The notes beneath the pieces were generated by a model. It was not told the DNA's origin. It saw nothing but the letters and a program-made list of their open reading frames with translations, and ran no database searches. A DNA stretch of 64,000 nt from Pedobacter aquatilis. Lineage in GTDB: Bacteria > Bacteroidota > Bacteroidia > Sphingobacteriales > Sphingobacteriaceae. Positions 1 to 64,000 of the stretch are shown here, one piece after another (the first letter of the stretch is position 1; each line of letters begins with the position of its first letter). Position numbers and translations under genes: made by a program. The DNA lies in contig NZ_JAUFPW010000036.1 of assembly GCF_030409415.1 (NCBI RefSeq), forward strand, positions 124,001 through 188,000, in the 5' to 3' direction.

Positions 1-2322
1 GCTTACCAGAGGCTGTTCTGGGCCTAAAACTCGTGGACCAAATTTTGCTTTAAGTGTTTGAGCGAGTGCAAGTGAAGCATTATCCAGAACATTTGAATCT
101 TTATGCTTAATGTAAAGAAAAATCATTCTTGAAAATGGTGGATATAGAAATTTTTCACGTTCCAAAATCTCATCATTATACATTCCATGATAATCATTCT
201 CAACCACCTGCTTAATGATTCGGTTATCAGCATCGTAAGTTTGAATACAAACATTTCCCTGTTCTGCTCGTCTACCTGCCCTACCTGCCACTTGTGCTAA
301 TAATTGATAGCTTCTTTCGTATGCTCTAAAATCAGGATAGCCAAGTAAAGTATCGGCATTTATTACGCCGATTAAACTCAAATTATCAAAATCTAACCCT
401 TTGGCAACCATTTGAGTACCAATTAAAATGTCAGTTTTTTTATCTTGAAAATCAGACAAGATTTGCTGCAGACCATTTTTAGTTCGTGTAGTATCCATAT
501 CCAAACGGGCAATGGTAATTTCCGGATACAATAAACGCAATTCTTCTTCGATGCGTTCTGTACCGAAACCTTTCTGCTCAACGTGGACAGAACCACAAGC
601 CGGGCAAATATTTACGCTACTTTGCTGATAGCCGCAATAATGACAATGTAATTTACCACTGCTTTTGTGATAGGTTAAACTTACATCACAATTCACACAC
701 TTCGGCGTGTAACCGCAGGTTGCGCAAATTAAAATTGTTGCGTATCCTCTTCTATTCTGGAAAAGTACAATTTGTTCCTTTTTACTCAGTGCCAAATCAA
801 TATCCTTAATAAGCACACTCGAGAAGTAAGAAACCATTGTTTTTCGTTTAGTTTCTTCAGAAATACTTACAACTTGCTGATTTGGAAGTTTAACGCCACC
901 AAAACGCTCATGCATCTCTACCAAGCCATATTTTCCATTCAAAGCATTATAATAACTTTCTAAAGATGGCGTAGCGGAACCTAAAACAACCTTTGCTTTA
1001 TGCAAATGCGATAAATATATTGCAGAATCTCGTGCCTGATAGCGAGGTGCGGGGTCGTATTGTTTGTAGGATGGCTCATGTTCTTCATCAATCACAATTA
1101 GCTTTAAATCTTGAAATGGTAAAAATACAGCCGACCTTGCACCCAAAACAACTTTAAAAGCGTTTTGCTTAACCTTGTTCCAAATTTCTACTCTTTCGCT
1201 ATTATTAAATTTTGAGTGATAAACACCAATTGAATTGCCAAAATATTTCTTAATACGCTCAACAATTTGCGTAGTTAGAGCAATTTCAGGTAAAAGGAAA
1301 AGAACCTGACCATCACTATTATTAATAATATTTTCTATTAATTTGATATAAACTTGTGTTTTCCCCGATGCAGTTACACCATGTAATAGCACAACATCTT
1401 TCTCAAGAAAGGATTCGTTAATTTTACTTAACGCATTTTGCTGACTATCATTCAAATTGAAGTTGATGCTGAAATCATCGTCATTAGCACTCAATCTACT
1501 TACAGGTCTTTTTAAAACAGTAAAAACTTCTTTATCAGTTAATGCCTTTAAAGCGCCGGCTCCACAATTACTTTCCTCTAAAAGGTCTTCTTTAGAAATT
1601 GGTAAACCAGCTTTGTTTAATTTTAAGTAGCCCAATAATGCATCTAATTGTTTCGGCGCTCTTTCTAATAGCGCAAAAAGTTGCTTTAAATTCTCTTCAT
1701 CATTATAAAAATCGTTAAGAATTATAAATGATTTTAACAATGGTTTATATTTTTGAATAACTTCTTCGGCAACAAGAATAAGTTCTTTTGCTAATAGCTG
1801 ATTAATTATTGGGTAAATACTTTTCTGTCCGAGAAGTTTAGATACATCGTTAACTGTTAATCGTTGTTGCTTTTTTAAAGTGGAGATTATAATTTCTTCC
1901 TTTTCTGTAACTGAAGTAGTTTCATCATAATCATCCCGAAGTATTAATATTGTTTCACTTGCTAATTTTAAACTTGCCGGCAAAGCGGCAGCCATTACAT
2001 CACCTTCATTACACATGTAATAATCAGTCATCCACTGCCAAAACTTTAGCTGTAATGGTGTCACCACAGGTTCTGCATCTATAATATCAATTATATATTT
2101 TGCTTCATAAACCGTTGGCGGAATGGTCGTAATGTTACTAATTAAGGCTGTATAAATTTTATGCTTACCAAACTGCACTACTACTCTTTTACCAATCTCA
2201 ACTTGGCTATTTAAATCAAAAGGAATGCGGTAAGTGTAGTTTTTTGCCAAAGATAAAGGCAAGATTACCTCTACAAAAAGCGTTTCTCTTTCTGCAAAAA
2301 TATCAGGTTCGAAAGCAATCAT
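1..2322 (-). CDS. priA: Primosomal protein N' (replication restart helicase PriA), C-terminus cut by window edge
   Basis: Encodes the 3'-to-5' superfamily 2 helicase that reloads the replisome at stalled forks. 774 codons are visible and the reading frame is still open at base 1, so the last few dozen residues lie outside. The Walker A motif GVTASGKTQ is near residue 312, the DEEH box near residue 410, and the paired-cysteine zinc-binding insert (CATCGY, CVNC, CHYCG, CPACG) spans about residues 529-577. The helicase motif QVAGRAGR follows. The ATG at 2322 shares one base with the stop codon of the DUF423 gene (TAATG), so the two genes are translationally coupled. The family call is secure. 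Confidence 0.96.
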   Translation of the reverse strand, partial: MIAFEPDIFAERETLFVEVILPLSLAKNYTYRIPFDLNSQVEIGKRVVVQFGKHKIYTALISNITTIPPTVYEAKYIIDIIDAEPVVTPLQLKFWQWMTDYYMCNEGDVMAAALPASLKLASETILILRDDYDETTSVTEKEEIIISTLKKQQRLTVNDVSKLLGQKSIYPIINQLLAKELILVAEEVIQKYKPLLKSFIILNDFYNDEENLKQLFALLERAPKQLDALLGYLKLNKAGLPISKEDLLEESNCGAGALKALTDKEVFTVLKRPVSRLSANDDDFSINFNLNDSQQNALSKINESFLEKDVVLLHGVTASGKTQVYIKLIENIINNSDGQVLFLLPEIALTTQIVERIKKYFGNSIGVYHSKFNNSERVEIWNKVKQNAFKVVLGARSAVFLPFQDLKLIVIDEEHEPSYKQYDPAPRYQARDSAIYLSHLHKAKVVLGSATPSLESYYNALNGKYGLVEMHERFGGVKLPNQQVVSISEETKRKTMVSYFSSVLIKDIDLALSKKEQIVLFQNRRGYATILICATCGYTPKCVNCDVSLTYHKSSGKLHCHYCGYQQSSVNICPACGSVHVEQKGFGTERIEEELRLLYPEITIARLDMDTTRTKNGLQQILSDFQDKKTDILIGTQMVAKGLDFDNLSLIGVINADTLLGYPDFRAYERSYQLLAQVAGRAGRRAEQGNVCIQTYDADNRIIKQVVENDYHGMYNDEILEREKFLYPPFSRMIFLYIKHKDSNVLDNASLALAQTLKAKFGPRVLGPEQPLVS

Positions 2323-2708
2323 TATTTATCCTTTAAAGCGGCGAAGAATAACATTATCCAGCCTAAAACAAAAAGCAAACCTCCTATCGGGGTAATAGGA
2401 CCAATAAAATCAACAAAAGAAATATTTAAAATGGTTCGGCTAGCTAACAAGTATAAAGAACCTGAAAAAAGAATTATTCCAAAGGTAAAACAAAAATATG
2501 CGATGTTAATAAGCTTGTTTCTATATCTTGCAAAGGTTGATAAATACAAAAGTGCAAACGTATGGTAAAATTGGTATTCAACACCTTTCTGCCAAATTTC
2601 TAATGATGGAGCATCAATTGTTGCTTTTAAACCATGTGCACCAAAAGCACCAAGCAAAACAGCAATTGCGCCAAAAAAAGATGCAGTAAGTATAATACGT
2701 TTGTTCAT
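2322..2708 (-). CDS. DUF423 family small membrane protein
   Basis: A 128-residue protein with four predicted membrane helices: residues 5-25, about 50-60, 70-90 and 100-125. The motif FGAIAVLLGAFGAHGLK near the N-terminus is the signature of the DUF423 (YgdD/TMEM256-like) family, and the length matches. Function is unknown in the family; it sits in the inner membrane. It is the first gene of a two-gene unit with priA, overlapping it by one base. I see no TAnnTTTG box upstream, so the promoter is undefined. Confidence 0.85.
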   Translation of the reverse strand: MNKRIILTASFFGAIAVLLGAFGAHGLKATIDAPSLEIWQKGVEYQFYHTFALLYLSTFARYRNKLINIAYFCFTFGIILFSGSLYLLASRTILNISFVDFIGPITPIGGLLFVLGWIMLFFAALKDK

Positions 2709-2781
2709 ATAAATTTTAGCTTAAAGCGATTGCTAAATTAATAAAATGAGTAAGAACTTAGCACAAGTGGATGTAATAATT

Positions 2782-2789
2782 TAAATTTG
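2782..2789 (+). promoter_or_regulatory. Candidate Bacteroidota -7 box TAAATTTG
   Basis: TAAATTTG matches the Bacteroidota consensus TAnnTTTG and lies 12 bases before the ATG at 2802. It overlaps an in-frame TTG codon at 2787, which argues that translation starts at 2802 and not upstream. No clear -33 TTG was seen at the right distance, so this is tentative. Confidence 0.4.
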
Positions 2790-2801
2790 TTGCATAAACA
2801 C

Positions 2802-4370
2802 ATGAAAAAAATTTTAGTTATTTTAATTGTATTAGTAACAGGAGTTGCCTTTATGACATACCTGTACTTTTCGAAATTGAGCAATGAAAATAATGCTAAA
2901 GACCTTGCACTTCAATCTGCTACAAATAATGCAGCATTGATATTTGCATTCCAAAACGATAAAAGTTTTTATCAGATTATTGAAGGTCAAAACCTAATTC
3001 AGCAAGTTTTAGGAGCACAAAAAAATAACCTACTTAAAAGTTTAAAATCATACTTCGTACAAGATCCATCGCTTAATGGTTCTATTTCTAACCAAGAAAT
3101 TTATTTGAGTGTATTGCCAGATGAAGAAAAAACACTTAATTTCTTGATTACAGTTCAAATACAACCAGACAAGACATTTAGAAACATTTTTAACCTTTTA
3201 AAGAATAAATATCCAGTTAATAACGAAGGCAATAACATTTACAAGGTTAGCCTTAATGATAGCTTAGCTTTATTCATCGGCATACAAAATCAGGTTATTA
3301 CAGCATCTACATCAAAAAAACTAATAATTGATGCAGCGGTTCGGTTAACTGAAAACCCTTTCACAGAATATATTAAACTAAATAATACTCAAAACAAAAA
3401 TGTTTTAGGGCAAATTTATATTAACTACAATAAGGCACCCTTACTTTTAAAAAATATTCTTGCAGGTAATATAAGTGGAGAAATATCAGTTCTTGATAAG
3501 CAAAATAGCTTCGCATCATTGAGTTATAATTTTAGCAAGGAAAAGATTCTTTTTAATGGAACTACAGAATTAAAAGACGCTGATAATTACTTAAAACTTT
3601 TTGAACAAATACCTAATCAAGATATTTCTATAACCAATATATTACCTTACAATACAGCTAATTATACTGTTTATGCTTTTGATAAATATGAAAATTGGAG
3701 AAATAAATTAAGTGCTTGGCAAGCATCCTTAAATGATATTAAAAAAACTGAAAACGTAATAAATAGTGTAAAAAATGATTACAGGGTTGACTTGAGTTCC
3801 ATATTTAATACTTATACTAAAAATCAATTTATCTGCTTTCAATTAAGCACTGCTGAAAAGCTTGGCGCAATATCCTTATCCAATGGAGAAAAAGTTAAAC
3901 AACTTCTACTGGATGTTAGTACAGATTATAACGACGAGATTAAAGTATTTAAACAACCGGAAATATTATACGCTTTTTTTGGTGCGCCACTAAAAAAATT
4001 CAGCCGACCTTATTACACAATTATTGATAACAACTTAGTTTTTGCTAATAATGCAAGTACAATTGAATCATTTTTAAATAGCTACAAGAACAATAAGTTA
4101 TTAATAAACGAACAATCTTATCTTGAGGCCTTAAATTTGGTATCCTCACAATCAAATGTTAGCTTTTATGTGAACGGCAATAACTCTAAAGATATATTTC
4201 GTTCTAATGTACTGTTACCCTACTACAAACACTTAAGGGCAGATAGTGGATTAAAAAGGTTCGATACATTTTATTATCAAATGAGTGCTGATGGAAACAA
4301 GTTCATAACTAACTTATTATTAAACAAATATTTAAAGTCTGAAATACCAGATACAACAAGCAACCGTTAA
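2802..4370 (+). CDS. Membrane-anchored envelope protein of unknown function (about 522 aa)
   Basis: I chose the ATG at 2802 over the in-frame TTG at 2787 because the TTG overlaps a likely -7 box. Residues 5-24 form one hydrophobic segment after a lysine pair, which suggests a signal anchor; the remainder is hydrophilic and asparagine-rich with no cysteines suited to a lipobox. The body alternates short beta-like stretches (for example FLITVQIQPD) and looks like a repeated alpha/beta extracytoplasmic fold, possibly DUF3352-like, but this is not certain. It is followed 27 bases later by an outer-membrane protein gene on the same strand, so the two are probably co-transcribed and act in the envelope. 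Confidence 0.75.
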   Translation: MKKILVILIVLVTGVAFMTYLYFSKLSNENNAKDLALQSATNNAALIFAFQNDKSFYQIIEGQNLIQQVLGAQKNNLLKSLKSYFVQDPSLNGSISNQEIYLSVLPDEEKTLNFLITVQIQPDKTFRNIFNLLKNKYPVNNEGNNIYKVSLNDSLALFIGIQNQVITASTSKKLIIDAAVRLTENPFTEYIKLNNTQNKNVLGQIYINYNKAPLLLKNILAGNISGEISVLDKQNSFASLSYNFSKEKILFNGTTELKDADNYLKLFEQIPNQDISITNILPYNTANYTVYAFDKYENWRNKLSAWQASLNDIKKTENVINSVKNDYRVDLSSIFNTYTKNQFICFQLSTAEKLGAISLSNGEKVKQLLLDVSTDYNDEIKVFKQPEILYAFFGAPLKKFSRPYYTIIDNNLVFANNASTIESFLNSYKNNKLLINEQSYLEALNLVSSQSNVSFYVNGNNSKDIFRSNVLLPYYKHLRADSGLKRFDTFYYQMSADGNKFITNLLLNKYLKSEIPDTTSNR

Positions 4371-4397
4371 TACAATCGTAGCCAAGAATTATATTTA

Positions 4398-5804
4398 ATG
4401 AAGAAACTTTTACTTGCCGCACTTATTATCTTATTTTATCAAACATCTTTTAGCCAGCAATATGCATTATTTGGCACTAAAACTATGTTTGATGCCTTTG
4501 AAAATCCATCTCAAAAATCATTTGTTTTAGATTCTTCCAGGAAATTTTCTTCGAATTTTTTCTTACCATACTTTGGCGTAAATGCTGCAAATACAGGCAG
4601 TTCTGAGGATGTAGTTAGAAAATTGATTAACGAAGGTGTAAACGATACTCGCTCGTTACCGATTAATACAGGAGAGATAAATCGGTTATACGAAAATAGC
4701 AATATGTACGTACTCACATTAAGAGTATTCAAATCATATAAATATCAAAAAGAAATGGGCTTTGCATGGCAAATCCGTTCGGATGCGCAAATTAATTACA
4801 CCAATGAAACATTAGCCATTTTTGATTCGTATAGAAGATTCCCTCAACAACAAGCTTTAAATGATATTTTTAACACCAACGGATATCAGCAATCTTACCA
4901 TCAATTTAGTTTTACTTACCGCGAAAACTATAACAAGCGTTTAGCTTTTGGGGTCAAAGCCAGCTTATTAAGTGGTATTGTTTATAATGATTTAAATATT
5001 TCTGATTCATATTTATATATAAATCCAGAAACTAATACTTTAGATATTGGCCTGACCGGAACCTACTCCGCCAATTTTAACGACCAAAATAAAATTAACA
5101 GAAATACATTTATTCCTAAATTTAAAAATCCAGGAATTTCAGTGGGCTTTAGTACAAATTACACAACCAAAAAAGGCTTGTTTTTAATGGCGAACGTTAA
5201 GGATCTAGGCTTTATTTGGTGGCGAAATAATACACACAAAACTACCGTATCCACAAATAAACAGATTAATTTAGAAGAAGGACAAAGCAATACTAACGAA
5301 GAAATTAGAGATATTTTCCAACTTAATGAACAACCGGAAAAATTCACAGCGCTAACAAATGCCAAGGCAGATATTTACCTATCAAAAACGTATGGCTTTT
5401 ACAAACCTGGAATAGCTGTTTCAAAGAATTTATTTTATCGTGGTGGCGATATTGCTTTCATAAACACTTTCAATTATAATAATTTATCTGGAAGCGTAAT
5501 ACCGCTCTATAACTTAAATAGTGTATTTATGGTTGGATTGCAGGGTAAATATCAAACTCCAAATTTTGAGTTTTTTATGGGAACTGATAATTTGCTTTCT
5601 TCTGCAAGTACAGCATCCGGACTGATTAAACGAGATGGAACAATTGGCAGTGGCGCAAATGGAGCTTCATTTTATATGGGTTTGGGAATAAAATTCGGAA
5701 ATACTGTAAACCACCCACAATTTAGTGATGTTATGCCAGGAATAAATGATAACGAAGGTGGTAGTTTCTTTAAAAATCTATTTTCAATTTTCAAGAGGAA
5801 ATAA
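4398..5804 (+). CDS. Outer-membrane beta-barrel protein, DUF5723-like
   Basis: A 468-residue protein with a clear Sec signal peptide (MKKLLLAALIILFYQTSFSQ, cleavage near residue 19). After it come many alternating strands with aromatic ends, such as FAWQIRSDAQINY and FSFTYRENYN, plus glycine-rich turns, which is the pattern of a Bacteroidota outer-membrane barrel. The opening region QYALFGTKTMFDAFENPSQ resembles DUF5723 proteins. A 25-residue C-terminal tail ends in FFKNLFSIFKRK. Probably co-transcribed with the preceding anchored protein. Exact role unknown. Confidence 0.7.
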   Translation: MKKLLLAALIILFYQTSFSQQYALFGTKTMFDAFENPSQKSFVLDSSRKFSSNFFLPYFGVNAANTGSSEDVVRKLINEGVNDTRSLPINTGEINRLYENSNMYVLTLRVFKSYKYQKEMGFAWQIRSDAQINYTNETLAIFDSYRRFPQQQALNDIFNTNGYQQSYHQFSFTYRENYNKRLAFGVKASLLSGIVYNDLNISDSYLYINPETNTLDIGLTGTYSANFNDQNKINRNTFIPKFKNPGISVGFSTNYTTKKGLFLMANVKDLGFIWWRNNTHKTTVSTNKQINLEEGQSNTNEEIRDIFQLNEQPEKFTALTNAKADIYLSKTYGFYKPGIAVSKNLFYRGGDIAFINTFNYNNLSGSVIPLYNLNSVFMVGLQGKYQTPNFEFFMGTDNLLSSASTASGLIKRDGTIGSGANGASFYMGLGIKFGNTVNHPQFSDVMPGINDNEGGSFFKNLFSIFKRK

Positions 5805-5810
5805 TCTGTT

Positions 5811-6497
5811 TTAAACCCTTTTCTTTGGTTGTGTTAAAACAAAATCTTTAAGATAAAACGGCTCGAAATAAGCAACATCTTCAAAATTACCGATTTGATA
5901 ATTTTGATAGGCTAAAGTCGACATATTATTGCCTGAGTTAAAATTATTGTTATTGAATTTTGCAGTTTGTTGATTTAAAACTTCGGCACATTTATTAGAA
6001 CCATCTCCAATAAATGTTACAGTTTGGTTAGATAGGAAGTTTTCGAAACTGTTTTCATCAATAATTTTGGCGGAAGTTTCTTCTAAAACATTTAATTGAT
6101 TATCGAAAACAGAAGTATACACTTCCATCCTTCTGGCATCAATCATTGGGCAAATTAAACCATTATAATTTGGGTTTTGCTCCACAAATCCGGCAGCCAT
6201 CATCTTAAGCGTTTCAATTCCAATTAGGGGTTTATCCAAAGCATAACACAATCCTTTAGCGGTAGATACACCAATCCTTAAACCAGTGTAAGAGCCTGGA
6301 CCCTTGCTAATTGCTACAGCATCCAAATCACCGTAGCTTAGTCCAGCTGACTTTATAACCTCATCAATAAATAACGTTAGCTTGCTTGCGTGCAAATTTT
6401 GACCAATTTCTTCTTTAACAAAAATTGTTTTTCCATCGATAGATAAAGCAACAGAGCAAACAGAAGTTGCCGTTTCGATTTGAAGTATTTTAGCCAT
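5811..6497 (-). CDS. tsaB: tRNA threonylcarbamoyladenosine biosynthesis protein TsaB
   Basis: TsaB is the ASKHA-fold partner of TsaD in making t6A37 on ANN-decoding tRNAs. The N-terminus ILQIETATSVCSVAL carries the phosphate-1-like motif, and KGPGSYTGLRIGVSTAKGL (about residues 65-83) is the family signature. The length of 228 residues is normal. The C-terminus converges on the DUF5723-like gene with a 6-base gap. A TATCTTTG (-7-like) box lies only 5 bases before the ATG, so the mRNA may be nearly leaderless, though no -33 TTG was found at the right spacing. Confidence 0.93.
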   Translation of the reverse strand: MAKILQIETATSVCSVALSIDGKTIFVKEEIGQNLHASKLTLFIDEVIKSAGLSYGDLDAVAISKGPGSYTGLRIGVSTAKGLCYALDKPLIGIETLKMMAAGFVEQNPNYNGLICPMIDARRMEVYTSVFDNQLNVLEETSAKIIDENSFENFLSNQTVTFIGDGSNKCAEVLNQQTAKFNNNNFNSGNNMSTLAYQNYQIGNFEDVAYFEPFYLKDFVLTQPKKRV

Positions 6498-6576
6498 AAC
6501 GCAAAGATATTAAAGAAATGGAAAATGTGAGATGGTAAATGTTTACACCATGATATAAACCTAAGGTAGGGTTGAT

Positions 6577-6807
6577 TTAAGGCACCGGGTCATGGCCATG
6601 AGCACCCCAAGGATGACACCTACCAATTCGTTTTAAAGCCATCCAACCGCCTTTAAATGGTCCATATTTTTTGATTGCCTCGATGCCATATTGCGAACAT
6701 GTTGGCGTAAACCTACAATTAGCACCTAGCATTGGCGAAATTGCATATTGATAAACTTTTATCAAACCTAAAAAAAACCAGCCAAATACTTTATTTACTA
6801 GCTTCAT
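6577..6807 (-). CDS. yidD: Membrane protein insertion efficiency factor YidD
   Basis: A 76-residue amphipathic protein that helps YidC insert inner-membrane proteins. The conserved block [20 protein letters not shown] with its two cysteines, and GRCHPWG near the C-terminus, are diagnostic. Its start overlaps the end of rnpA by 17 bases, the standard rpmH-rnpA-yidD order, so expression is coupled. Confidence 0.95.
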
Positions 6808-7189
6808 CCGGATTAATTAAATTTTGAAAACGCTTAAATGTAGAAATCAGTTTTTTCTCAATCAAGGCAAAATCATATTTATCCTTACCAACAAATTGAA
6901 TTGAAAATAATAGCAAACCCTTATTTTCTGGTAAAAGAGCATAAAATTTTTGTGCTTTATTTAATCGATAAGCTTCGCGAATGCGACGTTTTAAAAGATT
7001 ACGGTCTACCGCCTTTTTGTACCGCTTTTTTGGCACATTAATTACCACCTGAACGGGAACTTCAATTTTATCTTCGATAAAAATGTATGAAACTCGAAAT
7101 GGATATAATAAAAAAGAAGAACCGTTTCTAAACAGCAGTTCTAAATATTTCCTGCTGCATAACCGTTCTTCTTTTCTGAATGTGTACAT
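6791..7189 (-). CDS. rnpA: Ribonuclease P protein component
   Basis: RnpA binds the RNase P catalytic RNA and helps remove 5' leaders from pre-tRNAs. The signature [20 protein letters not shown] (about residues 60-79) is the RNR motif, preceded by [10 protein letters not shown]. The basic N-terminus [11 protein letters not shown] also fits. The 132-residue length is normal. It lies 66 bases downstream of rpmH and overlaps yidD. Confidence 0.95.
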
Positions 7190-7255
7190 GTTTTTTTGAC
7201 TGATAATTGCAGATTTGATCTGCCTTTTCTGAAATTACAGAAAAGCAATCAAAAA

Positions 7256-7414
7256 TTATGCTTTATGCTTACGCTCGTCTGAAACTGTTAATCTTTTTCT
7301 TCCTTTAGCACGACGTGATGCTAATACTCGTCTGCCGTTAGCTGTTGCCATTCTTTCGCGGAAGCCGTGTTTGTTTCTTCTCTTTCTTTGCGAAGGTTGG
7401 TATGTTCTTTTCAT
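7256..7414 (-). CDS. rpmH: 50S ribosomal protein L34
   Basis: A 52-residue, highly basic protein read directly on the minus strand, starting [18 protein letters not shown] and ending RKHKA. This is the L34 signature ([28 protein letters not shown]). It heads the rpmH-rnpA-yidD group and has its own well-formed promoter 40 bases upstream. Confidence 0.97.
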
Positions 7415-7453
7415 GACTGTATATTATCTTATTAATTTCAAAATTAAGAGGTG

Positions 7454-7484
7454 CAAATATAAAAGTATTCATTTATAAATGCAA
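7454..7484 (-). promoter_or_regulatory. Promoter of the rpmH-rnpA-yidD group
   Basis: On the minus strand a TTG at 7484-7482 is followed after 20 bases by TATATTTG at 7461-7454. This matches the Bacteroidota layout of a -33 TTG and a -7 TAnnTTTG with about 19-20 bases between. It would give a 5' leader of roughly 30-35 bases before rpmH. It is one of the clearest promoters in the window. Confidence 0.6.
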
Positions 7485-7550
7485 GTCTGTTTAATTATTA
7501 TTTTTCTAATCGAAAAGCAAATGTAGTAATTCTTTTCAAAATTGGTCCCC

Positions 7551-7602
7551 CCTTCGCTTCAAGCCCGAGAAAATCGGGGCTTTCTCGCTAGAGTCGGGTT
7601 TA
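7551..7602. repeat. G+C-rich overlapping inverted repeats between rpmH and the lytTR gene
   Basis: A short G+C-rich island in A+T-rich flanks. It can fold as AGCCC-GAGAAAATC-GGGGCT or, exclusively, as CGAGAAA-ATCGGGGC-TTTCTCG, and an outer CCCGA also faces TCGGG. It could be a terminator for the minus-strand lytTR gene (stop at 7642) or a REP-like intergenic repeat. No second copy was seen in this window. Confidence 0.4.
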
Positions 7603-7641
7603 AATTAAAACTGTCTCTGCTCCTATTAATGTGCAAAAAGC

Positions 7642-8376
7642 CTATAAACCTAAAGCCGCTTTCAATTTTACATAACCAGTTTTGCTAACCGGTAACCAAA
7701 TATCCGATTTAAGCAAAACCACATAGCTATCTTTCTCTTTCAATTCTATTTTAGTTACCTGAGCTAAATTTATAATGTATGAACGGTGAATACGAATAAA
7801 CACTTCCGCATCAAGTGTTTTCTCAAAATAAGCCATCGTTTTGTTCTTGTAAAAAGAACCTTCAGTTGTACTTAGTTTAACATAATCATCATCAGCTTCG
7901 AAGTAATTAATTTCGGCAACTGGAATAATTTTGATTACGCCATCTTTTTTAACCACAACTCTATTATTCTGGCTCGGACTAAGCGCTGCAGCATCTAAAA
8001 CGGCCTCCGTATTCTCTGTTTGATTTAACCTTGCAGGTAATTTCTTGATTGCTGCATCAAATCTTGTTTTATCAATCGGCTTTAATAAATAATCTACAGC
8101 ATTAACCTCAAAAGCCTTAATTGCGTATTCATCAAAAGCAGTTGTAAAAATTACGGCTGGTTTATCTTCTACAAGCTCCAACATTTCAAAGCCACTAATT
8201 TTTGGCATTTGTATATCTAAGAAAATCAAATCAGGCTTATGCTGCGTAATTGCTTTCAAACCTTCAAAACCATCGCAGCATTCTGCAACTACCTCAATTT
8301 CTTTATGTTCTGAAAGGTAGAATTTAACAATATCTCTGGCTAAAGGCTCATCATCAATTAATATGGTCCTGATCAT
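7642..8376 (-). CDS. LytTR-family response regulator
   Basis: A 244-residue two-component regulator. The receiver domain (residues 1-120) has the acidic pair D8/D9 and phospho-acceptor D54 in LIFLDIQMP, with the KP switch lysine in YLLKPIDKTRF. The C-terminal LytTR DNA-binding domain (about 140-244) contains YFEADDDYVKL and FIRIHRSYIINL. It overlaps the 3' end of the upstream histidine kinase gene by 23 bases, so the two are a cognate pair. Likely target: envelope stress genes, judged from the LiaF-like neighbour (inference). Confidence 0.93.
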   Translation of the reverse strand: MIRTILIDDEPLARDIVKFYLSEHKEIEVVAECCDGFEGLKAITQHKPDLIFLDIQMPKISGFEMLELVEDKPAVIFTTAFDEYAIKAFEVNAVDYLLKPIDKTRFDAAIKKLPARLNQTENTEAVLDAAALSPSQNNRVVVKKDGVIKIIPVAEINYFEADDDYVKLSTTEGSFYKNKTMAYFEKTLDAEVFIRIHRSYIINLAQVTKIELKEKDSYVVLLKSDIWLPVSKTGYVKLKAALGL

Positions 8377-9415
8377 TTTTTTGAGGAATTTTTAAGGTTG
8401 TAATATATAAATTATTTGCCTCAATTTCGGTTCTTAAAAGTTCAGGATTTGCAAAAAGCAGGTACAATCTCCTTTTAATTGCAGTTAAACCGAACCCAGT
8501 TCCACCAGTTGCTTTCATTTCAGGATCAAATGGATTTTGCACACGCAGTTGCAAAATATTATCGTTAACAGTTACATCAACCTTAATAGTTATTGCAGTT
8601 GATGTATTATAAAGACCAAATTTAATGGCATTTTCTACAATTGGCTGCAACAATGTGCCTGGCAAACATAATCTATGTGTGTCTTCATCAACATTAACTT
8701 CAATATTTAAACGATGACTAAACCTAACCTTTTCAATATCAAGGTAAAGTTGAATATATTCCATTTCATCCTCTACCGAAACCCACAATTCATCATCCCT
8801 TTTAAGTGTACCACGTAAAAAAGATGCGAGCTTGGTAATCATTACTCCGGCTTCTTTTGGATTAACCATTGTTAATGCAAAAACAGAATTCAAACTATTG
8901 AAAAGAAAGTGTGGTTGCAGTTGGTGCCTCAATTTATTTAATTCGGCCTCTTTGGCTAAATTTTGTGCTGCAAGTAACCTCGATTGTGTTTCTGATTGTT
9001 CCTCTAACCGATACCACAAAATATTTGCCAATGCACACCACCCCAAACACATAAAAGAAATTAACCCTCTAAAAGCAAACGAAAAATTATAGAAATCTTT
9101 ATAGTCTTTAAAATCGGTAAAAATGTAAAACAAACCATATTTAGACAGATAAACAATTACAAAAGTTAATGCAAGCGTTATAATAAGCACATACATTATT
9201 CTTTCATTTTTTGGCTGATAGTAACCAAGCATATTACTAATGCTAATGCAAGCAATGGCGAGTAAAAAATTATTTATAGCACTATCCGTTATCGCAATAA
9301 TCCACGAAAAATTTACAACATAGTGTATCCCAATGGCACACAAAATAGTCCAGCACAGTGCAATACCAAGAGATATTTTCTGTATTTGAGGAACTGAAAG
9401 CGGTCTTGTTGTCAA
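8354..9415 (-). CDS. LytS/YehU-type sensor histidine kinase
   Basis: A 353-residue integral membrane kinase: about four membrane helices (residues 15-35, 45-65, 72-100, 112-135), a coiled linker, then the His_kinase domain with QPHFLFNSLN (H169 phospho-acceptor) and a HATPase_c domain with VENAIKFG and GGTGFGL. It starts with TTG; an in-frame TAA lies just upstream and no nearby ATG keeps the first helix, which supports the TTG. It pairs with the overlapping LytTR regulator. Confidence 0.92.
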   Translation of the reverse strand: MTTRPLSVPQIQKISLGIALCWTILCAIGIHYVVNFSWIIAITDSAINNFLLAIACISISNMLGYYQPKNERIMYVLIITLALTFVIVYLSKYGLFYIFTDFKDYKDFYNFSFAFRGLISFMCLGWCALANILWYRLEEQSETQSRLLAAQNLAKEAELNKLRHQLQPHFLFNSLNSVFALTMVNPKEAGVMITKLASFLRGTLKRDDELWVSVEDEMEYIQLYLDIEKVRFSHRLNIEVNVDEDTHRLCLPGTLLQPIVENAIKFGLYNTSTAITIKVDVTVNDNILQLRVQNPFDPEMKATGGTGFGLTAIKRRLYLLFANPELLRTEIEANNLYITTLKIPQKNDQDHIN

Positions 9416-9502
9416 AATTTATAGGTTTAGTTTAGTGGATTAGTTCATTGTGGTTTTATAAAAATATTAGGCAGATTATTTTGCCTCATATTTCGCAAAA
9501 GT

Positions 9503-10255
9503 TTAAAAGCTTTTAATTTCAATCCCTCCAAACATTGCTGTTCCTTCTAAAATCAAAGTTTTCTGAATTTCCGAATTTGGCATTAGGCTTCCTCTTTTAT
9601 CTTCAACGCTACCAAAAATTGCAGTCACGTTCGAGCGTACTGCCCAATTTTGAGGGATGATAAGTTTAATCCCGCCAAAAACTGCTGTAACATCTAATTT
9701 TACTGTTTCATTAAAATCGGCTTGTGTAAGGTTTATATCGGCTCCGCCAAAAACTGCGGTCACATCTCCACCTTTAAAGTTTTTCGAAAATACGGTTTGA
9801 TGACTTCCTCCGAATACGGCAATGGCCTCAATAAAATCGTTATCCATTTTTTTGTCGGAAGATTTATCTGTTGATTCTAAACTTTCACTTTTAGGATTTC
9901 CGAAACCAAATGTTGTTTTACCATTTTTAGGCTTAAAGATTAGATAGGAACCAACGATAACCAAACCAACACCCAAAGCATATTTAGAAGCATCAAAACC
10001 AAGATGCATATTATCAATAGTATTATAAGCGCCAATCAGAACCAACACTAACCAACCTATTCCCTTAAAATTATTTCTAAGACCGATAAACACACCTAAA
10101 AGAATTAAAAGGTTCGAGCCGCTAAATATCCACCTTGGGATATCTAAATCCATTGTTCTAACCAAAAAACCTAATCCAACTAAAATGATAATAAGGCCGC
10201 TAAGCATTCTACCAGAATAGTTATTATTTATATTGTTGTTATTTGAAGTTTCCAT
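9503..10255 (-). CDS. LiaF-like membrane protein (DUF5668 + cell-wall stress domain)
   Basis: A 250-residue protein with four N-terminal membrane helices (about residues 15-32, 42-60, 67-82, 88-108), a linker with KSSDKK, and a C-terminal beta-solenoid of four AVFGG-type repeats (AIAVFGG, TAVFGGAD, TAVFGGIK, TAIFGSVE). This is the LiaF/DUF2154 layout. In Firmicutes LiaF restrains a LiaRS two-component system; here it lies directly upstream of a LytS/LytTR pair on the same strand, suggesting the same kind of module. A TACATTTG (-7-like) box lies 20 bases upstream at 10283-10276. Confidence 0.85.
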   Translation of the reverse strand: METSNNNNINNNYSGRMLSGLIIILVGLGFLVRTMDLDIPRWIFSGSNLLILLGVFIGLRNNFKGIGWLVLVLIGAYNTIDNMHLGFDASKYALGVGLVIVGSYLIFKPKNGKTTFGFGNPKSESLESTDKSSDKKMDNDFIEAIAVFGGSHQTVFSKNFKGGDVTAVFGGADINLTQADFNETVKLDVTAVFGGIKLIIPQNWAVRSNVTAIFGSVEDKRGSLMPNSEIQKTLILEGTAMFGGIEIKSF

Positions 10256-10386
10256 TTTGTGTAATTATTAATAACCAAATGTATTTATAAGAAATTAAGC
10301 CAGATAACTCATATCTGTAGAAAAGCAAAAAATAGAGGTAAATAACCTCATTTTATCGGTGAAAAATATTTTAGTATTTTGAAGGC

Positions 10387-11259
10387 ATGAAATTTCCACT
10401 ATTTATCACAGCATTATTATGTTCCTTTGCATGTTTCGGCCAGCAAATTGAATCAAACTACAAAATTTATGATGCCAGAAAACAAAAAACAATATCAGTT
10501 GATGATATTATTAATGATATGAGCAAAGCTGATGTGCTTTTTTTTGGTGAAGAGCACAATGATTCAATTGGACATTATTTAGAAGCTACAATATTTAAAA
10601 AATTAAATGAAAAATATCCAAAGAAAGCAGCATTGAGCCTTGAAATGTTCCACACCGATATACAACAAGTTGTTAACGAATACCTTGCAGATTTAATATC
10701 AGAAAAGAATTTTATTAAAGAAGGGCGAGCCTGGAATAATTACAAAGATTACAGACCATTAATTGAGTATGCAAAGACGAATAAAATTGATGTTATTGCT
10801 GCAAATGCCGCAACGAGATATAGTAATGCGGTAACTAACGGTGGACTTGAGGCATTAAAAAATTTCCCAAAAAGTTCAATTATATTTTTACCAACTTTAC
10901 CAATTGATACTGCTACCGGAAGGTATAACGATAAATTTATGGAAACACTTGGCGGACACAGCATGGGGCCTATGAAAATTTATCAAACCCAAAATCTTTG
11001 GGATGCAACGATGGCATGGACTATAGCTAAATATGCCAAAGCAAATAAAGGGAGTAAAATTCTTCAATTAAATGGTCGTTTTCATAGCGATGAAAAGTTA
11101 GGGACTTTGGCAAAACTTAACGCTTATGCACCAAAACTTAAAATACTTAATATTTCAGCTTTTTCTGATGTAGGTTTTGAAAATCCAGATTGGAATAAAT
11201 ACAAGAATCTTGCTGATTATGTAATTATCACAAACCCAAAAGTTAGAAGAAGTTATTAA
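10387..11259 (+). CDS. ChaN-family (haem-binding uptake, Tiki superfamily) lipoprotein-like protein
   Basis: A 290-residue secreted protein with a signal peptide (residues 1-18, ending CFGQQ). The domain carries FFGEEHND (about residues 52-59), ALSLEMFHTDIQ, and later LQLNGRFHSDEKLG, matching the ChaN/DUF399 erythromycin-esterase-like fold that binds haem in Campylobacter. The cysteines in the signal segment (CSFACFG) do not form a clean lipobox, so lipidation is uncertain. Monocistronic; it converges on mscL. Confidence 0.85.
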   Translation: MKFPLFITALLCSFACFGQQIESNYKIYDARKQKTISVDDIINDMSKADVLFFGEEHNDSIGHYLEATIFKKLNEKYPKKAALSLEMFHTDIQQVVNEYLADLISEKNFIKEGRAWNNYKDYRPLIEYAKTNKIDVIAANAATRYSNAVTNGGLEALKNFPKSSIIFLPTLPIDTATGRYNDKFMETLGGHSMGPMKIYQTQNLWDATMAWTIAKYAKANKGSKILQLNGRFHSDEKLGTLAKLNAYAPKLKILNISAFSDVGFENPDWNKYKNLADYVIITNPKVRRSY

Positions 11260-11299
11260 AGCAAAAAGGCTCGCAATTACTTGCAAACCTTTTAAGGTT

Positions 11300-11689
11300 T
11301 TATGCTTTTGCTTTTAAAACATCTCTAATTTCTGTAAGAAGAATCTCTTCTTTAGTTGGTGCAGGAGGCGCTGCTGGTGCAGCAACTTCTTTCTTTTTAA
11401 GATTGTTAGCACCTTTAATAATTAAGAATAAAACAAACGCAACGATAATAAATGCAATAACCTGCGATAAGAAATTACCATATTTAATTGCTGTACCAGG
11501 AATAACCAGTTTACTTAAATCTTCTAAGCCTGCAGCTTTCAAAGCCGGACCTAAAACGGCAGGCGTAATAATATCTTCAACAAGTGAGCTTACAATTTTT
11601 CCAAAAGCCGCACCTATGATTACACCAACAGCTAAATCAAGAACATTTCCTTTAACTGCAAAATCCTTGAATTCTTTAACAATTCCCAT
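11300..11689 (-). CDS. mscL: Large-conductance mechanosensitive channel
   Basis: MscL opens under membrane tension to release solutes after osmotic downshock. The N-terminus [29 protein letters not shown] gives the amphipathic helix and the pore-lining first helix, followed by the second helix [17 protein letters not shown]. An alanine/proline linker (APAAPPAP) precedes the C-terminal helix [13 protein letters not shown]. At 129 residues it has normal length. It is transcribed divergently from rpoN across a 169-base gap. Confidence 0.96.
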
Positions 11690-11831
11690 AATTTTAGTTT
11701 TAGTTTGTTTTTTAACGAAAGTAACAATTATAATATAAACTTAAAAACGATTGGACCAACTTTAACTAACAATAAATTAAAAAATTGTTAAGTTATAAAT
11801 ACATCCTAAAGATTATCTGCCAACAATTCCT

Positions 11832-11839
11832 TATTTTTG
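11832..11839 (+). promoter_or_regulatory. Candidate -7 box of rpoN
   Basis: TATTTTTG matches TAnnTTTG and lies 19 bases before the rpoN ATG, giving a short leader. I could not place a -33 TTG at the expected distance. Confidence 0.4.
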
Positions 11840-11858
11840 CCGAATACTAAAGAATAAC

Positions 11859-13331
11859 ATGCTAAAGCAACATTTACAACAAAAATTATTACAAAAGTTA
11901 TCACCTCAGCAAATTCAATTTATTAAGCTGCTACAGGTGCCAACTGTTGCTTTAGATACCAGGGTAAAAGAGGAATTAGAAGAAAATCCGGCTTTGGAAG
12001 ACCCCAGTTTAATGACAGCTGATGAACCTAAAGGCGAATATGATGATTTAAATGATGGTCCTGAAGACTATGAAAGTTCATCAGAAGATAATAGCATGGA
12101 CGAATTTAATGTTGATGATTATCTGCAAGACGATTCTGCCAATGATTACAGTACTAATTACAACAATGGCGATGATGATGAAGAGAAAAAAGAAACGCCA
12201 ATTGCTATAGAAAGTACATTTTTTGAAAGTTTACAAGAACAATTAGATTTAATTCCGCTTTCAGATCAGGATTTTATTGTAGGTAAGCAAATTATTGGAA
12301 GTTTAGATGATGATGGTTATTTACGTCGGCCTTTAAGTTCTATGATTGATGACCTTGCTTTCTCTCAAAATGTAATGGTTGAGGAAGAAGATGTTTTAGA
12401 AATGCTTCGTTTAATTCAAAGCTTCGACCCTCCGGGAATTGGGGCCAGAGATTTAAAGGAATGCCTTCTTATTCAACTAAAAAGAAAAGATACAAGTAAC
12501 CCCATAATTGTTAAAGCAATGAATGTGGTAGAAAATTATCTTGATGAATTTACAAGAAAACATTACGATAAGCTTGAAAAAAGCTTAAATCTTGATAGTG
12601 AGGAGTTAAAAGAAGTTGTTAATGAAATTCTTCGTTTAAATCCAAAACCTGGTGACGCAAACCAAGTTACAACAAAACAAATGCAAATTATTCCTGATTT
12701 TCACATCAGTAATAATGATGGCATTTTAATTTTAACTTTAAATTCAAAAAATGCTCCTGAATTAAAGGTAAGTCGCTCCTATCAGGAAATGTTTGAGCAT
12801 TACGATAAAGCCTCAGCTAAAGATAAAAAACTGAAAGAAGCTGTTCAGTTTGTGAAACAAAAGTTAGATTCGGCTAAATGGTTTATCGATGCGATTAAGC
12901 AAAGACAGCAAACTTTATTGAAAACCATGAATGCGATTATGCATTATCAATACGAATATTTTTTAACCGCTGATGAACGCAAAATGCGTCCAATGATTTT
13001 AAAGGATATTGCTGATAAAATCGATATGGACATTTCAACCGTTTCGAGGGTTGCAAATTCTAAATACGTTCAAACAGAGTTTGGTACATTTCTGCTAAAA
13101 TCTTTCTTCTCGGAAGCAATTCAAACTGAAAATGGCGAAGAAGTTTCGAATAAAGAAGTTAAAAAAATTCTTGAAGATTGTATTGGCAATGAAGACAAGC
13201 GCAAGCCTCTTGCCGATGAAAAACTTACCGATATTTTAAAAGAACGCGGTTATAATATTGCCCGCAGAACTGTTGCTAAATATCGTGAACAAATGAATAT
13301 TCCGGTTGCCAGACTTAGAAAAGAGCTTTAG
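11859..13331 (+). CDS. rpoN: RNA polymerase sigma-54 factor
   Basis: A 490-residue sigma-54. The glutamine- and leucine-rich region I is at the N-terminus (QKLLQKLSPQQIQFIKLLQ, LEENPALE). Region II is a long acidic stretch (about residues 48-112, rich in D, E, N). The core-binding domain follows (FDPPGIGARDLKECLLIQL), then the helix-turn-helix MDISTVSRVANSKYV and the RpoN box ARRTVAKYRE near the C-terminus. Transcription by sigma-54 needs activator ATPases that are not in this window. Convergent with the PorP/SprF gene. Confidence 0.97.
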   Translation: MLKQHLQQKLLQKLSPQQIQFIKLLQVPTVALDTRVKEELEENPALEDPSLMTADEPKGEYDDLNDGPEDYESSSEDNSMDEFNVDDYLQDDSANDYSTNYNNGDDDEEKKETPIAIESTFFESLQEQLDLIPLSDQDFIVGKQIIGSLDDDGYLRRPLSSMIDDLAFSQNVMVEEEDVLEMLRLIQSFDPPGIGARDLKECLLIQLKRKDTSNPIIVKAMNVVENYLDEFTRKHYDKLEKSLNLDSEELKEVVNEILRLNPKPGDANQVTTKQMQIIPDFHISNNDGILILTLNSKNAPELKVSRSYQEMFEHYDKASAKDKKLKEAVQFVKQKLDSAKWFIDAIKQRQQTLLKTMNAIMHYQYEYFLTADERKMRPMILKDIADKIDMDISTVSRVANSKYVQTEFGTFLLKSFFSEAIQTENGEEVSNKEVKKILEDCIGNEDKRKPLADEKLTDILKERGYNIARRTVAKYREQMNIPVARLRKEL

Positions 13332-13346
13332 TAGTTGCCTGATTTT

Positions 13347-13401
13347 TTGGTTGTTTAGTTTTTTGGGTTATTCCAAAGCACCTTGATTACTAAACAATCA
13401 A
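13347..13401. terminator. Candidate two-way terminator between rpoN and the PorP/SprF gene
   Basis: TTGGTTGTTTAGT (13347-13359) faces ACTAAACAATCAA (13389-13401), a 13-base stem with one G:T pair and a loop of 29 bases, in an 85-base gap between convergent genes. T-runs flank it on both strands. The long loop weakens the call. Confidence 0.4.
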
Positions 13402-13416
13402 GCCAACAAAAACCAA

Positions 13417-14430
13417 TTACCACATTTTAATATAAGAAGGTACTTTGTAAATGTTATTCAGCATTAAGCCAAGTACAATTTCATGGCTACCATTACTTAC
13501 TGTATTCAAATCAGAAGTAGTAAAATCATAAGAATAAGTAAGATTTACCATCTTGCCTATATTAAATCCAGCCATTGCGGCGAATGAATCATTTTTTCGG
13601 TAGCTTCCGCCTAACCATACTTTATCTTTAAAAGCAATCTTCATATTTATGTCTACAGAAACTGGCGCCGGCTGTACATATTTTACCATTATAGAAGGGA
13701 TAGCTGCAATTTGGTCGTCCATAAAAAACTTATAACCGGCAGTTGCAAAGAAATGCGGTACCTCCTTGCCAGTATTGTAATTATCAGAATTTGTAAAGCT
13801 TAATTTTTGTGATAAAACCTGTTGTGCAGATACCCCGGCAAAAAGTCTCGCACCATATAACCACAAACCTACACTTAAATCCGGTCTTAACTGACTAACG
13901 ATTGTATTTGATAATGCAGGGTCGCTTTGGCTATCTGGAAACGTTAAGGAGTTAATATCCAATCTAATATTTGATAAACCAGCAGCGGCGCCTAATGAGA
14001 GATTAAAAGCGTTATTTAATTGCAAGTGGTAAGCATAAGTAACATTAGCATCAAGCCTAGAAAGTGGACCGGCCTTATCCTGCACAACTGTAAACCCCAT
14101 GCCGTGATGCGCAGGCGAGGAAGTATAATTTTGCATATAGTTTCTATCCATCGGGTTACCGGTTTGCTCAGGAAAAGATGTTAAGGCATTGCTCCAAAGT
14201 TGATTATCGCCCAAAGCCCAATGTGCAGAAACGAAAGAAGTTTGAGGTGCATCGTTAATTCCTGCCCATTGTTTCCTAAAACCAGCCTTAAAATCAATAT
14301 AATTTTCTATTCCTGATAAGGCAGGATTTAAAAGATATTGATTAAAAATATACTGAGTATATTGAGGCTTTTGTTGAGAAAACCCATTAAAACTTATAAA
14401 AACGGCTATTATTAGTATATATTTTTTCAA
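13417..14430 (-). CDS. PorP/SprF family type IX secretion-associated outer-membrane protein
   Basis: A 337-residue outer-membrane protein with a signal peptide (MKKYILIIAVFISFNGFSQ). The opening KPQYTQYIFNQYLLNPALSGIENYIDFKAGFRKQW is the PorP/SprF signature, with later barrel strands and a terminal tryptophan. Members assist export or anchoring of partner cell-surface adhesins. It lies 2 bases downstream of a giant PKD/CHU_C protein gene, the usual partner arrangement (SprF-SprB-like), so the two form an operon. Confidence 0.92.
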   Translation of the reverse strand: MKKYILIIAVFISFNGFSQQKPQYTQYIFNQYLLNPALSGIENYIDFKAGFRKQWAGINDAPQTSFVSAHWALGDNQLWSNALTSFPEQTGNPMDRNYMQNYTSSPAHHGMGFTVVQDKAGPLSRLDANVTYAYHLQLNNAFNLSLGAAAGLSNIRLDINSLTFPDSQSDPALSNTIVSQLRPDLSVGLWLYGARLFAGVSAQQVLSQKLSFTNSDNYNTGKEVPHFFATAGYKFFMDDQIAAIPSIMVKYVQPAPVSVDINMKIAFKDKVWLGGSYRKNDSFAAMAGFNIGKMVNLTYSYDFTTSDLNTVSNGSHEIVLGLMLNNIYKVPSYIKMW

Positions 14431-14432
14431 CT

Positions 14433-17400
14433 TTATCTGATTATGGTGAGAGGTCCGGTAATTGTTTTACGCCCGTTTCTTGGGTTGATAAGATAGTAAT
14501 AAACGCCGACAGGTAGAGGCTGATTTTGATAATTCCCGTCAAATGGAGACTTGTAACCTACACTGTAAAATACTTTGTTTCCGTTTCTGTTAAAAACTTC
14601 GATGGTTGAATTTGGATATGTATCTAAATATTTAACATCCCAAATATCATTAATCCCATCACCATTTGGTGTAAAGGAACTTGGTGGAATAAGTGCTTGC
14701 AAAACTTTTACCAAAACCGAAGTTATCACTTTACAACCTTCACTTGTTGTTGCTGTAAGTTCATACTGTGTATCTTTATCAGGCGATGCGATTGGATTCA
14801 AAACATCATCGCGATTTAATCCTAAAGAGGGTGTCCAGTTGTAAGTTAACGCTTTGCCATCGGCAATTGTTGGAATGGTAACCTGACCACCAGCTAATAT
14901 ATACATTGTAGAAACACCAATATCTGCGGTTGGAGATTGATGAACGTTAATATCTTTTTTTATAACACTTGTACAACCATTAGCGGCAATAAAAGTATAG
15001 GTTATTACATGTACTCCAGGCTGAACTTTTTTTGGATTAAAGTTTCCTTCAGTATCAATTCCGTCGCCAGAATAAGTGCCATTTCCGGTTATACCTGAAA
15101 TTTCTCTCGCTTGATTTACGATTATGGAACCATCGTTTTGACAAGCGGAAGGAATATCAGCAAACTCTAAGATTGGCGCTGGCTTTAATGTAATTTGTTT
15201 TACAACTTCCTCGAAACAGTCTGTACCAGAATAAGCTTTTAATTTAATTTTGAAATCTTTATTGCTGTTGCCACCAAATGCAGCATAAACCAGGTTAATA
15301 TTTTCTCCCGTTGGATAATCATAAGTTAAAAATTCTTCTGGAGCTCCATCCAAATTCTTGTAAATATCAATTTTCGTAATCTTGCCAAAAAATGCTTTTG
15401 ATAAATTATTGATTACTACTGGGCTATTACTACACAGATTATTTGAATTCTGAACTGAAAAATCCGCTTTTTCTACAGCCCCATTTACTGTAAAGCTTTT
15501 TGATTGTGAATTAACACAGCCATTTACATTGGTAATTTTCAGCGTAACGGTGTATAGCCCGAAATTTGAATAAGTATGCTTACCATCCTTTTCTGTTGAG
15601 GTATTTGGATTTGTCAACGTAGACGATGCATCTCCAAAATCCCATTCATATTTTATCGGACCAGTAATGCCATCGGCATCTATAGTCTTATTTGTAAATA
15701 ATGCAAAAGCATCTTTCAAACAAACATCAGGCATTGTAAAATCTGCAACAGGTAAGTTAGTAACAATAACATCTTTTGAAAAAACATCGCTAACACAACC
15801 ATTTGAAGATGTAGTTATAAGCGTTATTTTATATGTGCCGATTGATGTATATTTATGTGCAAATGGGGTCTTATCTGTTTTATCAATAACTGTATTATCG
15901 CCGAAATCCCAATGCCAATTAACGATTTTATTTACAGTTTTAGCAGAACTTATTGTGGATTCATCCGTAACAAAATAATCGGTATTTATACAAGTATTTA
16001 ATGTTGATGAAAACTTAGAAACTGGCAGAGGATAAACTGTTATTGTTTTGCTATAAACATCAGAATAGCAACCGGAACCAGCTTTTACAGATAATGTTAC
16101 CGTATAATTTCCTTCTGACGCGTATTGGTGTTTAGGATTTTTTTCTTCTGATTTTGCACCATCTCCAAAATCCCAGAGCCAGTTTGTTACTTGAAATTCG
16201 GTAGAGTTTGATATACTTTTATCTGTAAAAGAAATATCTGTTTTAGCACAACCAGAAGCATCAGCTTCAAAACTTGAAGTCGGTAAATCGTATATAGAAA
16301 AAACATAGTTTGTTTCTAAATCTCCACTTTGGCAATTCGTTGCATTATTAGGCACATGCGCAACAACGTTAAGCTTGTGTTCTCCAGCTGTAATGTAATT
16401 TCTCTTATCAGGATAACTGTAAATATAAAAAGTTTGTCCGTTGATAAGTTTAACTTCAGGTTCATTTGTTGTAATTATTGTAACCTCATTATCAAGTGTC
16501 CAAGTAATCTTATCTGGCTTATATGGCAAGTTTATTTTGAAACTGATTTCAGTATTAACGCAGCCGTTTTGATATTCCTCCTGTTTTACATTATTAACTA
16601 CTGTAAGGTAATTGTTTGAGGCCAAATTTGTACCGGCAGAGTAAGCATAGGATTCTGTATCGCCATAACCATAAGCAATAACATTAAATCCATCGTCTGC
16701 GGTAAGCGTTAAGCTTCTATCAGTAACCGGAACCTGGGCAAAAGACAAATTACCCGAAAGAGTTGTCCATGATATGTTTGGAACGATTCCATTTATCTTA
16801 AAAGATGCTGTTTTATTCGTTTTGATTAAAACATTTAAATATCGCTGCCTGATATCTTGTTCTGTAGCTGAAAACACGGTGATGTTATTGACACTAAATT
16901 CAACAGGATTTAAAATAACCATATCCGGGTCGCCAAAACCAGCATTGGTACCATTTGGAGTTGCACAACCTACTGAATACATGTACTGGCTTAATAGGAA
17001 ATTTTTATCTCCTGTTATATAATTTGGTGTTGAAAGTCTTGGAGAACTGTAAAAATTACCCTTGTTTAAAGTCGCAATCAATGTCCCATTCTCATAAATT
17101 TTTGTATTATCTTCTACTGCTATTGCCCGATAAATATATGATTGATTAATAAATGGAATAATACCATACGTTTTACCTAAACTTGAAACTGGATAAATTT
17201 GCTGATAAAGCGGATCAGAACTCGTACAATTCCCTATAACAATGTTAGAAGTACCAGAAAATGCCGCAAATCGCTTACAAGATGATGTGCCAGGATCTGT
17301 CTCTACAGATATGCCAGTTAAATCATCAAGGCCAGAAGTATATTCGTAAACATCGCCTGCTTTGGGTAAGGTAATTGTTCTGTTTACGTTGTTTTTTTCC

Positions 17401-17960
17401 TTTAATAATAAAACTGTATTGTCCTCTACTGCAATGAGTGTTAAATAATTATAGCCCTGCTGAGTGGAATTATTATTATTATTGTTGTTGTTATTATTGG
17501 ATGCAATGTTCTGAGTATAGTTAACTGAAAAATATTTCTGACCCAATGTTTCAAAAGGTAATATGAGTGATGCAGCAGACCTATGTCCGGCAAAAACATG
17601 TGCATAAGCGGCAACTTTGGGTTTTCCGGGTGTAACAACGATATGAATTCCGCGGTTTGTTAAAACCATATTTGCATCATTCAAATCTATATAAGAATCG
17701 TTTCTATTAACCTGAATACCAACAGAAGTATTCGCAGGAATTGCAGTAATTCCCGAAGAATAAGCGCCGCAAGTAACCGTAACTTCAGTATCATACTTGG
17801 ATGTTACAAAAACAACCAAACTTGCCAAAGAGCCACCGCTAGGAACATGCGTAGGAAATACAGTCCAAAAATCTGTTCCTTCATTGGAAATACTTTGGCT
17901 GTAACCCCTTTTAAATAATAAAAAAGCTACACAAAAAACTAATAAGAATGCTCGTTTCAT
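14433..17960 (-). CDS. Large secreted PKD-repeat protein with gliding-motility type C-terminal domain
   Basis: A 1175-residue surface protein. After the signal peptide (cleavage near residue 21) an IgGFc-binding-like N-terminal domain starts with NEGTDFWTVFPTH. Three PKD domains then carry WDFGDGAKSEEKNP, WHWDFGDNTVID and YEWDFGDASS. The C-terminal SSFTPNGDGINDIWDVKY...YYYLINPRNGRKTITG is the CHU_C (type B) sorting domain of the type IX system. Its downstream partner is the PorP/SprF protein. A run of ten asparagines near residues 154-163 comes from an AAT/AAC microsatellite. Role inferred: adhesion or motility. Confidence 0.92.
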   Translation of the reverse strand: MKRAFLLVFCVAFLLFKRGYSQSISNEGTDFWTVFPTHVPSGGSLASLVVFVTSKYDTEVTVTCGAYSSGITAIPANTSVGIQVNRNDSYIDLNDANMVLTNRGIHIVVTPGKPKVAAYAHVFAGHRSAASLILPFETLGQKYFSVNYTQNIASNNNNNNNNNNSTQQGYNYLTLIAVEDNTVLLLKEKNNVNRTITLPKAGDVYEYTSGLDDLTGISVETDPGTSSCKRFAAFSGTSNIVIGNCTSSDPLYQQIYPVSSLGKTYGIIPFINQSYIYRAIAVEDNTKIYENGTLIATLNKGNFYSSPRLSTPNYITGDKNFLLSQYMYSVGCATPNGTNAGFGDPDMVILNPVEFSVNNITVFSATEQDIRQRYLNVLIKTNKTASFKINGIVPNISWTTLSGNLSFAQVPVTDRSLTLTADDGFNVIAYGYGDTESYAYSAGTNLASNNYLTVVNNVKQEEYQNGCVNTEISFKINLPYKPDKITWTLDNEVTIITTNEPEVKLINGQTFYIYSYPDKRNYITAGEHKLNVVAHVPNNATNCQSGDLETNYVFSIYDLPTSSFEADASGCAKTDISFTDKSISNSTEFQVTNWLWDFGDGAKSEEKNPKHQYASEGNYTVTLSVKAGSGCYSDVYSKTITVYPLPVSKFSSTLNTCINTDYFVTDESTISSAKTVNKIVNWHWDFGDNTVIDKTDKTPFAHKYTSIGTYKITLITTSSNGCVSDVFSKDVIVTNLPVADFTMPDVCLKDAFALFTNKTIDADGITGPIKYEWDFGDASSTLTNPNTSTEKDGKHTYSNFGLYTVTLKITNVNGCVNSQSKSFTVNGAVEKADFSVQNSNNLCSNSPVVINNLSKAFFGKITKIDIYKNLDGAPEEFLTYDYPTGENINLVYAAFGGNSNKDFKIKLKAYSGTDCFEEVVKQITLKPAPILEFADIPSACQNDGSIIVNQAREISGITGNGTYSGDGIDTEGNFNPKKVQPGVHVITYTFIAANGCTSVIKKDINVHQSPTADIGVSTMYILAGGQVTIPTIADGKALTYNWTPSLGLNRDDVLNPIASPDKDTQYELTATTSEGCKVITSVLVKVLQALIPPSSFTPNGDGINDIWDVKYLDTYPNSTIEVFNRNGNKVFYSVGYKSPFDGNYQNQPLPVGVYYYLINPRNGRKTITGPLTIIR
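17466..17500 (-). repeat. Trinucleotide repeat (poly-asparagine) inside the PKD protein gene
   Basis: A tract of AAT and AAC codons (seen as ATT/GTT on the plus strand) encodes about ten consecutive asparagines in the IgGFc-binding-like region. Because the unit is three bases, slippage would change length without shifting frame. Confidence 0.7.
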
Positions 17961-18248
17961 TTCTATTAGTTTGGTTAAGAAGTAGTTTGCATTGGTTTGT
18001 TTATAGAATGCAATATACTATTATTGGATATACAAGAAAAAAAAATAACATATTTTAAGTAGTAATTTTCCTTTTCGTGTAATAAACTAACTGGTTGGTG
18101 TAAAAAAAACAACAATTCTCATATAGGATTTGCAAATTAATTGCATTATTTCTATTCGAATCAATTAATAAACTCACTAATATTGATTGAACAAGCAACA
18201 TCCCGAAAAGTAATTTTTTAATAATTAATTAACCTTAAAGGATAATTT

Positions 18249-18659
18249 ATGAATGCTTATTTAAAATTAATTGAACAAATATATCCAGCTAGAAATGGTG
18301 AAAAATCTGATATTTTGCTTTATAATGAAATGTATATTGCTTATTCGACAATGCAATTAGAAAAAATCATAACGGAAAAGACATTATACAATTACAGAAT
18401 CGCTTTTTTCTTTTTAAGAAAACACATTTACAATGCAGTGAATGATGCAATGAGAAAAATTCACTATAGTTTAAACGAGTTAGATAGGCAATGTTTAATG
18501 TATTTCCAAAACAAATTAAACTCGCAACTTTACGATAAAGTAGAACTGGATGCTATAATTGAAAACGTCAATAAACTATTATCATGCTATGATTTAAGCA
18601 AAAATTATTTGGAAAACATAGTCGAAGTTGAAGAACTAAAACTCAAAGTGTCAGCTTAA
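18249..18659 (+). CDS. Hypothetical protein, mostly helical (136 aa)
   Basis: I do not recognise this 136-residue protein. It is predicted helical throughout, basic and tyrosine-rich, with no signal peptide, membrane segment or cysteine motif (one Cys at about residue 76 and one near 116). The start follows AAAGGATAATTT, which could serve as a ribosome site. The 288 bases upstream are very A+T-rich with no other gene. It is followed at once, on the opposite strand, by a small disordered protein gene. It could be a lineage-specific protein; no function is offered. Confidence 0.65.
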   Translation: MNAYLKLIEQIYPARNGEKSDILLYNEMYIAYSTMQLEKIITEKTLYNYRIAFFFLRKHIYNAVNDAMRKIHYSLNELDRQCLMYFQNKLNSQLYDKVELDAIIENVNKLLSCYDLSKNYLENIVEVEELKLKVSA

Positions 18660-18660
18660 G

Positions 18661-18834
18661 TTATTCATCATCTTGAGATTTGTTTTTAAACTTTTCCGAA
18701 AATTCTTTTGCATTTTCATCAGCGGATGTATCGTTATGGTTTGGTTGCTCTAAATTTTCTTCTAGCCTATTATTCCATTTATCTAAACCATCATTAGGCT
18801 CATTTTTAGCAGAATCGTTTTTAGGATTTACCAT
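18661..18834 (-). CDS. Small disordered acidic protein (57 aa)
   Basis: Read directly on the minus strand: ATG at 18834, stop at 18661, product starting MVNPKNDSAKNEPNDGLD and ending KNKSQDDE. It is rich in Asn, Asp, Glu and Lys with a single possible helix (NAKEFSEKFKNK). No known domain. It lies 46 bases downstream of a TatA-like gene on the same strand. Composition resembles the two other small disordered proteins in this window (43006 and 51059). Confidence 0.55.
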   Translation of the reverse strand: MVNPKNDSAKNEPNDGLDKWNNRLEENLEQPNHNDTSADENAKEFSEKFKNKSQDDE

Positions 18835-18880
18835 GATTGAAGTTTGTTAATAAAACATAATCTACTAAAATAAGTTTTTG

Positions 18881-19021
18881 TTATTTTACAGGAGGTTCAT
18901 CTTTGGCATTTTTAAATTCTTTAACACTTTTACCAATCCCACGCATAAGTTCTGGGATTTTTTTTCCTCCGAAAATTAATAAAATAATAACTCCGATTAG
19001 TATAATTTCAATTGCCGACAT
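18881..19021 (-). CDS. tatA: Twin-arginine translocase TatA/E-type subunit (46 aa)
   Basis: Read directly on the minus strand: MSAIEIILIGVIILLIFGGK then KIPELMRGIGKSVKEFKNAK. One N-terminal membrane helix, an FG-type hinge (IFGGKKIPEL) and an amphipathic helix are exactly the TatA layout, but the tail is very short (46 residues in all; many are 55-90). No tatC is visible in this window. A tatA alone may supply pore subunits for a tatC elsewhere. Confidence 0.85.
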   Translation of the reverse strand: MSAIEIILIGVIILLIFGGKKIPELMRGIGKSVKEFKNAKDEPPVK

Positions 19022-19073
19022 ATTAATTTTTTAATGAATATACACTTAAATTAACAAAGCTGATTAATAGCAA

Positions 19074-19928
19074 TTAAACAAGCAATGCATTTAATGTCCT
19101 GGTTTTTACTTTTGGAACGGCACCATGTCTAATAAATTCTGAAAATCCTTTTAGCTGCTTGATTGATTTTATAGTTTCGTAACCGAAATAATTACTTCTA
19201 ATTTTATTTAGCAAAAGTGTATCGGTTTTAAATAAATCTTTTTCAGTTAAAATGCCTTTCTTTAAAAAAAACTTAATAAGCTCTGCCATTTTTCCATTCG
19301 CAAATAAATAAAGCGGAAGGTTAAAAACTTCATCATTAAGTCTTTTAAATATTTGATTTATCCACAAAACTTCATCTTCAGAGTTTATTGCAATTTTACC
19401 GTCCTTTAATTCAATTGATTTTAAAAATGTTAAAATTCTTTGTCGGGAAATCAATCCAGCGTAGAAACTATCCCTTAAAGTATAATCTAATCTATCTGCA
19501 CAAAGTGATGGTAATGGCTGTTCTAAAATATTAAACTCACCATAAATAATCTGATTAGCATTGTAGCCATACTTAAGTAAAACGTCAGGAATTTCTGAAT
19601 TATAGAGAATTTCAGCAAAAACCTTTTCGTGATAATCTTCATCAGTGTTGTCAAAAACATAATCGCCAACATGAGAAAATGCAGTATGAGAAATATCATG
19701 TAAAAGCCCCGCAATTTGCTCCAATTCCGAACCACCTAACTTTCTAATTAACATCATTACCCCGATTGCATGCTCCAGCCTAGAATGACAAATATCTGGG
19801 TTAACCAAATAGATAGCCCCACTTTGATGTACACCTGCCAATCGTTTTAAAGCTTCGGTATTCAATAAATTATCAAAAATTTCTGGTAAATCTATCTTAC
19901 CATACAAAAAATCGTTTACCTGAATCAT
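19074..19928 (-). CDS. HD-domain phosphohydrolase (dNTPase/SAMHD1-like superfamily)
   Basis: A 284-residue cytoplasmic protein. The metal-binding HD residues are visible in HSRLEHAIGV (about residues 48-57), LLHDISHTAFSHVGD (about 76-90) and ADRLDYTLRD (about 140-149). This pattern is that of COG1078-type HD phosphohydrolases, related to dNTP triphosphohydrolases; substrate is not known. Probably a single-gene unit. Confidence 0.88.
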   Translation of the reverse strand: MIQVNDFLYGKIDLPEIFDNLLNTEALKRLAGVHQSGAIYLVNPDICHSRLEHAIGVMMLIRKLGGSELEQIAGLLHDISHTAFSHVGDYVFDNTDEDYHEKVFAEILYNSEIPDVLLKYGYNANQIIYGEFNILEQPLPSLCADRLDYTLRDSFYAGLISRQRILTFLKSIELKDGKIAINSEDEVLWINQIFKRLNDEVFNLPLYLFANGKMAELIKFFLKKGILTEKDLFKTDTLLLNKIRSNYFGYETIKSIKQLKGFSEFIRHGAVPKVKTRTLNALLV

Positions 19929-20000
19929 ACCTTAAATTTAATTAACACCACACAATTATACTACATTTTTTAGTTTAAATAAAAATTAATTACTAACAAA

Positions 20001-20045
20001 AACTAAATATTTTAGTTAAATATTAACTTTCAAAATATTTGAAAG
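20001..20045. promoter_or_regulatory. Two tandem palindromes upstream of the TetR-type gene (candidate operators)
   Basis: AACTAAATATTTTAGTT (20001-20017) has 7-base arms around TAT. CTTTCAAAATATTTGAAAG (20027-20045) has 8-base arms around ATA. They lie 87-131 bases before the TetR-type gene at 20132, and their centres are 27 bases apart. TetR proteins often bind such sites near their own gene, but the distance is rather long, so binding is inference. Confidence 0.45.
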
Positions 20046-20131
20046 CATTTATTACAAAAACATGATTTTTAAATACTATTGAACAGAAACATCATTAAAC
20101 TTTAAACGTTATATTTATAAAAAACAGGTAT

Positions 20132-20791
20132 ATGGCAACTGCTGAGCAAATCCGAAAAGCATATTTAGATTACGTTTTAAGCAACAACGAAAAACCAAAA
20201 TCGGTTTACATTTTTGCAAAAAAGTTAAAAATAACAGAAGCTGATTTTTATCAGTTTTATTCTTCTTTTGAAAGTATTGAGAAGAATATTTGGTTTGAAT
20301 TAACTTTTGAAACCATTAGTAAGATTAAGGAACAGGAAGTTTGGCATCAATACTCTTCAAGAGAGAAAATGCTGTCATTTTTCTACAGTTATGTTGAAAA
20401 ATTAAAGAATGAGAGAAGCTTTATAATCTACAGTTTAAAAAATTATGGGATACAGCTAGGAACACCTAACGTTTTAGCTGGTGTTAGACCAATTTTTGAG
20501 AATTTCGCCGAAGATATTATAAATGAAGGATTAGAAAACGGAGAGCTAGCTGAACGTAAATTCTTCAGCAAACGCTATAAAGATGCCCTATGGGTTCAGT
20601 TTGCGTTTATTTTAAATTTTTGGATTAATGATGATAGCGAAAGTTTTGAAAAAACAGATGAAGCAATTGAAAAAGGCATTAATGTAACTTTCGATCTTTT
20701 TCAGCACTCTCCTATTGATAATTTATTTGAGTATGGAAAGTTTTTGAGTAGAAATGGGAAGTTTAAAGAGCGTATGGGTTTTAATATTTAA
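20132..20791 (+). CDS. TetR-family transcriptional regulator
   Basis: A 219-residue protein. Residues 1-50 form a TetR-like helix-turn-helix (QIRKAYLDYVLSNN...VYIFAKKLKITEADFYQFYSSFESIEKNIW), and the rest is an all-helical ligand-binding domain. The stop codon is immediately followed by the ATG of an AarF/UbiB kinase gene (no gap), so the two are coupled; this pairing recurs in Bacteroidota as far as I know. It may regulate that kinase and act on the palindromes upstream. Confidence 0.85.
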   Translation: MATAEQIRKAYLDYVLSNNEKPKSVYIFAKKLKITEADFYQFYSSFESIEKNIWFELTFETISKIKEQEVWHQYSSREKMLSFFYSYVEKLKNERSFIIYSLKNYGIQLGTPNVLAGVRPIFENFAEDIINEGLENGELAERKFFSKRYKDALWVQFAFILNFWINDDSESFEKTDEAIEKGINVTFDLFQHSPIDNLFEYGKFLSRNGKFKERMGFNI

Positions 20792-22093
20792 ATGAAAGAG
20801 CAAAAGAGTATTCCGGTAACTAAGGTAGAGCGTTCTGCAAAATTTGTTAAAACAGGTTTTCAAATTGGTGGAAATTACATTAAACATTATTCAAAAAAGC
20901 TTTTTAATCCAGAAATGGATAGAGATGAGCTTAATGAAGATAATGCTACAGATATCTATAAATCGTTAAGCGAACTGAAAGGGAGCGCTTTAAAGATTGC
21001 GCAAATGCTAAGTATGGATAAAAACATACTGCCAAAATCTTATGTAGATAAATTCACGCAATCTCAATATAATGCTCCACCACTTTCTGGGCCGCTTATT
21101 GTTAGAACATTCACTAAAAATTTCGGGAAAACACCAGAAAAAATTTACGATAGTTTTAATTTAACTTCTACAAATGCGGCTTCTATAGGCCAAGTTCATC
21201 AGGCTAAATTAAACGGAAAAAAACTTGCTGTTAAAATTCAATATCCTGGTGTTGGCGATAGCATTTCATCAGATTTAAAATTGGTTAAGCCTTTTGCCTT
21301 CAGGCTTTTAGGAATGTCGGAAAAAGAGCTAAACATCTATATAAAAGAGGTTGAAGAGCGTTTATTGGAAGAAACCGACTATGAATTAGAAGTTAAACGT
21401 TCTATTGAATTTTCTGAAGCTTGCAGAAACTTAGATAATGTTATATTTCCAAAATATTACCCAGAATTATCTGGAAAACGAATCATTTCTATGGATTGGA
21501 TTGATGGTTTGCACTTAAAAGAGTTTTTGAAAACCAATCCATCTCAAGAATTAAAAAATAAAATCGGTCAGGCTTTATGGGATTTCTATAATTTCCAACA
21601 ACATGAACTAAAAGCTGTTCATGCAGATCCGCATCCAGGAAACTTTCTTATTACATCTGATGAAAAACTTGGTGTAATTGACTTTGGATGCATTAAGGAA
21701 ATGCCACTGGATTTTTATATTCCTTTTTTCTCGCTTATCTCAACAGATGTGATTCTCGATAAAGCTAAAACAATAGATGCTTTTAGAAAGTTGGATATGA
21801 TTCATGCTGAGGATACAGAAGCACAAATTGAGTTTTACTATAAATCGTATAAGGAAATGATTGAGCTTTTTGCTAAACCATACATCAATACAGTGTTTGA
21901 TTTTAGCCAAAATGATTTTTTTGAAAAACTATACAATTATGGCGAGAAGATTTCGAAAATGCCGGAATTTAAGCAAGCTCGCGGCGTAAAACATTTCATT
22001 TATGTTAATCGCACAAATTTTGGTTTGTACACAATATTACATGAATTAAAAGCAACGGTTAATACAAATACATACCAACCAAAGCTTTACTAA
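20792..22093 (+). CDS. AarF/ABC1/UbiB family atypical kinase
   Basis: A 433-residue ABC1-family protein. Motifs: AASIGQVHQAKL (nucleotide-binding A-rich loop region), AVKIQYPGV with the lysine, EEVEERLLEETDYELE, VHADPHPGNFLI and VIDFGC (metal-binding). The family's KxGQ motif reads KIAQ here, with alanine for glycine. Members act in quinone biosynthesis or lipid handling, probably by ATPase activity. No C-terminal membrane anchor is seen. It overlaps the convergent receiver gene by 4 bases. Confidence 0.9.
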   Translation: MKEQKSIPVTKVERSAKFVKTGFQIGGNYIKHYSKKLFNPEMDRDELNEDNATDIYKSLSELKGSALKIAQMLSMDKNILPKSYVDKFTQSQYNAPPLSGPLIVRTFTKNFGKTPEKIYDSFNLTSTNAASIGQVHQAKLNGKKLAVKIQYPGVGDSISSDLKLVKPFAFRLLGMSEKELNIYIKEVEERLLEETDYELEVKRSIEFSEACRNLDNVIFPKYYPELSGKRIISMDWIDGLHLKEFLKTNPSQELKNKIGQALWDFYNFQQHELKAVHADPHPGNFLITSDEKLGVIDFGCIKEMPLDFYIPFFSLISTDVILDKAKTIDAFRKLDMIHAEDTEAQIEFYYKSYKEMIELFAKPYINTVFDFSQNDFFEKLYNYGEKISKMPEFKQARGVKHFIYVNRTNFGLYTILHELKATVNTNTYQPKLY

Positions 22094-22446
22094 ACATTCT
22101 TTTTAACCACTTCAATCATGTCATCAATTTCGAAAGGCTTTTGAATATAATCATCAGCCTTGCTTTCCTTTGCAATTTCAGGTAGTTTTTCAGAAGTTGA
22201 AGTTAATACAGCAGAAATATCTTCCGTTTCCGGGTCTGATTTTAGCTCCTTAATTATTTTAGAACCCTTTTTAGTGCCTTTAATGTGATCATCAATAACC
22301 ACAATATCAGGTTTTATTTCTTCTATTTTATCAATTGGTTCGGTTGTTAATGAAGCAGTGACATCAAAGCCTTCTTCATCTAAAACCTGATCCATTATAT
22401 CTAGAATGTCTTTATTATCCTGAACCAGAACAACCTTTTTCTTCAT
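22090..22446 (-). CDS. Stand-alone response regulator receiver protein
   Basis: A 118-residue single-domain receiver: acidic residues D10 and D13 near the N-terminus (VLVQDNKD), phospho-acceptor D52 in DIVVIDDH, switch region LTSTSE and K103 in IQKPFEI. The second acidic residue of the usual DD pair is replaced (QDN). With no output domain it must act by protein contact, like CheY or Spo0F. No kinase gene is adjacent. Its end overlaps the AarF gene by 4 bases. Confidence 0.9.
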   Translation of the reverse strand: MKKKVVLVQDNKDILDIMDQVLDEEGFDVTASLTTEPIDKIEEIKPDIVVIDDHIKGTKKGSKIIKELKSDPETEDISAVLTSTSEKLPEIAKESKADDYIQKPFEIDDMIEVVKKNV

Positions 22447-22699
22447 AAATCGTTTGGAATAAATTTGTTTTAAATATAAATAAAAAACAATAATTAGTAA
22501 AGCAAAACTTTTGCGGTTTGCTAATTAACTAATCTGTTAGTCGTTCGTCTGTTTTTTTAACCTGTTGGTCGATTAGTTACAAGTGCTTGTATAAAACTGC
22601 AACATTGTCTGCAACGTTTTTCACTTGGTGGCGTCTTATCTACAAAACCATTAGAAAACATAAATCACTAAATAATAATCATTTATAAATAACAGCATT

Positions 22700-23305
22700 A
22701 TGAAAACCTCAATCAAAACCCTAATCGCAGTTTCATTATCGGCCATCACTTTAACAACTGCAGCATTTTCTACAAGTGTATCAGCAGCAGAAAAAAAACC
22801 AACAACTGTATCAGCACCAATCAAGTTTAAAAGAATTTCTATTAAAGGAAATGTAGAAGTTAAAATTGTGCAAAGACAAAATGAATCTGTAGCCTATGCT
22901 GAAGATAATTTGGGCACAGCCAAAATCACACAAGAAGGTGATCTTTTAAGAATTATATCCCTAGACAAAAATGTTAGTAAGATTACAATTTACGTATCTG
23001 ATATTTATAGAATTGAAGCTGCTGATAATGTTATTGTAAAAACAGAAGGCAAAGTTAAAGTTAAATTTTTACAGGTTTTCTTAAAAGGAAATGCACACGC
23101 TGAAATTAACTCTAATACTGAAGGATTATATACTGTAATTAAAGATAATGCAGATTTAAAATTAAGCGGTGCAACCGATAATCACACCGTAGTTATGGGC
23201 GATACACAAAAATTAACCATGGATAGATTTGCTGCATTAAAAACGAATATCAGTTCTGCAGAAGAAACTAATGCAATTACTGAAACTGTAGCAGTTATCA
23301 AATAA
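22700..23305 (+). CDS. GIN-domain (DUF2807-like) exported protein
   Basis: A 201-residue protein with an alanine/threonine-rich signal peptide (cleavage near residue 29, VSAAEKK). The mature part is a right-handed beta-solenoid of the GIN type: FKRISIKGNVEVKIVQ, IYVSDIYRIEAADNVIVKTEG and FLKGNAHAEINSNT. Such proteins are common in Bacteroidota and of unknown role, probably surface or periplasmic. It ends 18 bases before a strong terminator. Confidence 0.82.
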   Translation: MKTSIKTLIAVSLSAITLTTAAFSTSVSAAEKKPTTVSAPIKFKRISIKGNVEVKIVQRQNESVAYAEDNLGTAKITQEGDLLRIISLDKNVSKITIYVSDIYRIEAADNVIVKTEGKVKVKFLQVFLKGNAHAEINSNTEGLYTVIKDNADLKLSGATDNHTVVMGDTQKLTMDRFAALKTNISSAEETNAITETVAVIK

Positions 23306-23323
23306 TCAAAAAACACACAACAC

Positions 23324-23356
23324 AAAAAGGCGAAGAGATTATCTCTTCGCCTTTTT
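23324..23356. terminator. Strong two-way intrinsic terminator
   Basis: GGCGAAGAGA (23329-23338) pairs perfectly with TCTCTTCGCC (23342-23351) around a 3-base loop, with AAAAA before and TTTTTT after. It serves both the GIN gene on the plus strand and the GAF gene on the minus strand. Confidence 0.85.
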
Positions 23357-23358
23357 TG

Positions 23359-25752
23359 TTAATTTAAGTTTAAGCTTAAATCTTTTGCTTTAGAATCTTC
23401 CGCTTCTTTGCGCTTGGTTTTACTAATATATTTAACACCAACCCTTAAAGCTTTTAAACCAGATACACCTTGTAATTCTTCTAAATTAAGTTTCTCTAAG
23501 TCATCATTTAAATAACCTTGATCTTGTAGATACTTAATGTATTCTACATATTCTTTAGCTTCATCGGCATTAAAATACACCATTGCAATTTTATTTGGCT
23601 GTGTTAAACGCTCGGAAGTTCCCTTAATCAAAACTTTATCAATACGTTTCTTAACAACCTCATATCTAATGTTATACGCACCCTCTACGTCAAACCTACG
23701 CTCATCGTTTCTAAAACTAATGTCTATTGCATTTGAGTGAATAAACAACAACTGAGTAGTTTCTAAAGGTCTAGGCATATCGCCAATTAAACTTTTAGAA
23801 AGGCGGGCAATTTCTACCATTGATGTTAATTGCCATAAGCGAATATTTTTTAAATAAAGTAAATCGAATGGTTTATTTGGAGCAATCTCCTGACCGATAT
23901 AAATGTCGTATTCAACACCATCGGTACGGAATTTTGCAAAATAACAAGGATATGAAGCTTGCAAGTTTTGTTGTGCAGTTTCTAAATACTGGCTAACTTC
24001 CATATTTATGCGTTGCATAGAAGTTTCTAATTTCCTTCTGTTTTCAAATGCCAATCCCGTTTCAGGAAGAATTTCTGCAAAATAATCGTCAACAATTTCG
24101 GCAGCTTCTGGGTGATTTAGCTTTATTACCGTAAAGAATGGATAAACTTCAACGCCTAAAAACTCATTTAAAAGCATCTCTTCGTTGCTAGATGCAACAT
24201 TACTGATTCTTACAATCCAATCGTTACAGTTAAAAATAAGTTTATCAATTAATTCTAAGAAAACAAATTTGCGTAAGCTCTTCAAAGTCTTTATAATGTT
24301 CAATAAATGAACATGCATGTCTTCTTTTAAAGCTTCATTGCGTTCGTTGGTCGAGTTTCGAATATCAATAGCACCAAATAACGGATACATATTTTTAAAC
24401 GTAACCGTTTCCATCTGTTTAAGCTTTTTATTCTCTTTACTTTGCTTTAGGAAATCCCAAACAGCCTCATTAAACTTCCACTGAACGGATGGTTGTAAAG
24501 CAGTAAATTTATCCATCAAAACCGCATCCATCTTCGAATTAAATTCTTCTATACTGTATTGGAAAAGTTGACCAATTAACGGCATCGCCGGGCGCAATCT
24601 TGATAACAATTTATCATCTAAAGCAACCTCTTTGCTAGAATAAACTTCTAAAACGCCAGCTAATTGCGTGTTATAGTAAACTGGTAAAACCGAATAAGAA
24701 CAAACGCCTGCTTCCTTTAAAACCCGCAAAAATGGGTCTTTTTCCATTTGTTTTTCATTAATCGAACTCACAAAAATTGGCCGTGGATCTTCCTTATACT
24801 TATCTACAAGTGAGTAAAAAACTTCTTCTTCTAAGTTTGATGCCTTCGCAGAATTAATAAGCATACTTTGAGAAAATTCCTGATCATCAAAAACAAGCTT
24901 ATTGTTAACGGTCAGAAATGGCATTAAGCCAAATTCTAAATCTCCATTACCACTAAGCGTTTTTAAGGCTTGTATTACGTGGTTGTAAGATTCAGTTTGG
25001 TAATTATGATTAACTAAAGCATCTCTGATACCATCAATTGCGTGGTGTAAGGTAACATCAGTAATAGAAATTACACTGAAACCTTCAAAAATAAATTTCT
25101 TTAACGGAAGCGCATCAATAAGGTATTCCATTTCAGTACCTTCCTGAAAGTGCTGAGCCAATTCTTCAAAATTTAGTTCTGGCAATGAACCTTTAAACTG
25201 GATATCGATAAATTGCGTATCATTTTGAATATTGTAGTAAGAAGTTAAATTATTTTCTGGATTTACATGCGCATAAATAATCTCGTTCTTTAATACAGAA
25301 GAAAAATTATAAAACCTGTTTAAAATTAAATTGTAAACAAATTTTAAATGCTTTTTCTCTGATGATTCAGAATCTTTACTAACCTTTTTTGCTGGATCGT
25401 GATCCTTGAAAAATTGATAAAAAGCATTGGTGCTAAAGAATATTTCATCAGGAACTGGCGTACTCAATGCCCAAAACATCTCGTTTTCATTAGCCATTAA
25501 CGGTGTTAAAATGGTAAAAATTAATTCGAGTGTTTCTTTATGTTTCGATAACTCTTGAGCGCTAATATTGCTCAATAAGGTATCTTCTTTTTCAATTTTT
25601 TCGAGCAAAAACCTGTAAAATTCCGACTTAACGGTTTTTTCTGTTTTAAGCCTGTTTTTTAAATAGGTTACCAATGGCCTAAACGACAGGTTGGATTTAA
25701 CCTGGCAATTAATGCATTCGTTTTTATGTATTTTAATTACATTGGTATTCAT
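23359..25752 (-). CDS. Large GAF-domain signalling protein (797 aa)
   Basis: A 797-residue soluble protein. Cysteines near the N-terminus (NECINCQ) are followed by a helical region, then a GAF-like domain around residues 300-400 (LRVLKEAGVCSYSVLPVYYNTQLAGVLEVYSSKE), then a segment FGAIDIRNSTNERNEAL near residue 457 that resembles the first metal-binding motif of class III nucleotide cyclases (DIxxST). The C-terminal third has helical repeats. I see no kinase or output domain. Monocistronic with its own promoter. Confidence 0.7.
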   Translation of the reverse strand: MNTNVIKIHKNECINCQVKSNLSFRPLVTYLKNRLKTEKTVKSEFYRFLLEKIEKEDTLLSNISAQELSKHKETLELIFTILTPLMANENEMFWALSTPVPDEIFFSTNAFYQFFKDHDPAKKVSKDSESSEKKHLKFVYNLILNRFYNFSSVLKNEIIYAHVNPENNLTSYYNIQNDTQFIDIQFKGSLPELNFEELAQHFQEGTEMEYLIDALPLKKFIFEGFSVISITDVTLHHAIDGIRDALVNHNYQTESYNHVIQALKTLSGNGDLEFGLMPFLTVNNKLVFDDQEFSQSMLINSAKASNLEEEVFYSLVDKYKEDPRPIFVSSINEKQMEKDPFLRVLKEAGVCSYSVLPVYYNTQLAGVLEVYSSKEVALDDKLLSRLRPAMPLIGQLFQYSIEEFNSKMDAVLMDKFTALQPSVQWKFNEAVWDFLKQSKENKKLKQMETVTFKNMYPLFGAIDIRNSTNERNEALKEDMHVHLLNIIKTLKSLRKFVFLELIDKLIFNCNDWIVRISNVASSNEEMLLNEFLGVEVYPFFTVIKLNHPEAAEIVDDYFAEILPETGLAFENRRKLETSMQRINMEVSQYLETAQQNLQASYPCYFAKFRTDGVEYDIYIGQEIAPNKPFDLLYLKNIRLWQLTSMVEIARLSKSLIGDMPRPLETTQLLFIHSNAIDISFRNDERRFDVEGAYNIRYEVVKKRIDKVLIKGTSERLTQPNKIAMVYFNADEAKEYVEYIKYLQDQGYLNDDLEKLNLEELQGVSGLKALRVGVKYISKTKRKEAEDSKAKDLSLNLN

Positions 25753-25810
25753 GAGTATATGTTTGTTATAGACGTAAATTTAATTGGAGTAAAACTTTTA
25801 TTAACTTTTA

Positions 25811-25838
25811 CAAATATACGAATAGCCTGAGCCACAAA
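25811..25838 (-). promoter_or_regulatory. Candidate promoter of the GAF-protein gene
   Basis: On the minus strand TTTG (25838-25835) is followed after 16 bases by TATATTTG (25818-25811), matching the -33/-7 layout with slightly short spacing. The leader would be about 50 bases. Confidence 0.4.
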
Positions 25839-26219
25839 TAGTCTGCAAAACGTAATACTATTTTTACATTTACTTATATTAATATACGAATAAAATTAAA
25901 GTTTAGTTTAAAATTTAATTTTACAAGAAGCACAAATACAGTAATTCATTGTTTGCTGTAGTACTGCCAATAATTCAATATTTTGAACTTGTGTAGCTTT
26001 TGGCAAAAAAAATACACCATAATAAGGCGCTTTAACAGAAAACTTAAATATTTTAGAAGAATTTCCCTACTTAAACCTGACTGTACGAAAATACTTTTTG
26101 CCGCAGTAACTTTAATAAGTAAAAACCGCCAACAAAAAGATTGTAGGAAAGGCAGGGCTAACGTAAATTCTCGGAAGAAACCTGCTTTTCAAAATATTTA
26201 AAATCAGTTTTTGTAAAAA
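25839..26219. other. A+T-rich intergenic stretch without a supported gene
   Basis: Between the starts and ends of two minus-strand genes. A 72-codon plus-strand reading frame (25983-26201) exists but its product is Lys/Arg/Phe-rich with no domain and reads like chance; I leave it out. No repeat or RNA structure was recognised. Confidence 0.5.
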
Positions 26220-29200
26220 TTAATACCTAAAGTTTATTGAAACGTACGGATACCAACCATCAACCGAATGCCCCATAACAAAGCGCAAAACAGTTAAGGA
26301 TGCAGGTGCAAAATATGCTCCGCCTCCAACACCGTGGTGCCAGGTTTGAGATGCTTCGCCCCTTTTCCAAACGCGACCAACATCATAGAAACCAATTAAG
26401 CCAACTTGCCCCGGCAATATATAACTTACTAAATCGCCAAGTTTGGCTCTTAATTCTAAATTGTTGTAGAAGCTGTGTTCGCCAGCAAACCTAAACTGAC
26501 GGAAACCCAATAAATTCCCTTGTCCGCCGAGAAATTGAGCCTGATAAAATGCAGGTTTACCAACAGTTATGCCGCCACCAAATCTATCTGCAAGAATGAA
26601 ATTCTTTCTTCCATCCAAATTTTTGTAGAGTGCAATACTTGCCGTAAACTGTCCGAAAGAATTAGAGTATTTGTTTATTCCCTTGTAGCCCGTTAGCTTA
26701 AAATCGACAAAACTACCTAAGGTTGGCAGTAAATCATTATCCCTGGTATTATTTGTAAAGTTTACAATTGCCCCTGCAAACATTTTTTCGTTTTTAATCG
26801 TCAAGCTATCAGAAGAATGCAGCTGGGCAGTGTTTTCTATAAATCGTCCGATATTATCATCATGGTCTAATTTATAGTATTGAAATGATGGACCAATGCT
26901 AAAAGTAGATTTTGGTCGTCGCCACCTGATGGATGGATCAACTTGATAGAGATTAAACCTCGAACGGTAATAACGAATGTCATCGCCACGTTCATCAAAG
27001 TGTGTATCATTTCCTAAACCGAAAAAGTTTTGAGTATTATTTGGCGCAAAAGCATCGGCCTTTAAAATAAAATCACCTTCTCCTAAAGCTTTTATCCATT
27101 CTCCGCGGTAATTAAACCTAAACGCTCTGGTAGAAAAAGAATGCAGAAAAGAAATTGTTTGAGAATTGCCGTAAGGCTGTTTCCTAAAACCGGGGTTGGT
27201 TTGTTTGTAAATTAAACCAAGTAAAATACCATCATCATTATTGTAACCTGCATTTAAGTTTATCGAACTTCTGCGGTACATATCTTTGGGTACGTAACTG
27301 AAATTTGATGTATCATTTGAAATTATTTTACTGATTTTTTTTTCAGCCCCACCACTATAAGTTGCTTTTGTGGTACGACCATACAATTTTACAGGACCAT
27401 TACTATTTGCAAAATCATAAAATTTATCGCCTTTGCCACCAATTATACGCAACTTTATATCTGATGTTTTGTTATCCAAATACAAACTATCATGACCATT
27501 ATGCATATAAATGCGAAGCTCTTTTGTAACTTTCGGATCGAATTTTCTATCGTAAAGTTCGCCCTTAATATTACCTTCTTTAGATATCTTATTGATTTTT
27601 ACCCTTAAACCTTTTTCACCATTATCAGTAATTACAATTTTTTCATTTTTATTGGTTACCTCAATATCAACAATGCGATTAAAGAAATGGTAATAATCAT
27701 TCATCAATTTTGGTAGTGCTTTTACTCGTGCTCTCAGCTGATTTAAAAAAGCATCATGATGTAATGTATAACTTGGTTCAGGAAGTTTTTTCAGTGCTTT
27801 TTCGAAAACATCATCGTTATAATTAGCGCAGAAATCAGCTACAATTTTATCCCATTCCTTTTCATCAATGTTTGCTGTCCACCTGCTGCTAATTTCCCTG
27901 CCCTCCCATAAAAACCAATTAATATCTTTTATCTCTCTTTCGTAGCCCTGCATCATAGGTAACAAAGAAGAACTTTGCGTAAATCGCTGTATTATTCCAT
28001 CAGACATGAAGAAAACCTGGTCTCTATCTCTTGGAACTGGAGTGTAATAAGAATCACCATCTTTTTTCGTTTCTTTCCATCGCCACTGGTCTTCGTGTCT
28101 ATCCCAATCGCCTAAAAGTACATCAAGCGCTCTTGCTTTTACCCAAGCCGGACCATTTAACTTATTATCATTATCATCGGTAAGTTTCTTATCCATTTTT
28201 GGCGAGCTATCTGATTCGCCAACTGGTTCTCTTTCTTCCAGCAAACAAAGTGTATTGGCAAAAACAGACTCGTATTCGCCTAAATTATCATCGGGTGAAA
28301 CCCAGCCAATAATAGGATTAGTATGATAAATACCACCTGCTTTAGCCAACTCAGGCACAACCAAAGCCGAAAATGGATGCTGTGCCGACATATTATCTTT
28401 AATGATATCTTTTGCGAAAGTTTCTCTTAAGCCAGCTGGAAGTAAAACTTCTGGATATTTCTCTACGCTTCGTAATACATATTCTTTGCCATTCTTATCC
28501 TCTAGCCTTAGCGAGCGGCTTTGATTTCCGCCACCTCTTTGGGTCGCTTTTAAACCGCCTGCAATTTTAGAAATCCGTAAAACCGGAACCTTAGTTTTAG
28601 CTGCATATTCTTTACGAAAATTCTCTCCAAAAAGCCATCGATGAAAACGACCAACACTATCGTATTCAGGTTTAATGCGTATTGTAATACTATCTGCAAT
28701 AATTGGCTTCAGCCTGTTTCGCTCTTTGGCGGTAAGCACCTCAAACTTTTTAGTATAGCTGTAAACACGTTTAACTCCAGTATCAGCGTAAATATAATAC
28801 TCGTACCGCATATCATTATTCATCAGCTGGTCGGCAACAACATAGCCTTGCTGCATCTCATGAAATAATGAATTTTTTCCTTGTTTATTTGGAGATACTT
28901 TCGAACCCGAACCACTGACAATTTGTAGTTGTTTGCTTTTTATTAACTGCAAGCCATGTTCGTGGCCGGCAACATAAGTTACATTTTTATAATCACCAAA
29001 TACGCCGTTTACCGATTTTATCATTTCCTTATATGCCGGGTGATTTAAATCTTCGGGACTTAATAAAGTTGAGCGCAAAAATGGATAAACAGAACCCAAA
29101 ACAGGCATTGGGATGTAGAGGTTTTTATTTAAAGAGGTTAGTGGAAATAAGTGATTTCTTAAATTAAAGTAGCCACCGTGCGGACCGTAACTTTGAAATG

Positions 29201-29825
29201 GATGATGCGAGGCCAAAATAATCACCTTATCTTTATTACGCTCTAACAATTCCTCCATTCTAACGATTACCTCATCTTTCGTCCTACATTCACACTCTCC
29301 GCTTGGGTTTGATTTATTGTATGGAAAAAGCCACCATTCGCTATCATAAGCAATAATTGTTAGTTTATCAGTTAAGTTAATTGCAACCGGATCTGGGCAG
29401 CCATTCTGCGGAATAAGCTTTAATAATGGATCATTCTGCAATTTCAAATAATCATCCTGTGCCTTAATTTTTGCCAAGCCCTTTGGCCCAGATTTATCCC
29501 AATCGTGGTTACCGGGAATAAAATAAACTGTAGCGCCTTTTTCTCGCATTGGTATAAATTGCGATTGCAATATTTTCTTAGTATCTTCTTCTTCTATACT
29601 ACCTGGCAAGCCCATTCCGGTCGGGTAAATGTTATCACCTAAATATAAAACAGTCGTTTTTTTTGGGATAATTTGTTTGGCAGCATTCTTTAAATCCTGC
29701 GTTTGCGCTGAATTCATTTCTCCAGCATCACCAAAAAGTATAATGCGATGCTTTACTTCATTTTGTGCAAATGAAATAAGCCCAGTAAAAATGAATAATA
29801 TGCTTAGGGTAAGATTTCTGATCAT
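26220..29825 (-). CDS. Fusion: metallophosphoesterase + kinase-like region + outer-membrane beta-barrel (1201 aa)
   Basis: A 1201-residue exported protein (signal peptide to residue 20, LISFAQ). Residues 25-330 are a calcineurin-like phosphoesterase with GDAG, GDNIYPTG, GNHDW, ASHHPF and AGHEHG. Residues about 440-650 contain YVLRSVEKYP (possible nucleotide-binding lysine), LLGDWDRHEDQW near 572 and PRDRDQVFF near 597, resembling the catalytic DRH and metal-binding DxD of FAM20/PI3K-like kinases. From about residue 870 to the end is a BamA/ShlB-like surface-antigen barrel closing with a terminal tyrosine. It lies in the same strand and region as ppk1. Substrate unknown. Confidence 0.85.
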   Translation of the reverse strand: MIRNLTLSILFIFTGLISFAQNEVKHRIILFGDAGEMNSAQTQDLKNAAKQIIPKKTTVLYLGDNIYPTGMGLPGSIEEEDTKKILQSQFIPMREKGATVYFIPGNHDWDKSGPKGLAKIKAQDDYLKLQNDPLLKLIPQNGCPDPVAINLTDKLTIIAYDSEWWLFPYNKSNPSGECECRTKDEVIVRMEELLERNKDKVIILASHHPFQSYGPHGGYFNLRNHLFPLTSLNKNLYIPMPVLGSVYPFLRSTLLSPEDLNHPAYKEMIKSVNGVFGDYKNVTYVAGHEHGLQLIKSKQLQIVSGSGSKVSPNKQGKNSLFHEMQQGYVVADQLMNNDMRYEYYIYADTGVKRVYSYTKKFEVLTAKERNRLKPIIADSITIRIKPEYDSVGRFHRWLFGENFRKEYAAKTKVPVLRISKIAGGLKATQRGGGNQSRSLRLEDKNGKEYVLRSVEKYPEVLLPAGLRETFAKDIIKDNMSAQHPFSALVVPELAKAGGIYHTNPIIGWVSPDDNLGEYESVFANTLCLLEEREPVGESDSSPKMDKKLTDDNDNKLNGPAWVKARALDVLLGDWDRHEDQWRWKETKKDGDSYYTPVPRDRDQVFFMSDGIIQRFTQSSSLLPMMQGYEREIKDINWFLWEGREISSRWTANIDEKEWDKIVADFCANYNDDVFEKALKKLPEPSYTLHHDAFLNQLRARVKALPKLMNDYYHFFNRIVDIEVTNKNEKIVITDNGEKGLRVKINKISKEGNIKGELYDRKFDPKVTKELRIYMHNGHDSLYLDNKTSDIKLRIIGGKGDKFYDFANSNGPVKLYGRTTKATYSGGAEKKISKIISNDTSNFSYVPKDMYRRSSINLNAGYNNDDGILLGLIYKQTNPGFRKQPYGNSQTISFLHSFSTRAFRFNYRGEWIKALGEGDFILKADAFAPNNTQNFFGLGNDTHFDERGDDIRYYRSRFNLYQVDPSIRWRRPKSTFSIGPSFQYYKLDHDDNIGRFIENTAQLHSSDSLTIKNEKMFAGAIVNFTNNTRDNDLLPTLGSFVDFKLTGYKGINKYSNSFGQFTASIALYKNLDGRKNFILADRFGGGITVGKPAFYQAQFLGGQGNLLGFRQFRFAGEHSFYNNLELRAKLGDLVSYILPGQVGLIGFYDVGRVWKRGEASQTWHHGVGGGAYFAPASLTVLRFVMGHSVDGWYPYVSINFRY

Positions 29826-29864
29826 AAAGTTTGTTTGTTATAAAACTATAACATAAAAAATAAT

Positions 29865-29892
29865 AAGCCGCTTTTTAGTTAGGAAGCGACTT
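29865..29892 (-). terminator. Hairpin after the SdiA-regulated-like gene
   Basis: AAGCCGCTT (29865-29873) faces AAGCGACTT (29884-29892) with one mismatch and a 10-base loop. Read on the minus strand the hairpin is followed by TATTATTTTTT, fitting a terminator between this gene and the phosphoesterase fusion. Confidence 0.5.
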
Positions 29893-29897
29893 TATAA

Positions 29898-30791
29898 TTA
29901 TTTCTTTAATTGAAATTCAAGGATATTTCCTGCTGATAATGTTCCGCCCTCATTAGAAATATATAAAGTATTATTCTTATCAAATGCAATTCCTTCTGGT
30001 TGATTAAAGTTGCCACCTTTTAGTGAAGCAGTGTTTTTTATTTTGAAATTGGCATCTGTAATCACAATCATTTTATTTACAGAAGATAAAATATACCATT
30101 CGTTAGTATTTTTATTTTTAGCCAATGCTGAAGGTTTAAAATTTGCCTTTTTTGCACCAGATAATTTTGCAATTTCAGTGTAAGGTAAACCAAATTCTCC
30201 ATCGGCCTTTAAAGAACCGTCATCTGCCATCGTAAATACATAAATGCTGGTTGCCTTATTTTTATCATCATTTTTGCTGTCTTTCGTTAAAACATAAATT
30301 TTATCTCCATCGGCGGCAATACCTTCATATTCGGCTTTTGGTAATAAATCTTTAACCTTTTTTACATTAGCAACTTCTGGTTTACCAATTTCTGACTGAG
30401 GGAAAATATGTAACTCACCATTACTTTTTAATATGATAAAATGATTTTTTAATATCGTTAAATCTTCATAATCGCCTTTACCACCAAATTTTGTAGATTT
30501 TGCTTCCTTATCGTCTAAGCTCAAATAAAATAAATCTCCATACTCATCCTGAATGGCATAAACCTGTTTTGAGTCACCATTATTAAACGCAATACCAGAA
30601 ATCTCAAACAAACTTTGCGGCATATTATGTTTTATCGGATTACTTAAATCGTAAGGAAAATCCGTTTTTGTTTGTTCAGTTTCCGAGGCAGTTTCGGCAT
30701 CTTTATGTTTTTCGTTAACACATGAAATGCAAAAAAAGGCAACTGATAATGCTGCAAAAAATGATAATAAGGTATATTTATAATTTCTCAT
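29898..30791 (-). CDS. SdiA-regulated-like beta-propeller lipoprotein
   Basis: I start at the ATG at 30791 (MRNYKYTLLSFFAALSVAFF), which gives a good lipoprotein signal with the cysteine in CISCVNEK; an upstream in-frame ATG would lie inside ppk1 and spoil it. The mature domain has repeated beta-propeller blades: FEISGIAFNNGDSKQVYAIQDE, YEGIAADGDKIYVLTKD and NQPEGIAFDKNNTLYISNEGG, matching the SdiA-regulated/esterase-like phytase fold. It follows ppk1 by 10 bases and is likely co-transcribed. The link with a phytase-like fold and polyphosphate genes is suggestive only. Confidence 0.78.
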   Translation of the reverse strand: MRNYKYTLLSFFAALSVAFFCISCVNEKHKDAETASETEQTKTDFPYDLSNPIKHNMPQSLFEISGIAFNNGDSKQVYAIQDEYGDLFYLSLDDKEAKSTKFGGKGDYEDLTILKNHFIILKSNGELHIFPQSEIGKPEVANVKKVKDLLPKAEYEGIAADGDKIYVLTKDSKNDDKNKATSIYVFTMADDGSLKADGEFGLPYTEIAKLSGAKKANFKPSALAKNKNTNEWYILSSVNKMIVITDANFKIKNTASLKGGNFNQPEGIAFDKNNTLYISNEGGTLSAGNILEFQLKK

Positions 30792-30801
30792 CAGATAAAA
30801 A

Positions 30802-32844
30802 TTAAGATTGATTTTGTAAAAATTTATAGATTTCGAATTGAGACGCAATAAGCGTTCCATCCTTTTTAACTGGAATATTGTTCATTTCATCATCAATATG
30901 AACAGCCTGCAAATTATCTTGTATTTGAATGCTGATGATTTCAATAATTTCTGCTTTGATTGCCTCATCATAAACCGGAAAACAAACTTCAATTCGTCTG
31001 TAGATGTTTCTGTTCATCCAATCGGCAGAACCTAAGTACACATCTTGTTTACCTAAATTGTTAAAAATAAATACGCGACCGTGTTCTAAATATCTATCTA
31101 CAATTCTGGTCACTTTAATATTTTCACTCATGCCTACAATACCGGCAATTAATCTGCAAATACTCCTAACTAACAATGTAATCTTCACCCCTGCTTGCGA
31201 TGCTTCATACAATTTATTAATTAAGGTCTTCTCTTCTAAATTATTAAGCTTAATTGTTATATGAGCATCTTTTCCAGCCTTTGCGTATTCAATTTCCCTG
31301 TTAATTAGATTTAAAAATTGCTGTTGAAGATTAAATTGAGCGACCAAAATGTGCTTAAAATTTATAAAATCATTTTTTTCTGGTTTAACTCTTTTGGCTA
31401 AAAAAATAAACAGGAGTTCAATTTCTCGTAAAATATCTTTATTAGCCGTCATTAAAATATGATCGGTATAAAATGCGGCTGTACTTTCGTTAAAATTTCC
31501 TGTGGCCAGTAAACCGGTATATTGCATCCTATCGCCAATTTGTTTTTTAACAAGCGCTACTTTTGCATGCACTTTTAAGGCGGTAACACTATAAACAATT
31601 TCTACACCCTGAGCCTTCATTTCTTTGGCCCATTTTATATTATTCGCTTCATCAAAACGGGCTTTTAATTCAACCAAAACAAAAACCTTTTTGCCGTTTT
31701 TAGCTGCGCTGATAAGTGCGTTGATAATTTTAGAATCTGTAGCAACCCGATATATCGTTAGGTAAATTTCCTTAACGCCTTTATCAATTGCAGCTTCGTT
31801 AAAAAACCTTAAAACTGTATCGTAGCTTTGATATGGAGTGTGAATGATAATGTCTTTTTTATTAATTGCATCTATCAACGAACCTGCTACTAAATCAGAA
31901 TTGCAGATTTTTGACCAGTTCTTATTCGATAATTCTGCACTTTTAACCGGAAAGGACATTAAATCTTTAAGATTGTGGTATTGCCCACCTTCTACAAGAT
32001 TAGCTTTTTTTAAATTGAAAATTTTTTTAAGCAGCTTAATAACATGTTTCGGAATACCAGGTTGATGAAGGAAACGTGTTGCTAAACCATTATCGCGTTT
32101 GGAAAGTTGAATTTCCAACTGCTCAGATAAACTGCCAGAATATTCATCTTTTAAATCGATTTCTGCATCGCGGGTAATTTTAAAGCTGAAACATCCAGTA
32201 ACTTCAACATCTTTGAATACTACATCGAGATGAAAACGAACAATATCATCTAAAAAAACAATAAATGTTTTATCTTCTTTATCGATTTTATAAAAACGAG
32301 GCAACTCGTCCGAAGGTATATTTAAAATGTAGGCTTTATGAACATTGCCTTCTTGAGTGGTTACTAAAAAATATAAATCGTTATTTGATGGAAAAAAGCT
32401 TGTTTCATCATGCACAGAAACAGGCTGTAAAAATGCGAGAACCTGACTTAAAAAATACCTTCTGATTTCCTTTTCAATCTCACCTGGAAAATTATGACCG
32501 TAAATGAGTTCGATTTTATGTTCCTGAAGCTTCGGAATAATATCTAATTGTAAAACCTTACCATATCTTTGCTGTTGGTCTGAAATTAACTTATTGGCAG
32601 TTTTAACCAAACCAGCCTTAATATGAATATCATTATCTTCTTTATTGCTTAATTTTTCGAAGGCCAATAAGACAGGCATTCTCACCCGGTAAAATTCATC
32701 TAAATTTGAAGAAAAAATGGATAAAAATTTAATCCTTTCCAATAAGGGAACGCTTTCGCGTTCAGCTTCCATCAAAATCCGTTCGTTAAACTTAAGCCAG
32801 CTTAAATCTCTGTTAAACAATTCGCTTTTAATTATTGTATCCAT
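30802..32844 (-). CDS. ppk1: Polyphosphate kinase 1
   Basis: A 680-residue cytoplasmic or membrane-associated kinase that makes polyphosphate from ATP. The N-domain opens with NRDLSWLKFNERILMEA. The phospho-accepting histidine is in LKVHAKVALV, and the second phospholipase-D-like motif is in YLEHGRVFIFNN. YLGSADWMNRNIYRRIEV near the C-terminus is also diagnostic. Length is normal. Its ATG overlaps the stop codon of the HD-PycTM gene by one base (32844), a strong coupling. Confidence 0.97.
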   Translation of the reverse strand: MDTIIKSELFNRDLSWLKFNERILMEAERESVPLLERIKFLSIFSSNLDEFYRVRMPVLLAFEKLSNKEDNDIHIKAGLVKTANKLISDQQQRYGKVLQLDIIPKLQEHKIELIYGHNFPGEIEKEIRRYFLSQVLAFLQPVSVHDETSFFPSNNDLYFLVTTQEGNVHKAYILNIPSDELPRFYKIDKEDKTFIVFLDDIVRFHLDVVFKDVEVTGCFSFKITRDAEIDLKDEYSGSLSEQLEIQLSKRDNGLATRFLHQPGIPKHVIKLLKKIFNLKKANLVEGGQYHNLKDLMSFPVKSAELSNKNWSKICNSDLVAGSLIDAINKKDIIIHTPYQSYDTVLRFFNEAAIDKGVKEIYLTIYRVATDSKIINALISAAKNGKKVFVLVELKARFDEANNIKWAKEMKAQGVEIVYSVTALKVHAKVALVKKQIGDRMQYTGLLATGNFNESTAAFYTDHILMTANKDILREIELLFIFLAKRVKPEKNDFINFKHILVAQFNLQQQFLNLINREIEYAKAGKDAHITIKLNNLEEKTLINKLYEASQAGVKITLLVRSICRLIAGIVGMSENIKVTRIVDRYLEHGRVFIFNNLGKQDVYLGSADWMNRNIYRRIEVCFPVYDEAIKAEIIEIISIQIQDNLQAVHIDDEMNNIPVKKDGTLIASQFEIYKFLQNQS

Positions 32845-34070
32845 TAAAGTTTACCGTATGCAGCGTAAGCAACAACAAAAGCAAGAACCGCAGCAATTAA
32901 GCCAAACATAAAAATATTGTAAGCCAGGCGAATCAGTTTATATTTTCTGCCTAAAACAACTCCTTGCGAATATACATCTGTTATTAATGTTCCGTACAAG
33001 AAATCCTTATCGTTCATAACTTTAACCATACCGTCAGTATAATCTGGTAATGACATTTTATAGAAGTTACCAAAGAAGAGCAGATTCACTTTTTTCTGAT
33101 CCATTTCTTCGGGCGTAAAAACACCAGGAGGTATTGATGGACGCGTAGATAATATTGAGACCACAACACAGGTTAAGCTTACAATTAGCAATATAAAAGT
33201 TGGGATAATTAAGTTACTATGGTTATCTAACTTGTTAAGCAATAAACTCACAATCAAGGATAGCATAATCGAATTAACAGTGATTAATATATGAGCTTTA
33301 TTATCGGCCATATCACTTAGTCTTTGGTTATTTGCTGAGGTTATCCTAAACATAGTTTCAATGCCTTTATCGGGCTTATCATCCTTTTTGTCTTTCTTTT
33401 TATCTTTAGGTTGAACTATTTCTTCTGATAAATGTGTGTGCAAAGCCGGCGCTACAAAATTTACTTGAGTAGATTGTGCTGATAGTTTACTTTTTATTTT
33501 ATCGATGTTACGCTGTTTCTGATCGTTCAAAAGCAATTTCGCATAATCTGTTTGGTATTGATGAGATTCTAAAAACCGAATGTCGTCTACACGCCAATCC
33601 TTTTTACTAATATCTTTATTATAGATTAGTTCGGCTTCTTTGTGCATTAGCTTTCCTTTTTGTCTAAAATCTTCAGAACCAAGGTGAAACAAATCTGCAT
33701 CACATAAAATATCCTCAATTAAATTAGTTGGCTTTTGAGGAATTTTTGTACTTAAGATTGCGTTTGAGACCTTGAGCCTAATCTCTTCGCTCACATTTTC
33801 GTTTTCGAGGAAAATATTTGCCAGTTCTGCGCCCTTTACTTCATGATGCAGATTATCTTCAAAATAACCAGCATCATGAAACCAAGCTGCAGCTGTTACA
33901 ATGAAAAAATCTTCATCATTTAGCTGATAATGGTTGGCGATTTGTTGTGCGGCCTTTACAACACTATGTGTATGTTCAAGATTGTGATAAACCAATCTAT
34001 CATCGTGATGAGTATTGAAATAATCGTTAATATGCTTTTCTACATCAATTTGTAGTTGCTTATAATCCAT
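32844..34070 (-). CDS. HD-domain hydrolase fused to a PycTM (Pycsar effector-type) membrane module
   Basis: A 408-residue protein. The HD domain (residues 20-180) has H29/H33 in YHNLEHTHSVV, HD at 65-66 in WFHDAGYF, H75/H76 and D124/D126 in LCDADLFH, so its metal site looks complete. A charged linker (KDKKKDKKDDKPDK, 222-235) leads to the PycTM/DUF5706-like part: membrane helices at about 260-278 and 287-307 and a third at 383-404, with NQRLSDMADNKAHILITVNS before the first. It overlaps ppk1 by one base. No cyclase gene is adjacent, so a full Pycsar defence system is not shown. It may hydrolyse a nucleotide signal linked to polyphosphate or stress (inference). Confidence 0.85.
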   Translation of the reverse strand: MDYKQLQIDVEKHINDYFNTHHDDRLVYHNLEHTHSVVKAAQQIANHYQLNDEDFFIVTAAAWFHDAGYFEDNLHHEVKGAELANIFLENENVSEEIRLKVSNAILSTKIPQKPTNLIEDILCDADLFHLGSEDFRQKGKLMHKEAELIYNKDISKKDWRVDDIRFLESHQYQTDYAKLLLNDQKQRNIDKIKSKLSAQSTQVNFVAPALHTHLSEEIVQPKDKKKDKKDDKPDKGIETMFRITSANNQRLSDMADNKAHILITVNSIMLSLIVSLLLNKLDNHSNLIIPTFILLIVSLTCVVVSILSTRPSIPPGVFTPEEMDQKKVNLLFFGNFYKMSLPDYTDGMVKVMNDKDFLYGTLITDVYSQGVVLGRKYKLIRLAYNIFMFGLIAAVLAFVVAYAAYGKL

Positions 34071-34374
34071 GAGGGTAATGCTAAAAATTAAATCTGAAAT
34101 TAAGAGCGCTTAAATTCTCAATTAAAATTCCATTATTGGTATAAAATTAAGCTAATTTTCACAATAATTAGTTTTGCAATTAAGAACCATAAAAAATGTA
34201 CATTTATTTTACAATATGCATAATCATTTTTGTGGCATTATTGTTTTTTTAAAAACAGCAATTGGCTGAAAATGAATTACAAAAATTATTTGGCTAAAAA
34301 TTAGTGAAAAACTTTTTCGAAAATTGAATGCAAATTTGTAACATTGCACTCGCAAAAAACAACACGTTTTTTCA
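34071..34374. other. Intergenic region between HD-PycTM gene and tRNA
   Basis: A 304-base, very A+T-rich divergent gap. It must hold the promoters for the HD-PycTM/ppk1 operon (leftward) and the tRNA (rightward). CAAATTTG at 34331-34338 is one base off TAnnTTTG and about 37 bases before the tRNA; otherwise no clear box. Confidence 0.4.
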
Positions 34375-34448
34375 GGGCCTATAGCTCAGTTGGTTAGAGT
34401 AGAAGACTCATAATCTTTTGGTCGCTGGTTCGAGCCCAGCTGGGCCCA
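34375..34448 (+). tRNA. tRNA with anticodon CAT (elongator Met or Ile2)
   Basis: A 74-base cloverleaf. Acceptor GGGCCTA pairs with TGGGCCC (one T:G), the D arm is GCTC...GAGT, the anticodon stem GAAGA/TCTTT encloses loop CTCATAA, and the T arm is GCTGG-TTCGAGC-CCAGC. A discriminator A follows and no CCA is encoded. The anticodon is CAT. The TTTTGGTCGCTGG segment recalls tRNA-Ile2 (lysidine-modified), so identity is open between Met and Ile2. It lies alone; a strong hairpin terminator follows. Confidence 0.93.
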
Positions 34449-34460
34449 CTAATAAAAATC

Positions 34461-34490
34461 GCCCCTTGAAACACTCTCAAGGGGCTTTTT
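34461..34490 (+). terminator. Intrinsic terminator of the tRNA gene
   Basis: GCCCCTTGA (34461-34469) pairs perfectly with TCAAGGGGC (34477-34485), loop of 7, then TTTTT. Also usable in part by the leftward VOC gene that ends at 34500. Confidence 0.8.
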
Positions 34491-34499
34491 AATGTATTG

Positions 34500-34886
34500 T
34501 CAGGAATTATACTCTAAAACTGATAAGATATTTCCAGAAGGGTCAGTAAACCAGGCAATACTTGGTCCTTCATTACCGCGAGAAATACCCTTTTCATCGG
34601 TTTTTATATATTCAGTATGGTATTGTTCAAATTCTACACCCTTGGCAATTAACTCATCAACCGTTTTTTCAAGATTTTCAACAGGAAAGTTTAATACAGT
34701 AAATGTAGCTGGCTGGTGATCTGGTTTTGGGTAGACCACCACATTTGATGTGCCCGAAATTTCGAGCTCTATAATTCCCATTGGATTATCCTTAACGCTT
34801 AATCCTAAAACGTTGCGATAAAAATCTGCTGCTTTCCCGATATCTTGTACGGCGAAAGAGCTAAAGACTTGTGATTCTTTTAACAT
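34500..34886 (-). CDS. VOC (glyoxalase/bleomycin-resistance) superfamily protein
   Basis: A 128-residue protein with paired beta-alpha-beta-beta-beta units. FSSFAVQDIGKAADFYRNVLGL near the N-terminus and SIAWFTDPSGNILSVLEY at the C-terminus are VOC signatures. Metal-binding residues of true glyoxalase I are not clearly all present, so the reaction is unknown. It lies 16 bases downstream of a DinB-superfamily gene, likely one transcript. Confidence 0.88.
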   Translation of the reverse strand: MLKESQVFSSFAVQDIGKAADFYRNVLGLSVKDNPMGIIELEISGTSNVVVYPKPDHQPATFTVLNFPVENLEKTVDELIAKGVEFEQYHTEYIKTDEKGISRGNEGPSIAWFTDPSGNILSVLEYNS

Positions 34887-34902
34887 AATAATATATTTAG
34901 GG

Positions 34903-35379
34903 TTATGATGATCTCCAGATGCCCAACAAACGTCGGATAACTACAATTTCAGCAGTATGATAAGCATTATGATCTGCAATTTGCAAAGCCTCCCGCAGAA
35001 TGGTTTGCCCGCTTCCGTGAGGGATGCGCTCGAATAAATCTTTAGATTCAAGCAATTCGATAAAGGCTTCCAAATCATGCCTTATCTGCTTTAAACAATC
35101 ATCCCATTCCGCCTGGCTTCTTGGGGCAGCATCTTTCGCCCAATATTCATCAGGCCATTTAGGAGAAACATGGTTGCCATCCTTACTAAATTCCAGCATA
35201 TCCCATTGCGCTATTCTGATATGATCTGTAAGTTGCCAAATGCTATAAGGCAAACCATGTGGTTTTTGCCCGAGTAATTCAAAAGGTATATCTGCCACCG
35301 CATCCTTCAATCCCGCGTGTGCAGTGCCACCATCCAACAACTTCTTAAGTTCGGCAATCAGTAAGTCTCTACTTTCCAT
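34903..35379 (-). CDS. DinB-superfamily (four-helix metal-binding) protein
   Basis: A 158-residue protein with the DinB/YfiT fold: SIWQLTDHIRIAQWDMLEF (first histidine) and ALQIADHNAYHTAEIVVIRRLLG (HxxxH at the C-terminus) provide three metal-binding histidines. Family members are thiol-transfer or DNA-damage-related enzymes, often using bacillithiol or similar thiols. It is not DNA polymerase IV. Co-transcribed with the VOC gene. Confidence 0.85.
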   Translation of the reverse strand: MESRDLLIAELKKLLDGGTAHAGLKDAVADIPFELLGQKPHGLPYSIWQLTDHIRIAQWDMLEFSKDGNHVSPKWPDEYWAKDAAPRSQAEWDDCLKQIRHDLEAFIELLESKDLFERIPHGSGQTILREALQIADHNAYHTAEIVVIRRLLGIWRSS

Positions 35380-35492
35380 ATTATAGCTGATAAATAAGCA
35401 TACAACAAACCAAGAGTATTTAGGTTTGTAAAAAATGACATGAAACTTCTGGGTGTAATTCTACTTGTATCGGGATTTAATTATTTTTGAAC

Positions 35493-36563
35493 ATGACTTA
35501 CAAGGAGCAATTTCCTATCCTGAATAACTACACTTATCTGAATACTGCAAACTCCGGTTTGCTTTCCTTAGAAATTGCAGGATGGCGTCGCAAACACGAT
35601 GAAAAATTTTTACAAGGCGGCAGTCTTTTCAGGGCAGATAGCTTAAGTGTAATGGAAACACTCAGGAAAAACCTATCTTATTTTTTCCAAGTTAAAAAGG
35701 AATGCACCTTTTTAAGTACGAATTTCTCAAGCGGATTTAATTCAATTTTAAATGGCCTGGATAGAAACCATCGCATTCTGCTATTAAAGGAAGATTATCC
35801 ATCCCTAACCTATCCAATAATGAGTCATGGATTTGAAACCTTTGAGATACAAATTGACGCTAATCTGGAGGCAAATATTCTGGAATCTATTGAAAAATTT
35901 AAGCCGACGATTTTTGCATTCAGCATGGTTCAATACATCAGCGGACTCAGAATGCAGAGTGATTTTATCAAGTTACTAAAGTCAGATTTTCCTGAATTGT
36001 TATTAGTTGGTGATGCCACTCAATTTCTGGGTACTACCGCTTTTAATTTCGAAGAATCAGGACTGGATGTTTTAATTGGTAGTGGTTACAAATGGCTTTT
36101 GGGCGGGTATGGAAATGGTTATATTTTCCTATCTGATGCCGCTAAAGAAAGCATTTATCAAAACAGAAAGAATTCAAATGCAGCAATTTCGCCTTTATTA
36201 ACCGGACGTGAATATTTATCTCTTAGCTTAGAGCCTGGTCATTTAGATAGCCTAAACTTTGGGACGCTGAATCAAGGCATAAACTATTTAAATACCGTAG
36301 GCTTTGAAAATATTGAAAAAAAAATTGGAGAATTGACTATGAAAGCAAGAATCGAATTACATAAGAGAGGCTTGCTTTTGGATTGGATGGTAGAACGAAA
36401 TGAACATTCGTCTATTATCAGTTTACCACTCGAACATGAGCTTGTTAATCGTTTGAACCAAGCTAATATTCTGGTTTCGCCAAGAGGTGCAGGCACCAGA
36501 ATATCATTTCATTTTTACAATACTGAAGATGATTTAAACCATTTACTCAAAGTTTTGGATTAG
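35493..36563 (+). CDS. PLP-dependent class V aminotransferase/C-S lyase-like enzyme (possible EgtE role)
   Basis: I choose the ATG at 35493 over the TTG two codons upstream; this gives 356 residues. It has the class V fold: TYLNTANSGLLS at the N-terminus, the PLP-contacting aspartate D174 in VGDATQF, the PLP lysine K200 in GSGYKWLLGGYG, and a C-terminal RGAGTRISFHFYN. Homologues include cysteine desulfurases and EgtE, the lyase that finishes ergothioneine synthesis. It converges on egtD with a 4-base overlap, and no other EgtE candidate is in the cluster. The EgtE role is inference. Confidence 0.8.
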   Translation: MTYKEQFPILNNYTYLNTANSGLLSLEIAGWRRKHDEKFLQGGSLFRADSLSVMETLRKNLSYFFQVKKECTFLSTNFSSGFNSILNGLDRNHRILLLKEDYPSLTYPIMSHGFETFEIQIDANLEANILESIEKFKPTIFAFSMVQYISGLRMQSDFIKLLKSDFPELLLVGDATQFLGTTAFNFEESGLDVLIGSGYKWLLGGYGNGYIFLSDAAKESIYQNRKNSNAAISPLLTGREYLSLSLEPGHLDSLNFGTLNQGINYLNTVGFENIEKKIGELTMKARIELHKRGLLLDWMVERNEHSSIISLPLEHELVNRLNQANILVSPRGAGTRISFHFYNTEDDLNHLLKVLD

Positions 36564-37528
36564 CTCACCGTCCATACTGAATCTACAAAATACTGATTTG
36601 TATCAGTAAAATATTGTGCAACCTTAAAGCCAGAACTTGTTGCAAGTTCTTCAATTTCTGGTTTTGCATATTTCTGCGAAATCTCCATCAAAATGTATTC
36701 ATCCTTTTCAAAGTGAAATATTGAATCTCCGATGGATACACTTTGATTTTTCAAACTTATAATATAGCTTTTGCATTCACCCGTTTCTGGATTATAACTG
36801 GCATAATGTTCAAAAGCATCTAAATTGAAGTCACCGTCAAGCTCACGGTTTATTCTATTCAATAAATTTAGGTTAAATGACTTGGTAATACCAGCTTTAT
36901 CATTATAAGCATTAAGAATTTTCTTCGGGTTTTTCTTTAAATCAAAACCAATAATCAAAATATCCTGCGGAGCTAAAAGTTGTTTCAAACTAATGCAGAA
37001 ATGCTGAGCTTCGTTAACGGTCATATTCCCAATATTAGCCCCCATAAAAAGTACGACTTTCCTCCTTTTTGAAATTTCTGCCGCTCTTTTCAGCATTTCG
37101 AAATAATCACCATTTAAGCCATCAAACTCAAGATTTGGTAAGCTAATTGGTAAATTCAATTCCAGTTCAGAAATTACATGGGCAGATATATCGATTGGAT
37201 AATACTTAAAGTTCCAATCTTTTTGCATTAAGGCGCTAAGCAAATGAATAGATTTTGTAGCATCACCAGCACCTAGTTCAATCAAATCGAATCCGCTCCC
37301 GTCACCCGCAATGGTATCCGCAATTTCATTGGACTGAAGTTTCATAATTTCCATTTCCGAATCGGTCAGGTAATATTCTTCCATATCCATAATTTGCTGA
37401 AATATCTGGTCGCCAGCTTCATCATAGAAATATTTAGAATGCATGCGCTTAGGTGTTTCGCTTAATCCTTGGAGTGTTTCGTAAAGAAACTGTGCATTTT
37501 TTATGCTTACTTTTTCAGTTAAAATCAT
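36560..37528 (-). CDS. egtD: L-histidine N-alpha-methyltransferase EgtD
   Basis: EgtD makes hercynine by adding three methyl groups to the alpha-amine of histidine with SAM. The 322-residue length fits. Motifs: MHSKYFYDEAGDQIFQQIM at the N-terminus, DLIELGAGDATKS (SAM-binding), YYPIDIS, LFMGANIGN and LIIGFDLKKNP. It follows egtB by 9 bases as the last gene of the operon. Convergent with the PLP enzyme. Confidence 0.93.
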   Translation of the reverse strand: MILTEKVSIKNAQFLYETLQGLSETPKRMHSKYFYDEAGDQIFQQIMDMEEYYLTDSEMEIMKLQSNEIADTIAGDGSGFDLIELGAGDATKSIHLLSALMQKDWNFKYYPIDISAHVISELELNLPISLPNLEFDGLNGDYFEMLKRAAEISKRRKVVLFMGANIGNMTVNEAQHFCISLKQLLAPQDILIIGFDLKKNPKKILNAYNDKAGITKSFNLNLLNRINRELDGDFNLDAFEHYASYNPETGECKSYIISLKNQSVSIGDSIFHFEKDEYILMEISQKYAKPEIEELATSSGFKVAQYFTDTNQYFVDSVWTVS

Positions 37529-37537
37529 CGTAAAATT

Positions 37538-38689
37538 TTACTTAGCCAGGCGAATACCAGTGTATTGCCACCTTAAATGGGGATGAAAAAAATTTCGGTA
37601 AGTTATGCGGCTATGCGCCTTTGGTGTAGCAACCGATGCGCCACGCAATACTTTTTGGTTAACCATAAATTTACCATTGTACTCGCCAATGGCACCTGGT
37701 GCCTTACTAAATCCGGGATACGGCAGGTAGGCACTTTCCGTCCATTCCCAACGCTCGCCCCATTTGAATTTTTCTGCGGCAACCTCCCACTCAAATTCGG
37801 TAGGTAAACGCAATCCCTTCCAGGCCGCATAAGCATAAGCCTCGTAATAACTTATGTGTGTAACAGGTTGATTTGGGTCTATTTGCTTTAAACCCTGCAA
37901 TGTATAATTGAACCATGTTCCATCAACTTTATGCCAATACATTGGTGCGGTAATAGAATTTGTTTTTACCCAATCCCATCCTTCCGCATGCCAGAAATTA
38001 AAGTTTTTATAGCCTCCATCAGATACAAATTCCAAAAATTCTTGATTGGACACGAGCGTATTGCTAATGGTGTAATCGTTCAGGTAAACTTTATGCCTAC
38101 CAATCTCATTATCAAAACTGAAACCCTCCCCGTTATGGCCTATATCATAAATACCTCCCGCTATATTAATCATTTCGGCACCAGATTTTATACCATCTAA
38201 AATTTCTGATTTGCTACCACTATAGACAGGAAATAAGGGATTATTGCCCAATATGTATTTGATATCGGTTTGCAAAAGTTCCTGATGCTGTTGTTCGTGG
38301 TTAAACCCAAGTACCAGTAAATCATAAACTTCTGCCTTTATTTCTGCGGATAAAAATTTAACCATAGCTTCATCCACATAAGCCCGGTACTGGTAAATAT
38401 CTTTAACACTTGGTCTGCTTAAATTGCCCCTGTCAGTACGAATGACCCGATTGCCTACAGTTTCATAATAACTATTGAAAACGAAATTATATTCTTCGTT
38501 GAAAAGCTGATAATCAAAAGCAAAAGGTTTTAAAATAAAAGTTTCGTAAAACCAGGTGGTATGGCCCAAATGCCATTTTGGTGGACTTACATCTGCAACA
38601 GGCTGAACGACATAATCTTCGGTTTGTAAAGGCTCACAAAGTTGCTCAGAGTATTTGCGGATGCTCAGGTATTTTTCAGCAAGATTCAT
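37538..38689 (-). CDS. egtB: Ergothioneine sulfoxide synthase EgtB
   Basis: EgtB is a non-haem iron enzyme that joins a thiol (gamma-glutamylcysteine or cysteine) to hercynine with O2. The DinB_2 domain (residues 8-150) gives the iron ligands H43 in HLGHTTWF and H131/H135 in HEQQHQELL; NRVIRTDRGNLSRPS is also conserved. The C-terminal FGE-sulfatase domain has RLPTEFEWEVAA, WEWTESAY and YTGIRLAK. At 383 residues it lacks the C-terminal methyltransferase of OvoA. With no egtA or egtC nearby, a type using cysteine directly is likely (inference). The ATG shares one base with the upstream stop. Confidence 0.93.
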   Translation of the reverse strand: MNLAEKYLSIRKYSEQLCEPLQTEDYVVQPVADVSPPKWHLGHTTWFYETFILKPFAFDYQLFNEEYNFVFNSYYETVGNRVIRTDRGNLSRPSVKDIYQYRAYVDEAMVKFLSAEIKAEVYDLLVLGFNHEQQHQELLQTDIKYILGNNPLFPVYSGSKSEILDGIKSGAEMINIAGGIYDIGHNGEGFSFDNEIGRHKVYLNDYTISNTLVSNQEFLEFVSDGGYKNFNFWHAEGWDWVKTNSITAPMYWHKVDGTWFNYTLQGLKQIDPNQPVTHISYYEAYAYAAWKGLRLPTEFEWEVAAEKFKWGERWEWTESAYLPYPGFSKAPGAIGEYNGKFMVNQKVLRGASVATPKAHSRITYRNFFHPHLRWQYTGIRLAK

Positions 38690-40257
38690 TAATTTTTATC
38701 GAGATGGTGCTTAAGGTCTGTTATGGTATTAACATTTAGTTCGGCAGATTGTTTTTCCCTCATCATTAAAGCATAAGAATTATTAAAACCTATTGGCTTC
38801 AACCATTTTATTTTATATTTACGGATAAATTCATCACTAACATACCTGTAAGTCTGTTCTTTATCAGTCGAAATTCTGGAAATTAATTTAGCATCAGGTT
38901 TTAAAATGGCCAGTAAACCCGTTCCGGTGTATTCAGGATAAAAATCAATTTGTTTATTCACCAAGGCATCGAAGCAGATTTTTGTACCGCCCAATCCGGT
39001 TTTGGTTTCTACCGCATAATCTGTATTTCCCTTGATCAGCATGGCATAGATTTCTGCAAGGATATATTGTTCTCCGAAAATCTTTGAGCCAATTTTGATA
39101 GTTCCAGCACTACCATTTTTTGCACTTTTGTACAAACCATGTTTAACCAGAAAATCCTTTGCAACCCTTACGGGTGTTTGGTGCAGATAATCGGTTCGGT
39201 AATTTAAATCCGTCATCACAGTATCTGTAATTTTTCCAGCCAAAAGGTTTAGTGTTTTTTCCAGTCCAGGAAACTTTTCTAATGATGAAAGCGATACGAT
39301 TGGTGCTGCATAATATGGAGGAAAGATCCCTTTATCGTCTTTCAATATCTTTAATCCGAAAGCTTTTAAGCGTCCGTCTGTGGAATAACCGCTGATTACA
39401 TCCAATTCTTTTGAAAAAGCAGCTTTATACATAACTGCATCGCTAATTACGACGGTATTTATCTTCAATCCATAGGCAGATTTAAGCCCTAAATCTCCAT
39501 CCTGCCGCCCCATAAACTCTGGCGTAAAACCTGCTTTCAAATCAGAGCCATTTGAAGTTGGCAAAATATAAAAAGCAGCCGCTATGATAATTAGCAGCGG
39601 AAATATAACTAAAGCTTTTCTTAGTTTTTTAAAGTTTAATTTTTGGATGATGGACAATAATGCATCCAATATAATGGCCAGTAAAGCTGCAGGGATAGCA
39701 CCAGCTAAAATCATGTTGGTATTATTTAAGGAAATCCCACCAAAAATAAATTCGCCTAAACCGCCTGCGGCGATGTAGGAAGCTAGGGTTGCAACACCCA
39801 CGTTAATTACAGTTGCTGTACGAATTCCGGCCAGGATAACAGGCATCGCTAATGGCAGCTCAACTTTAAATAATATCTGGGCTTTACTCATGCCTAAAGC
39901 CTTTGCAGCTTCAGTAACATATTTATCGATACCAATAATGCCAGTATAAGTGTTACGGATAATGGGTAGCAAAGCATAAATGAGCAAAGCTACAATTGCT
40001 GGTTTTGCACCAATACCCAAAACCGGAATCATAAAACCTAATAATGCAATGCTTGGCACAGTTTGCAAAACACCTGCAACTCCTAATATTGTACCAGATA
40101 GCTTGCGTTTTCTTGCGATAAGAATACCCAGCGGTAGCCCAATCGCAATTGCCAAGATTAAGGAAATAAAGGTTAATCCAATATGTTGAAAGGTTTGATT
40201 TAGCAATTTATCCGACTCCATCGACATGAACTGCCACAAAGTTTGTTGCTCATTCAT
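38689..40257 (-). CDS. ABC permease fused to an OpuC/EgtU-type substrate-binding domain (domain order looks permuted)
   Basis: A 522-residue transporter. Residues 20-210 are the BPD permease with the EAA loop EAAKALGMSKAQILFKVELP; another membrane helix (216-232) leads to the periplasmic part. That part carries two halves in reverse order: residues 238-377 (LKAGFTPEFMGR, YSTDGRLKAF, FFPPYY-like IFPPYYAAP, AGKITD, LNYRTDYL) match the second half of OpuC-type binding proteins, then residues 386-522 (IKIGSKIFGEQYILAEI, KTGLGGTKICFDAL, FYPEYTGTGL, GFNNSYAL, TITDL) match the first half. Linked to egtB/egtD, so ergothioneine or a relative is the likely substrate. Overlaps both neighbours. Confidence 0.88.
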   Translation of the reverse strand: MNEQQTLWQFMSMESDKLLNQTFQHIGLTFISLILAIAIGLPLGILIARKRKLSGTILGVAGVLQTVPSIALLGFMIPVLGIGAKPAIVALLIYALLPIIRNTYTGIIGIDKYVTEAAKALGMSKAQILFKVELPLAMPVILAGIRTATVINVGVATLASYIAAGGLGEFIFGGISLNNTNMILAGAIPAALLAIILDALLSIIQKLNFKKLRKALVIFPLLIIIAAAFYILPTSNGSDLKAGFTPEFMGRQDGDLGLKSAYGLKINTVVISDAVMYKAAFSKELDVISGYSTDGRLKAFGLKILKDDKGIFPPYYAAPIVSLSSLEKFPGLEKTLNLLAGKITDTVMTDLNYRTDYLHQTPVRVAKDFLVKHGLYKSAKNGSAGTIKIGSKIFGEQYILAEIYAMLIKGNTDYAVETKTGLGGTKICFDALVNKQIDFYPEYTGTGLLAILKPDAKLISRISTDKEQTYRYVSDEFIRKYKIKWLKPIGFNNSYALMMREKQSAELNVNTITDLKHHLDKN

Positions 40258-41209
40258 AGTTATTGGATATTTTATACTGATTAAAGGCTTTGGTTAGATC
40301 CTCAAAGCTGACCACTTTTTTTGCTCCCGATTCATTATGAAAACTTATGGTTTGTCCGTCCGCCGAGCTAAGTTTTTCCATTGCTTCCCAAATGCTCAGG
40401 TCTGCAGCTAAACTTTTACCATCACTTTTATCACCATCAGGCAAAACAGACCAAAAATCTCTAAATTGAATAACCTGAAATGCTAAGGCCAAACGCTGAC
40501 CATCCAAAAACTTTCTGGAGAAATCGTTCGCCGGATTAAAAAGTAATTCCTTTGGCGTGCCAATTTGCATAACCTTCCCCTTATCCATTAAACAAATTCT
40601 GTCGGCTAGTACGAAGGCTTCCAACACATCATGCGTTACCATTACAATTGTTTTTTTCTTAAGTGCTTCAAGATTTTTGAATTCGCGTTGAATGCTGGTT
40701 CTGGTAACATTATCAAGTGCCCCAAAAGGTTCATCCATCAATAGAATTGATGGGTCTGCCATTAATGCTCTTGCAAGTCCTACCCTTTGCTGCTGCCCGC
40801 CACTAAGCTCATCCGGAAACCGATTTAAGATATTGGAAGGTAAATGCAGTTTCTCTATTATTTCATGGATACGTTTTTTAGTTTTTTGTTTAGTCCAGCC
40901 TAATAATTTTGGCACAACGGCCATATTTTCTTCAATGGAATAATGCGGAAACAGCCCGATATTTTGCATGACATAGCCAATGCCTCTCCTTAGCTTTTCG
41001 GGTTGTTGTTGTGTTATTTTTGCTCCATTAATGATAATTTGTCCAGCATCTGGCTCAATCAATCGGTTAATCATTTTAAGTGTAGTGGTTTTGCCGCAGC
41101 CACTTGTACCAAGTAAAATCAAGGTTTCTCCTTTCTCTACCTTAAATGAAACCTCATTTACAGCAACTTTGTCGCCATAACTTTTACTAACCTTTATCAG
41201 CTCAATCAT
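40250..41209 (-). CDS. ABC transporter ATPase (EgtV/OpuCA-type)
   Basis: A 319-residue ATPase for the fused permease. Walker A LLGTSGCGKTTTLK, Q-loop VMQNIGLFPHYS, signature LSGGQQQRVGLARAL, Walker B ILLMDEPFGALD and the switch VTHD are all complete. The C-terminal 90 residues do not show a clear CBS pair. It overlaps the permease by 8 bases and shares one base with the oxidoreductase stop. By synteny it energises uptake of ergothioneine or a betaine-like compound. Confidence 0.92.
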   Translation of the reverse strand: MIELIKVSKSYGDKVAVNEVSFKVEKGETLILLGTSGCGKTTTLKMINRLIEPDAGQIIINGAKITQQQPEKLRRGIGYVMQNIGLFPHYSIEENMAVVPKLLGWTKQKTKKRIHEIIEKLHLPSNILNRFPDELSGGQQQRVGLARALMADPSILLMDEPFGALDNVTRTSIQREFKNLEALKKKTIVMVTHDVLEAFVLADRICLMDKGKVMQIGTPKELLFNPANDFSRKFLDGQRLALAFQVIQFRDFWSVLPDGDKSDGKSLAADLSIWEAMEKLSSADGQTISFHNESGAKKVVSFEDLTKAFNQYKISNNYE

Positions 41210-42594
41210 TAATCTTCAATCTTCATAAAAAGATTATTTAACGACTCGGAATAAGTTGGATGTGCGAAAACACAATACCGTATCCGATCATAAGTTATAC
41301 CGCCCTCCATTGCCATTTGCAGTACAGACATTATCTCCCCACCTTCTGAAGCCATAATAGCTGCGCCGAGTATTTTTTTGCTTTTAACATCTACAACTGC
41401 TTTCATCATCCCAAGTATATCTCCGGTTTCAATTCCTCTTGCAACTGAAGACATTGGCAACACGGCTACCTTGTAATCCAACTTTGCATCTTTAGCCTCC
41501 TGCTCCGAGATTCCTATCCTACCCAATTGAGGATCAGTAAACATGCAATACGGAATTGGCCTATCTTTTACATTGTAGTTTTCGCCCTCCATTAAATTTC
41601 GATAAACAATTGTATAATCATTGTATGCAATGTGCGTAAATGCAGGCCCGGCTTTAACATCACCAAGTGCATACACACCCTTAACGTTGGTTTCCAATTT
41701 ATCATTAACCACGATATAACCTTTTTCATCAGTTTTGATACCGCTAAGTGCAAGGTTCAGGTTTTCAGTCTGAGGCCTCCTGCCTGCAGCAACTAAAATA
41801 TGACTTGCCTTGAGATGCTTTGTATTCTTCCCCGATGTAACATGGACATTAATTTCCTTTTTATTCTTTGAGGAAACGCTATTGATTTGAGCCTTTGTTA
41901 TAATTTCAATTTTTTCTGCTTCAAGTATTTCTGTCATTGTTTTTGAAACATCCTCATCTTCCTTAGCCAATATAGAAGCAGATTTTTCGAGAATGGTTAC
42001 CTGGCTACCAAACCGACTGAACATTTGCCCAAATTCCAACCCAATGTAGTTACCGCCAATTACAACAAGATGTTCGGGCACTTTTTCTAATTCGAGAATT
42101 GAGGTTGAGGTTAAGAAATCTGTTTCTGATAGGCCTTCAATATCTGGAATAAATGTTTTAGCACCTGTATTGATAAAAATCCAATCGGCCGTTAATACAC
42201 TTTCAGTTCCATCATTCAGTAAAATGGTTAATTCTTGTTCAGCGCTAAACCTGGCCTCACCCATAAAAAGTTTTAAACCTTTGGTTTCTTTAATGCCCTT
42301 TTCTGCTGAACCTCGGAATTGCTCAACAATATCATCTTTCCTCTTTTTTATTTTCTTGAAATTAATTTTGACCGGACCAATTTCAACGCCAAGGGACGAA
42401 GATTTATTTGCTTGATAAGCCTGCTTAGCAGACGCTATCATGGCTTTTGTAGGCGTACAGCCATCGTTAATGCAAGTTCCACCAACAAGGCGCTTCTCGA
42501 TAATTGCCGTTTTTTTGCCTGCCAAAGCAAGTTTTTTTGCCAATGGAACGCCTGCTTGCCCTGCGCCAATGATTATTGCATCAAAATGTGTCAT
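41209..42594 (-). CDS. FAD-dependent pyridine nucleotide-disulfide oxidoreductase (mercuric reductase-like)
   Basis: A 461-residue flavoenzyme. FAD motif IIIGAGQAGVPLA, redox-active disulfide C41/C46 in GGTCINDGCTPTK, NAD(P)-binding VVIGGNYIGLEFGQMF, second FAD motif VYALGDVKAGPAF, and the dimer-interface HPTYSE with catalytic histidine. There is no N-terminal heavy-metal domain and no C-terminal cysteine pair, so mercury reduction is unlikely. As first gene of the egt operon it might reduce ergothioneine or another low-molecular disulfide (inference). Confidence 0.88.
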   Translation of the reverse strand: MTHFDAIIIGAGQAGVPLAKKLALAGKKTAIIEKRLVGGTCINDGCTPTKAMIASAKQAYQANKSSSLGVEIGPVKINFKKIKKRKDDIVEQFRGSAEKGIKETKGLKLFMGEARFSAEQELTILLNDGTESVLTADWIFINTGAKTFIPDIEGLSETDFLTSTSILELEKVPEHLVVIGGNYIGLEFGQMFSRFGSQVTILEKSASILAKEDEDVSKTMTEILEAEKIEIITKAQINSVSSKNKKEINVHVTSGKNTKHLKASHILVAAGRRPQTENLNLALSGIKTDEKGYIVVNDKLETNVKGVYALGDVKAGPAFTHIAYNDYTIVYRNLMEGENYNVKDRPIPYCMFTDPQLGRIGISEQEAKDAKLDYKVAVLPMSSVARGIETGDILGMMKAVVDVKSKKILGAAIMASEGGEIMSVLQMAMEGGITYDRIRYCVFAHPTYSESLNNLFMKIED

Positions 42595-42617
42595 GTATTT
42601 TAATTTATTTCTATCAG

Positions 42618-42636
42618 TTCACTTATAACAAGTGAA
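42618..42636. promoter_or_regulatory. Palindrome upstream of the ergothioneine operon (candidate operator)
   Basis: TTCACTT and AAGTGAA form perfect 7-base arms around ATAAC, ending 24 bases before the first ATG of the operon. Position and symmetry suit a dimeric regulator. No regulator gene is adjacent. Confidence 0.4.
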
Positions 42637-43005
42637 GGCCATTTATGTTCATATGCAGAATTGAACAACCATCAAATAGTATTGGAATATTTGATTGGGT
42701 TTGCTTTATCATTATCACTTTCTGCAATGTGTTTGGTATTTACCATAGCCATTGATTGTAAAATCATTTTCTACATATGGTTAAGAAATCCCAAAATCTG
42801 CTCGGTATTAATAGTTTGATGGTAGAATGTTTGATTTAGGAATAAGAGAATCACCTGAATGTATAGATTAATTTCGATAATCATTTCGTATTGTATCAAT
42901 TTTCTGTGGGTTAATTATTCCAAGACAGAAGGATATCAAATTAAGGAAAACCTTTTAAAGATACGCAGGGTTGTATAATTATCATTTACAATTAAATCTA
43001 TAATC
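42637..43005. other. Divergent intergenic region upstream of the ergothioneine operon
   Basis: Holds promoters for the leftward egt operon and the rightward small protein gene. A short hairpin, ATCAAATA/TATTTGAT, lies near 42668-42694. No gene was found. Confidence 0.4.
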
Positions 43006-43299
43006 ATGGAAAACAACAGCGAAAACAAGCAGGAAGAAATTAATAACCCTGAACAGTTTCAGATAGGAAGAACGCCACAGGAAGACAAGCAAGGCGACCA
43101 GGGAGAAACTGCAAATGAGGACACATCTTATACGCCACAAGAAACGGAGTTTGCAGATGGTGAAGGTACCAGGCTCAATGAAGCAATTAATGGAGCCGAA
43201 ACTAATATGGATGAGTTAAAGAAAAAAACCGATGACTCCCCTGAAGATAATAATTTCGGTAAATCGGAAGGGTTACAGCCTGAAGCAAATGATATTTAA
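43006..43299 (+). CDS. Small disordered acidic protein (97 aa)
   Basis: A 97-residue hydrophilic protein rich in Glu, Asn, Gln, Asp and Gly (MENNSENKQEEINNPEQF...), with no hydrophobic core, cysteines or membrane helix. Repeated TPQE motifs (RTPQEDKQ, YTPQETEF) are visible. Predicted intrinsically disordered; such proteins can protect against stress or desiccation, but function here is unknown. A hairpin terminator follows 7 bases after the stop. Confidence 0.65.
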   Translation: MENNSENKQEEINNPEQFQIGRTPQEDKQGDQGETANEDTSYTPQETEFADGEGTRLNEAINGAETNMDELKKKTDDSPEDNNFGKSEGLQPEANDI

Positions 43300-43306
43300 C
43301 CCATAA

Positions 43307-43354
43307 AATTAACCCTGAGTTTTAAATTGTATAAAATAAAGCTCAGGGTTAATT
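43307..43354 (+). terminator. Hairpin terminator after the 97-aa protein gene
   Basis: AATTAACCCTGAG (43307-43319) pairs perfectly with CTCAGGGTTAATT (43342-43354) across a 22-base loop; the following TTGTATT is only moderately T-rich. Confidence 0.6.
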
Positions 43355-43429
43355 TGTATTCAAAATTCTTAAATAAATTAGGAGGCTTAAAGTTTCCTTA
43401 CTGATTTTTAAATTTTAAGCTGGTTCACC

Positions 43430-44101
43430 CTAAGGATACTTATTTAACTTCTCTAGCTTTCTTACCATCTGTTTTGCAACAGACTGAAACTTAGATGCGA
43501 AACTTTTAATTTGCTGATCACCAGAAGCCGAAGCATTTTTAAACAATCGCAACAAATTATTCTGAGCACTCAATGCACTCTTAATATAGGCTTTATCAAA
43601 CGCATCTCCACTTAATTTTTTTAGACGCAATACTTCTTCACCAACCTCAACCCCATCAACAGCACTAGCATTGCCTTGTTTCTTACCACCCAATGCCTCG
43701 CCACCGGCAACCTGTATTCTAGAAGTATCCCTTAGATTTTCTGGTGCGGCATCAATCCGCCCATCCGGTCTTTGTCCACCCTGTGGTAATGTTAATGGCA
43801 AATTAACCTGCTTACTTTTCGCAAACATTCTTAGTGCTTCTGTAAGCTGCATATGCTTCTGCAACAATTCGGCACTAATTGCCTTAACATCTCTACTGCT
43901 TCCCTGTTGCATAGCCAGCTTGGCGCTTAATAAACTTTGATTACTATAAATGTAAGCATCTTGTAAAATGCGTTCATCAGCAGCAGCTAAGCTATCCTTC
44001 TGCATTGCAATTAATGATTTATTCGCAAAAACATTAGGGGTATAAACTATGGTCGATAACCCACTGAGGGCAATGAAACCGGTAAGGAGGTATCTTTTCA
44101 T
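43430..44101 (-). CDS. DUF4142-type exported helical protein
   Basis: A 223-residue protein with a signal peptide (cleavage after VFA, about residue 26). The helical part begins DERILQDAYIYSNQSLLSAKLAMQQGSSRDVKAISAELLQKHMQL, a ferritin-like pattern of the DUF4142 family, though the second half holds an inserted Gly/Ala-rich loop (ARP to SAV region) of about 50 residues. Exported or periplasmic; role unknown, often stress-linked. Divergent from the ECF sigma gene across about 230 bases. Confidence 0.75.
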   Translation of the reverse strand: MKRYLLTGFIALSGLSTIVYTPNVFANKSLIAMQKDSLAAADERILQDAYIYSNQSLLSAKLAMQQGSSRDVKAISAELLQKHMQLTEALRMFAKSKQVNLPLTLPQGGQRPDGRIDAAPENLRDTSRIQVAGGEALGGKKQGNASAVDGVEVGEEVLRLKKLSGDAFDKAYIKSALSAQNNLLRLFKNASASGDQQIKSFASKFQSVAKQMVRKLEKLNKYP

Positions 44102-44328
44102 GGCAATGGCTTTTCATTTAATAACCGCACATGACACAATAAAGTTTTGTCGAATGCAGCTAATTCATGCAAAGTTGAGTGGTAGAGCGTATAAACCACA
44201 ATCCTACCATGCACTTTTTCTATACAAATACAATTATTGGTTATAAATACGCATTATGTACTGTAATGAGCTCCATGAACAACAATTTTGAATCTTGATT
44301 GTCTTTATTAAACCTTAAAAACATATCC

Positions 44329-44835
44329 ATGAATCAAGCAGAATTTGCAATCCAAGTTAATAAGGCCAGTGAAAAGCTATTTGTACATGCGCTAAAGTTT
44401 ACTAAAGATGAAGATGATGCCAAAGATTTGGTACAAGATACTTTAGTAAAAGCCATCCGCTTTAGTCACAGGTTTGAAAGCAATACTAACCTAAAAAGCT
44501 GGCTCTACGTTATCATGCGTAATACTTTTGTTAACGATTACAGAAATAAGAAGAGGAAGGATAACCTCATCACTACAGCAGAAGATATTACGTATAATCA
44601 CTTGCTCAACAGTGCTAGCACCAACAGCTCCATCACCAGTTTTGCTTTAACTGATATTAGTAAAGCTTTAAATTCTATCCCTGAATCTTATCGTGTTCCT
44701 TTTACGCTATATTTCGAGGGTTATAAATATGAAGAAATCGCAGAAAAATTAGATATACCAATTGGCACGGTCAAAACCCGGATACATGAAGCAAGAATAC
44801 GCCTAAAAAAATACCTGAAAGTACACAAACCATAA
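44329..44835 (+). CDS. ECF-family RNA polymerase sigma factor
   Basis: I start at ATG 44329 (MNQAEFAIQVNKA) and not at the TTG 30 bases upstream. The 168-residue product has region 2 (FTKDEDDAKDLVQDTLVKAIRF, NLKSWLYVIMRNTFVNDYRNKKR) and region 4 (LNSIPESYRVPFTLYFEGYKYEEIAEKLDIPIGTVKTRIHEARIRLKKYL). No anti-sigma gene is adjacent; the divergent DUF4142 gene could be a target. Confidence 0.93.
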   Translation: MNQAEFAIQVNKASEKLFVHALKFTKDEDDAKDLVQDTLVKAIRFSHRFESNTNLKSWLYVIMRNTFVNDYRNKKRKDNLITTAEDITYNHLLNSASTNSSITSFALTDISKALNSIPESYRVPFTLYFEGYKYEEIAEKLDIPIGTVKTRIHEARIRLKKYLKVHKP

Positions 44836-44870
44836 GGTCCTGAATGGCATTGACACTTAGTATAATAGCC

Positions 44871-45368
44871 TTAACTCCAATTTTTTAGACTAAAGTTTTT
44901 CATAATTGTTGCTGTGATTTGGATTTCAAGGCTAAAATCATGCTCAAAGTTTGAATCAAATACTTTAAAGTTCATTATATCATTTTGCTGCATTATATTC
45001 TTAACAAATATGTTAAAAAGCCTTCTAAAAGCATTGAAGTCTACATCAGGCAGACAAATCACCATGATTTCAGCTTCCGAAACCACAACAATATCCTTAA
45101 CATATTCACTACCTCTGGCCAAGATTTGTGAAGGTAATCTATAAAAGGCTTGCTGACTAATGAATTTACCAATATCCTGTATATATGACTGCTTTAAGGG
45201 CGATAGTACAGAACCTGTCCAGGTGTCTTTAACAAATTCCAATTCTCCAATAATTTCATCATCTTTCAAAATCATATAAGGCTTATTGTTTTCCTGCTGA
45301 ACAATCAGATAGCTTTGATAACCTAATTCCTCGTTGGCATCAGCATGTAAATACATTAGTTGAATCAT
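44871..45368 (-). CDS. Unknown protein (165 aa), last gene of the SOS/translesion operon
   Basis: I do not recognise this 165-residue protein. It is soluble with mixed alpha/beta content: a beta-rich start (YLIVQQENNKPYMILKDDEIIGELEF), a middle helical part (LKQSYIQDIGKFISQQAFYRLP), then VVSEAEIMVICLPDVDFNAFRRLFNIFVKNIM. Its ATG overlaps the alkB stop by 4 bases (ATGA), so it is translated from the same mRNA as umuD-umuC-SRAP-alkB. A DNA-repair or checkpoint role is suggested only by this context. Confidence 0.7.
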   Translation of the reverse strand: MIQLMYLHADANEELGYQSYLIVQQENNKPYMILKDDEIIGELEFVKDTWTGSVLSPLKQSYIQDIGKFISQQAFYRLPSQILARGSEYVKDIVVVSEAEIMVICLPDVDFNAFRRLFNIFVKNIMQQNDIMNFKVFDSNFEHDFSLEIQITATIMKNFSLKNWS

Positions 45369-45988
45369 ACATTTAATGGATGAATAATACGTCTAAAAGT
45401 AAGGTTAACCCTGGGCTGCATAAAACTTTTGGATTTGGCAATCCGATGATCCCAATTCTGCTGCAAATCCCCTTTCATTATCAGAAGCGAACCATGTTCT
45501 AACCTTACACCATATTTTACCGAATGATTTGCTTTCAGGCGGATGTCGAAGGTTCTGACCTGACCAAAAGAAAGTGAAGCGATGATTGGATGTGAACCCA
45601 TTACAGTTTCATTATCACTATGCCAGGCTACGGAATCCTGCCCATCTCTGTAATAATTAAGCAAAACACTATTGAAAGCCATACCAGCAATCGGTTCAAC
45701 TTTTCTCTTTAGGGTTAACAATAGCGGTGTCCATTCAAAAGGTTTAGATTTACCTATAGCGGTATAATCAACCTGGGTAGCATCACCATAAAAAGCCGAT
45801 AAGCGGGGCGTTATCACTTCCTTATCATAATAACGGACCACCTTTTGTTTCCAGGGTGTAATTGCAATCAACTCTTGTAATATTGCATCACTTTTTACAG
45901 CATCAATGAAACCGCCGTGATATTCCAATACATCACTTGGCAGACCAACACTCTGACCAGATAAGGCAAAAAAACTCAGCTGTTCCAA
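45365..45988 (-). CDS. alkB: AlkB-like alpha-ketoglutarate-dependent DNA dealkylase
   Basis: AlkB enzymes repair N1-methyladenine and N3-methylcytosine by oxidative demethylation. The 207-residue protein has the iron ligands H123 and D125 in AWHSDNE and H181 in WDHR, plus the alpha-ketoglutarate-binding arginines in QPRVNLTFRRI. NSVLLNYYRDGQDSVAWHSD is typical of the AlkB group found near SOS genes. It follows the SRAP gene by 4 bases in the same operon. Confidence 0.93.
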   Translation of the reverse strand: MEQLSFFALSGQSVGLPSDVLEYHGGFIDAVKSDAILQELIAITPWKQKVVRYYDKEVITPRLSAFYGDATQVDYTAIGKSKPFEWTPLLLTLKRKVEPIAGMAFNSVLLNYYRDGQDSVAWHSDNETVMGSHPIIASLSFGQVRTFDIRLKANHSVKYGVRLEHGSLLIMKGDLQQNWDHRIAKSKSFMQPRVNLTFRRIIHPLNV

Positions 45989-45992
45989 AATA

Positions 45993-46673
45993 TTAATTAA
46001 ATAAGGTTAAGTCAGGTCCGGATGGTTTGTTATTATCATCATCCTTATTCCGGGCATTATTTAATTTCGCATCCACTTGCCAGCCTTTCAAAATATAATT
46101 ATCTACCGGATGCAATACCTTTAAACGCTCCGATGCAGGTAATTCCCGGTCAAGCCAAATGGCACTCTCGGCTTCTGAAAGCAAACAAGGCATACGATTG
46201 TGGATTTTTGACATATAGCTATTGGCTGGTTGCATAATCATGGTACAAGATGGAATTACGATGCCTGTTTTAGGATCTTTCCAACTGTCCCAAAAACCCG
46301 CAAGCAACATAATCCGCTTATCCATTCTTTCGAAAAAATAAGGTTGTTTATCCTTACTGTTCCTATCCCACTCGTAAAAACCCTCAACAACAAAAACACA
46401 GTGACGTTTACCCACCAGGCTTTTATAAGTTGGTAAACTTTGCATGGTTTCTATCCTGCAATAAGTGGTAGAGAATTTGGGAATTTCTCTTGAATTTGAC
46501 GGAATTAGGCCCCACTTTATATAATGTAATTTACCTGGCCTTGCATCCAATATAATGGGCATATCAGTACCCGGCGGACGATTTGTATCTTTCTCTTTTG
46601 CTTCGCCTCCCAGTATAACGCCGGCCTTTGCAGCCATCGCCTTACTTTCTCCAATTAATGTTCTGCCACACAT
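45993..46673 (-). CDS. SRAP (SOS response-associated peptidase, YedK/HMCES-like)
   Basis: SRAP proteins form a thiazolidine link through Cys2 with abasic sites in single-stranded DNA, protecting forks. The 226-residue protein starts MCGRTLIG, giving the needed Cys2. VEGFYEWDRN carries the catalytic glutamate and SKIHNRMPCLL the histidine. It sits 28 bases after umuC, inside the translesion operon. Confidence 0.94.
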   Translation of the reverse strand: MCGRTLIGESKAMAAKAGVILGGEAKEKDTNRPPGTDMPIILDARPGKLHYIKWGLIPSNSREIPKFSTTYCRIETMQSLPTYKSLVGKRHCVFVVEGFYEWDRNSKDKQPYFFERMDKRIMLLAGFWDSWKDPKTGIVIPSCTMIMQPANSYMSKIHNRMPCLLSEAESAIWLDRELPASERLKVLHPVDNYILKGWQVDAKLNNARNKDDDNNKPSGPDLTLFN

Positions 46674-46701
46674 AATCTTTCCTTAAATTGAATTTATTAA
46701 T

Positions 46702-47946
46702 CTATTTCACCTTGATAATATCTGCCCAACGGGTTGTGTAACCTTTGGATAAATACTCATGTTTTAAACGCCACTTTTTTTCATACCCCTCTGTTGCCAT
46801 TCGAATCGTTCCACGTCCATAGGCAAGGTTTAGCTTATCTAATGTTTCAGAAACCTTATCTTTCTTTCCGCCATCATGATTACTAAATATGTTAAGCTGC
46901 AATTCTGATTCGGGTACTAATCCTGTGGCAATAACACCTGCCTTACGGTACTTAACGCCATATTTGAACAATTTCTCTGAAACCGTTACAGCAATTTTCA
47001 CCAAATCTGACGTGTTGTTACTTGCAATTAAAAGCTTATGGGTATGTGTAGGAAAATGTTGCGGATGGTCTTCACGATTTTTATTGGTATATAAGAAAAC
47101 CTGCAAATATAAACAGCGTAAGTTTTCTGCCCTAAGTTTTTCAGCAAGTCTGGAAGCATATAGCGTAACGGCTTCGGCAAGTATACCAGGGTCTTCAATG
47201 TAATTGCGAAAGGAACGACTCACTGTAATACCTTTTTTAGTTTCCCTAACTGCATCAATCGGAATGGACGATCTGCCCCATAACTCATTCCACATCCTTT
47301 GCCCCATAATCGTCATGTTTTGCTTAAACCACATTTCAGGCATTTCCCGTAATTGCCCAACTGTCTCTATTTTTAGTTCCTCAAACTTTTTATAATATTG
47401 CCTCCCAACACCCCATAAATCATGCACCGGAAATTTGGCTATGGCTTCTGTTATCTTTTCATCTGTATCTAAAACCATCACGCCGCCGTTTTTCTTGGCA
47501 AGCTTATTAGCCAGTTTAGCCAGTGTTTTGCTTGGCGCAACACCAATGGAAACCGGAATGCCTGAATTTTGAACCACAGACTGTCTGATCTTTGGTATAT
47601 AATTAACCAAATCTTTAACACCACCCAGCCAGCCAAAGGCTTCATCTATACTGTAAACATCCAAACGTGGAAACCACCGACTTAAGTTATGCATAACCCT
47701 CTCGCTCATATCTCCATACAGCACATAATTACTGGAAAACACCTGTATGTTGAATTTTTTAATCAGGTCGCGTACCAAAAATTCAGGGTCGCCCATTTTT
47801 ATGCCACAAGCCTTTGCTTCTTCACTTCGAGCAATTACACAACCATCATTATTGCTCAACACTACAATTGGCAAATCATTCAATTCGGGCCGGAAAAGCC
47901 TTTCGGCTGATGCATAAAAGTTATTACAATCACAAAGCGCAAACAT
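46702..47946 (-). CDS. umuC: Y-family DNA polymerase V catalytic subunit
   Basis: UmuC copies past DNA lesions. The 414-residue length is normal. The palm opens with MFALCDCNNFYASAERLFRP (first metal aspartate) and carries LDVYSIDEAFGWL with the catalytic SIDE. The little-finger domain includes GKTLAKLANKLAKK and the C-terminal region LNIFSNHD (possible clamp-binding motif). It overlaps umuD by 17 bases. Confidence 0.95.
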   Translation of the reverse strand: MFALCDCNNFYASAERLFRPELNDLPIVVLSNNDGCVIARSEEAKACGIKMGDPEFLVRDLIKKFNIQVFSSNYVLYGDMSERVMHNLSRWFPRLDVYSIDEAFGWLGGVKDLVNYIPKIRQSVVQNSGIPVSIGVAPSKTLAKLANKLAKKNGGVMVLDTDEKITEAIAKFPVHDLWGVGRQYYKKFEELKIETVGQLREMPEMWFKQNMTIMGQRMWNELWGRSSIPIDAVRETKKGITVSRSFRNYIEDPGILAEAVTLYASRLAEKLRAENLRCLYLQVFLYTNKNREDHPQHFPTHTHKLLIASNNTSDLVKIAVTVSEKLFKYGVKYRKAGVIATGLVPESELQLNIFSNHDGGKKDKVSETLDKLNLAYGRGTIRMATEGYEKKWRLKHEYLSKGYTTRWADIIKVK

Positions 47947-48358
47947 CCCGATACCTCCCTTGCTTTAATGCGCTAGGCAAAACACCTCTACATACAGCAG
48001 TTATTACTCCCCAAATCAGTGCATCATTTTCTGGAAATGTTTTCAAAACATCCAACCCATTTTGTAAGCCAATGATACCCTGATTATCTATGTAAATTCG
48101 ACAGGTATAAGCACCTGATATAAATGCCACAACCATTGCCCCGTGTACAGCATGAAGTGATTTATCAACGATAAGCAAGTCACCATCTTGCAGACCATAT
48201 GCATTCATGGCATCACCCTCCATTTTAAAGTAAAAGGTTACATGCGGATCTACCACCAATTTTTCGACAATGTCCAAGCGGCCTTCTAAATAATCAGCCG
48301 CCGGGGATTGAAACCCCGAAATCTTTTGCTCTGCTCTTTTCTCAAACGACCTAATCAT
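47930..48358 (-). CDS. umuD: UmuD-like S24 protein with both catalytic residues replaced
   Basis: UmuD forms the accessory dimer of polymerase V after self-cleavage. This 142-residue homologue keeps the family body: SGFQSPAADYLEGRLD (cleavage region) and LQDGDLLIVDK. The nucleophile motif GDSM reads GDAM (A50, codon GCC), and the catalytic lysine of FTVK is R87 in YTCR. The N-terminal arm before the SG cleavage-like site is about 14 residues, shorter than in E. coli (about 24). It therefore should not self-cleave; it may mimic cleaved UmuD'. First gene of the operon; a palindrome sits at its promoter. Confidence 0.9.
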   Translation of the reverse strand: MIRSFEKRAEQKISGFQSPAADYLEGRLDIVEKLVVDPHVTFYFKMEGDAMNAYGLQDGDLLIVDKSLHAVHGAMVVAFISGAYTCRIYIDNQGIIGLQNGLDVLKTFPENDALIWGVITAVCRGVLPSALKQGRYRDVCAL

Positions 48359-48381
48359 ATTGCTGTATTATAAAAGTACAA

Positions 48382-48407
48382 CAAAAATATACTAAATATT
48401 TTAGTAT
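48382..48407 (-). promoter_or_regulatory. Promoter box and palindromic candidate operator of the umuD operon
   Basis: On the minus strand TATTTTTG (48389-48382) fits TAnnTTTG. Just upstream, ATACTAAATATTTTAGTAT (48389-48407) is a perfect palindrome: 8-base arms around TAT. It fills the -33/-7 spacer, a classic repressor position. The 15-base core ACTAAATATTTTAGT also occurs at 20002-20016. The regulator is not known. Confidence 0.5.
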
Positions 48408-48924
48408 AATAAATATAAAACTAAATTTATTAGAAAAAAAGACAACTGTAAAGAATAAATAATATGTACTTTGCTAATATTGATTAATGTTTAAGATCAT
48501 TAAAAGAAGTAATCATTATTTATAAAATAATTATTGAGCGCTATGCTAATAAAATATTAAAAATCGTTCATAAAATTATGAACGCTTAACAATTATAACA
48601 GATTGATGTCACCTGGATATACCAAACGGAAAAAGAAGCATCTGTCCTATTTAGCATAACGTTAATTGCATTAGTGCAAAGATTTAGATATTAAGCCGAA
48701 TGATTTACTGGATTTGAACAGCTTATACAAGAAAATAATCTAGCTATTCAAAATGTTAAGCGCTACACATTTTAAATAAATACTAAAGTAGATTTCTAAT
48801 CTGCAAAATAATGACCTTTTAGATAAGCTACATGCTACCCTTCACTGTAGCTAAGTCATTATTCAAACATAAATGTAGTACCATGGCAGTACCAAATACA
48901 AGTTATAATAATTAGCTGAAGCCT
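48408..48924. other. Intergenic region between umuD and the LOV response regulator
   Basis: No supported gene. One more near-perfect palindrome, CGTTCATAAAATTATGAACG (48565-48584), with 9-base arms around AA, is present. The rest is A+T-rich with many stops in all frames. Confidence 0.5.
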
Positions 48925-49314
48925 TTAAGCACTTAACTGTTCCTGATTTTTTGCTTCAAGATAAAGATTAATTAAATTCGTTAATACATTGATATCAAAT
49001 GGCTTGGCTAGATAGGCAGTTGCACCAGCTGCCATCGCTATCTGTTCCCCATCTCGGCTAGCTGAAATGGCAATAACCGGCAAATTTTCGGTTTCCGGAT
49101 TTGAGCGAATCATTCCCAATATCTGGTCACCTGATATAACTGGCATCCACAAATCGAGAATTATCAAATTTGGCTTTTCCTTTTTAATAAGCTGTTGCAT
49201 GTTCAAACTGTTCAATTCAGTTATTACCTCAAACGGTGAATCATCCAGCATTACTTCGAGCAAATCTATAATTCCCTCATCATCGTCGCATATTAGTATT
49301 TTTTTATTGCTCAT
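48925..49314 (-). CDS. Single-domain response regulator paired with the LOV kinase
   Basis: Starting at ATG 49314 (MSNKKILICDDDEG) gives 129 residues; the longer frame reads into the kinase gene. Receiver residues: D10/D11, phospho-acceptor D54 in LIILDLWMP, ISAS, and the lysine of YLAKPFD. No output domain. The start overlaps the kinase stop by 11 bases, so it is the cognate receiver and probably signals onward by phosphotransfer. Confidence 0.92.
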   Translation of the reverse strand: MSNKKILICDDDEGIIDLLEVMLDDSPFEVITELNSLNMQQLIKKEKPNLIILDLWMPVISGDQILGMIRSNPETENLPVIAISASRDGEQIAMAAGATAYLAKPFDINVLTNLINLYLEAKNQEQLSA

Positions 49315-50860
49315 TTTTTGCCTTTCCGTTTTGTGGCAGCGTAAAACTAAATGTAGAACCTTTGCCTTTTTCACTTTCAACCCATAGCGTGCCGCCATGA
49401 TTTTTAATTATCTGATCGCAGATATATAAACCTATACCCATACCTGGAAAACGTTTTTGAAGTTCGCCACCTCTGAAAAAACGGTCAAATACTTTCTTCT
49501 GATCTGCGGGACTGATGCCCACACCAAAATCACGTACCGAAAACTTTACATATTCACTTAGTTTCGCGATGTGAACCTCTACCTTTTTAACCTCTGGAGC
49601 ATACTTGATAGCATTGGAAAGCAAATTATTGATAACCTGAATAATATGAGATTCATCACCCATAATTGTTGTTCCAGTTTTTCCGGTTACAACAATCTCA
49701 TGTTCAATGGAAGTTGCCCTAATACCCTCAATGGCTTCATGAACAAGTTTATCAAAATCTATACTCGCCTTGTGCAACTCAATATTACCTGTTTGGATTC
49801 TGGATACATCCAGCAACTCTGAGATCAGGTTATTTAAGCGATCTACATAGGTAGCCACCTTATCCAATGTACTGTTATATTTTTCAGATGCACCTGGAGG
49901 TGTGGTTTTCTGTAATACCTGTAAAAACCCCTTAATGGTTGTAAGCGGTGTTTTTAGTTCATGGCTGGCAATAGACAAAAAATCATCCTTACGACGCTCA
50001 ATTTCTTTTCTTTCAGTAATATCTTCAATCGCCAATAGAATTTGATCCTTAAATTGACCTTCCAATTCTACCCGATAAGCATTTAGTAACATGGTTTTCT
50101 TGCCGATATATGGGAAATCATGCTCTACCTGAAAATCAATTACAGGGTTGTTGGTTGGAAGGATTTTTACCAGAAGTTCCCTTAATAATGGAATGTCCCA
50201 TTGATGATTTCCTAATTCATAGAGTTCTTTTCCTAAGGTATCTTCGGCACTTACCTTAAAAGTGCGTAGAAAATGGTCGTTGGCACTTAATACATTAAAT
50301 TTCGGATCTAATACTAATAACCCTTCTCTTACCGTATGGATAATACTGGACAGGAAGGCCTCACTGGTGCGAAGCTCTGCAGTACGCTCTTCAATTTTGC
50401 GTTCAATAAGTTGTTTTTGCTGGCGCAAATCATGCTCCGCCTTTTTTCTGGCCGTTACATCGTTTTGTACTCCAATGAAATGGGTTACTTCGCCTAATTT
50501 GTTTTTAACGGGCGACATGTAAAGTTCGTTCCAAAAAAGCTCACCATTTTTGCGGTAATTCCGAATATCGACCTGACATGCCGATCCATTAATTACCGCA
50601 TCACGTAGTATTTGCCGTTCCGGCTGTCCGCGATCGTCTGCTTGCAGAAAGCGGCAATTGTGCCCAATGATATCGGAACGGTCATAACCACTGATGTTTT
50701 CAAAGGCTCGATTACAGTAAACAATTGGATTATCGGGCTGGGTATGATCTGTAATGATTATCCCAGAAATTGAAGCATCTAATGCCTGAGTAAGCAGTTC
50801 AAAATTTTCAGTAAGAGTTTCGCCTGAAAGGCTGAATTTTCCGTTAGTAAAAGTATTCAA
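49304..50860 (-). CDS. LOV-PAS sensor histidine kinase (blue-light receptor)
   Basis: A 518-residue soluble kinase. The N-terminal PAS is a LOV domain: GHNCRFLQ with the photoadduct Cys69, plus FMN-contacting N101 (NYRKNG), N111 (FWNEL) and Q132 (FIGVQNDV). A coiled linker (140-165) leads to a second PAS (168-285), then HisKA with H300 in SHELKTPLTTIKG and a HATPase_c with NNLLSNAIKYAP, GVGISP and GMGIGLYIC. It starts with TTG at 50860; an in-frame TAG lies just upstream and no ATG precedes the LOV domain. Confidence 0.92.
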   Translation of the reverse strand: MNTFTNGKFSLSGETLTENFELLTQALDASISGIIITDHTQPDNPIVYCNRAFENISGYDRSDIIGHNCRFLQADDRGQPERQILRDAVINGSACQVDIRNYRKNGELFWNELYMSPVKNKLGEVTHFIGVQNDVTARKKAEHDLRQQKQLIERKIEERTAELRTSEAFLSSIIHTVREGLLVLDPKFNVLSANDHFLRTFKVSAEDTLGKELYELGNHQWDIPLLRELLVKILPTNNPVIDFQVEHDFPYIGKKTMLLNAYRVELEGQFKDQILLAIEDITERKEIERRKDDFLSIASHELKTPLTTIKGFLQVLQKTTPPGASEKYNSTLDKVATYVDRLNNLISELLDVSRIQTGNIELHKASIDFDKLVHEAIEGIRATSIEHEIVVTGKTGTTIMGDESHIIQVINNLLSNAIKYAPEVKKVEVHIAKLSEYVKFSVRDFGVGISPADQKKVFDRFFRGGELQKRFPGMGIGLYICDQIIKNHGGTLWVESEKGKGSTFSFTLPQNGKAKNEQ

Positions 50861-51058
50861 ACGTATTATCTATAATTTAATTAATTCATCATTAACAATG
50901 AATAGCTAAAATAGTTTTTAAATTAAAAAATAAAAACAGAAAGAAATAATAATTATTTAAAGAGATTCTATCGGGCAGAATTTTTATTAATCGTATTTCA
51001 TACACCTTTGGTTAAAACTTTTGTTTGTGCTTAATGTTAAATCATTAAAAAAGAAATT

Positions 51059-51328
51059 ATGTCACAAATGGAAATTGGTAATCAGGATAAAGATCGCAGT
51101 GAAATAGATGCAAAAGAAAAACTTGCTCAAATAGCTCTTGGCAACACAACTTTAAAGGATGGTGCAAAAGAAAATCAACCGGAAGTCAGCATGCCCAAAA
51201 CTTCGGGAACAGGCACTAATTCCCCTTCTTCGACACCAAACTCGCTGATTATTCACGAGAATAAAAGCGGGGATGATAGGTATGAAGAAGGTAGAAACGA
51301 TGTTACTGAGAAAACAAAAGAAGATTAA
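51059..51328 (+). CDS. Small disordered polar protein (89 aa)
   Basis: An 89-residue hydrophilic protein (MSQMEIGNQDKDRSEIDAKEK...) with one short helix-forming stretch (EKLAQIALGNTTL) and a Ser/Thr/Pro/Gly-rich middle (TSGTGTNSPSSTPNS). No domain recognised. Divergent from the LOV kinase gene across about 200 bases, so it may share control. Resembles in composition the proteins at 43006 and 18661. Confidence 0.55.
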   Translation: MSQMEIGNQDKDRSEIDAKEKLAQIALGNTTLKDGAKENQPEVSMPKTSGTGTNSPSSTPNSLIIHENKSGDDRYEEGRNDVTEKTKED

Positions 51329-51671
51329 TCCAGTCTGGAATTAGTCCTTTCATCATAAAGCATGAATTACAATAAATAATTCAAATTGAAAGAATATCTA
51401 CACCTCTCAAATAAGAACTCAGGACATATAAAGGTTCTAGCTGCATTCTAATAAACCGGCAATTCAGGTCCTGGTAAATTCGCAAGCAATCAGCTAAGTA
51501 TTATTTATAATCTTCTTTTCAAGTTTTAGTTATTACCACTAAATTCTGAATTTCTTGAACGTTATCCTTCGGTCGAAACTAACCGAGAACTTTCTGTAGA
51601 GCTTTTCTGATAGCTATGGAATGCTAAGCAGCGGCCCTAATATTAGACTTTAAAATTAATGAAGGGTTGAC
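51329..51671. other. Intergenic region without a recognised feature
   Basis: 343 bases between the stop of the 89-aa gene and the stop of the DUF72 gene. No open frame of note, no clear hairpin terminator and no repeat was seen. Confidence 0.5.
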
Positions 51672-52448
51672 TTATACAATTTCAGCCTGCATGAAGCCCC
51701 ATACATATCGGTTTAATGTATTTAGATTTCCATAAGCATCACTCATAGTGTTATTAAAGTACACATAAACCTGCTTATTATCTTTTAACCATGCTGCGAT
51801 ATAAGTGGCATATTCCGACAATACATCATCGCTGTAACTGCCCCGGTAATTACCATTGGGTCCATGAAACCTGAGGTATCTGAAATCATTCTGAACAACA
51901 TCGAAAGCACTTGGCACCATCGCTTTATCATGAATAACCATTCCGAATTTATGCGTCCTTAACCGTTTATATATTTCTTCTGTATATAATGAAGCATGTC
52001 TAAATTCGAAAGCGATTTTCCAGGCATCATTACTATTATGCTTAGAGAGGCACTCTAAAAGCCCGAAAATAGATGCATTATTCCCAGATTTAATGCTCTG
52101 TGGAAATTGCACCAGAATGCAACCTTTTTTATCACTAATGGAATCGACGGCTTCGAAAAACCTGACTACATCATCATCTCTGAACGCTAAATTAGGCGCA
52201 TGGGTAATCCCCTTAAAAAGTTTAAAGGTAAACCTGAAATTCTGCGGCACTTCTTCACGCCATCGCTCTAAAGTCGAACCTTGCGGAATTTTATAAAATG
52301 AGCTGTTTATCTCAATACTATTCTTGAGTGAAGAATAATAGCAGAGTCGCGTTTTTTCTCGGTAAGCCTTAGGATAATAAGACTTATTGGGTACAGGTAG
52401 AAGAAGGCCACTTGTGCCTGAAAAATAGTTTTTTACTTCGTATTCCAT
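51672..52448 (-). CDS. DUF72 family TIM-barrel protein
   Basis: I start at ATG 52448 (MEYEVKNYFSGTSGLLLP), since the upstream nine residues look non-coding; this gives 258 residues. FSGTSG, YYSSLKNSIEINSSFYKIP, FRFTFKLFKGITH, ILVQFPQSI, AFEFRHASLY, YLRFHGPNGNYRGSY and VYFNNTMSDAYGNLN are the conserved DUF72 blocks. The fold is a TIM barrel of unknown reaction, possibly nuclease-related. Single-gene unit. Confidence 0.9.
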   Translation of the reverse strand: MEYEVKNYFSGTSGLLLPVPNKSYYPKAYREKTRLCYYSSLKNSIEINSSFYKIPQGSTLERWREEVPQNFRFTFKLFKGITHAPNLAFRDDDVVRFFEAVDSISDKKGCILVQFPQSIKSGNNASIFGLLECLSKHNSNDAWKIAFEFRHASLYTEEIYKRLRTHKFGMVIHDKAMVPSAFDVVQNDFRYLRFHGPNGNYRGSYSDDVLSEYATYIAAWLKDNKQVYVYFNNTMSDAYGNLNTLNRYVWGFMQAEIV

Positions 52449-52616
52449 ATTGGTGGTAACAATAAAAAATAACAAATTGTTATATCTCCAGATTATCGCA
52501 TGGCATTGAATCGCCCAAAGCTGAAAACCGCTTAACCATGCCCAGGTTTTATTTTATGACAAACCTTTAACTGCTGATAACGTTTATTAGAAAAATTCAA
52601 AAAACAAACCGAGACC

Positions 52617-53123
52617 ATGGCAACCCGCAAGCAGATTAATGAACACAAACTTTTCAAGGAGGCAAAGGCACTTGAATCGACCAAGGATTTAAACGATCTG
52701 CCACGGGTTGCAAGTTTTTATGAAAAACTGATTAAATTAAATCCACTGCACATTGATGCAAATAATAGGCTAATGGTCGTTTACAGAAAACTGGGTGAAA
52801 GCACAAAAGAAGTCAAAATAATAAAGAGCGCAATCAAATCTTATCAGGATAATATTGATAAAGACAGGAATGAATGGATTAAGGAAAATAAGGCCAAAGC
52901 AGCAGCCAGTTCCAAGTTAGCTGAAACAATGGGGCTCATTGATATTAAGGGTAAGCCAGTTTACGAAAACGAAATACTCTCCGGCTGGAAGAATCGCTTA
53001 ATGTTGCTTCAGTCGCGTATCAGCAAAAGCAAAGCAACCAAAGCTAAACTTGAGGGAAAAAAGAAAGCGAAGAAAGCCAGAAAAATGATTGTGACGGTAG
53101 CCTCAAAACATCAACGAACTTAG
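52617..53123 (+). CDS. Helical, lysine-rich protein of unknown function (168 aa)
   Basis: Residues 20-75 look like a TPR-type helical pair (LPRVASFYEKLIKLNPLHIDANNRLMVVYRKLGE). The middle is a charged helix and the C-terminus is very basic (KSKATKAKLEGKKKAKKARK), suggesting nucleic-acid contact. No signal peptide. I do not recognise the family; unknown function. Confidence 0.65.
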   Translation: MATRKQINEHKLFKEAKALESTKDLNDLPRVASFYEKLIKLNPLHIDANNRLMVVYRKLGESTKEVKIIKSAIKSYQDNIDKDRNEWIKENKAKAAASSKLAETMGLIDIKGKPVYENEILSGWKNRLMLLQSRISKSKATKAKLEGKKKAKKARKMIVTVASKHQRT

Positions 53124-53467
53124 TGTTCAGATGCGCTGCAATACTGCCCAAAGACAGAGATAAATGCCAATGTATAATACCATTGAATAACTTATTTTAC
53201 ATAGCAATTTTGGTAAACATTTCTTAATAATCAATTAATAATAACCCTAACTGCGCTTTAATTTTTTATATAATCTATCCCATGATTTAGAAAAATGGTT
53301 CAGGATTCAAATCTTTAGGTCTTAAGTGAAACTTACTTCAGTCTGCAGCATATTAGTTAGCACCACCATCATGAATATAATTTGTATAACAAATCATCAG
53401 CATCCACTTGTAAATAGAACCCGTAAAATGGATGTTAATTTAGTGAGCTCTTTTCCCTCATAACTGA
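53124..53467. other. Intergenic region without a recognised gene
   Basis: A+T-rich; no frame with coding character, no repeat apart from the inverted repeat listed just downstream. Confidence 0.5.
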
Positions 53468-53512
53468 TGTAATCCATCAAAAGTCCACTAGGTGAATTTT
53501 TGATGGATTACA
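53468..53512. repeat. Perfect 15-base inverted repeat
   Basis: TGTAATCCATCAAAA (53468-53482) and TTTTGATGGATTACA (53498-53512) form a perfect stem with a 15-base loop. No T-run follows on the plus strand. It lies 68 bases past the stop codon of the leftward alcohol dehydrogenase gene... that is, beyond its 3' end, so it may end that transcript, stabilise it, or be a small palindromic repeat. Confidence 0.6.
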
Positions 53513-53579
53513 AATCTATGCCGCATATATGCAATCAATATCTTTTAGGTGACTTACTTTGAGTGCAATAACTTAAGCG

Positions 53580-54737
53580 CTAAGGTTTTAAAATTACTTT
53601 AACACAGTCTTCTTCCTTCTCATTAAAGATTTTGTAACCATGCGCAGCTTCTTCCAATGGCAAGGTATGAGTAATAATATCATCTAGTATTACCTTGCCA
53701 TCGTTTACCAAATCAATAAGCTTGTCAACATAATTTAAAACTGGCGCCTGCCCCTGCTTAATTGTAATGCCTTTATCAAAAATCCTGAATAAGGGGAAAT
53801 TATCATAGGGTGAACCGTAAACGCCGACAATTGAAACTGTACCCATACGACGTACAGCCTCAAAGCACATGTCGAGTACCTTCATGGAACCTTTTTCAAA
53901 ATTTATAGTGGCCTTAACCTTGTCCATAAAACTTCTTTCTGGTTCAAAACCTACGGCATCTACACATACATCAGCCCCTCTTCCGCCAGTCATTGCCCGA
54001 ATAGCTTCTACAACATCCACCTTGTTCGGGTTTAATACATCTACGTTATTAACGGCCTTTGCTTTTTCTAAACGGTAATCCAAAGGATCAATGGCAATTA
54101 CCCTGCTGGCACCATTGAGCCAGGCAGCTTTCTGGGCCATCAAGCCTACCGGTCCGCACCCAAATATTGCAACAACTTCTCCTCCCTTAAGCTGCGCCCA
54201 ATCAATAGCCGACCAACCGGTTGGGAAAATATCGGTAAGAAATAAGGCTTGTTCATCTGACAGGTTCTCAGTAATTACCCTTGGGCTGATATCTGCATAG
54301 GGCACCCTAACATATTGTGCTTGTCCGCCACTATATCCTCCATATAAATCGGTATATCCAAAGAGTGCCCCTCCTTTCTGGCTTGCTAAGTCGCCATTAG
54401 GACCATAATTCTTATAATTAGACTCTTCGCAAGCCGGACTTGCTTCGTGTGTGCAGAAAAAGCATTTGCCGCATGAAATTGGAAAGGGTACCACGACCCT
54501 ATCGCCTCGCTTTAGATTGGTAATTGCAGCGCCTACTTCCTCTACGATGCCCATAAATTCGTGTCCCATCACCAAAGGATCTTTTTGTGGAACGGCGCCG
54601 CTAAGAATATGTAAATCAGAACCACAAATCGCTGTTGAGGTAACCTTCAAAATGACATCTCTAGGGTCAAGGATTTTCGGATCAGGTACTGTATCTACCT
54701 GAATATCTCCAGGCTTGTGAAAAACTGCTGCTTTCAT
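53580..54737 (-). CDS. Zinc-dependent alcohol dehydrogenase (medium-chain, formaldehyde dehydrogenase-like)
   Basis: A 385-residue medium-chain dehydrogenase. Catalytic zinc residues lie in TAICGSDLHI and GHEFMGIVEEVG; structural zinc cysteines in SCGKCFFCTHEASPAC. The NAD-binding motif is VAIFGCGPVGLMAQKAA. The long form with an insert after the zinc site resembles glutathione-independent formaldehyde dehydrogenases. Substrate not determined; possibly aldehyde detoxification. Single-gene unit. Confidence 0.9.
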   Translation of the reverse strand: MKAAVFHKPGDIQVDTVPDPKILDPRDVILKVTSTAICGSDLHILSGAVPQKDPLVMGHEFMGIVEEVGAAITNLKRGDRVVVPFPISCGKCFFCTHEASPACEESNYKNYGPNGDLASQKGGALFGYTDLYGGYSGGQAQYVRVPYADISPRVITENLSDEQALFLTDIFPTGWSAIDWAQLKGGEVVAIFGCGPVGLMAQKAAWLNGASRVIAIDPLDYRLEKAKAVNNVDVLNPNKVDVVEAIRAMTGGRGADVCVDAVGFEPERSFMDKVKATINFEKGSMKVLDMCFEAVRRMGTVSIVGVYGSPYDNFPLFRIFDKGITIKQGQAPVLNYVDKLIDLVNDGKVILDDIITHTLPLEEAAHGYKIFNEKEEDCVKVILKP

Positions 54738-54998
54738 AATCTATATAATTTAAGTTTAATGAGTCAATTCCTAGACTCTATTTAATAACAGTAAAATATC
54801 AGATTTGATAAAGAAAAGATGAAATACAGTATTAATGCCCTAATTGTTCTTTTGATACGTATAAATTGCTATAATGAAATGAATATAAGATGTTCTCGAA
54901 AACTATTCCGCATTCCCTATTTAGCAAAATATACATTTAAATGAGCGCATGTTTAAGATTTAATTACATATTGCAAGTATTTAGAATTTATCAGCAAT

Positions 54999-55436
54999 AT
55001 GAATAATGATGATGTTTACAGGTTTGTGTTAGCACAAAATGAAACCTACACCCAGGCACTTGAAGAATTGAAGAATGGTAAGAAAGAGAGCCACTGGATG
55101 TGGTATGTATTTCCGCAGCTTAAGGGAATCGGAAATAGTGAAAACGCACAATTCTACGGAATCAGAGATATCGATGAGGCAGAGACCTTTATGAGACATC
55201 CGATACTTGGCAAGCACCTGATAGAAATTTCCGAAACCGTATTGAATATAAACAACCGCTCAGCTCTCCAGATTTTTGGAAATCCTGATTATTTAAAACT
55301 TCATTCCTGCATGAGCTTATTTGCTCAATTAAATGATGGTACAAAAGTCTTTCAGGCAGTTATCGATAAATACTTCAATGGCATACCAGATGAGGTTACC
55401 ATAAATATCCTGAAAAACAACAGAGCTAAACTTTGA
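54999..55436 (+). CDS. DUF1810 family protein
   Basis: A 145-residue soluble protein. RFVLAQNETYTQALEELKNGKKESHWMWYVFPQLKGIG and the following YGIRDIDEAETFMRHPILG are the DUF1810 signature, related to the calpastatin-like/NADAR-neighbouring fold; function unknown. Its last bases overlap a decayed minus-strand gene. Confidence 0.92.
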   Translation: MNNDDVYRFVLAQNETYTQALEELKNGKKESHWMWYVFPQLKGIGNSENAQFYGIRDIDEAETFMRHPILGKHLIEISETVLNINNRSALQIFGNPDYLKLHSCMSLFAQLNDGTKVFQAVIDKYFNGIPDEVTINILKNNRAKL

Positions 55437-55722
55437 TGTCAATATCATTTTGCAAACTTTGATTTCCAGGAAGAGATTTCTTCACTTCGGTGAGTGTAAC
55501 ATTTAGTTTCATTGCATAAGCCTGCACATCCTCCATACGATGAAGGCGGTACTTCCTGATTTCAGCCTAAATTTCTTCATATGTGACAACCTTTTTATCC
55601 AATGCAGATTTGATGAATTACCATTAGATAAAGCCCTTGAAATTGGCTTGATACTTATCGCACTCCATTTTTCTGTTAAGTGGAAGGCTATAAATAGGAG
55701 GAGATAACTTAAAGCTTTCCAT
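55426..55722 (-). pseudogene. Decayed small gene with three in-frame stops
   Basis: Reading from ATG 55722 gives MESFKLSPPIYSLPLNRKM then FKGFI, a stop (codon 33), W, a stop (codon 35), FIKSALDKKVVTYEEI, a stop (codon 52), then AEIRKYRLHRMEDVQAYAM and VTLTEVKKSLPGNQ to a stop at 55426. Both sides of the stops have normal coding character (charged and hydrophobic residues in helix patterns), so one frame seems to have been a 98-residue protein. Three substitutions to stop suggest neutral decay. The parent family is not recognised. Confidence 0.5.
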
Positions 55723-55815
55723 CCCACTTTGTACGGTCAAGATCCGGATCCATCAAGCAATGGAATTGCTTAAAAGCAGCTGTCAAGGTATTGGAAAAAG
55801 TCCATCGAATAATCG

Positions 55816-57216
55816 CTAGCTCATGTTTTTACCATCCTTTACATGCAGCCGACGGAAAATCAATCCTGAAAGTATGGTCAAACTGCCTATAACCAGGAAT
55901 GTATAACTGAAAGCCTGATGGACATCATTATTGATTGTTTTAGCATCTCCCTGGAAAATCTTGAGCACGATCAATCCAAAAGCAACTCCGAACCCGATTG
56001 CAAGTTGTTGGTTTACCGACACCAGTGAATTTCCACTGCTGGTATGGTATAGTCGCAAATCTGCAATTGAGATGGTGTTCATGGCCGTAAATTGGATGGA
56101 GTTGAAGAATCCTAGTAATGCGATGACAGGCAGATAATAAAAGAGCGACTCCCGCATGAAAGTCAACCCCATGATACAAATCAGTATGCCAATAATAAAA
56201 GTATTAACCATCAAGGTAGCCCGGTATCCAAATTTCCCCAAAATTTTAATTACTTTTGATTTGCCAAACATGGCAGTTAAAGCCATAGGTGCAACCATCC
56301 ATCCGGAAACGACTGCGGACTGATTATATGCAATTTGTACTAACATGGGCAAAAGTAATGGTATTGAACTAATGCCGAGTCTGGTCACTAGATTCCCTAA
56401 AATACCAACCCTGAAAGTCCTCACTTTGAATAAGTTTAGGGGAAATATAGGATTGTTATCTTTCTTTGCATGTTTGTAATAAAAAAACATAAGCATAAAA
56501 CCGGTTAGTAATGCGAACAGTGCAGGGGTTACATACACCTCACTCCCAAATAATTCCAGCGCTATAGACAGCGCCAGAGAAGCAGATGCAAATATCAGAA
56601 AACCTCGCAAATCGAAATCAATAACCGCGGAACGATAATCAGGCATATAATTAATACTCAATATTATACCAAGTATGCTCATTGGTATATTGATGAGGAA
56701 AATCCAGTGCCAGCTAAAATAATCAACCATATAACCACCAACCAGTGGCCCCAGTACCGGACCTATCAGTGCAGGGATAATTGCAAAATTCATGGCTTTT
56801 AATAAATCCTTACGGGCAAACGTGCGTATGAGCGCCAACTTTCCTACCGGGGTCATGAGGCTTCCGCCAACGCCTTGAAGCATTCTGGCCAATACGAGTT
56901 GCGTAAGGTTGGTAGAAAGTGAGCAAAAAAGCGAACCCAGACCAAAGATAATTAAAGCACATATGAAAACCTTCTTGGTACCAAACTTATCTGCCAGAAA
57001 TCCGCTGATTGGCATGAACACGGCGAGTGTAAGCACATAGCCAATAATTGCATTCTGCATGTTTAAAGGGGATTCTTTCAAATCTGCAGCAATCGCTGTC
57101 AAGGAAGTATTGAGAATTGTAGAATCCAGCATCTGCATGAAAATAGATGTTGCAAGAATAACTGGGAGCATCCTTTTTGTGGAAGCGGAATTCGTATCGG
57201 GTTCTGCGCTATTCAT
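55816..57216 (-). CDS. DHA2-family MFS drug efflux transporter
   Basis: A 466-residue, 14-helix-type major facilitator. MLDSTILNTSLTAIAADL is motif D1-like at helix 1, GFLADKFGTKKVF is motif A, LARMLQGVGGSLMTPVGKLALIR is motif B/C region and GPVLGPLVGGYMVDYFSWHWIFLINIP is motif C. No accompanying periplasmic adaptor gene is present, so it may act alone at the inner membrane. Substrate unknown. Confidence 0.92.
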   Translation of the reverse strand: MNSAEPDTNSASTKRMLPVILATSIFMQMLDSTILNTSLTAIAADLKESPLNMQNAIIGYVLTLAVFMPISGFLADKFGTKKVFICALIIFGLGSLFCSLSTNLTQLVLARMLQGVGGSLMTPVGKLALIRTFARKDLLKAMNFAIIPALIGPVLGPLVGGYMVDYFSWHWIFLINIPMSILGIILSINYMPDYRSAVIDFDLRGFLIFASASLALSIALELFGSEVYVTPALFALLTGFMLMFFYYKHAKKDNNPIFPLNLFKVRTFRVGILGNLVTRLGISSIPLLLPMLVQIAYNQSAVVSGWMVAPMALTAMFGKSKVIKILGKFGYRATLMVNTFIIGILICIMGLTFMRESLFYYLPVIALLGFFNSIQFTAMNTISIADLRLYHTSSGNSLVSVNQQLAIGFGVAFGLIVLKIFQGDAKTINNDVHQAFSYTFLVIGSLTILSGLIFRRLHVKDGKNMS

Positions 57217-57347
57217 TTATTTTTCAAAAAGACTGACCTACGCAAATTAAACTAAAATCGGTATTTTAAACATACTATCTGAGGCAGAAAGAAATAAAAG
57301 TTTAAAAGGTGTTCAGCAAGAAAGAGTATTTATACTTATATCTGAAA

Positions 57348-57881
57348 TTATCCGGGGCTTTCTGATGAATCTGGTGGTAATCTGAATGTGCTGCCAGAAT
57401 GAGATCGGATATCACGAGCTACATTTCCTCTATCAAAGTGGTGATGTTTATAAAAATCACTGCGATCCAGTTCTGTGATATCTTCTTCAAGTCTTAGTGC
57501 TACCGGACTGCCTATAATGGAGCGTATATGGTCTTCCATATCATGTGTAACCTCACCACTTATGTATATTGGCATGGCCGAAAACTGCTCCTTGTGTATA
57601 TCCGGCAGCACAACTGCATCAGTATTCTCTGAGAGATTAGCCAGACCAATCGGCAAAATAACTGTCTTTTCCGAACCTGTAATTTCAGTTAATAATTCAA
57701 TAACGAGGTACCTGATGGTGTTGTTTATTGTATCAAACAGCAAGTCTTGAACCCTACCTATAGTATGCTCACTCTCATTAACTACTTGCCATCCAGTGAT
57801 GTCAGTTCCGCCATTGGTTAAGATATAATCGGATTTGGAAAGCGCTTCAAGATTGCTGTAATGTATCGGTGTGGTATTCAT
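57348..57881 (-). CDS. PRC-barrel domain protein
   Basis: A 177-residue soluble protein. GWQVVNESEHTIGRVQDLLFDTINNTIRYLVIEL is the PRC-barrel signature, followed by strands VILPIGLANL and AVVLPDI. The C-terminal 40 residues are polar and disordered. PRC-barrel proteins are common in stress clusters; role unknown. Single gene. Confidence 0.88.
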   Translation of the reverse strand: MNTTPIHYSNLEALSKSDYILTNGGTDITGWQVVNESEHTIGRVQDLLFDTINNTIRYLVIELLTEITGSEKTVILPIGLANLSENTDAVVLPDIHKEQFSAMPIYISGEVTHDMEDHIRSIIGSPVALRLEEDITELDRSDFYKHHHFDRGNVARDIRSHSGSTFRLPPDSSESPG

Positions 57882-58093
57882 ATTTCAATGTTTTTTTTAC
57901 CATTTAAAGGCATAAACAGAAAACAACGCACAACAAAAATGGTTTGCTTTAAGTTCATAACGGTATAATACTGATAGAATAATAAAATTGGCTGATAATA
58001 TCAGACTATAACAAAAAAATAAATACTGAATACCTGCTAATTGAAACTACATAAAGCCATCTTAATATGCTTCATTAAATTTTATATTGCCAG

Positions 58094-58885
58094 CTACATA
58101 TTATGAATAGATTTTGACTTGTTTTTAAGGCCATGTAAAATAATACAAACCAAGATTACACTCATAATCGTATAGCAGGCATATGTGACAATTTCCCCAC
58201 CATCATTATTTTTATTAGATACCGAAATACCAAACAATGCCCAAACGCCAACGGCAGCAAATTCCCGTAAGTTTCGGGTGTAAATCATAAAAACATTAAC
58301 CATCCCCGCTACACAAACCATTACGATTGCCCAGGTTAATGATGAAAGGCCCAATCCATTCCAGCCTACCTTAGTTAAATAAGCGGAAACATTCGCTATA
58401 AGCGCAACGCTAACCCAGCCAGAATATAAAGCAAATGGCCAGAATACAAATAAGTAGTGTTTTAAAGGATGTGCATCAAGCTCCATTCGGGTATTGATAA
58501 CAATTTTTAGTAGGGAGAATAGCAAAACCGTCATGATTAATACTGAAACACCTGTATAATCTGATAACCAGGCGACCACCCATAATGAATTCGCAAGGCA
58601 AGAAACAACGAACCACCAACCTACTTTTGTCAGTATGCCTTCTTTAAATTTATCATTTACAGGATTAGTGGATGTGAAAATCACAAAACCAAAAAGGCCA
58701 AGGTAAATAAGTCCCCAAATTGAAAAAGTAAACCCTGCCGGAGTGAAGTGATTGAAATAACGGTCGGAAATGGTCTTCATCGTTTCCCCATTCAGAAAAC
58801 CGGCATTTGACAGGTAGTTAACTGCAATTGTTAAGATTAGGGCAAGCCCATTTACAATTGGGAATAATCTTTTAGGGTTGTTCAT
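58094..58885 (-). CDS. TspO/MBR-related tryptophan-rich membrane protein
   Basis: Starting at ATG 58885 (MNNPKRLFPIVNGLALIL) gives 263 residues; the upstream 16 residues look spurious. About eight membrane helices are seen. FTFSIWGLIYLGLFGFVIF, CLANSLWVVAWLSDY and PFALYSGWVSVALIANVSAYL match the tryptophan-rich TspO-like family (longer than classical TspO of about 160 residues). In bacteria it binds porphyrins or acts in stress; here unknown. Confidence 0.78.
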   Translation of the reverse strand: MNNPKRLFPIVNGLALILTIAVNYLSNAGFLNGETMKTISDRYFNHFTPAGFTFSIWGLIYLGLFGFVIFTSTNPVNDKFKEGILTKVGWWFVVSCLANSLWVVAWLSDYTGVSVLIMTVLLFSLLKIVINTRMELDAHPLKHYLFVFWPFALYSGWVSVALIANVSAYLTKVGWNGLGLSSLTWAIVMVCVAGMVNVFMIYTRNLREFAAVGVWALFGISVSNKNNDGGEIVTYACYTIMSVILVCIILHGLKNKSKSIHNM

Positions 58886-59157
58886 TTTTAGGAGCTGTTT
58901 GAAATCTACTTTTAATATAATGCCGAACAACACTAAATTGAGATTGTTTGTTTGAAATATAAAACCCAGCTACTATATGATCCAAATGTAGTCTTCGTAA
59001 TATGTGTATTTTCGGGATCTAACTTCTCATTTACGAGTGCGCCTAGTCATTCCATAAAAACTTTAGCCAATTGTTCTTAAATATGCTTAACTAAATACAT
59101 GTTGCCAATTAAAATAAAATTTAGAAACATTTCCTTACAAAGTGGGTTAGCTATGGT

Positions 59158-60285
59158 ATGAACCTTAAATCTACTTCAAATATTTACCGTACCGTTACTT
59201 CAATTGTCCTGTATACCGCAGGCCTGATCATCCTCCTTTGGTTTTTGTTCAAAATTCTGAGCGTTGTACTGCTGGGCCTGTTTGCAATGGTGCTGGGGTT
59301 AATCATAAATGCCCCGGTCAGCAAATTAGAAAAGAAAGGAATGAAGCGATGGCTGGCCAGCCTGATCGTGTTCGCAATAATATTTGGGGTTTGCGCTCTA
59401 CTTGGCTGGATGGTTGTTCCGCACTTAAGCGATCAGCTTGATGTATTAATCGGCAACTTACCTAAATACTATTCCAGCGTAATGGGTTATCTACAAACCC
59501 TGCTCAAAAAATTCCCTGAACTAAGTCGGGAAGTTAACCAAGGTGGAATTTCAGTTTCTTCTGCGATGCCTTCCATCGGAAGCACAGTGCTTGGGATCGG
59601 GAATTTTTCCTTTTCGGTATTGGGCGGTATTTTTGTATTTATTGTTTTCCTCTGTATGGTGGTTTTTTTTGTCGGCAATCCCCGTCCGATAATTGGATTG
59701 TACCTAACCGTTTTTCCACCAGAACAGCGTTCAAAAGCAGAACATGCATTAAAACATACTTCAGTCATGTTGGTCGGCTGGATGAAATCAAACCTGATTG
59801 GTGGTGCACTGGAAGCGATTGTGGTTTATGGTTTTCTTACCTTGATGAATGTGCCAGGTGCCTTGGTTTGGGCTGCACTCGCTTTCTTCTCCGAACTAAT
59901 TCCTAAAATAGGTTTTTATATAATGGCTATCCCGCCAACACTTGTTGCCTTGTCGGTTAGTCCGGCCACAGCATTTTGGTGTTTAATATTTTTTTTAGTG
60001 CTTAATGAACTGGTTTCCGACTTTTTGATGCCTAAACTGCGATCGTCAACCATGAACATCCATCCGGTTTCCTCGTTATTTCTGCTTTTGGCAATGGGTA
60101 CAGCCTTCGGACTTACCGGTGCACTGCTCGCTACCCCACTGGCAGCAATTATAAAGGCCTACTATGAGGAATTTTACCTAAGCCAGTTTGATAAGGATGA
60201 ATCTGTTGAAGAACGTACTGATGAGATTTTATATAATGAACTGAGGATTGTGACCGCCGAAGGGCATCAGACACGGGCTGATTAA
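59158..60285 (+). CDS. AI-2E family transporter (PerM-like)
   Basis: A 375-residue permease with about eight membrane helices. GLIILLWFLFKILSVVLLGLFAMVLGLIINAPVSKLEKKGMKRWLA at the N-terminus and LVWAALAFFSELIPKIGFYIMAIPPTLVAL are conserved blocks of the family. Some members export AI-2 or ions; others are sodium/proton antiporters, so function is open. Base composition is richer in G+C than the left half of the window. It precedes treZ by 69 bases and may be co-transcribed. Confidence 0.92.
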   Translation: MNLKSTSNIYRTVTSIVLYTAGLIILLWFLFKILSVVLLGLFAMVLGLIINAPVSKLEKKGMKRWLASLIVFAIIFGVCALLGWMVVPHLSDQLDVLIGNLPKYYSSVMGYLQTLLKKFPELSREVNQGGISVSSAMPSIGSTVLGIGNFSFSVLGGIFVFIVFLCMVVFFVGNPRPIIGLYLTVFPPEQRSKAEHALKHTSVMLVGWMKSNLIGGALEAIVVYGFLTLMNVPGALVWAALAFFSELIPKIGFYIMAIPPTLVALSVSPATAFWCLIFFLVLNELVSDFLMPKLRSSTMNIHPVSSLFLLLAMGTAFGLTGALLATPLAAIIKAYYEEFYLSQFDKDESVEERTDEILYNELRIVTAEGHQTRAD

Positions 60286-60354
60286 TCAAATTTTGCTGAG
60301 AAATCAAGAATAGAAATGTTAGATCAGCATTTTGCTTTCCCAAAACATTAACCC

Positions 60355-62211
60355 ATGGAAATCAACATACAACAAAGAACAATCGGACTGAATTTTTGCA
60401 ACGACGGGCAGGCAACCATATGGGTCTGGGCACCAAGGGCTTCGGGTGTCAGCCTTCATATTACTGCCAATGCATTAACCTTGCCTCTAAATAAGCAGGA
60501 AATGGGCTACTGGTTTCTTCGTACCGAAGAAATTCGTGATGGCGATGATTACCAGATTTTACTAACGGACGCCAAAGCTGAAGAAAAATCAGCCGAGCGT
60601 TTAACTAAAGTTTATCCAGACCCTGCATCTTTGTATCAACCAAATGGCGTACATGGTCCTTCACGTGCTATCGACCTGAACGCATTTGCGTCGGACTCTT
60701 CTCTCTGGAAGGGAATCGTTCTTGAAGATTACATTATATACGAGCTACATACCGGAACTTTTACGGAAAAGGGAGATTTTAATGGAATCGAAGAAAAATT
60801 AGATCACCTCGTTGATTTGGGCATTACAGCCATTGAAATTATGCCTGTGGCACAGTTTCCCGGCAACAGGAACTGGGGGTATGATGGTGTATGCGCCTTT
60901 GCCGTGCAAAACTCATATGGCGGACCTCATGCTTTAAAAGCCCTGGTGGATAGTTGCCATGAAAAAGGGTTGGCGGTAATTCTAGATGTGGTGTTCAATC
61001 ATTTCGGACCTGAAGGCAATTATGCAGAATCGTTTGGCCCTTATGCAACAGATAAATACAAAACCCCATGGGGTGAGGCGATGAATTTTGATGACGCGTG
61101 GAGCGATGGCGTACGGAATTTTTTCATTGAAAATGCGTTGATGTGGTTACGTGATTTCCGCATCGACGCATTACGTCTTGATGCAGTACATGCCATCAAG
61201 GATTTTGGAAGCAAGCATATCCTTAGCGAACTAAGGCAATGGGTTTCCCAACTTTCTGACTATACCGGGCAGACATATTATTTACTTGCCGAACTAGATC
61301 TGAATGACAACCGCTACCTTAATCCAGCAGATAAGGGTGGCTATGAATTGGATGCACAATGGTCAGATGAGTTCCATCATGCCCTTCGCGTAAGTGCAGG
61401 CCAGGCTCCCCTTGGTTATTATGCTGATTTTAATGGTATTGCAGACCTTGCCAAAGCCTTCAATGATGCCTATGTTTACACAGGTGCTTACTCTGAACAC
61501 CGGAAAAAAAAATTCGGGGCACCTGCCGATAACCCTGGAAAGCAGTTTATCGTTTTTTCGCAGAACCATGATCAGATCGGTAACCGGATGCTTGGCGAAC
61601 GCAGTAGTCAGCTAATAAGTTACGAACTTTCGAAGGTATTGGCCGGGGCAGTATGTTGTTCACCTTTCCTGCCTTTGCTGTTTATGGGCGAAGAATGGGC
61701 CTCAGTTTCACCTTTCCAGTATTTTATCAGTCACACAGATGCAAAACTCACTGATAGCGTGCGTAAAGGCAGGCAAAATGAATTTGCAGCTTTTCATGCT
61801 ATTGATAATGTTCCAGACCCTGCAGCTTCGGAAACATTTGAGCGCTCAAAACTGGACTGGGAAAATGTGAGCCAAGCCAAACATCAGAAAATGCTGAATT
61901 ACTACAAAGCCATAATCAGTTTAAGAAAATCTTCCCCTGCATTGCAATCGGGCAGGCAAAATACTCGGGCAATAGCCTATTCTGAGCATAATTTACTGGT
62001 GCTTCACCGGGAAACCGAAAGCCAGCAGGTTATTTGCATATTTAATTTTTCAGACAAAGTTGCAGATTTAATACCGGCAGGCGATCTATCCGATTACAGG
62101 CTCGCCCTGAATTCAGCTTCCACCAGCTATGGCGGCCCTGATACAATATCCGGCACACCCGAAATCCCTGGGTTTATCCAATCCGAATCCTTACTAATTT
62201 TTATAAAATAA
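60355..62211 (+). CDS. treZ: Malto-oligosyltrehalose trehalohydrolase
   Basis: TreZ releases trehalose from the end of a malto-oligosyltrehalose chain. The 618-residue GH13 enzyme has an N-terminal CBM48-like domain (ATIWVWAPRASGVSLHI), then the barrel: WGYDGVCAFAVQNSYGGP, VILDVVFNHFGPEGNY, FRIDALRLDAVHAI (nucleophile aspartate), YYLLAELDLND (acid) and FSQNHDQIGNR. The stop at 62211 is followed at 62212 by the treY start with no gap. Confidence 0.95.
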   Translation: MEINIQQRTIGLNFCNDGQATIWVWAPRASGVSLHITANALTLPLNKQEMGYWFLRTEEIRDGDDYQILLTDAKAEEKSAERLTKVYPDPASLYQPNGVHGPSRAIDLNAFASDSSLWKGIVLEDYIIYELHTGTFTEKGDFNGIEEKLDHLVDLGITAIEIMPVAQFPGNRNWGYDGVCAFAVQNSYGGPHALKALVDSCHEKGLAVILDVVFNHFGPEGNYAESFGPYATDKYKTPWGEAMNFDDAWSDGVRNFFIENALMWLRDFRIDALRLDAVHAIKDFGSKHILSELRQWVSQLSDYTGQTYYLLAELDLNDNRYLNPADKGGYELDAQWSDEFHHALRVSAGQAPLGYYADFNGIADLAKAFNDAYVYTGAYSEHRKKKFGAPADNPGKQFIVFSQNHDQIGNRMLGERSSQLISYELSKVLAGAVCCSPFLPLLFMGEEWASVSPFQYFISHTDAKLTDSVRKGRQNEFAAFHAIDNVPDPAASETFERSKLDWENVSQAKHQKMLNYYKAIISLRKSSPALQSGRQNTRAIAYSEHNLLVLHRETESQQVICIFNFSDKVADLIPAGDLSDYRLALNSASTSYGGPDTISGTPEIPGFIQSESLLIFIK

Positions 62212-64000
62212 ATGATCATACCCAGCTCCACCTACCGCATACAATTTCACAAGGAATTTAATTTTGCTGATTTTGAGCAAATTCTACCCTATTTAAAAAA
62301 TCTTGGTGTTGATACCATTTATGCTGCCCCGATTTTTAGAGCAAAGACCGGCTCAACGCATGGCTATGATGTCACTTCCCCTTTGGAAATTAATCCTGAA
62401 ATTGGCACAGAAAAACAACTCTTTGAACTTTCCGCAAAGCTAAAGGAACTAGGAATAAAATGGATTCAGGATATTGTGCCCAATCATATGTCATTCGATT
62501 CTGACAACGAGTGGCTGATGGATGTATTAAAGTTTGGGAAAAAAAGTGCCTACGCAAGCTATTTTGATATTGATTTTAGCAGTACAGCCGGACGATTGAT
62601 GGTGCCCTTCTTAGGTGAATCAATCGAAGAAGCGATCGAAAACAAAACCCTGCAAATTAAAGGTAAGCAGGGAGATTTTTTTATTCATTATGGAGAAGAC
62701 CGTTGGCCTGTAAATGATGTCACGTCTAAATACCTCGCTAAATCAAAGTTACCAGATATCAATGAATCTGCCGAAGAGCTTCTAAAAATTACTGAACAAC
62801 AATTTTATCGGCTTTGCCACTGGCAGGAAACAGAAGATAGAATTAATTATCGCCGATTCTTCACGGTTAACGCACTTATATGCACAAACATACACATAGC
62901 CGAAGTTTTCGAACATTACCATCAATACATCTTTAGCTTATGTGAAAAAGGAATATTCCAGGGACTAAGGATTGACCATATTGATGGTTTATATGATATT
63001 GAAGCATATTTGAAACAGTTGAGAATACGTGTTGGAGCAGAAATTTTCCTGGTGGTAGAAAAGATTCTGGAACCTGGGGAAGAACTGCCGGAAAGTTGGC
63101 CGGTAGCAGGAACGACTGGCTATGATTTCCTATCGCAGGTTAACAACGTACTAACCAACAAAGCGGCCGAGCATCAGTTTGATGAAACCTATTTGAGCTT
63201 CACCAGAAAAAAGCAAATACCGGAGGATATGCTTCCAGAAAAAAAACGTGCCATCCTTTCTGACCAGATGCAGGGCGAACTTGATAACTTGTGCCGCCTG
63301 TTTTATGAACTTAAACTTGATGAAGAATTATCTCTAGACGAATCAATGCTAAAAAGTGCAATCGCAGAATTTTTAATTGCAATGCCGGTTTATCGGTTTT
63401 ACGATTACAATTTCCCATTGCAAGGCGAAAGTCTTGAACAGCTCAATAAAATAATTAATGGGTTACATAAAAATCTTAACAAAAGACAATCAGCCAGCTT
63501 ATTGGAAAAAATATTTGTTAAAATTCCATCTCAATCCGGTCAGGACTACTGTAAATCGATTAGTAAGTTCTACCAGCGATGCATGCAATTTAGTGGTCCG
63601 TTAATGGCTAAAGGTGTAGAGGATACGCTGATGTTTACCTATAATCGATTCACTGCGCACAATGAAGTAGGTGATTCTTTGCTAAACTTTGGCACTGATA
63701 TACAAGATTTCCACTTACAAATGCAGAAACGCGGACGACAATGGCCTCATAGCTTAAATGCCAGCTCTACCCATGATACCAAACGGGGGGAAGATTTTAG
63801 GGCAAGACTTAATGTATTGGCTGATATTCCCGCAGCGTGGAGCAAATTTGTTTTCGAATTAAAAAGTGTGATAGAAGATGACCAGTTACAATTTCCATCC
63901 TTTAAGGAGATCCATCTTAATGATCTTTATCTTTTGTTACAAACACTCATTGGCATCATGCCCTTTGATGGAGAGGTGGATGAAAATTTTAAAAGTAGAA
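62212..64000 (+). CDS. treY: Malto-oligosyltrehalose synthase, C-terminus cut by window edge
   Basis: TreY turns the reducing-end linkage of maltodextrin into alpha,alpha-1,1, the substrate of TreZ. It begins MIIPSSTYRIQFHKEFNFAD immediately after the treZ stop codon. About 596 codons are visible of a usual 850-900. Motifs: QDIVPNHMSF, GLRIDHIDGLYD (nucleophile aspartate), FLVVEKILEPGE (acid/base), and STHDTKRGEDFRARL. Together treY and treZ make trehalose from glycogen-type glucans without sugar nucleotides. A debranching enzyme may lie beyond the edge. Confidence 0.95.
   Translation, partial: MIIPSSTYRIQFHKEFNFADFEQILPYLKNLGVDTIYAAPIFRAKTGSTHGYDVTSPLEINPEIGTEKQLFELSAKLKELGIKWIQDIVPNHMSFDSDNEWLMDVLKFGKKSAYASYFDIDFSSTAGRLMVPFLGESIEEAIENKTLQIKGKQGDFFIHYGEDRWPVNDVTSKYLAKSKLPDINESAEELLKITEQQFYRLCHWQETEDRINYRRFFTVNALICTNIHIAEVFEHYHQYIFSLCEKGIFQGLRIDHIDGLYDIEAYLKQLRIRVGAEIFLVVEKILEPGEELPESWPVAGTTGYDFLSQVNNVLTNKAAEHQFDETYLSFTRKKQIPEDMLPEKKRAILSDQMQGELDNLCRLFYELKLDEELSLDESMLKSAIAEFLIAMPVYRFYDYNFPLQGESLEQLNKIINGLHKNLNKRQSASLLEKIFVKIPSQSGQDYCKSISKFYQRCMQFSGPLMAKGVEDTLMFTYNRFTAHNEVGDSLLNFGTDIQDFHLQMQKRGRQWPHSLNASSTHDTKRGEDFRARLNVLADIPAAWSKFVFELKSVIEDDQLQFPSFKEIHLNDLYLLLQTLIGIMPFDGEVDENFKSR

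Follow-up and report, generated by a model that had tools for sequence, protein, structure and literature searches.

The umuD gene studied here probably encodes a cleavage-independent Pol V-type subunit, in which self-cutting has been lost for good and replaced; from comparison of sequences, we give this reading a probability of about 0.6. Textbooks present the self-cleavage of UmuD as the post-translational brake on SOS mutagenesis. In Pedobacter, a soil bacterium, and in most UmuD-bearing members of its family that were sampled, something else seems to have taken the place of this safety switch, which has been studied in depth. The window is the whole stretch of Pedobacter aquatilis DNA that was analysed (64,000 nucleotides), in which the gene and its relevant positions are the following:

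47930..48358, minus strand: umuD homologue of 142 aa, dyad-less (Pfam PF00717, E=8.6e-13; best PDB match UmuD/UmuD')
48209..48211, minus strand: Ala50 codon GCC, at the position of the nucleophile Ser60 (alignment to E. coli UmuD)
48098..48100, minus strand: Arg87 codon CGA, at the position of Lys97 (alignment to E. coli UmuD)
48317..48358, minus strand: uncut N-terminal arm MIRSFEKRAEQKIS, 14 codons before Gly15, which corresponds to E. coli Gly25 (alignment, clade conservation)

Alignment to E. coli UmuD showed GDSM replaced by GDAM and FTVK by YTCR, in agreement with the first-pass annotation of this DNA, which had both catalytic residues gone: the Ser60-Lys97 dyad is absent, with Ala50 and Arg87 at its two positions. 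The Ala/Cys-Gly scissile bond is also absent, and Ser14-Gly15 is found instead. The fold is otherwise kept, as had been claimed, since UmuD' was the best match both in sequence (PDB entries 8gmt/1umu, E about 1e-17) and in fold, and PF00717 likewise recognized the S24 peptidase domain. An AlphaFold model built with eight close relatives (pLDDT 42) was discarded; a second, from a 33-row alignment, had a pLDDT of about 85 over residues 41-123 and a disordered arm, and was used for the globular domain only, which matched 1ay9 with a VIA Z of 13.7. The NCBIfam UmuD model NF007621 gave 90.2 bits, below its cut-off of 110. The domain search found S24 as the sole domain, preceded by 14 residues, and no N-terminal DNA-binding domain. 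The window protein probably works like UmuD and descends from it, and "dyad-less UmuD" is its best name, since it has neither the dyad nor the scissile site of an autoproteolytic subunit.

An in-frame TAA four codons before the umuD ATG rules out a longer arm, and the distance from SOS box to ATG, which is the same in the window gene and its relatives, supports this start. The arm is therefore shortened, as first suggested: it has 14 residues, whereas E. coli UmuD has 24 and most intact UmuDs of Bacteroidota have about 25-35. An internal start producing UmuD' directly was rejected, as no start codon was present near Gly15 and the first internal TTG is codon 28. The gene overlaps umuC by 17 bp and directly precedes it in all seven named relatives (close relatives named being P. 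jeongneungensis, P. kyungheensis, P. terrae and P. miscanthi). Relatives at 57-70% identity have the Arg and the loss of Ser in common, and the clade's closest orthologue pairs have a dN/dS of about 0.1; on these grounds sequencing error, chance and a pseudogene were rejected. Within the window clade position 50 varies freely (A, S, D, E, T, M, G), so that no nucleophile is conserved there, and Cys86-Arg87 is invariant (19/19).

How often catalytic loss occurs in Bacteroidota umuD genes next to umuC, a check proposed at the outset, was addressed by a census of UmuDs from genomes of the genus Pedobacter, its family Sphingobacteriaceae and a spread of Bacteroidota (n = 206, mostly Bacteroidota). 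Both residues were lost in 114 UmuDs and 85 had Ser and Lys; in six, Ser was kept and the Lys was replaced by Arg or Cys, and one was truncated. Because the window's family and high-scoring matches were over-represented in the sampling, these counts are not prevalence estimates. The combination of a non-Ser residue with a kept Lys was found in 0/206. Among 92 family genomes read, 66 had only dead (dyad-less) UmuDs, 11 only a Cys form described below and 10 only intact UmuDs; dyad loss is thus present in most of the UmuD-carrying family relatives sampled.

The cut site has changed along with the dyad. In 169 non-redundant sequences, the P1 residue before the scissile Gly was Ala or Cys in 62/62 intact UmuDs and Ser, Leu or Thr in 85/103 dead ones, P1 Ala among the dead being confined to 13 Cys variants and one singleton; the P1' Gly was kept in 97/103. 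The arm Pro at -9 and the hydrophobics at -8 and -10, positions near the docking residues L17/F18 of E. coli UmuD, occurred in nearly all intact UmuDs but only patchily among the dead. Nucleophile, base and cut site have therefore been lost together, which is the pattern that loss of self-cleavage should leave. With the nucleophile, base, P1 residue and hydrophobic/Pro arm motif all lost from the window protein, the earlier expectation that it does not cleave itself holds. Plasmid and phage tblastn matches were all <60% identical, and the seven that were read keep the dyad in the alignment; viral carriage was rejected, with no relative of P0001 in viral_contigs.

Trees were built on UmuC, leaving UmuD residues unused, first with 138 rows and then with a wider set. 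The dead label required four changes on the former and five on the latter (4-5 in bootstrap), at least three of them forced by supported branches; of these five, the Cys clade, whose members may still cleave, accounts for one and a single long branch for another. As read from these trees, dead UmuDs arose 3-5 times. The Sphingobacteriaceae dead clade, which contains the window UmuD, is single (support 100/99) and, in the genomes sampled, family-wide, and two other families have dead clades of their own (support 100/100 each).

In the window clade the arm is the most conserved part of UmuD, which makes it look functional rather than left over. In intact UmuDs the arm is less conserved than the body (27% vs 54% identity), a relation that holds for every one of the 945 comparable pairs and suits a piece that is to be discarded, whereas in the window clade it is reversed (81% vs 56%). 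Eight species agree at thirteen of its 14 residues, and in close pairs pN over the first 30 codons is 0.00-0.03 against a pS of 0.16-0.74, values indicating that the arm is under strong purifying selection. Synonymous codons vary in the arm region, codons 1-16 somewhat less than the others; DNA-level constraint was therefore rejected as the cause, and the constraint is placed at the protein level. A start of the form M-hydrophobic-R was seen in 66/88 dead UmuDs, 1/60 intact ones and 0/13 Cys forms, and the arm of dead UmuDs was mostly 14 or 23 residues long. The argument from the arm is limited to Sphingobacteriaceae, because the two other dead lineages have different arms that lack this start. 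The proposal that the protein is made already in a UmuD'-like form was thus partly right: no cleavage is expected, but UmuD' is devoid of the arm before Gly25 that is here most conserved.

In a separate Sphingobacteriaceae clade the nucleophile is replaced by Cys (GDCM) and the Lys by Arg or Ala (loci L029, L030, L033, L037, L078, L084, L087, L117, L127, L155, L160, L162 and L164). The Ala-Gly cut site and a Pro-Leu arm motif are mostly kept in this clade, and its arm is less conserved than its body (39% vs 57% identity), as in intact UmuDs; its members are possibly thiol-type self-cleaving proteins. The UmuDs of family f24 are all dyad-less (Ala/Arg, in some cases with Cys in place of the Lys), with arms mostly of 27 residues and no M-hydrophobic-R start (loci L109, L110, L171, L173, L176, L180, L182, L183, L301, L310 and L318).

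Downstream of umuD the window contains the polymerase gene and a cassette of further genes:

46702..47946, minus strand: umuC, Y-family polymerase with D6/D101/E102 and a QLNIF clamp-type motif (domain search, alignment)
46804..46845, minus strand: RecA-NT-like motif TLDKLNLAYGRGTI in UmuC (local alignment to own RecA N-terminus)
45993..46673, minus strand: SRAP (SOS response-associated peptidase) gene (PF02586, E=3.7e-47)
45365..45988, minus strand: AlkB-like 2OG-Fe(II) oxygenase gene (PF13532, E=2.1e-28; kept in L191 and L192)
44871..45368, minus strand: 165-aa ORF, last gene of the cassette (without Pfam match; present in L191 and L192 at 34-40% identity)

The 17-bp overlap and the retention of D6, D101 and E102 by the window UmuC substantiate the earlier view that the operon is intact, and these three residues were kept in all 87 UmuC partners of dead UmuDs examined. 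The UmuC motif TLDKLNLAYGRGTI aligned to the N-terminus of the genome's own RecA, TLDKLEKSYGKGTI, with a score of 53, the best of 1000 shuffles reaching 44. UmuC positions R90, R200, W223 and Glu348 hardly vary among the partners of Sphingobacteriaceae dead UmuDs, and the partners of intact UmuDs carry other residues there; these positions are candidates for touching the uncut arm, or may simply reflect the history of the clade. SRAP follows umuC in six of the seven named Pedobacter relatives, and the whole cassette (SRAP, AlkB-like gene and 165-aa ORF) is kept in two of the seven; identity of the 165-aa ORF is no more than 34-40% in relatives where that of SRAP is 89%.

The umuD promoter has two SOS boxes, one of them a perfect TACTAA-N5-TTAGTA:

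48390..48406, no strand assigned: SOS box TACTAAATATTTTAGTA (CTAA-N5-TTAG), about 32-48 bp upstream of the umuD ATG (motif from PMC8565304)
48419..48435, no strand assigned: second SOS box, CTAAATTTATTAG core (same motif match)

The CTAA-N5-TTAG motif and the HTH-S24 repressor that goes with it have been published, as has the use of the motif in Sphingobacteriaceae (PMC8565304). Of 94 dead umuD genes, 81 have such a box in front, where mononucleotide shuffling predicts 0.6; elsewhere in the genome, the S24 repressor gene has two and recA has one. SOS transcriptional control of the window umuD-umuC pair, as judged from these motifs, is well supported. The first-pass statement that control would rest on transcription alone is therefore borne out as to SOS control, but "alone" is too strong: UmuC keeps the motif matching its own RecA N-terminus, so RecA-dependent activation may persist. 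The sequence CTAAATATTTTAG at 20003-20015 of the window is identical to the umuD SOS core (about two expected by chance in the window) and lies between an HD-like phosphohydrolase ORF (19074-19928, minus strand) and a TetR-like/ABC1-kinase-like pair (20132-22093, plus strand), names given from reading; it is a possible SOS target.

PF00717 matched four genes in the genome, namely the window umuD, a second dead umuD and two S24 repressor genes, one of them decayed. The second umuD (L002:1423-1881(+), G000:C28) lies beside a second umuC and has DDDQM and TRK, hence Gln/Arg at the dyad, a 23-residue arm and an SOS box; this pair, by its residues, is not a backup copy. A second functional UmuD elsewhere, which would have made another protein the true partner, was rejected, as PF00717 found none in the genome and the sole other UmuD is also dead. 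The intact HTH-S24 repressor (L004:1378-2154(-), G000:C28) keeps Ser-Lys and an Ala-Gly site; two SOS boxes lie in the promoter of its own gene, and it is likely the SOS master repressor. The decayed HTH-S24 repressor gene has in-frame stops (L003, about 1318-1820(+), G000:C21).

From the loss of dyad and scissile site, the active-site-complete UmuC, the SOS boxes and the selection on the arm, we infer that cleavage is absent, that the arm is inserted in UmuC and that the uncut complex is active. The HTH-S24 SOS repressor ("non-canonical LexA") would block umuD-umuC until DNA damage, and once it is cleaved UmuD and UmuC would be made together. UmuD would undergo no self-processing, and its native N-terminus (Met-Ile/Leu-Arg and a basic arm leading into the GF-SPA segment) would stay untrimmed. 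The arm would most likely lie permanently in the UmuC cleft, where the freed UmuD' end sits in E. coli, by the UmuC active site in published Pol V models (PMC11791011). UmuD2C would thus be assembly-competent as made, and what post-translational control remains may lie in the binding of RecA to UmuC. We hold at even odds the broader proposition of a Pol V without UmuD switch, in which a regulator that once cleaved itself has turned into a fixed subunit of the polymerase, across the whole family and, in separate events, in at least two further lineages, with the Sphingobacteriaceae arm (M-hydrophobic-R) uncut and permanent in the UmuC active-site cleft and mutagenesis control left to the SOS repressor and RecA.

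Data from E. coli show that an uncut UmuD need not be active, since uncuttable UmuD (S60A, K97A) blocks Pol V mutagenesis and leaves UmuC at the membrane (PMC4552617; PMC5342242). Arm length also matters there: UmuD 18, with a 7-residue arm, is an uncuttable partial UmuD' mimic, and UmuD 8, with 17 residues, has its arm docked and is non-mutagenic when uncuttable (PMC5342242). The window arm of 14 residues is longer than the former and close to the latter, which counts against our preferred explanation. The dead UmuDs might accordingly be held permanently in the uncut mode: they would act on UmuC (or on the replicase and DinB) as a non-mutagenic checkpoint or polymerase manager, and no active Pol V would ever form. 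The conserved arm of the window clade, the manager roles of uncut E. coli UmuD and the membrane-bound UmuC of the K97A mutant lend weight to this alternative. We consider it unlikely, as a purely inhibitory complex in an old clade would not need the UmuC catalytic residues that all the partners examined retain, and as the arm-docking features and P1 residue are lost in dead UmuDs.

It is quite unlikely that the arm is removed in trans, by the S24 SOS repressor or a Clp/Lon-type protease, and that UmuD' is still made. UmuD S60A of E. coli is indeed cleaved in trans by an active partner (PMC5342242), an intact S24 repressor is encoded in the genome and the P1' Gly is largely retained; against this, P1 has drifted to Ser, Thr or Leu, the arm is under the strongest selection, the opposite of intact UmuDs, and the genome has no intact UmuD partner. 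Residual or altered self-cleavage through Arg87 and water or another side chain would fit the invariance of Cys86 and Arg87 in the clade, but is highly improbable given the freely varying position 50 and the unconserved scissile site. That umuD is dispensable and drifting, as its lost catalytic residues might suggest, is next to impossible, being already refuted by the dN/dS of about 0.1 and by the retention of the gene beside umuC under an SOS box in species after species. The cleavage-independent subunit is thus the reading that we prefer.

We found no description of natural dyad-less UmuD clades in the open-licence literature searched, a scope that makes this weak evidence; the available parts of PMC8565304 (Bacteroidota SOS), PMC6511836 and PMC12926913 (polymerase diversity) do not mention UmuD dyad loss. 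Families with only uncuttable UmuDs and an active-site-complete UmuC are a natural experiment, which makes testable the purpose of cleavage, the role of the UmuD arm in the mutasome and the control of mutation rate without the brake.

Compared with E. coli UmuD/UmuD', the window protein has the same fold at about 30% identity, a GF-SPAADY segment and a place in an SOS-controlled operon with umuC; it differs in lacking the Ser-Lys dyad, in having Ser-Gly and not Cys-Gly at the scissile position, and in the shortness and high conservation of its arm. UmuDAb of Acinetobacter and the Bacteroidota HTH-S24 SOS repressors, of which this genome has its own, have the S24 fold and damage response in common with it but carry a DNA-binding domain and an intact dyad, neither of which it has. 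The N-terminal arm of PPB2, a protein of PolB2 mutasomes, is uncut and conserved; it reads MGRT, its third residue being Arg, and is predicted to insert by the polymerase active site (PMC11791011); its likeness to the M-hydrophobic-R start of dead UmuDs is an analogy only, PPB2 being a trimeric accessory protein of a B-family polymerase and not a UmuD. The nearest precedent is HumD of phage P1, a natural UmuD relative that escapes cleavage and is annotated as complementing UmuD' (the window UmuD scores 49 bits against a cut-off of 120 for NCBIfam HumD NF051876). HumD starts at the cut site (MGF...) and has no arm, whereas the window UmuD has a conserved arm before that site.
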